DNA from: a virus | Direction: 5' to 3' (one strand) | Virus record (IMG/VR): IMGVR_UViG_3300021373_002443 | Coordinates: 1 to 23,403 of that record | Length of the DNA: 23,403 bases | Shown: positions 1 through 23,403 of the stretch, piece after piece | How positions within the stretch are numbered: the first letter of the stretch is position 1 | Layout of the letters: each line of letters starts with the position of its first letter | Position numbers and translations under genes: made by a program | The notes under the pieces: generated by a model | Told to the model about the DNA's origin: nothing | Database searches by the model: none | The model's input: the letters and a program-made list of their open reading frames with translations, nothing else

Positions 1-274
1 AACGGAGTTCAGTAATCTTATGTGAAACTTTGTCAAGATTGATAGTCGGTCCATCAGGGTGATTCAATTCACCAACCGCTCTACCAGTCTTTACTTGTTC
101 TTTAATATATTTGTTAACAGCATTTTCTAAGATAGCCTTATCGTATATACGACCATTTCTATTTTTAGAATCGGCTTGCATAAAAACACCTTCAATAGCT
201 AGTGATTTTTTACCACCAACTTTTTCTTCGATAACTTCTAAATCGCTATCAATATATTCTGCAATCAGTTTCAT
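1..274 (-). CDS. 21: Prohead core protease gp21, N-terminal part (runs off left edge)
   Basis: This is the maturation protease of T4-like proheads. It cuts scaffold and capsid proteins after head assembly. Ninety-one residues are visible, starting MKLIAEYIDSDLEVIEEKV. The stretch FMQADSKNRNGRIY (residues 31-44) and GELNHPDGP followed by NLDKVSHKI (about 68-86) are hallmark gp21 segments, and the His in ELNHP is the expected catalytic His of this serine-protease family. The catalytic Ser region lies beyond the window, so completeness cannot be judged. The ATG at 274 follows a GGAGAGAT ribosome-binding site and lies directly after the stop of the upstream small gene, which suggests co-translation with the prohead core genes under the late promoter at 689-696. 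Confidence 0.9.
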   Translation of the reverse strand, partial: MKLIAEYIDSDLEVIEEKVGGKKSLAIEGVFMQADSKNRNGRIYDKAILENAVNKYIKEQVKTGRAVGELNHPDGPTINLDKVSHKITELR

Positions 275-275
275 T

Positions 276-503
276 TTATCTCTCCAGCATTTTCATTAAT
301 TGTTTAGCCGAAGTTTCCGCATCCTTTACAGAATCATATACAGAATCGTCTACAGCTTGGCCATCGTAGTAAAGCATAAAACCCTTACCGCCAAAATTGG
401 TAATGGTAATATCCTTCTTTTTCTTTGGCGATTTAAAGGCCTTTACGACCTTTTCGCCACGCTGTAGCTTTATCTTTTCTTGTAAATCTGCAAAGGTAAT
501 CAC
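276..503 (-). CDS. Small Lys-rich protein in the gp68 position (putative prohead core protein)
   Basis: This 75-residue basic protein has a Lys cluster (KSPKKKKD) near residues 25-32 and alternating charged and hydrophobic residues. It has no signal peptide or membrane segment. It starts with GTG at 503, whose first base is the last base of the preceding TAG stop (TAGTG), which points to translational coupling. It lies between the gp67-like gene and gp21, exactly where T4 has gene 68, a minor prohead-core protein of 141 aa. The function is inferred from position only. I cannot confirm homology by sequence, and this protein is about half the T4 length. Confidence 0.6.
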   Translation of the reverse strand: MITFADLQEKIKLQRGEKVVKAFKSPKKKKDITITNFGGKGFMLYYDGQAVDDSVYDSVKDAETSAKQLMKMLER

Positions 504-670
504 TATTCTTCCTCTTGCGATTGTGCCCTATCTTGCAATGTAGAAGCTATTTCAATCTTCTTTGCATCTAGAGCTGCGGTCAACTTATCAGCCATTACAC
601 TGTTAAAGTTTCTACTAGCAGCAACATTGTCGCCACTTTTCAAATCATTAATCATTTGTTCTATAGACAT
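503..670 (-). CDS. 67: Prohead core protein gp67-like (short scaffold component)
   Basis: This is a 55-residue gene. The protein begins MSIEQMINDLKSGDNVAASR and ends in a Gln/Glu-rich tail, RAQSQEEE. The pattern of a short helix, then LTAALDAKKIEIAST, then an acidic tail parallels T4 gp67 (PIP, 80 aa), an internal prohead core protein needed for correct head shape. It lies directly after the portal gene, as in T4. An exact late promoter at 689-696 gives a predicted leader of about 13 nt, and AGGAATAAAA precedes the ATG. Its stop overlaps the GTG of the next gene by one base. Identification rests on position plus weak sequence similarity. Being much shorter than T4 gp67 is common for small core proteins. 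Confidence 0.75.
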   Translation of the reverse strand: MSIEQMINDLKSGDNVAASRNFNSVMADKLTAALDAKKIEIASTLQDRAQSQEEE

Positions 671-688
671 TTTTATTCCTCGTTTATA

Positions 689-696
689 TATTTATA
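689..696 (-). promoter_or_regulatory. T4-type late promoter for the gp67/gp68-like/gp21 genes
   Basis: The coding strand reads TATAAATA exactly, the box used by the T4-family late sigma factor gp55 with the sliding clamp. It lies in the gap between portal and gp67. By T4 geometry the transcript would start near 683, giving a very short leader ending in AGGAATAAAAATG. Confidence 0.8.
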
Positions 697-714
697 AAAA
701 ATTAGATGTCAAGA

Positions 715-2202
715 CTAAAAATCTTCTTCTTCTGCATCTATTTCACCACTCTTTACTTCGTCCTCAATCTGAGCTTTAAGTTCTTTTATGTCTTCGTCAG
801 ATTGTTTTAGTACATGCTTTCTAATCCATTCGTATGATACATATTTACCAACATATTCATCAACAGTCGCTAGCATATCAAATCTTTCTCTCCAGATTTC
901 AGCCTCTTTTAGCTCTGCAAAATAGTTATCTTCAATAAAGTCAAAGGCAATTGATTCTTTCCAACTATTCCAATCATCACGAGTAATAATACCCTTAAGA
1001 ATGAGCTGAGTTTTAAGTAGCTGTATGAATATGTCGCTAAAGCGTTTTCTTAAACGATCAATAAACTTCTTAAATTTAACTTCGTCTCTGGATATCTCAG
1101 TAGATCTACCTAGACTAAACTGAGCCTCTTGCTCTAATCTATTTGATGGTACATTAAGAGATTTATAAAGCTTCTTCTGGAAATATAGAATATCATCTAT
1201 TTGTCCAAGGTTTTCACCACCTGGTAATGTAGTAATTTCTGTACCTCTACCGCCTTCTCTTCGTGGTAGGAAGAAATCCTCCAGCATTGACATATGCTTC
1301 TTATCATCTTTAATATTACCAGTATTAGCATCATAAACCATTTTGTTTCTATATTGGCCCATGATATTCTTCAAGTATTCTTCGGCCTTGCCCTTAGGTA
1401 AGTTACCAACATCAATATAGAAGATTCTACGTTCTGGTGCTCTACTGATTCTGTAAATAACCAGTGAGTCTTCCATCATTCGCAATTGGTTAACTGGCTT
1501 CAGCGCCTTTTGCAAATAACTTAAAATTCGTTTACGCGAAGGATCTAACACCCCTGACGTACAATATGCGATTGAATCCTTATGTATTTTAATGCCTTCA
1601 TTATTAGAATGAAGCTTATCATCTTGAAATAAGAAAAATTCTTTCTGACCGACAACAATATTAGCACCCGTCGCAGGATCTTTCTTTTCTTCGATTTCTT
1701 TTACTTTTCTAAGTTTGGTTGGATCAATATATCGTAGTTCTTTAATTCCAGCCTTTGCTTTATCTTTATCGATGATAATATGATAGGGTAATCTACCATC
1801 TACATACCATCGTCTAAAAATATCGTGCGCATACGCATTAAAGTTTAACAATTTAAGTACAGTATTAAACTCTTCTGTTACTGCTTCCTTAATGGAATCA
1901 GATGTGTCAACTTCATCTAATATTAATTTCACAGGTGTATCATCGTGATCACCAACAATAGCTTCATTTACAATGTCGTCAATTGCAGCATCGCACTCAG
2001 GTTGAGTAGCCACGTCACGATATTTGTAAATTAAATCAATTTCTGATTTAGCCTTGTCACCATCAAGATCGACGTAAGCTCCAAAGTGACCACCAGCCTG
2101 AATGACACCAGCACCGTCCTCATCTGTATTAGGTACAAATGACGGTCTGATGGGTTCTTCACCACCTTTTCGCTTTATTTCAAATCCAAAAAATTCTGCC
2201 AT
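715..2202 (-). CDS. 20: Portal vertex protein gp20
   Basis: This 495-residue protein forms the dodecameric ring at the unique head vertex through which DNA is packaged and to which the neck attaches. It also nucleates prohead assembly. The N-terminus MAEFFGFEIKRK, the SRAPERRIFYIDVGNLPKGK segment (about 253-272), KHMSMLEDFFLPRREGGRG and LYKSLNVPSNRLEQEA are characteristic of T4-like portals. Length is close to T4 gp20 (524 aa). The C-terminus is highly acidic (SGEIDAEEEDF). It has its own late promoter (2257-2264) and a GC-rich leader hairpin (2227-2247). The ATG at 2202 follows AGGATAAAAAAA. It sits between tail tube and prohead core genes, as in T4. Confidence 0.95.
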   Translation of the reverse strand: MAEFFGFEIKRKGGEEPIRPSFVPNTDEDGAGVIQAGGHFGAYVDLDGDKAKSEIDLIYKYRDVATQPECDAAIDDIVNEAIVGDHDDTPVKLILDEVDTSDSIKEAVTEEFNTVLKLLNFNAYAHDIFRRWYVDGRLPYHIIIDKDKAKAGIKELRYIDPTKLRKVKEIEEKKDPATGANIVVGQKEFFLFQDDKLHSNNEGIKIHKDSIAYCTSGVLDPSRKRILSYLQKALKPVNQLRMMEDSLVIYRISRAPERRIFYIDVGNLPKGKAEEYLKNIMGQYRNKMVYDANTGNIKDDKKHMSMLEDFFLPRREGGRGTEITTLPGGENLGQIDDILYFQKKLYKSLNVPSNRLEQEAQFSLGRSTEISRDEVKFKKFIDRLRKRFSDIFIQLLKTQLILKGIITRDDWNSWKESIAFDFIEDNYFAELKEAEIWRERFDMLATVDEYVGKYVSYEWIRKHVLKQSDEDIKELKAQIEDEVKSGEIDAEEEDF

Positions 2203-2226
2203 TTTTTTTATCCTATAATATTATCG

Positions 2227-2247
2227 GAGGGGGAATTGTTCCCCCTC
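2227..2247 (-). promoter_or_regulatory. GC-rich stem-loop in the gp20 leader (5'-end stabiliser or terminator)
   Basis: GAGGGGGAA and TTCCCCCTC form a perfect 9-bp stem around a 3-nt loop. No U-tract follows on the coding strand (CGATAATATTATAGG), so a canonical intrinsic terminator is unlikely. It lies about 4 nt after the predicted start site of the 2257-2264 late promoter, so it should form at the extreme 5' end of the gp20 mRNA. It would also lie in the 3' region of read-through transcripts from gp19. Confidence 0.7.
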
Positions 2248-2256
2248 GTCTAATAG

Positions 2257-2264
2257 TATTTATA
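2257..2264 (-). promoter_or_regulatory. T4-type late promoter for gp20
   Basis: The coding strand reads TATAAATACTATTAGAC. This matches the TATAAATA box and also the extended CTATT seen at strong T4 late promoters. It lies just after the gp19 stop and upstream of gp20. The predicted start is the A near 2251. Confidence 0.85.
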
Positions 2265-2270
2265 CGACTA

Positions 2271-2798
2271 CTAAGAAGTAGTATTTGACTCCCAGTACTG
2301 AACTTGTAGCTCAACTGTAAACTCTTCAATCTCGTTTTCGTTGTCATAACTTAAATCGATTTCAGAAACATTAGTAGGGAAAGTACCTCTAATGTCATAG
2401 CGTTTTACAGCATCACCATTCTTGTCAAGTTGCTCAACAATCATGTCTGCCATATATTCAGTTGGATTAGCCAAACCACGGCCGTCAACGTGTTGGTTAA
2501 TACCGTTGCTCCATCTTTCGAAAGAATCACGAACTACAAAGTCAACGTCATTTAACACTGTAATTGTCCATGGTTCGAAAGTTCGGTCACCAGCCATGAC
2601 TAGCTTGCGGCCACGGAAGTTAACCTCTACTGGATTAAGAATTGATGCTGGTAATTGAGCAGCTTTACATAGGAAAGAAGTCAATTCAACATTGCCCTGA
2701 GCATAGCCAGGAAAGTTACATGTGACTTTAAACATGTTGGATCTAGCGCCACCGCCAGTCAACTTTGATTTAAAATCATCTACGCCTAAAATTGCCAT
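2271..2798 (-). CDS. 19: Tail tube protein gp19
   Basis: This 175-residue inner tube subunit polymerises as stacked hexamers inside the contractile sheath and conducts DNA during ejection. The pattern MAILGVDDFKSKLTGGGARS, NMFKVTCNFPGY, LCKAAQLPAS, VNFRGRKLVMAGDRTFEPW and the C-terminal EIEEFTVELQVQYWE matches T4-like tube proteins (T4 gp19 is 163 aa). It follows gp18 by 13 bases with a strong AGGAGGAG ribosome-binding site, so sheath and tube are co-transcribed from the promoter at 4594-4601. Confidence 0.95.
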   Translation of the reverse strand: MAILGVDDFKSKLTGGGARSNMFKVTCNFPGYAQGNVELTSFLCKAAQLPASILNPVEVNFRGRKLVMAGDRTFEPWTITVLNDVDFVVRDSFERWSNGINQHVDGRGLANPTEYMADMIVEQLDKNGDAVKRYDIRGTFPTNVSEIDLSYDNENEIEEFTVELQVQYWESNTTS

Positions 2799-2811
2799 TT
2801 TCTATCTCCTC

Positions 2812-4524
2812 CTAACCGCCGGCGACTTCAGAGAAGTCAACACCAGTTCTTGTTGCAATGAAGTTTAGTGTAATAAAGTTAATAGATCGAGCTGGCTTAA
2901 TGTAGATGTCAGCAACAAACTGATTAGAATCAATTACTTGACCAGTATTGTTTGATTCATCGCATACTACCAAGAAGTCGGTAAGACCACGACGGCCCTT
3001 AACATCTCTTAAGAATGGTTCGATCATATTTCTAAATTGTGCTTGGGTAAATTCATCGTTAAACTCGAATAACTGAGCCTTAGATGCAGTACTGATAGCT
3101 TTTTCCAATACGATGAATAGACGACGAACGTTAATTCGATCAAAAGCAGAAGCTCTGCTTAATAGTGTCTTATCACCGAATAGCATTGTACCCTGACCTG
3201 GGAACGATACTAATGGATTAACGCGTGCTTTATATAGCATATCACGTTCAGCTTTAGTTGGGTTATACGATAAGCGAGTTACACCACGTAATTGACCGCG
3301 GTTAACACCAGCTGGAGAGAACCATGCATCCGCAACACTATCAGTATTTGCACAAAGACCAGCGCAAAGACCAGAAGCTCCAATCCAACGATAAACATCA
3401 TGGAACTTATCGTATACGTATACTGATGCAGAATCAGCCGCGCCATAGGAAGATGAGTTTAAACTATCAACCCAGCTCTTAGCTAATGCAGGTGTAGTCG
3501 CATTACCAATAGGCGGTGAAACAAATGCCATACAATCTTTACGTGTCTCGCACAATGTAATAATGTGATCAGCAATGTTTTTAGCATCAGTTGCGTCTGG
3601 ATATGCAAATAATAAATTTACATCTTCAATGTCTGAATCAGCAAATTTATCAAATCCGGCAGTAATAACAGAATGACCAATCGCCGAATTTGCGTCAACG
3701 CCGCCAGTCAATGCTGCACTATATACAGTATCTGATGCTGCATAAGCGGTTATTGCAGATGAAGTATTTGCAGGATTCAATTTACCGCCACCTTCTAATG
3801 TGTCACTCCAGTCAATAAAGTATACATATTCAGATTTAGCATTAATTACGTTCGGCACATATGTGCTAGCGCCAGCTGCATCAACTGCGTCTTCTGCCTT
3901 CGATAAAAATTCATAAGTTTCTAAGATGGTACCTTTAGTACCAGTAATTAAACCATCTTCATCTACTACAACCACATGCATTTCATCGTGCATGTCAGCA
4001 CTATGATATTTTTTAGCAAAATCTGATGTTGATGGTGGAGCACCAAATAGAGATCTATAACTATCAAATGCCGTCGTGCCCATAGCAGTCGCATTGCTTA
4101 CTGCATAAACCTTTATAGAATTACCTAACACGCCAGGATAACGTGCCGCCCAACTACCTTGGTTTGCTTCAGTTAATGGAGCTGTACCTGTCATTGTTGC
4201 TGTAAATTCTTCATGATTATTAATTGCTACTGCAGTACTTCCGCTTACCGCGTTTGTTGCTGCAGCCCCTGCAACCCTTACTACCTTTAGTGCGTTTCCA
4301 TACTTTAAGAATGATGCCGCAGTTAAAAAGTAGGGAGCTGTGTCCTCATTGGGAGTAGAAAAAACTGTAGCCATCGCATCTTCAGACGATACGAGTACAG
4401 GTTTATTCACTGGCCCCCAATTAAAGGCACCTGCGAATCCACCAATGCTGGTTGATACGGCAGGTATTACGCTCGTTGCGTCAATTTCATTGACTTGAAC
4501 GCCTGGTGATACTTGAAATGCCAT
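2812..4524 (-). CDS. 18: Contractile tail sheath protein gp18
   Basis: This 570-residue sheath subunit assembles around the gp19 tube and contracts to drive it through the host envelope. The N-terminus MAFQVSPGVQVNEID and SIGGFAGAFNWGPVN, the core FAYPDATDAKNIADHII, and the conserved C-terminal region (RINVRRLFIVLEKAIS, then ARSINFITLNFIATRTGVDF) are typical of the family. T4 gp18 is 659 aa, so the protruding middle domain is shorter here. The ATG at 4524 follows AGAGGATAAAGCG. Expression is from the palindromic late promoter at 4592-4607, with a leader of about 64 nt. Confidence 0.96.
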   Translation of the reverse strand: MAFQVSPGVQVNEIDATSVIPAVSTSIGGFAGAFNWGPVNKPVLVSSEDAMATVFSTPNEDTAPYFLTAASFLKYGNALKVVRVAGAAATNAVSGSTAVAINNHEEFTATMTGTAPLTEANQGSWAARYPGVLGNSIKVYAVSNATAMGTTAFDSYRSLFGAPPSTSDFAKKYHSADMHDEMHVVVVDEDGLITGTKGTILETYEFLSKAEDAVDAAGASTYVPNVINAKSEYVYFIDWSDTLEGGGKLNPANTSSAITAYAASDTVYSAALTGGVDANSAIGHSVITAGFDKFADSDIEDVNLLFAYPDATDAKNIADHIITLCETRKDCMAFVSPPIGNATTPALAKSWVDSLNSSSYGAADSASVYVYDKFHDVYRWIGASGLCAGLCANTDSVADAWFSPAGVNRGQLRGVTRLSYNPTKAERDMLYKARVNPLVSFPGQGTMLFGDKTLLSRASAFDRINVRRLFIVLEKAISTASKAQLFEFNDEFTQAQFRNMIEPFLRDVKGRRGLTDFLVVCDESNNTGQVIDSNQFVADIYIKPARSINFITLNFIATRTGVDFSEVAGG

Positions 4525-4591
4525 CGCTTTATCCTCTTTTATAAATTTGAGTTAGTTAATATGTCACATAATACGAATTAATCTTCACTTG

Positions 4592-4607
4592 TTTATTTAT
4601 AAATAAA
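4592..4607 (-). promoter_or_regulatory. T4-type late promoter for gp18, inside a 16-bp palindrome
   Basis: The coding-strand box TATAAATA occupies 4601-4594. The surrounding TTTATTTATAAATAAA is a perfect 16-bp palindrome, so the opposite strand also carries an exact TATAAATA (4598-4605). It lies between the ATP-grasp stop and the gp18 start. The minus-direction promoter is well supported by position. Plus-direction activity, antisense to the ATP-grasp gene and gp17, is only a possibility. Confidence 0.8.
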
Positions 4608-4619
4608 ACAATCTTAACT

Positions 4620-5678
4620 TTACTCGCCTTTGAACATCGACTTATAAGTGGCTGGCTTGAGCCATATGTCTCTATTCATAAATTTTTCTAATACGTCCTT
4701 TGGTAGGTTTTCTCCAGTAGCTTTTCTATAACCTCTTGTTCCAGGCGTAGAATTAATTTCAATAAATGTTGGAGGAATTTTATTTCTATCTTTCGAAGGA
4801 AATATATCTACGCCTACCCATAAGCCGTCAACAGCCTTTGCTGCTTTTTCTACATGCTCTATTTCTAAATCAGTTAATTCTATTGGAGCTGGCTTTGAGC
4901 CTAATGATACGTTAGTTCTAAAATCCTTTTTAACTGTTGGTCTTTTAATCGCTCCATGGAATTTACCTCCAATAACGTGTGCTCTAATATCAAAGGTAAA
5001 ATCTTTAATCATACTTTGTAATAGGATACCCATATTTGGATCCAGCTTATGCAGTAGCTGAACCGTAGAGTGTAACGAGCTCTCTGAATCTATTTTAATT
5101 ACACCAATACCGAGTGAACCTGTAAGAGTCTTAAGTATGATTGGATATTTATCACCTAATCTTTCCATTGCGTCAATGGCTTTTTCTTGATGGTGGACTA
5201 ATACTGTTTTAGGCTGTTGCAATTCTGCTTCTGCAAGATATAGACTTGTTCTATATTTATCTGATGTGATTTCCATACAAGAGCGAGTGTTAACGCATAC
5301 TACGCCTGCTCGTTCTAGTTGTGTTAAGAAGTCTGACCAAGCCTTTCTTTTTGTAACCGGAGCTCGTACGAATACGAGAGTATTATCGTCAATTTTAAAT
5401 TTGCGTTCTTTTTCGGCCATTCCATCGTAAATGTATCTTACGTCATTTTCTAAATCGGAATAGGCGCCTTGGACATCAACTTTAAATCCAGTAAGACCTA
5501 GCTTTTTACCTTCTTCAATAAAGTCGTCAGCGGTCTTTTCTGGATCATCAGGGTCTTCAGGATCGTCATACCACAGATATACAAACTTATATTTTTTAGT
5601 TTCTTCTTCTAAAACGTGCTCATGCTGTTCTTTAGCATGACGTCTTTCGATTATTTTTTTTACTAGTTGTCTTTTCAT
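4620..5678 (-). CDS. RimK-like ATP-grasp ligase inserted between gp17 and gp18
   Basis: This looks like an ATP-grasp enzyme of the RimK/glutathione-synthetase type, which joins a carboxylate to an amine through an acylphosphate. Visible features (numbered from the ATG at 5678) are the glycine-rich ATP loop ILKTLTGSLGIGVIKI (about 181-196), DIRAHVIGGK (230-239), WVGVDIF (287-293) and the Mg-binding FIEINSTPGTRG (305-316, with the E-x-N pair). The substrate cannot be read from sequence. Candidates are amino-acid or peptide addition to a ribosomal or virion protein. A longer reading from ATG 5708 is possible, but the ATG at 5678 overlaps the gp17 stop as ATGA and has GGAAGG upstream, so I prefer it (352 aa). 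It has its own late promoter inside gp17. T4 has no such gene here. Confidence 0.85.
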   Translation of the reverse strand: MKRQLVKKIIERRHAKEQHEHVLEEETKKYKFVYLWYDDPEDPDDPEKTADDFIEEGKKLGLTGFKVDVQGAYSDLENDVRYIYDGMAEKERKFKIDDNTLVFVRAPVTKRKAWSDFLTQLERAGVVCVNTRSCMEITSDKYRTSLYLAEAELQQPKTVLVHHQEKAIDAMERLGDKYPIILKTLTGSLGIGVIKIDSESSLHSTVQLLHKLDPNMGILLQSMIKDFTFDIRAHVIGGKFHGAIKRPTVKKDFRTNVSLGSKPAPIELTDLEIEHVEKAAKAVDGLWVGVDIFPSKDRNKIPPTFIEINSTPGTRGYRKATGENLPKDVLEKFMNRDIWLKPATYKSMFKGE

Positions 5679-7282
5679 TTGAAGCCCTTCCACTCCTTTT
5701 CGAACCATATGTTACCGTCGTCTCCTTTCTCACCACTATTTATATGGTTTTGACCATTATCTATATAGCCAAAAGGCAACATATCGTCTTGAATCTCTGC
5801 TAATCTTTCCTTGTATAGCAGATTCTTTACGTCTATATTTGTTAAATTTTCAAATACATCAGTGGAAGTAAACCAACCAAATAGAACTAAATTCATCATT
5901 AGATCATCGTGATTGGGCGCAACTGCTTGATACGAATTACCTTTAGAAACAAATGTCGACATTTCAACAATCGTATCTGAATCGTATATGACCAATTTCT
6001 TTTGCTCAATTAAATCTTTTATTGTAGAGCACCCAATTCGTTTTACTCTTCTTGTCATTGTAACGCCGATAGCATTACTCTTAATTGAAGATTCTACAAA
6101 AATGTTTTCGTATTCTAAATCGTAATATAATCCATTACAAACTACAGCCCCTTGATCATTACTCTCTACAAGCACATAAGCTTCGTTATATGTTTTGGCA
6201 TACTTGTAAATGATATCTGGAAATAGCATAGGCGATAGCTTATTATCTCTGAATACGCATACTTGCTCAAAGGGCTGGGCCGATACGTCTATAACATTAA
6301 ATGTAGAATAGTCTTGCCCTCGTCCTTTAGCAACATCAACACAAATTACATATTCGTGGCCTTCTTGTGGCTCTTTGTAGATGGAGATATTTTCCTTATG
6401 GTACTTTGGATCTACTGCCTGTTGCGCCAATAAATGATTAGCATCAATGAGCGTATTACCTCGACCATGGAATGTATTACCAAACTCCTGATCAAACTGT
6501 AAGGCAGAAGTATTAGCAATGGTTTGTTCTTTCCATTTCTCATCTCGCCCTGGAACGTCCCACCAATCTACTCTGAATGGCTTAAATTCGTTTGTGCCCT
6601 GACTTGCACCTTCCCACAATTTATGGTATACGTTACCGATGCCATTAGCTGTAGAGGTAATAATAATTTTTGTTTCTTTACCAGAAGATACTACTGGGTA
6701 TGTTGATGTATAAAACTGTGCATCATTCTCAATGAATGCAAACTCATCGAGAAACAATAAGTTAATTGATAAACCACGAATAGAACTACCAGACGTTGCT
6801 GCAGCAATAATCTTTGAATTATTACTAAACTCAATTGATCCTTTATTTAATGCCTTACAGCCAGGTTGTAAAAAGAATGGCAGGTTTTCTAACATTAGCG
6901 TTACACGAGCTAACATTTCTCTCGCCGTAGCACCTTTGTTTGCCAAAATAGCAATAGTCTTCTCAGGGTGGAAACACGCATACCAAAGTAAATACGCTAC
7001 AGATGAAATAGATTTACCAGATTGTCGACATGCTAGTACGATAGAGAATCTATTCTGATTAAAATGATTAAACATATTTTCTTGGTATGGATATAAATCG
7101 AACGGAACTAATCCACTATCAAGCGATATTACCTTAAGATATGTACGCGCAAAATATGCAGGATCTTGCATACATTTAGCGTATTCTAAAACTTCAGGTT
7201 TTGTAAATTCGGTTTCTACTCCGTCGCGCTTTACTGACGGATTTCCTAGATAACCAAACTCATTATTCTTGATCTTCTGCAT
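5675..7282 (-). CDS. 17: Terminase large subunit gp17 (packaging ATPase and nuclease)
   Basis: This 535-residue motor docks on the portal, pumps DNA into the prohead and cuts concatemers. The ATPase domain has Walker A ACRQSGKS (84-91), Walker B INLLFLDEFAF (173-183, with D179 and catalytic E180) and coupling motif ITSTANG (208-214). The RNase-H-like nuclease domain has VDVAKGRGQDYST (315-327, metal-binding D316), LVESNDQG (371-378) and HDDLMMNL (458-465), giving the expected acidic triad. T4 gp17 is 610 aa, so the ends are shorter here. It overlaps gp16 by 20 bases, as terminase genes do in T4. The last ~70 bases contain a late promoter for the next gene, and its TGA overlaps that gene's ATG. 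Confidence 0.97.
   Translation of the reverse strand: MQKIKNNEFGYLGNPSVKRDGVETEFTKPEVLEYAKCMQDPAYFARTYLKVISLDSGLVPFDLYPYQENMFNHFNQNRFSIVLACRQSGKSISSVAYLLWYACFHPEKTIAILANKGATAREMLARVTLMLENLPFFLQPGCKALNKGSIEFSNNSKIIAAATSGSSIRGLSINLLFLDEFAFIENDAQFYTSTYPVVSSGKETKIIITSTANGIGNVYHKLWEGASQGTNEFKPFRVDWWDVPGRDEKWKEQTIANTSALQFDQEFGNTFHGRGNTLIDANHLLAQQAVDPKYHKENISIYKEPQEGHEYVICVDVAKGRGQDYSTFNVIDVSAQPFEQVCVFRDNKLSPMLFPDIIYKYAKTYNEAYVLVESNDQGAVVCNGLYYDLEYENIFVESSIKSNAIGVTMTRRVKRIGCSTIKDLIEQKKLVIYDSDTIVEMSTFVSKGNSYQAVAPNHDDLMMNLVLFGWFTSTDVFENLTNIDVKNLLYKERLAEIQDDMLPFGYIDNGQNHINSGEKGDDGNIWFEKEWKGFK
5737..5744 (-). promoter_or_regulatory. T4-type late promoter inside the gp17 3' end, driving the ATP-grasp gene
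   Basis: An exact TATAAATA lies on the coding strand within the HINSG codons of gp17. The predicted start near 5731 is about 53 nt upstream of the preferred ATP-grasp start (5678), or about 23 nt upstream of the alternative (5708). Its position just ahead of a gene start makes it credible despite being inside coding sequence. Confidence 0.65.
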
Positions 7283-7676
7283 CTATAATTCTATCTTTAT
7301 CCATCAACATTCTTTGTAGGTCTGTGGTAGAACCTACGAATACATTATTATTCGTCACACGTTTGGCTTCGTCTTGCTTATCGTCTTTGGAAAGATCCTT
7401 TTTAGCTTTCTGTAGGGCCATCAGTTTTTCTGTAGTATCAGCAATATCCTTTATGGATTTAGATAAAACCTCAAACGCACGGGGGTGCTCTGATTCTCTC
7501 GCAAGTTCTGCAAGTGAATCGAGTGAATGAGTTCCAGTTCTTATTAGGTCTCTATAGGTTTCACGAGAAAATTCATAATCATCTTTTATGTCTTTTTCTT
7601 CAACCACTTTCGGAGCTTCTGGTTTAACTGGAAGATTCTTTTCCAGTGAGCTTCTCATTTTATCTAATTTGTCCAT
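7263..7676 (-). CDS. 16: Terminase small subunit gp16
   Basis: This 137-residue, strongly charged, probably mainly helical protein reads MDKLDKMRSSLEKNLPVKP, then DDYEFSRETYRDLIRTGTHSLDSLAELA, then DIADTTEKLMALQKAKKDL. The central pattern of a tyrosine-rich helix (YEFSRETYRDLI) followed by helices matches T4-like small terminases, which form a ring, recognise DNA and stimulate the gp17 ATPase. T4 gp16 is 164 aa. It directly precedes gp17 and overlaps it by 20 bases. The Lys/Asp-rich linker at about 85-105 suggests a coiled or flexible region. Confidence 0.9.
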   Translation of the reverse strand: MDKLDKMRSSLEKNLPVKPEAPKVVEEKDIKDDYEFSRETYRDLIRTGTHSLDSLAELARESEHPRAFEVLSKSIKDIADTTEKLMALQKAKKDLSKDDKQDEAKRVTNNNVFVGSTTDLQRMLMDKDRIIDAEDQE

Positions 7677-7698
7677 TCTATATTTCCGTTAGTTACGG

Positions 7699-8904
7699 TT
7701 AGTAGCCTCCACCGCTTGTGCCACCTGTATTGCTTGCAGTATTATCAGTGCCGTCAGTGCTATCTATTACTGTAGTCGCACCAGAGGTAGAAGTATTTGT
7801 TTGATTCGCATTATCAGCTACTGCGGCCGTAGTAGTTATTTCTTCTAATATTGCAGCAGTGTTTGGATCAACATCAAATCTTGCTACATTGTCAGTTACT
7901 ATTATCTGGCCACGCATAGCTGCATGTGATGTGCATTGATAATAATAAAGGCCTTTGTTAGTAAATGTAAATGATGTAGCTTCATTAAGCTCACTGGCCA
8001 AAATGTCGCCACTAGAATTTTCAATTTGTAATGGGTGCAATGGCGCTAGTTCATTAATAATTGTTATACTATCGCCTGTGTAAATATTAATTGTGGGATC
8101 ATTTACTTGTGATATAGATCCACTTCTGTCTAAACTGCTACTATTAAATATATAATCTTCATCATTAGCGTCAATTATGGAATAATTATATGTTTTAGGG
8201 TTAAGTATAGAAGTTCCATTAGCAATAGCGTCAGCGACAGCATCTTCGAATTGTCTAAGATCTACAACATCGACATCAACTTCCCTAATAATTGGCTTAT
8301 CGCCTGTAGGGCCATAAAACTTCATTTTCATTGTAAAATCCAATTGATATATAAGAACTCTACGCGATGTATAATCACCTTCGTAGCTATCGTCAATATT
8401 AACGCTATTTAAAATAACTGGAACATCTTGAGTAAATGCAAAATTATCAACAGGCTTTATTGATACAGTATAGTCTGGTGTAAAATATGGAAGAATTTGT
8501 TCTACTATTTGTAGGCCGTCGTCTTGGCTTTTTGCCATAATATATAACGACATTCCGATATCATATGAGGTATAATTATTAATTGCCTTTCTTTTAGTAG
8601 TATCACTACCGTGATCTTCTATTATTCTATTTAATTTATTTAATTTTTGATTAGCATCAACTGCTAAAGATGTAATTTCAAAGCCCATTCTCGGAAGCTT
8701 TAAAGCCACAGATTGTTTATACCCTGATTCTTGATCTAATCTAGAAAGAAACTTTTCCTTAGGACCGTAGGATAATGGAACTTTAATTTGATTGAGAACT
8801 CCACCATCTGCTGCTTTACGAATGACATTAATATTGTTAAATAGCGTACCAAAAACGGCCACTGATTTACGCATTGTCGCATGGTAAAAATGTCCACCAA
8901 ACAT
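7699..8904 (-). CDS. 15: Tail sheath stabiliser/tail completion protein gp15 with C-terminal cupredoxin-like domain
   Basis: Residues 1 to about 235 are gp15, the hexameric terminator that caps the tail and joins it to the neck. MFGGHFYHATMRKSVAVFGT, LFNNINVIR, VPLSYGPKEKFLSRL and LPRMGFEITSL are diagnostic. T4 gp15 is 272 aa, and this protein is 401 aa. The extra part, about 240-338, resembles a cupredoxin: TINIYTGDSITIIN, then LAPLHPLQIENSSG, then FTFTNKGLYYYQCTSHAAMRG. It carries a full type-1 copper ligand set (H290, C324, H327, M330) with the C-x2-H-x2-M spacing of amicyanin-type proteins. Residues 340-401 are a low-complexity Thr/Ser/Gly/Asn tail. Copper binding is inferred, not shown. 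The start overlaps the gp14 stop as TAATG. Confidence 0.92.
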   Translation of the reverse strand: MFGGHFYHATMRKSVAVFGTLFNNINVIRKAADGGVLNQIKVPLSYGPKEKFLSRLDQESGYKQSVALKLPRMGFEITSLAVDANQKLNKLNRIIEDHGSDTTKRKAINNYTSYDIGMSLYIMAKSQDDGLQIVEQILPYFTPDYTVSIKPVDNFAFTQDVPVILNSVNIDDSYEGDYTSRRVLIYQLDFTMKMKFYGPTGDKPIIREVDVDVVDLRQFEDAVADAIANGTSILNPKTYNYSIIDANDEDYIFNSSSLDRSGSISQVNDPTINIYTGDSITIINELAPLHPLQIENSSGDILASELNEATSFTFTNKGLYYYQCTSHAAMRGQIIVTDNVARFDVDPNTAAILEEITTTAAVADNANQTNTSTSGATTVIDSTDGTDNTASNTGGTSGGGY

Positions 8905-9845
8905 TAGAAGTTCTCCGAAGGATCACCAAATGGATTGGTTTCCGTAAAGTCTAAGAAATTGTCAGTAAATGTTTCAAATGCTACATTTTGTGCAGCCGAA
9001 TCATTTGCCATAAAGTTATCAGTATCGTCGTCGCCTACGTCATATACGCGAGTGATATAGCACGTATTAGCAGATTCTGAACCAACCAAACCATTGGTTG
9101 TAGAAGCTATGAATTGTCTATAGTCACTAGCACCAGTTACACCAATATTAGAAACTCCAATTTTAGCAAGTGTGTCCGAAGTTTTATCGAGTGTCTGCAC
9201 TGTACCATATATCTGTACTGCTGGAGTAGTATCTGTTGCAGCAACTAGGGTTTGTGTTACGGTTTCACCTCGTACAAAATGATTGCCATTTGTAACATCT
9301 AATTGTATACCAGCTAAATATGCTTCGCCACCTATTTCATCATCAATAGCATCAATACCAGTATCAAAGTCTTCGTCATTATATTCAAACAATGCGCACG
9401 TGAGTTTATATACGGGTAAGTTAGATAACTGATAAAACGGCTTATCGTCTTCAACAAATGTAATTTCAAAAAACGAGTTAGTCATTGGAAGGAATAATAG
9501 ATCACCTTCTCGAGGTTTATCTAATCCTTCATATGAACCAATTTGATGATTCCAAGTTTTTCGTGATATTACAAACGAAGCTTCATCTCTTATTTCAAGA
9601 CCAAACTTCTGATAAAGATCACCAGCTCCTTCAAATCCATCTACATTTTCAATATATGCTTCTGTTAAATAAGCATCGTCAAAGTTAGAAGTTGGATCTT
9701 CGTTTAGAATATTATCCCTATTAACAAGACTGCGGGGGATATAATAGACATCTTGTCCAAATATCTTAAGTGATTCAATTACCAAGTCTTCATACAGATT
9801 TTGTTCTGACCGAACGGCTTGGGAAAAGTATACGTTTCTAGGCAT
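8904..9845 (-). CDS. 14: Neck protein gp14 with an inserted beta-rich module
   Basis: This neck (head-completion) protein joins filled heads to tails together with gp13. The N-terminus MPRNVYFSQAVRSEQNLYED, LKIFGQDVYYIPR (27-39) and PREGDLLFLPMTNSFFEI (111-128), plus the C-terminal DNFLDFTETNPFGDP (295-309), are typical. At 313 aa it is longer than T4 gp14 (256 aa). The excess fits an insertion at about 180-270 (NGNHFVRGETVTQTL onwards) before the conserved C-terminal tail. The insert resembles a segment of the neighbouring gp13. AGGATAAT precedes the ATG, and gp13 ends 3 bases upstream. Confidence 0.93.
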   Translation of the reverse strand: MPRNVYFSQAVRSEQNLYEDLVIESLKIFGQDVYYIPRSLVNRDNILNEDPTSNFDDAYLTEAYIENVDGFEGAGDLYQKFGLEIRDEASFVISRKTWNHQIGSYEGLDKPREGDLLFLPMTNSFFEITFVEDDKPFYQLSNLPVYKLTCALFEYNDEDFDTGIDAIDDEIGGEAYLAGIQLDVTNGNHFVRGETVTQTLVAATDTTPAVQIYGTVQTLDKTSDTLAKIGVSNIGVTGASDYRQFIASTTNGLVGSESANTCYITRVYDVGDDDTDNFMANDSAAQNVAFETFTDNFLDFTETNPFGDPSENF

Positions 9846-9848
9846 TTA

Positions 9849-11114
9849 TTATCCTACGTAGAAGTCGACTGGCTGCTCCCAGTTTAATCTAACTTCTTCT
9901 TCAAGTCTTTGTAATTCTTCAACGGCATCATCAAACAATTGGCGACCATTGAAAGTAACCCCGCCAGGCATTTGCATTCCTTCAAATTTAAGTAAGTTAG
10001 CACCCCATTGTTTCTTAATGAGTGCCGTAGCATATTTCTTTAAGAAATAATCGTTATATACATCAGTGAATGTAGATGGATCAATAATTCGATATCCTTC
10101 AACTACAATATAAGCACCAATTTGAACTTCGTTTTTCCAATCCATATCGATTCTCAAACGATCTCTATGGCGATCAAATGAGACAAATTTATCGTCTGAA
10201 TCAATAAGAACGTCTAGTGTGGACAAATATTGTTTAGCCATTGTATACTCTAATAGACTACCCATATAGCCAAGACTATACATATCGTTTAGATGCATTT
10301 GGTATTTTACATCGAAAAGGCTTGTGCTTGAGCTATGATCTCTAATTGGAAGAACTCTAATAACATCTGTTACCAAATCGGGTATGTTAATATACCCATA
10401 GTCAATTGCACCAATAGTCACTGATGAAATAGTACTAGTGGCCTTAGATGTTGTTCCTATAATTTCATTTGTCGCAATAAAGGCATTTTTATCAATAGGG
10501 TCATAATTATTGATTGATAATACGTTTTTGGTTTTAGATACTACAGTGGCAATAGCTTCTTCTTCAGCAGCATTAACCAATGTAGCCGTAGCATTTCCTA
10601 TTGTACCTGCAGTTGTAACTAATGCTGTATCATTTACTTCAGTTAACGTAAACCCAGTTACATTTGGAGCCGTTCCGACAATTGCACTTACTTTATATTC
10701 GGCAGCATCTGAATTATATCCAGTAATAGACCCTACACCGTCGGCAGTTCCAAACAAGTCTGATATAGTAATTCTATCGCCTACAGCAATATCTGCAGCA
10801 TCACACGTAAAGTTTCCAGCAACATCAGTAATAGCCACAGTTGTTAAAACGGTGCTATTGCTAAGTGTAATTGTTTCACCGACTGTAAAGGCCGCGGCCT
10901 CAGCTTCGGTTGGAAGTACTAGTTTGGTATAGTCAATTTTTTCCTTAAGGAATACTTTTTCAATGGCATCAGTATGATAGTGCTGATAGAATTGTAGAGC
11001 TTCGTCTATTCTATCATCTAACTGATCGTCGTCAACATTAATTTCAATTACTGGTGCACCTAGATTTCTAAGGCAGTAATCAATTAATGTTTCTCTGCTG
11101 TTTGGTTTAGCCAT
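9849..11114 (-). CDS. 13: Neck protein gp13 with a large inserted domain
   Basis: This is the head-completion connector that binds the portal after packaging. The N-terminal part (LIDYCLRNLGAPVIEINVDD, then DRIDEALQFYQHYH, residues 10-47) and the C-terminal part (YINIPDLVTDVIRVLPI at 241-257, LFDVKYQMHLNDMYS, the motif DWKNEVQIGAYIVVEGYR and IKKQWGANLLKFEGMQMPGG) are classic gp13. Between them, at about 64-238, lies an Ala/Thr/Val-rich insertion with repeated 'GE-T/I-T ... V' motifs. This explains the 421-aa length against 309 in T4. Two late promoters precede the gene, with AAGAGGTG as ribosome-binding site. It heads the gp13-gp17 transcription unit. Confidence 0.94.
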   Translation of the reverse strand: MAKPNSRETLIDYCLRNLGAPVIEINVDDDQLDDRIDEALQFYQHYHTDAIEKVFLKEKIDYTKLVLPTEAEAAAFTVGETITLSNSTVLTTVAITDVAGNFTCDAADIAVGDRITISDLFGTADGVGSITGYNSDAAEYKVSAIVGTAPNVTGFTLTEVNDTALVTTAGTIGNATATLVNAAEEEAIATVVSKTKNVLSINNYDPIDKNAFIATNEIIGTTSKATSTISSVTIGAIDYGYINIPDLVTDVIRVLPIRDHSSSTSLFDVKYQMHLNDMYSLGYMGSLLEYTMAKQYLSTLDVLIDSDDKFVSFDRHRDRLRIDMDWKNEVQIGAYIVVEGYRIIDPSTFTDVYNDYFLKKYATALIKKQWGANLLKFEGMQMPGGVTFNGRQLFDDAVEELQRLEEEVRLNWEQPVDFYVG

Positions 11115-11136
11115 TTAAACACCTCTTACTTTACTA

Positions 11137-11144
11137 TATTTATA
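11137..11144 (-). promoter_or_regulatory. T4-type late promoter, gp13-proximal copy
   Basis: An exact TATAAATA on the coding strand, with a predicted start near 11131 and a leader of about 17 nt containing AAGAGG. It is the nearer of two tandem boxes before gp13. Confidence 0.8.
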
Positions 11145-11149
11145 TACTT

Positions 11150-11157
11150 TATTTATA
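11150..11157 (-). promoter_or_regulatory. T4-type late promoter, gp13-distal copy
   Basis: A second exact TATAAATA on the coding strand, 13 bp upstream of the first, directly after the stop of the preceding gene. Its predicted start (about 11144) falls inside the other box, so the two probably compete or act as alternatives. Confidence 0.65.
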
Positions 11158-11159
11158 TG

Positions 11160-11600
11160 TTACTCAGGCTTGTCGGGCCAAACAATGTTAGCTGGGTCGT
11201 CTTGATTAGTGATATCTCTTAATGCTTGTCGATACGAAGCCCATTCTGAATCGAGCTCGGTTCCACATTCATAAGCCTTAATTACCAAATAATCAGTATC
11301 TGTTAACATAGAATTTCTTTCGTTTCTAACCCCGGCCCATAAAGCCTCTAGCATTTGATTGACTTCTTCGGCTTCACGCTCAATTACAACCCATTCTAAA
11401 TTCTCATATGACCAAGATAGACGATGAGTACGAGGATTGTATTCTGGCTCAGCTGGAGCTTCAACCCAACCAGCATCGGCTATTTCTTCTTCGGTATACG
11501 TACTACTATCAGTACGAACAGTTTCACCATCACTAAGTATTATTACGTCTGGTAAGACTCGTGGATATTCTCCGTTATTTGTATTTGTATAAATTTTCAT
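11160..11600 (-). CDS. Tail assembly chaperone-like protein
   Basis: This 146-residue acidic protein's C-terminal region (about 88-146: WAGVRNERNSMLTDTDYLV, then WASYRQALRDITNQ, then NIVWPDKP) matches the widespread phage tail-assembly-chaperone family (PF16778 type), where 'R-x-x-R-x-x-x-L', 'YRQALRD' and a terminal 'WP-x-KP' are conserved. Members are usually encoded beside tail fibres and help their assembly or form small tail proteins. The N-terminal half has no match I recognise. It is last in the fibre operon, 19 bases after the preceding stop, with a weak AAAGAG ribosome-binding site. Confidence 0.75.
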   Translation of the reverse strand: MKIYTNTNNGEYPRVLPDVIILSDGETVRTDSSTYTEEEIADAGWVEAPAEPEYNPRTHRLSWSYENLEWVVIEREAEEVNQMLEALWAGVRNERNSMLTDTDYLVIKAYECGTELDSEWASYRQALRDITNQDDPANIVWPDKPE

Positions 11601-11619
11601 ATTTATTTTCTCTTTAAAG

Positions 11620-12579
11620 TTAATACATTCCTACAAAAAGTGTTTGATCAGGATCTATAAGACTCATATTATTATTGGCAGAAGCGTGCGTACTGTCACC
11701 AGTAGTATTACAAAATGCTATTCTGATTGAACCTTTTTCAGGAAACGCATACGTTGCTTGTGATTTCATATAGCCGTACCTGCTATAAGTAGCAGACGGT
11801 GATGTTTCCTTATACCAATAATATTTATTCGTTATTTGCCCTAATGTTCCATCCCCAACTGGCAAAGGTTCTGTACTCGATATTGGTACACCGTGATCGG
11901 CCCCCGTCGATGCTGATCCAGTAGCATTTCGTCTATTCCAATATCCTGCTGAGTTAGGATTATTACTTTGATCAGATGTTGATCCGTTACCATCAGTTCT
12001 TAAATTGTTCCATGTTGTAAACGCAGCTACAGTAGCTGGAGTACCTAAAGATGAATAATTACCGGGATTCTGATAAAATACACCAGGAGTAGGAAAGGCA
12101 GTATCTGGTTCTATAGCGTGTATTACATTCCCCCCAGCATCTAAAATTTGTATTCCGCCAATAGGGGTGTCGTTCTGCCAACGATAGCTACCGCTATCAA
12201 GAGTATGCTGATGTGCAATATATAAATGACCAGTTCTTGGCTGATCTATTTGAAAGAAAACTTCACTTACATCATAAGCACCGTTGTAATCATTGTTATT
12301 GCCCATAAATTCCCTAGAATCAATAGCTCTACCTCTAAAATTAGCAAAAGTACTTCTTATGTCAAATAATCGTGTATAAGAAGCATAGCCGGCAGACATA
12401 GAGCCTATTCTTTCGTTTTGAAAGGCAGTATGCCTAGTTTCGCCGAGTCCCTCTGGGTTATCAATATAAGGCGCGCGATGAACGTTCATATTGTAGTCAA
12501 GCGCATCTAATGATCCACCACGATATTTAGCTTTTGCAGGGTGATGATATGCTGCGAGCCTTCCTAAATTTCCTTTCAT
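11620..12579 (-). CDS. Unrecognised virion or fibre-associated protein
   Basis: I do not recognise this 319-residue protein, which begins MKGNLGRLAAYHHPAKAKY. It is rich in Gly, Asn, Ser, Tyr and His, has no signal peptide or membrane segment, and includes GAYDVSEVFFQIDQPRTGHL followed by a His-containing stretch and GGIQILDAGGN. Such composition suits an extracellular adhesin or fibre tip. A longer reading from GTG 12597 (325 aa) exists, but the ATG at 12579 overlaps the previous stop as TAATG and has GGAGG 8 nt upstream, so I chose it. A role in host attachment is inferred only from the operon. Confidence 0.7.
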   Translation of the reverse strand: MKGNLGRLAAYHHPAKAKYRGGSLDALDYNMNVHRAPYIDNPEGLGETRHTAFQNERIGSMSAGYASYTRLFDIRSTFANFRGRAIDSREFMGNNNDYNGAYDVSEVFFQIDQPRTGHLYIAHQHTLDSGSYRWQNDTPIGGIQILDAGGNVIHAIEPDTAFPTPGVFYQNPGNYSSLGTPATVAAFTTWNNLRTDGNGSTSDQSNNPNSAGYWNRRNATGSASTGADHGVPISSTEPLPVGDGTLGQITNKYYWYKETSPSATYSRYGYMKSQATYAFPEKGSIRIAFCNTTGDSTHASANNNMSLIDPDQTLFVGMY

Positions 12580-13511
12580 TACGTAGCCTCCGTCCACAAT
12601 ACACTCTTATAAGTAAAATTATTTGCTATAGTCTTATCGCCAAAATATAAATCAGTAGCGGCACTATCACCACTATTTAAATTTTGTATACCAAACGATA
12701 TTTCATCGCCGCCACTATATGTCCCTAGGCTTGCTGAACCACCCGCACCGTCGACTATATCGCCAATCCTAACTCCCCAGATTCCATCGTCAAAAGAAAA
12801 CCCAGAACTTACGCTATAATAACCATTGGTGCCAATACGGGATTGCGCAGAAATTAACCATCGAGTATTAGGATTATTATACGATCCAGTATAACCATTG
12901 CTATTAGACTTTAACCCATAATCAGCAAATACTTCTACCCTCTGCGCTTGCAGAGGATAAAATAAATCTTTAAGTCTTACATTTGTTTTATATTGTGTGT
13001 CAGGAAAGCTCATATATATAGTTCCTAAATGGCCACCCGTGTCGCCTTCAGCCACGGGCCCGGAAAGAATCGACATAGCAAACCATGCGCAATTTGGTGT
13101 TAAACCTGGAAAACTGCCCTTAGTAAGTACTGGGCCCGACGAACCAAACATAGTATAATCAAATTTTCCAGCCGTAGTTATATTGCCCGCACCGCCCCCT
13201 GAAGTAGTACCAGTTAAATCTTCAACGAAAGCATTTCTAACTGGCAATGCCCAAATTTTATAATCTGAATTTAAGTTCTGTAGCCCTGAGAGTATCGTAG
13301 AATTGCTAGTAGTATTTGTATAACCATTAAATAAGCTATGAACGCTTTTATAATCAACCGGAGGGCCTGAAACTTGTTGGCCATTTAAATCGCGCTTTCC
13401 GGATGGATAGTGTACATACGATTCAATAGCACCGTACTGGAACATGTCACCTGAAGTCATACCTTTAAAAGTATTTAATATATTACGGCTTCTGTATAAA
13501 TTATATCCCAT
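12579..13511 (-). CDS. Unrecognised virion or fibre-associated protein
   Basis: This 310-residue protein starts MGYNLYRSRNILNTFKGMTS. It is Gly/Ser/Asn/Tyr-rich, with APLP-free soluble composition and stretches such as GTTSGGGAGNITTAGK and GYTGSYNNPNTRW. No signal peptide, helix-rich region or catalytic motif is visible. It is similar in size and composition to the next gene, and the stops and starts of both overlap as TAATG, so they are probably made in linked amounts. A surface-exposed or receptor-binding protein is plausible from context. I have no homology evidence. Confidence 0.7.
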   Translation of the reverse strand: MGYNLYRSRNILNTFKGMTSGDMFQYGAIESYVHYPSGKRDLNGQQVSGPPVDYKSVHSLFNGYTNTTSNSTILSGLQNLNSDYKIWALPVRNAFVEDLTGTTSGGGAGNITTAGKFDYTMFGSSGPVLTKGSFPGLTPNCAWFAMSILSGPVAEGDTGGHLGTIYMSFPDTQYKTNVRLKDLFYPLQAQRVEVFADYGLKSNSNGYTGSYNNPNTRWLISAQSRIGTNGYYSVSSGFSFDDGIWGVRIGDIVDGAGGSASLGTYSGGDEISFGIQNLNSGDSAATDLYFGDKTIANNFTYKSVLWTEAT

Positions 13512-13936
13512 TATGGTGTATACTCCTCTCTACCAATAAATACATCAGCCTCATGAGAATACGCAGTCTGTGAACCAATACCCGACGGATGATTTACAAA
13601 ATCTATTTGGACTTTTATTTGGTCTGTAGGCTCTAAAACTATAGGCATGGCTTTGGATATAGGTACTACTGTTTCACCAGGATGAATAATGCATGAAAAA
13701 ATTAGCCTATTAACGCTTGACCTCGAGTGATATACATTAAGAATCGAAGCATCAGGTTGAGCTGTATTTGTTGTTGATTGATAATAATGCACATACATAT
13801 AATTATACTTCCACAACTCGCCCGTAGGCACTGCCGTGGTAACACTTACCGTTTGGGAATTATAAATATTACCCCAAGTCAAATGTGTATTTTCGGTTTC
13901 TAAGTATAAAGCCGTAGCATTACTAATATTACTCAT
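13511..13936 (-). CDS. Small beta-rich virion protein, tandem family member 6
   Basis: This 141-residue protein is one of six consecutive small proteins with a shared pattern: a hydrophobic strand near residue 45 (LWKYNYMYVHYY), a strand with a Pro-Gly turn (CIIHPGETVVPI, 82-93), then MPIVLEPTDQIKVQ (97-110), and a C-terminal strand with EEYT. The last elements resemble members 1 and 2 most (FIGREEYT against YIATEEYS and YISWQEYS). The start ATG at 13936 overlaps the previous stop as ATGA. The function is unknown. A small structural or fibre-bundle subunit is inferred from context. Confidence 0.7.
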   Translation of the reverse strand: MSNISNATALYLETENTHLTWGNIYNSQTVSVTTAVPTGELWKYNYMYVHYYQSTTNTAQPDASILNVYHSRSSVNRLIFSCIIHPGETVVPISKAMPIVLEPTDQIKVQIDFVNHPSGIGSQTAYSHEADVFIGREEYTP

Positions 13937-14382
13937 TTGGTTCTAACTCCACTTACAGTAATATATGACCAATTATAGCTTCCGGCAAGATTTTTTAATG
14001 TTCTAAATTGACATTCTAATATTAATTGATCAGCCGTAACACCATCTGCGTATGGAAAGTAAATAGGATTAGAAGAAGTTATCAATGGTAATGACAATTC
14101 ATGATGTAAAACCCTAACATCTCTGTAAAGATAAGCAGAGGTGGTACCACGTCTTAACCTTAAAGTAAAGTAATGATGAGTTGATTGGGTCTGATTATGT
14201 AAAATTAAATTGTCCAACTTAAGCACAGATCCGATCTTAGAAGTACTTGTCGAATTAATCGCAGCAGATATGTCTTTCCACCCAGTAGAACTAGAGACAT
14301 AAAATTTTTCGGAGTAATTTGTAAATTCACTCGCGCCTCTAATATCTTCGGTGCTTAAATAGGGTATTGTAGTAGTCGCCAT
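13933..14382 (-). CDS. Small beta-rich virion protein, tandem family member 5
   Basis: This 149-residue protein has the family layout: VLKLDNLILHNQTQS (about 53-67), a charged strand region, HHELSLPLI (93-101), then NPIYFPYADG (105-114) and DQLILECQF, ending in a strand SYITVSGVRTK. The 'NPIYF' motif aligns by eye with 'QPIYV', 'RPFYL', 'APLYV', 'NPLRI' and 'MPIVL' in its neighbours. It is preceded by AGAGGTAAT, 4 bases after the upstream stop. No catalytic motif is visible. The function is unknown. Confidence 0.7.
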   Translation of the reverse strand: MATTTIPYLSTEDIRGASEFTNYSEKFYVSSSTGWKDISAAINSTSTSKIGSVLKLDNLILHNQTQSTHHYFTLRLRRGTTSAYLYRDVRVLHHELSLPLITSSNPIYFPYADGVTADQLILECQFRTLKNLAGSYNWSYITVSGVRTK

Positions 14383-14386
14383 GTAA

Positions 14387-14818
14387 TTACCTCTTTATAT
14401 ATCTATAGGTAATAGCTATTGCAAATTTATTTTGATCATAGCCGTAAAGTTGAGCAGGGCTATCAGGTTGACCGAACGGATTACCTATATAATAATTAAA
14501 ACCGCCAGCAGTAGGAAGAGAATCGCTGGTTATTCTAAGTGGATTATCCGCAGTAACTGGATAAATTGTGCCATGGCCAGGAAGGCGAACATTATCCATT
14601 ACGTTTAGTGTACCAAGATTTAAGTCGATAACCCATGGAAAACCGTGGGTCGAAGTAACTGATATGCCAACAATATCTAATATATCTGAGGAAAAGTCAT
14701 CATTATCTAAACTCACATCACTAAATCCAATATCTGTAAGGATGCTATTTAATCCAAGATATTGAGAACTGGCCGCGACGGTAGCGGAATGAACAAATGT
14801 TCCTATATAAGTTTCCAT
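14387..14818 (-). CDS. Small beta-rich virion protein, tandem family member 4
   Basis: This 143-residue protein is the most divergent of the six. The family elements seem to be DILDIVGISVTSTHG (45-59), a Pro-Gly turn VRLPGHGTIYPV (77-88), DNPLRITSDSL (91-101) and the C-terminal strand KFAIAITYRYI. It begins METYIGTFVHSATVAA. The ATG at 14818 overlaps the previous stop as TAATG. No known domain was recognised. Structural role inferred from the operon. Confidence 0.68.
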   Translation of the reverse strand: METYIGTFVHSATVAASSQYLGLNSILTDIGFSDVSLDNDDFSSDILDIVGISVTSTHGFPWVIDLNLGTLNVMDNVRLPGHGTIYPVTADNPLRITSDSLPTAGGFNYYIGNPFGQPDSPAQLYGYDQNKFAIAITYRYIKR

Positions 14819-15201
14819 TAGTTTGGTATCTCCAAGCCAGAAGCTACAATATGCAATACTTGAGACGAGCCATCATTACCACCTCCAGCAATAGTAGCTG
14901 CTTTTACTAAAACTCTTTCTACGTCTCCTACGTATAATGGTGCGTCTGCGCTTACTGCAAAATATGTCGCACCTCTTGGTACTGTTGCTTGAATTATTTG
15001 TCCATATGAATTACTGTCGGTATTAAGAAAGATTCTTACAATATAATCGTTACTCGAGCTAGTATTGCATATTGATAGAGTTTCCAATTTTCCGGTTACA
15101 TTACTACTAGATCGTTCATAGGCTACTTGATTAGTCGAAAGATATGCCATGGTAGTTAGGCGCGTAAATGGAGTAATAGTAGCGGGATTAATATGTGACA
15201 T
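14818..15201 (-). CDS. Small beta-rich virion protein, tandem family member 3
   Basis: This 127-residue protein follows the family plan: GKLETLSICNTSSSNDYIVRIFLN (about 37-60, split strands), then QIIQATVPRGATYFAVSADA (68-87), APLYVGDVERVLVK (87-100) and a C-terminal VLHIVASGLEI strand. The 'strand, N-T, strand, Pro-Arg-Gly turn, PLYV' pattern recalls the small 'tVPaG...n' virion proteins common in tailed phages. TAATG overlaps join it to both neighbours (15201 and 14818). The function is unproven. Confidence 0.7.
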   Translation of the reverse strand: MSHINPATITPFTRLTTMAYLSTNQVAYERSSSNVTGKLETLSICNTSSSNDYIVRIFLNTDSNSYGQIIQATVPRGATYFAVSADAPLYVGDVERVLVKAATIAGGGNDGSSQVLHIVASGLEIPN

Positions 15202-15596
15202 TAGCTATATTCCTCAGTTGCGATATAGTAAGTTGGCGTTCCAGATCCGCTTTGACCGCCGTATTCAACAGATAATATTTCATCTTCATAAAGATAAAAT
15301 GGCCTTTCTTTATCGAATACACATACACTATTTCCTGGAAATACTTCTACCTCGCATATTTTTCCAGCCTCGGCCAAACCCGGATAATTATCACGTGTAA
15401 GATATATGATTTTACTTTCAGTAGCACTTGCATCTAAAGTAAATGTTAAATTTACAACCTTAGTTACATAATCTTCATCAGCTGAGGTAGGTGATAGCAT
15501 TCTGATCGTCCCAACGGGCGATGATGGCGGTACGCTGCCGTAGCCAATTCTTATTCTGATATCACTAATGCCTTCAGCAAGATTAGGATTAGGCAT
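15201..15596 (-). CDS. Small beta-rich virion protein, tandem family member 2
   Basis: This 131-residue protein begins MPNPNLAEGISDIRIRIGYG. Family elements are DYVTKVVNLTFTLDASATE (42-60), ICEVEVFPGNSVCVF (80-94), ERPFYLYEDEILSVEYGG (97-114) and the C-terminal YYIATEEYS. The open frame extends upstream to an ATG at 15677, but that would overlap the previous gene by 89 bases. The ATG at 15596 has AGGAG 8 nt upstream, starts just before the previous stop and gives a protein the same size as its paralogues, so I chose it. It ends in a TAATG overlap with the next gene. Confidence 0.72.
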   Translation of the reverse strand: MPNPNLAEGISDIRIRIGYGSVPPSSPVGTIRMLSPTSADEDYVTKVVNLTFTLDASATESKIIYLTRDNYPGLAEAGKICEVEVFPGNSVCVFDKERPFYLYEDEILSVEYGGQSGSGTPTYYIATEEYS

Positions 15597-15975
15597 CGCT
15601 GTACTCCTGCCAGGATATATACACGCAATAATTACTGCTTGAGACCGAGCTAAAATTATGCGAGAGTGATTGGGCATTAGATACGTAAATCGGTTGATCT
15701 TCCTTGGCGATTACCACTTCGCTTTGCGGCTCAACCGTAGCGGTTGCAATACGATTACCAGCATAATAAAGACTATATATTGTACTTTTCCCTAGTGTAC
15801 TCGCACCTTCCTCTTTATTAGATACCGTTAAATTTACAATTTTATATAATTTTTCACTAGACGTCGCGGTAAATATATTACTAGGGGTTGTACCAGGGAA
15901 GTACGAATCACTTTTAAACTCTGTTGTTTTAGTATAGTAATTAGACGGATTTACATTTATAATTTCAGTTGCCAT
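15589..15975 (-). CDS. Small beta-rich virion protein, tandem family member 1
   Basis: This 128-residue protein starts MATEIINVNPSNYYTKTTEF. It shows the family plan clearly: EKLYKIVNLTVSNKEEG (41-57), TIYSLYYAGNRIATATV (65-81), EPQSEVVIAKEDQPIYV (82-98) and YCVYISWQEYSDA at the C-terminus. 'KIVNLTVSN' here and 'KVVNLTFTL' in the next gene are nearly identical. It is preceded by AGGATAAATT, 8 bases after the upstream stop. It is the first of six probable tandem duplicates. A virion role is inferred. Confidence 0.72.
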   Translation of the reverse strand: MATEIINVNPSNYYTKTTEFKSDSYFPGTTPSNIFTATSSEKLYKIVNLTVSNKEEGASTLGKSTIYSLYYAGNRIATATVEPQSEVVIAKEDQPIYVSNAQSLSHNFSSVSSSNYCVYISWQEYSDA

Positions 15976-15983
15976 AATATAAT

Positions 15984-16880
15984 TTATCCTAGTAAGTACT
16001 GTAATCCAATCACATCACCCACAGTTAAAGAGTCGCGTTTAATATCAGGATCTTTAATATATAGTTTTAGCTGATTTACTGCCCAGGTAGTAGCTACATA
16101 AACTCCGATACTTACCCAACCGTCAGCTACTGCGGTAAAGGAGTTGGATCTCTGAGTCCAACTTGTGCCGATAGTAGTACCTGACGCTATCGTGTATTGC
16201 CGGGACTCTTCTTGAACTAAAGAATAGCTAGCACCATTACTTACATGCGTTTTACCGGCCGGTAAAGTAGTAGTTGTATCATACTGATAGGCGTATATCC
16301 ATATGCTGCCCGTAGCATTAGCTTTAACTGGAACGGTAATATGAATTTTTTCACCGGCCTTAACTTTAAATGCTTTAAATGATAAACCTGATAATATTCC
16401 TCCAGCAATTGGAGTCAATTGAACCGCGTCTTCAGTAGTATTCCATATAACCGAATCTTCTACGTTATTGTTGAATCCAGGAACCCAGCCTTTTACTCTC
16501 GCTAATGTTCTATCCGCGTCGTCAATATCATCAATGTCAAGGTCTCCCCAAAACAGTCTATTACCACTGCCAGGGTAAAGCAATACTTTTCTAGTACTAC
16601 CTGCTGTATTGGGAAAGGTAAATTCATTAGCAGTACCGCTATTAATAACAGTATCACCAGCTATGTTTAGATCACCCGCAACATCAACAGCATCGTTTGA
16701 ACTATCGATATGCATGATAGTATCGTCATGTGCAGTAATAATTGTATTATCAGATTTTTTAAAATATAGAGCGCCGTCTGCGGTGTTCATGGCCATTTCG
16801 CCATCACCGAGATTTTCAGCTGTAGGAATTGCGTTCGCGTTATTCGAACGTCTTAGACGAATTTCAGTTTTTACGGCCAA
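15984..16880 (-). CDS. Tail-fibre-like protein with MTD-type N-terminus and jelly-roll-like C-terminus
   Basis: The N-terminal ~50 residues of this 298-residue protein (MAVKTEIRLRRSNNANAIPT, then LGDGEMAMNTADGALYFKKSD) match the attachment module found at the N-termini of many phage fibres and the Bordetella phage tropism determinant: 'LRRS..a.p...L..GEma.nt.dg.lyfk'. A short repeat-like shaft follows (DAVDVAGDLNIAGDTVIN). Residues about 155-275 look like a beta jelly-roll, possibly carbohydrate-binding (GLSFKAFKVKAGEKIHITVP, WIYAYQYDTTT, GWVSIGVYVATTW). It is the first gene after the late promoter at 16962-16969 and probably heads the downstream operon. Receptor specificity cannot be read. 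Confidence 0.75.
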   Translation of the reverse strand: MAVKTEIRLRRSNNANAIPTAENLGDGEMAMNTADGALYFKKSDNTIITAHDDTIMHIDSSNDAVDVAGDLNIAGDTVINSGTANEFTFPNTAGSTRKVLLYPGSGNRLFWGDLDIDDIDDADRTLARVKGWVPGFNNNVEDSVIWNTTEDAVQLTPIAGGILSGLSFKAFKVKAGEKIHITVPVKANATGSIWIYAYQYDTTTTLPAGKTHVSNGASYSLVQEESRQYTIASGTTIGTSWTQRSNSFTAVADGWVSIGVYVATTWAVNQLKLYIKDPDIKRDSLTVGDVIGLQYLLG

Positions 16881-16903
16881 TTTTGGCTTCTCCTATGTTC
16901 AAT

Positions 16904-16915
16904 CTCTATATAGAG
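16904..16915 (-). repeat. Short AT-centred palindrome in the fibre-operon leader
   Basis: CTCTATATAGAG is a perfect 12-bp palindrome between the stronger hairpin at 16936-16951 and the ribosome-binding site of the 298-aa gene. As RNA it would form only a weak 4-bp stem with a 4-nt loop. It may be fortuitous, or may be part of the same leader structure. Confidence 0.4.
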
Positions 16916-16935
16916 CTGTTAATAAAATGTAGCTT

Positions 16936-16951
16936 CCTTGTATATACAAGG
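16936..16951 (-). promoter_or_regulatory. Stem-loop at the 5' end of the fibre-operon leader
   Basis: CCTTGTATATACAAGG is a perfect 16-bp palindrome. As RNA it gives a 6-bp stem with an AUAU loop. It begins about 5 nt after the predicted start of the late promoter at 16962-16969. This is nearly the same geometry as the hairpin after the gp20 promoter. No U-tract follows, so a terminator is unlikely. Confidence 0.6.
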
Positions 16952-16961
16952 TGTATAAAAC

Positions 16962-16969
16962 TATTTATA
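16962..16969 (-). promoter_or_regulatory. T4-type late promoter for the 16880-11160 operon
   Basis: An exact TATAAATA on the coding strand in the 96-bp gap between two fibre genes, with a predicted start near 16956. No other exact box occurs on this strand until 11157, so this promoter probably serves ten genes. Confidence 0.82.
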
Positions 16970-16976
16970 CGTAAGC

Positions 16977-18887
16977 TTAGTAGTCTCCGCCATCAATGAC
17001 GTTACTAAATGCTGGTGCAGCACCACTATCTGCTTGTAAAATAGATCCATCAGCTGTTGAAGCAGCTGTAACATCTAAAGCATTAGTGCCATCACCATAT
17101 ACGACACCGTTGTCTGTAACTGTTGCTAAACCAGTACCACCATATTGAACTCCAACTGTTGTACCATTCCAAGTCCCCGTTGTAATAGTACCAAGAGTCG
17201 TAATTGTAGCTTGACCAACATAGGTTGATGCAATATCGATAGAATCTGTGCCTACTGTAATTCTATCTGCTGTACCTACGACATCAAGTTGGTTACCAGT
17301 TTTAGTTAATCCATCACCGGCTGTAACCTGACCAAGGCCTGAGAATTGAGTAAATATAACATTATCTGTACCTACAGTACCTACTGGATCGGATAGTACA
17401 AATCCACTATTTTCATATGTATCACCACTATCTACGAATACAAAGTCACCACCAGCCATTTCAGTTGGTGTATCAAAATCATCTGCCCTGGTTAAAACCG
17501 TAGTTGATGTCACTACGTAGATACCATTATGAGCTTTGTTAGTTTCACCATTAATGATAACCCTGTCGCCTGTAGTAATATCTGTAACGCCATCGAAATC
17601 ACCACCAGCGAAATCAAATGTAGCACCTGTAAGCTCTAACGTTGCGCCATCACCACTACTTCCATTATCATAATCTACTGCAGTAGCACCTGTGATTGAT
17701 TGAAGCGTAGAATCTACTAATGCATGTACTTGTTCGTGTACGTGTAAACCTTCAGCAAGTGCATCAACATAAGATTTAGGTACTAATGAGTTATCACTAA
17801 AATTATTTCTGAGCTCGTAACCAGACGGAAGAGTAACTGTACCCTCTCCGTTAGGCGAAAGGGTTAGATTTCCGTCTGTATTAGTGGTAGAAATATCATT
17901 ACCATCAATAGTAATATTATCTACATCTAAAGAAGTTAGCGCATTTATATCAGTTATTGTATCGCCAAGAGATACGTCTGTTGAACCGATTGTAATACCA
18001 TCGTTGGTAAGCTGTGCGTTGGTAACTGTACCATCCAGCTGAGACGTTGCAATTGAAAGGTCTCCTTCGTGTGTCGTAACATCAGTAGTAGTTACTGTAT
18101 AACCTGTGATATATCCTGCGCCATTTGTAAGCTCATTATTATTTGTTGGAATATCGCTTGTAAGTGCAACAGTACCAGTTGTTGTTGGAAGCGTTAATGT
18201 ACCAGTGTTACTAATAGAAGAAATTACAGGTGCCGTCAGAGTCTTATTCGTAAGAGTTTGTGCGCCTGTTAACGTAGCAACTGTCGAATCAATTGCTAAT
18301 GTCACTTGATTATCAGAAACTGTAGAATCTATACCAGTACCGCCAGTAAATGATAGCGTGTCCGTACCAACAGTAACGGTATCACTATTAGTACCGTCAC
18401 TGATTGTAAGACTAGCAGATAAAGAACTTGTGGCATCATCAACATATTCCTTAGTAACCAGTGAGTCATCACCGAAGCCAGTTCTATCTTTATATCCGTC
18501 AGGAACATTAACAACTCCAGTGCCATTAGGAGAAAGTACAATACTTCCGTTGGTGGCAGTATTGGAAATCGTGCCACCATTTAAATCTAGATCATCAACC
18601 TTTAATTGCTCGAGCTTAGAATCAGTATTCGTAATAAGAGCACTGTTTGCTTGAAGTGAACCCTTTGCGTGGTCCATCATATCAGTAAAGTATTTACCAC
18701 CAATAACTGCTACAGCCGTAGCGAATCCGGTACCGTCTTCAGCTGCAGCACCAATATATAGTCTATCACCGTTATTAGAACCATTATCTGCTAGGTAGGA
18801 ATATGCTAATTCACCAGTCTTTAGATTCGTTGGTGCGTTAGTAGTCGCTCCAGTTGTTAATATCTTTATTCTCGTTTTTGCTGCCAT
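16977..18887 (-). CDS. Modular tail fibre protein
   Basis: This 636-residue protein is rich in Thr, Asp, Ser and Gly. The N-terminus (MAAKTRIKILTTGATTNAPT, LKTGELAYSY, DRLYIG, residues 1-45) is the attachment module of phage fibres. Two related shaft segments are seen: about 97-151 (GTISNTATNGSIVLSPNG ... DDSLVTKEYVD) and about 321-375 (DISTTNTDGNLTLSPNG ... DNSLVPKSYVD). Between them are TLTNKTLTAP and LPTTTGTVALTSDI motifs typical of trimeric fibres. The C-terminus VYGDGTNALDVTAAS ... DGGDY has no S74 chaperone, so folding may depend on a separate protein. It starts one base after the 81-aa gene. Its role is host recognition or part of the distal tail apparatus. Confidence 0.82.
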   Translation of the reverse strand: MAAKTRIKILTTGATTNAPTNLKTGELAYSYLADNGSNNGDRLYIGAAAEDGTGFATAVAVIGGKYFTDMMDHAKGSLQANSALITNTDSKLEQLKVDDLDLNGGTISNTATNGSIVLSPNGTGVVNVPDGYKDRTGFGDDSLVTKEYVDDATSSLSASLTISDGTNSDTVTVGTDTLSFTGGTGIDSTVSDNQVTLAIDSTVATLTGAQTLTNKTLTAPVISSISNTGTLTLPTTTGTVALTSDIPTNNNELTNGAGYITGYTVTTTDVTTHEGDLSIATSQLDGTVTNAQLTNDGITIGSTDVSLGDTITDINALTSLDVDNITIDGNDISTTNTDGNLTLSPNGEGTVTLPSGYELRNNFSDNSLVPKSYVDALAEGLHVHEQVHALVDSTLQSITGATAVDYDNGSSGDGATLELTGATFDFAGGDFDGVTDITTGDRVIINGETNKAHNGIYVVTSTTVLTRADDFDTPTEMAGGDFVFVDSGDTYENSGFVLSDPVGTVGTDNVIFTQFSGLGQVTAGDGLTKTGNQLDVVGTADRITVGTDSIDIASTYVGQATITTLGTITTGTWNGTTVGVQYGGTGLATVTDNGVVYGDGTNALDVTAASTADGSILQADSGAAPAFSNVIDGGDY

Positions 18888-18888
18888 A

Positions 18889-19134
18889 TTAGTATAGTCC
18901 TGCAGTTATAGTAACGTTTTCGTTTTCAACATTAGTTTTTAATTCGAATTTTTCTGATGTTGCATTATAAATTAATACTGCTCCATCAGCTTTTCCGGCG
19001 GCATCAATATCGGCCAAATCTCCTAGAGATATCCCACCGGTATTAATCTTTAAAGTTTGAGCTACAATTTGATTTTGCTGAGTAGCTTTACCCTTTAATT
19101 GATTAGTCTGTTTAACCTTAGCCTTTATCGACAT
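18889..19134 (-). CDS. Small fibre-associated protein
   Basis: This 81-residue protein has an N-terminus rich in Lys and Gln (MSIKAKVKQTNQLKGKATQQ). The rest, ISLGDLADIDAAGKADGAVLIYNATSEKFEL, is a motif often found within marine phage tail fibres ('L.DvD..g..dGavLvyn..t.kfe'). Here it is a stand-alone gene wedged between the 113-aa protein and the 636-aa fibre with 1-base gaps on either side. It may be a fibre accessory or trimerisation module. The precise role is unknown. Confidence 0.7.
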   Translation of the reverse strand: MSIKAKVKQTNQLKGKATQQNQIVAQTLKINTGGISLGDLADIDAAGKADGAVLIYNATSEKFELKTNVENENVTITAGLY

Positions 19135-19135
19135 A

Positions 19136-19477
19136 TTAGCTGGCTCTTGTTACGCCAGGCATAACTTCAACCTGTCCTTCTAAAACCCTAGTAACCGAAA
19201 CTCCATCATCAGCCGTAATTTCTACATCGTATACATATCTGCCAGCTTTCATACCATTAGTTTGTGTAGCAGTTAGAGATATTTCTAAGTTACCATTTGT
19301 AGGATTCGGGATCGATGTTGCAAAATCGACAGCAGTAGAAGAACTATACGTTTTTCTAATTTGTCCAGAGGCGGTATAATTAGTTAAATCTAAAATGTTT
19401 CCATCATTATCCGTAACAGCGATCTCAGCTGTAAAGGTTGTACCTTGATCTACCGTTAAATTAGAAATAATTGCCAT
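19136..19477 (-). CDS. Small beta-sandwich virion protein (baseplate/fibre adaptor type)
   Basis: This 113-residue protein runs MAIISNLTVDQGTTFTAEIA, then VTDNDGNILDLTNYTASGQIRK, then LTATQTNGMKAGRYVYDVEI, then a terminal EGQVEVMPGVT. This 'dG..lDLTgyt...qiRk ... l.ag.YvYDve' pattern is a recurring Ig-like virion domain resembling the N-terminal domain of baseplate upper proteins, often placed next to fibres. It follows the large fibre gene and is driven by a late promoter embedded in that gene's last codons. AGGATAAGTAG precedes the ATG. Role as an adaptor is inferred. Confidence 0.75.
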   Translation of the reverse strand: MAIISNLTVDQGTTFTAEIAVTDNDGNILDLTNYTASGQIRKTYSSSTAVDFATSIPNPTNGNLEISLTATQTNGMKAGRYVYDVEITADDGVSVTRVLEGQVEVMPGVTRAS

Positions 19478-19486
19478 CTACTTATC

Positions 19487-22400
19487 CTATTTAGTATTAT
19501 TTATATTCTTTAATTCTTCAATAGCTGCTTTCAATTGGCTATTTTCTTCTTTAAGCTCTTTAATCGCTTCGATAAAGAGAGCCGATAGTTGGTTATAATC
19601 TACTACTTTGTGAGAATCTTCTCCGTTAAGATCTTCTGTGTCGCTAACAGCTGATGGTAATACTTCTTCAACGTTTTGTGCAATAACACCAGCTGAAGCT
19701 TTACCATCTTTTTTCCAATTGAATGTTACCCCATCTAATTGAGATACTAACTCTAGCGCACCTTCTACTTTTTCTATATTGTCTTTTAACTTTTTATCAG
19801 AAGATGTTGTGGTAGAGTATGCAATAATATTACCGTCAGCGTGGAAGTTACCATTAGACATAAAGGCAAATTCTCTCTGGCCAGCAAAGTGAATCCCCGC
19901 AGCTGCGGTTGAATCAAATAGCATGTAATTATCATTGTTATAACCAAATGCCGTAACGCTTCCACTAAGATCTTCCAATACATTAAATTGAACGGCAATA
20001 TTGTTGCTTCGAAGACTTACACCGTTTCCAGAGAAAAATCTCACAGAACTGCTTTTACCCTGTGCCTGCACCGCATTGAAACCGTCCGTTAATGCGTCCA
20101 TCGTTCCTGGTTGAGTCGTAGAACTTTCGTCATACACGTTTATATTACTATAAGCATTTTGGTTTTCTTCTGCAGTAGTACTAATTGTCAGTCTACTATT
20201 ACTTCCCGCGCCACTCGATGGTCTAGTAACAGTAATTGTACCATCTCCAATTAAATATATGTCTTGTTGGTCAGTACTATCTGCTGCGTTAGTAAGCACA
20301 ATATACTGGCCATTGCTGTCGTGAGTAATAGTTGTGTTGAGGGCCAAGGTATACTCAGTGTCAGCCGAAGATGTACCTGCACCAATTAATGTTCTTACGT
20401 CTTCAGCTGTAATGTCGGTATTGAATGTAGGAGTACCGTCAGTCCCTAGTATCGCTGGAACACCAGTATCTGAGGTAATAGCGTTAACTGAGTCTTCAAG
20501 TGCTGATATATCTACACCATCAACCGTTGCATTAGCTTGATGCAATGTAATATTTCCATCATCTGTAAACGTAACTAGCTCAGAGGTATCCGATAATGTA
20601 TTATAGAACGTATGATTACCTAAGGAAAAGTATCTACTAGCATTCGCATGCATTTGAATACCACTTAATATTCTACCGGTCGACGCGGCGCTGTCACTGG
20701 TATTAGGCTCATCCGTAGCTGCAACTAGATACATACCATTGTAATCATACAGAACCTGCGCAGAATCACCTGTATGCTGTTTTTCAATAAAGTATATACC
20801 ACTTTCAGTGCTATTATACTGAATAGGTGGAGTAGAGTTAGGAACAATATGACCCACTGAAGCGGAAATTTCAGCTTCACTTAATGCGCTATTGCCTTCA
20901 GTATCGAGATTCGGCCCTGCTGCAGTATTAATTGAAGCCTGAACGGGTATCGCCGCGGCCGATATTCCAGTTAAATGGCCATTATCGTCAATTGTAAGAT
21001 TCTGAATAAAGTTACTGCCGGCATTTGTCGATGTTCCAGCGCTAAGAGTAGATGTATTAGCATGATTAATCGTAATTGATGCTGGCGCTTCTGATCCTTG
21101 AGTTGTTACTTCTGCGGCTGCAGTTAAATCTATACTAGTACCACCTATAAACTTAATTGTACTATCATTAGAACTAGCATCAAGTTCAGTGGTATCAGAC
21201 ATTACAGTTTTAAATATATTTTGTGTCGAGCCTTTATCATCATTTGTTACGGCTATAGCTACGTTAATAGGATTAGTTAATCCGCTGGTCCCGTCGCCAG
21301 AAAGGTTAACATTAACTGTCGCTCCGTCAGAATTTGTAGCGTCCCCTTTAAACCTTATGTTATTAGCAGTGGGCAAAACATCTACAGTAGTCGTGCTACC
21401 GCTACTAGGATCATCGAATAATGAAAGTTCTCGTATATAACGAGCATCAAAATTGTAAGTTTCATATCCGCTAATATGCCCTTGGTCTAGTGTTAACGAA
21501 ACCACACTAGTTCCATTGGTTGGGGTTGCGGTCGATTCAGTACCAGCAAACGCTTTATGTTCAATATAAACTTCCCTATAAGCACTGTTTAAACTTAATT
21601 CAATTATTCCGTTATCATTAATTTGCTGATCACCCGCACCCTCACTAGTTTCAGGGACATAGCTTCCTTCTTTAAAATATACACTGGACGAGTTAGTGAC
21701 CGGCGCCAATGTCGACGCATTTACTCCTAATAACCAAGAATCAAAATCATCAGCTTCAGTAATGATATTTGAATATGTAGCATTCTGATTTACAATGTCA
21801 TCAGCATAGGGATTTAAAACCTGCCATCTATTGGTTGCTTCACTAAATACTAGCTCTGCGTTCTGCAATGAGCCGCGATTTACATTTATACCAGCATAAG
21901 TAAATGCTGGAGTAGCATTACTTGCAAGATCAGAGTTAAGCAAAATGGTATTATCACCAATATTAACTTCATTCGATGTAACAACATTAAAGTCATCATT
22001 AACAGTTAAGCTGCCTCTAACTATTAGATCTTTACCGATAATACCACCGCCAGCAGTTTTAAATGATGCTGTAGAGATCTCATCGGGCTGGTCTTCGTTT
22101 GTAATTGACGCGTCCGCATCACCTTGAATATCAAGCGAAGTGGTAATTTGTACGTTGTCAGCTAAACCAACGGTAGCGGATGAGCCTTCACTCGCAGTAT
22201 GCGAAACTGTAATCTCATTAGAAGTACCAGATATTCCAGACATATAGTTACCGGTGGTATCAGTACCAAGGGCTACGCTATTTGGTTGTATTGTGGTTGA
22301 AATGGACACATTTCCAAGATCAGTCATTGTCGCCGAACCAGTAACATCTCCACTTAGAGTAATAGTTGGATCATTTACGTTAAAGGTAAACTGCTTATTA

Positions 22401-23403
22401 GTATTATCCCATCCAACTGATATACCGCTTTCAGTGCTAGATTCAACTAGATGTTTAGCATTATCGAAAGTGACGATGGGAGTAGTAGCTTTAGTCCATA
22501 CGGTACCATCAGCATTTGGATCCATGTAAGACACTTCCCACGCTCTATCATAATCACTTAGTTGAGAAGGATAATTCGCCCCATCAGTTAAAGCATTCTC
22601 ACGGTATAATAATTCTACATCAGAAGCACCTGCAACCGCGCCATTTGTTTCCCCAGCTTCGTTTTCATCAAAAATTCCACCATTTATATTGATTAAGCCT
22701 CGATCAATAGAAATACCTTCACCTGACGCGACATTACCAGCTAATTTTACAAATGAAGTTTCAAACGAAACTTCGGTGCCGCCACCGCCAAGCAACAAAT
22801 TACCATCTCTAATATCTAGCGTTGAGCCAGTTGGATATGTAACAGTGTTACCGCTTGTAAACGTTAGATCTTGATTAATCGTCTGGCCGCCGTTAGATGT
22901 TATTGTTCTAAGCACGGTATCATCTACAGTAAGAGCACCTGATCCACTACTTAATTGATAAGTAGCAGATAGATTAGTTAAAATTAATCCATTAGCTAAT
23001 GCCTCCCCAGCTACAGCATTACGACCGGATAATGTAAATCCTATCTGTGGTAGAATATTAGTATCAGGAATTGTTAATTCTAAAGAAAAGGTCTGATCAG
23101 ATGTACTAGAAGTTCCAACTATGGTTACTTCGTCTTGAGCTCCAAGACTATAGTCACTATTTAAATATTTTATAAATGCTACTAAAGTATATCTACCATC
23201 TAAGTTATTGCTGGCGTGTGGAATAGTACCACTAAAGTAAACAGTCTTACCTCTTAAATTGGTATCTTGAATGAAGGTACTTGTTTCTAAGAATACGCCA
23301 CCGTCAGTAGAATCATTTGGATCTAAACGGTTTAATGGATTTCCACCCCAAGGCGTGGCATTATCAGTTCCAGCAGCAATGGCGGTATTAGGTGATCTTG
23401 TAA
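19487..23403 (-). CDS. Very large tail fibre with C-terminal S74 intramolecular chaperone (5' end beyond right edge)
   Basis: The reading frame is open to the right edge, so at least 1304 residues are encoded and the true start is outside. A GTG at 22915 is internal. Visible residues about 25-145 look like a beta jelly-roll (GKTVYFSGTI, YTLVAFIKYL, FSLELTIP, GFTLSGRNA), possibly carbohydrate-binding. The long Thr/Ser/Asp-rich shaft contains two related modules ('GISIDRGLI ... DRAWEVS' and 'AGINVNRGSL ... TNRWQV'). The last 104 residues (SDKKLKDNIEKVEGALELV onwards, with FNWKKDGKASAGVIAQNVEE) are the S74 endosialidase-type chaperone, which trimerises the fibre and then cuts itself off at the Ser of SDKK. 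A C-terminal coiled coil follows (IKELKEENSQLKAAIEELKN). Confidence 0.92.
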   Translation of the reverse strand, partial: TRSPNTAIAAGTDNATPWGGNPLNRLDPNDSTDGGVFLETSTFIQDTNLRGKTVYFSGTIPHASNNLDGRYTLVAFIKYLNSDYSLGAQDEVTIVGTSSTSDQTFSLELTIPDTNILPQIGFTLSGRNAVAGEALANGLILTNLSATYQLSSGSGALTVDDTVLRTITSNGGQTINQDLTFTSGNTVTYPTGSTLDIRDGNLLLGGGGTEVSFETSFVKLAGNVASGEGISIDRGLININGGIFDENEAGETNGAVAGASDVELLYRENALTDGANYPSQLSDYDRAWEVSYMDPNADGTVWTKATTPIVTFDNAKHLVESSTESGISVGWDNTNKQFTFNVNDPTITLSGDVTGSATMTDLGNVSISTTIQPNSVALGTDTTGNYMSGISGTSNEITVSHTASEGSSATVGLADNVQITTSLDIQGDADASITNEDQPDEISTASFKTAGGGIIGKDLIVRGSLTVNDDFNVVTSNEVNIGDNTILLNSDLASNATPAFTYAGINVNRGSLQNAELVFSEATNRWQVLNPYADDIVNQNATYSNIITEADDFDSWLLGVNASTLAPVTNSSSVYFKEGSYVPETSEGAGDQQINDNGIIELSLNSAYREVYIEHKAFAGTESTATPTNGTSVVSLTLDQGHISGYETYNFDARYIRELSLFDDPSSGSTTTVDVLPTANNIRFKGDATNSDGATVNVNLSGDGTSGLTNPINVAIAVTNDDKGSTQNIFKTVMSDTTELDASSNDSTIKFIGGTSIDLTAAAEVTTQGSEAPASITINHANTSTLSAGTSTNAGSNFIQNLTIDDNGHLTGISAAAIPVQASINTAAGPNLDTEGNSALSEAEISASVGHIVPNSTPPIQYNSTESGIYFIEKQHTGDSAQVLYDYNGMYLVAATDEPNTSDSAASTGRILSGIQMHANASRYFSLGNHTFYNTLSDTSELVTFTDDGNITLHQANATVDGVDISALEDSVNAITSDTGVPAILGTDGTPTFNTDITAEDVRTLIGAGTSSADTEYTLALNTTITHDSNGQYIVLTNAADSTDQQDIYLIGDGTITVTRPSSGAGSNSRLTISTTAEENQNAYSNINVYDESSTTQPGTMDALTDGFNAVQAQGKSSSVRFFSGNGVSLRSNNIAVQFNVLEDLSGSVTAFGYNNDNYMLFDSTAAAGIHFAGQREFAFMSNGNFHADGNIIAYSTTTSSDKKLKDNIEKVEGALELVSQLDGVTFNWKKDGKASAGVIAQNVEEVLPSAVSDTEDLNGEDSHKVVDYNQLSALFIEAIKELKEENSQLKAAIEELKNINNTK
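19498..19505 (-). promoter_or_regulatory. T4-type late promoter in the last codons of the large fibre gene
   Basis: An exact TATAAATA on the coding strand overlaps the final codons (NINNTK) of the large fibre. The predicted start near 19492 gives a leader of about 15 nt before the 113-aa gene, which ends in AGGATAAGTAGATG. Confidence 0.75.

Follow-up and report, generated by a model that had tools for sequence, protein, structure and literature searches.

A predicted type-1 copper domain of the cupredoxin superfamily on the neck protein gp15 of a marine T4-like phage

The gp15 gene of a virus contig (IMG/VR record IMGVR_UViG_3300021373_002443; the window, i.e. the whole stretch of 23,403 nt analysed) encodes a tail terminator/sheath stabiliser with a long C-terminal extension, which raises the question of what this protein carries at the neck of the virion and whether it might hold copper there. 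The gene (7699–8904, on the minus strand like every window feature located below) encodes 401 aa and was identified by its ORF and by matches to PF16724 (E = 2.2e-66) and phrog_227 (E = 1.8e-74). Over the gp15 body (residues 5–219; 8248–8892), both profile and fold agree with T4 gp15, which was the top fold match (9mkb/4huh). The gene has the T4-type position between gp14 and the terminase genes, within the order gp13, gp14, gp15, gp16, gp17, an ATP-grasp gene, gp18, tube and portal (tube and portal named by position and size). Given this gene order and a terminase that matches Phage C48C1 best (71%), the window belongs among the marine T4-like phages (Kyanoviridae).

T4 gp15 has 272 aa (PDB 3j2m), leaving 129 extra residues in the window protein. 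This agrees with the approximately 130 estimated in the initial annotation, which had read 7891–8187 (residues 240–338) as a cupredoxin-like domain with a full type-1 copper ligand set, followed by a low-complexity tail. After the body come a linker helix (residues 216–228; 8221–8259), which follows a low-confidence stretch (207–214) in the full-length AlphaFold model, the cupredoxin domain (residues ∼237–339; 7888–8196) and the low-complexity tail (residues 345–401; 7702–7872), which is predicted to be mostly disordered (pLDDT <50 over 350–401). The residues proposed as ligands are where they had been placed: His290, the first predicted copper ligand, lies in APLHPLQI, with its codon and that of the family-typical Pro291 at 8032–8037, and Cys324, His327 and Met330 form a Cys-x2-His-x2-Met loop with amicyanin spacing in YYYQCTSHAAMRG (7915–7935).

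Other genes of the window also carry additions. The gp14 (head closure) gene (8904–9845; PF11649, phrog_460) has no cupredoxin and runs well beyond its PF11649 match; in the relatives L071, L397 and L179, gp14 is itself a cupredoxin carrier. The window gp13 (9849–11114) has 421 aa compared with 240–326 in most relatives, with a big added segment at ∼65–230. Neck proteins in these phages acquire a variety of added domains. A RimK-like ATP-grasp ligase gene (4620–5708; PF08443, E = 3.4e-29) is located between the genes for the terminase and the sheath, and a virion protein might be the target of this ligase for amino-acid modification. A fibre-like protein of 1142 aa (19487–22915) ends in a Peptidase_S74 chaperone domain.

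Profile, alignment and structure all point to a cupredoxin. PF00127 (Copper-bind) matched residues 308–336 of the whole gp15 with 21.4 bits (curated cut-off 21.2) and the isolated domain with 24.2 bits, and 57 of 98 relatives matched it at E 0.01. When window gp15 was compared with PDB sequences using phmmer, amicyanin (E = 1.3e-5) ranked after T4 gp15, and H290, C324, H327 and M330 aligned in the same order with amicyanin H53, C92, H95 and M98 (numbering counted off the printed alignment). The window domain also matched the gp9 family phrog_677 (E = 2.9e-11), and every PDB protein recovered with a profile of the 98 related phage domains was a copper protein (a nitrite reductase, amicyanin or plastocyanin). 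AlphaFold predicted residues 230–345 with confidence (pLDDT 93.4, pTM 0.86) as an all-beta, Greek-key sandwich, and among the PDB fold matches listed, 50/50 were copper proteins of the cupredoxin superfamily. In the domain model, the first His (61) sits just ahead of strand 63–67 and the Cys-His-Met loop (95–101) lies between the final two core strands, placements that agree with the ligands being within bonding distance. The full-length gp15 model (mean pLDDT 73.2, pTM 0.48) is confident over the domain, less so overall and weak at the joint (∼207–214), and its fold matches were first the T4 gp15 structures 9mkb and 4huh, then cupredoxins. Together, these results bear out the proposed cupredoxin-like domain, and the extension almost certainly has this fold. 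By sequence and model, it is likely a type-1 (blue) copper domain with an amicyanin-spaced loop, and we expect with good confidence that it binds metal.

The initial annotation had named absence of the ligand set from homologues as evidence against copper; the full set proved to be conserved, in favour of a metal site. A search with the pattern [YL]YY[QY]C[TKA][SNH]H gave 74 confirmed loci. The first His and the Met, neither tested by the pattern, were kept in 70/70 full copies from these loci, although copies with both residues are more likely to be confirmed, as confirmation relied on similarity to the query. The iterated profile pulled in some Ig-like domains with a gap at a ligand column (rows FCE-, FCD-, FCN- and YCD-), and these were excluded from the ligand counts. 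Among 59 full copies outside both search patterns, three equatorial ligands were present in 44, two in 1, one in 11 and none in 3. When each column was shuffled (5000 trials), 32 copies were intact on average and never more than 38, compared with the 44 observed; this is not a strict probability because some copies are close relatives. The three equatorial ligands are therefore retained or lost jointly in these pattern-independent copies. At the axial position, 37 of the 44 intact copies have Met, 6 have Gln and 1 has Glu, and His occupies this position in one copy, L077. Gln is the natural axial alternative to Met in stellacyanin-type sites. Ligands kept as a set, together with an axial Met, Gln or Glu, are the pattern that a working type-1 site predicts. 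A Pro followed the first His in 214 of the 232 copies with intact equatorial ligands, at the position of Pro291 in the window and of Asn in amicyanin; this residue is a mark of the family and could alter the metal site.

The domain is also under purifying selection. Compared with the gp15 of L003, the body had a dN/dS of 0.06 and the domain one of 0.26; compared with L004, the values were 0.08 and 0.17, with synonymous sites nearly saturated. Both ligand loops are almost unchanged, whereas the remainder of the domain is divergent.

How gp15 came to carry this domain can be read from its relatives. We collected 130 unique gp15 ORFs, of which 79 had no extension, 38 had a cupredoxin match (a share inflated by targeted searches) and 7 had another extension. 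Among 54 deduplicated gp14/gp15 pairs from loci retrieved using window gp15 as the query (window included), the domain was on gp15 in seven and on gp14 in three; domain-bearing gp15s are a minority. In the gp15 tree, where subtypes were labelled by locus (window, L003 and L004 versus the rest) once the sequences had been read, the window groups with L003 and L004 (SH-aLRT 98), and this clade is nested within gp15s that lack the domain. Since close gp15 relatives lack it, a single gain is the simplest history for the window's clade, and the alternative that the domain is native to this gp15 family was rejected because most close relatives do not have it. The remaining cupredoxin-bearing gp15s require five changes by parsimony, two of them forced by starred branches. 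A second cupredoxin subtype occurs on gp15 in other marine phages. Apart from those of L003 and L004, the domain sequences closest to that of the window belong to large virion-like proteins and not to this second subtype, so the two subtypes were probably gained separately.

The same module has settled on other parts of the virion. It lies inside the chain of 10 unique gp14 ORFs (PF11649 verified for three); in two of these (L071:1727–2998 and L397:1347–2615), the insert has H, C, H and M, and the L071 copy has an amicyanin-like Asn after the first His. A gp13 (L248:2328–3428) contains an insert at 166–277 with GHPLNI and CPNHANM; by position, this locus had been taken for a gp14 fusion, as had L128 and L231, which turned out to be other structural proteins. 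In 112 deduplicated gp14/gp15 pairs, the domain was on gp15 only in 33, on gp14 only in 10, on neither in 69 and on both in 0, and no contig among those compared had two cupredoxin-bearing neck proteins (gp13, gp14, gp15). Mutual exclusion of the gp14 and gp15 domains is suggestive (Fisher P = 0.03, uncorrected for kinship or targeted searches). Cultured phages carry the family in gp9 and fibres, including the gp9 of the isolated cyanophage S-SSM5. The family is virus-enriched and is often seen in the tail fibres and gp9 of marine phages, and pattern, PHROG and fold matches upheld the earlier impression that virion proteins of other marine phages contain motifs like YYQCTSH. The domain is a mobile module, gained within domain-lacking gp15 lineages and present also on gp13, gp14, gp9 and tail fibres.

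Two ORFs of 3274 and 3079 aa (L178:691–10512 and L267:3–9239) each have six matches to the cupredoxin profile. In some of these copies the ligands have been lost together, which indicates that the fold is usable without metal. In the phage collection, no cultured phage was found to have a cupredoxin on gp15; the gp15s of Mosig EXVC030M and P-HM2 were considered and rejected, having longer C-termini that are not cupredoxins. The extension of the Pelagibacter phage Mosig gp15 (L279:6001–7599; 532 aa) looks LamG/lectin-like by eye and has no Pfam match. A narrow scan of bacterial and archaeal genomes (A1) found no good cellular source for a recent capture: 1 of 34 pattern matches was confirmed, L416 (MAG MED685), a contig that is perhaps viral and was binned with the MAG.

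On balance, we favour the explanation that gp15 gained a type-1 copper domain which becomes copper-loaded after lysis and acts as an accessory surface module. T4 gp15 is a hexameric ring at the top of the tail (PMC3004832). The hexamer caps the tail beneath gp14, whose arm is contacted by gp15 residues 203–245, and also makes contact with the fibritin collar. As T4 gp15 forms a hexamer, up to six copies of the domain could surround the neck. The extension, following residue 220, would emerge from the ring close to where gp14 is contacted, plausibly pointing outward, and each virion would display up to six domains round the neck on flexible joints. Window gp15 has a normal gp15 N-terminus without an added export signal. 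Free copper is minimal in the cytoplasm, where virions assemble, and before lysis the domain is therefore probably in the apo form. Copper would be taken from the lysate or seawater once the cell lyses, and its presence in the mature virion seems to us somewhat favoured. The loaded knob may then aid contact of the virion with host surfaces, or help it to stay near them, as a non-essential copper analogue of iron-loaded tail fibres. Because the domain is carried by diverse virion parts and is missing in close relatives, an accessory role at the surface is favoured over a neck-specific step. A role in host contact, drawn from analogy and from the places where the domain occurs, is our tentative first choice. 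It is rather doubtful that the idea extends to many marine T4-like virions carrying copper (on neck gp13/gp14/gp15, gp9 and fibres), loading it post-lysis and using it to reach or bind hosts, with phages as a seawater pool of strong copper ligands.

The main rival to a host-contact role is that the fold alone matters, the beta-sandwich being an Ig-like knob on the surface for glycans or cell walls, with the ligands persisting by inheritance or packing. The presence of the domain on many different virion parts, the ligand loss in some copies of the giant proteins and the uptake of other domains by the gp15 C-terminus (that of Mosig and another in P-HM2) would all fit. However, the ligands are retained or lost as a set, axial variation is restricted to residues known from copper sites plus the one His in L077, and the ligand loops have changed least; we consider this reading unlikely. 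A protective role is improbable: Cu(I)/Cu(II) cycling would quench superoxide, or toxic copper would be sequestered, shielding the particle in sunlit surface water. The redox activity of type-1 sites is established and the phages are marine, judging by contig sources and relatives, but six sites per virion offer small capacity, and type-1 sites catalyse poorly without an electron partner, none of which is encoded in the window. We give still less weight to a non-copper metal, e.g. zinc, acting as a structural cross-link of the domain. Cupredoxins made in the cytoplasm can bind zinc and virions assemble there, yet two His with Cys/Met favours copper, and the axial Met, present in 37/44 unselected intact copies, would not be kept at a zinc site. 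Finally, H...C-x2-H-x2-M as a chance motif in an extension that ends in a low-complexity tail can be dismissed, given the significant E-values in Pfam, PDB and PHROGs, the confident fold and purifying selection.

Cupredoxins, gp15 and phage plastocyanin genes were known already. The new element is a conserved and complete type-1 site, predicted from sequence and structural modelling, within virion neck proteins; no description of copper domains built into phage particles was found in the literature searched, which was open access and left most subscription journals outside. Copper binding would mean that abundant ocean viruses bear a redox metal on their surface. Isolated cyanophages with the gp9 domain (e.g. 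S-SSM5) make the copper question directly testable.

Among known systems, amicyanin (PF00127; PDB 1aac, 1sf3) is the best cupredoxin sequence match in the PDB, with the Cys-x2-His-x2-Met loop in common and all four ligands aligned. However, amicyanin is a free periplasmic electron carrier, exported to serve methylamine dehydrogenase, whereas the gp15 domain is fused to a virion protein without an export signal and no such partner is encoded in the window. The first His and the Cys are 34 residues apart in gp15 (His290–Cys324) and 39 in amicyanin, and Pro291 replaces the amicyanin Asn. The gp15 domain is therefore a cupredoxin, but not an amicyanin. The cyanophage gp9 C-terminal domain (phrog_677) is of the same family, with 98/98 profile members matching phrog_677, as are the cupredoxin-like cyanophage fibre domains (phrog_9158, phrog_27200 and phrog_15006). 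Their folds match that of the gp15 domain (TM 0.7–0.78), and His-Pro and C-x2-H-x2-M are shared; these domains sit on baseplate and fibres, without copper-binding annotation, whereas the carrier in the window is the neck protein gp15. Cyanophage PetE plastocyanin (phrog_515) is a phage-encoded cupredoxin with a weak match (E = 1.7e-5), but it is a free-standing auxiliary photosynthesis gene and not part of the virion (PMC2984593). T4 gp15 (PF16724; PDB 4hud, 9mkb) matches the fold of the body at residues 5–219 (TMt 0.59–0.69) and has no cupredoxin domain. The closest published idea is that of the iron-loaded fibre: iron is held by HxH in the tail fibres of T4 (gp37) and Alteromonas phage R22Y, and metal-decoy attachment has been proposed (PMC11705849). 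As proposed for the gp15 domain, metal-binding residues lie within tail parts of marine phages, but these fibres are trimeric and bind iron, and neither fold nor metal is related. If the gp15 domain binds copper, this metal would join the idea of phages as metal ligands and metal-loaded decoys.
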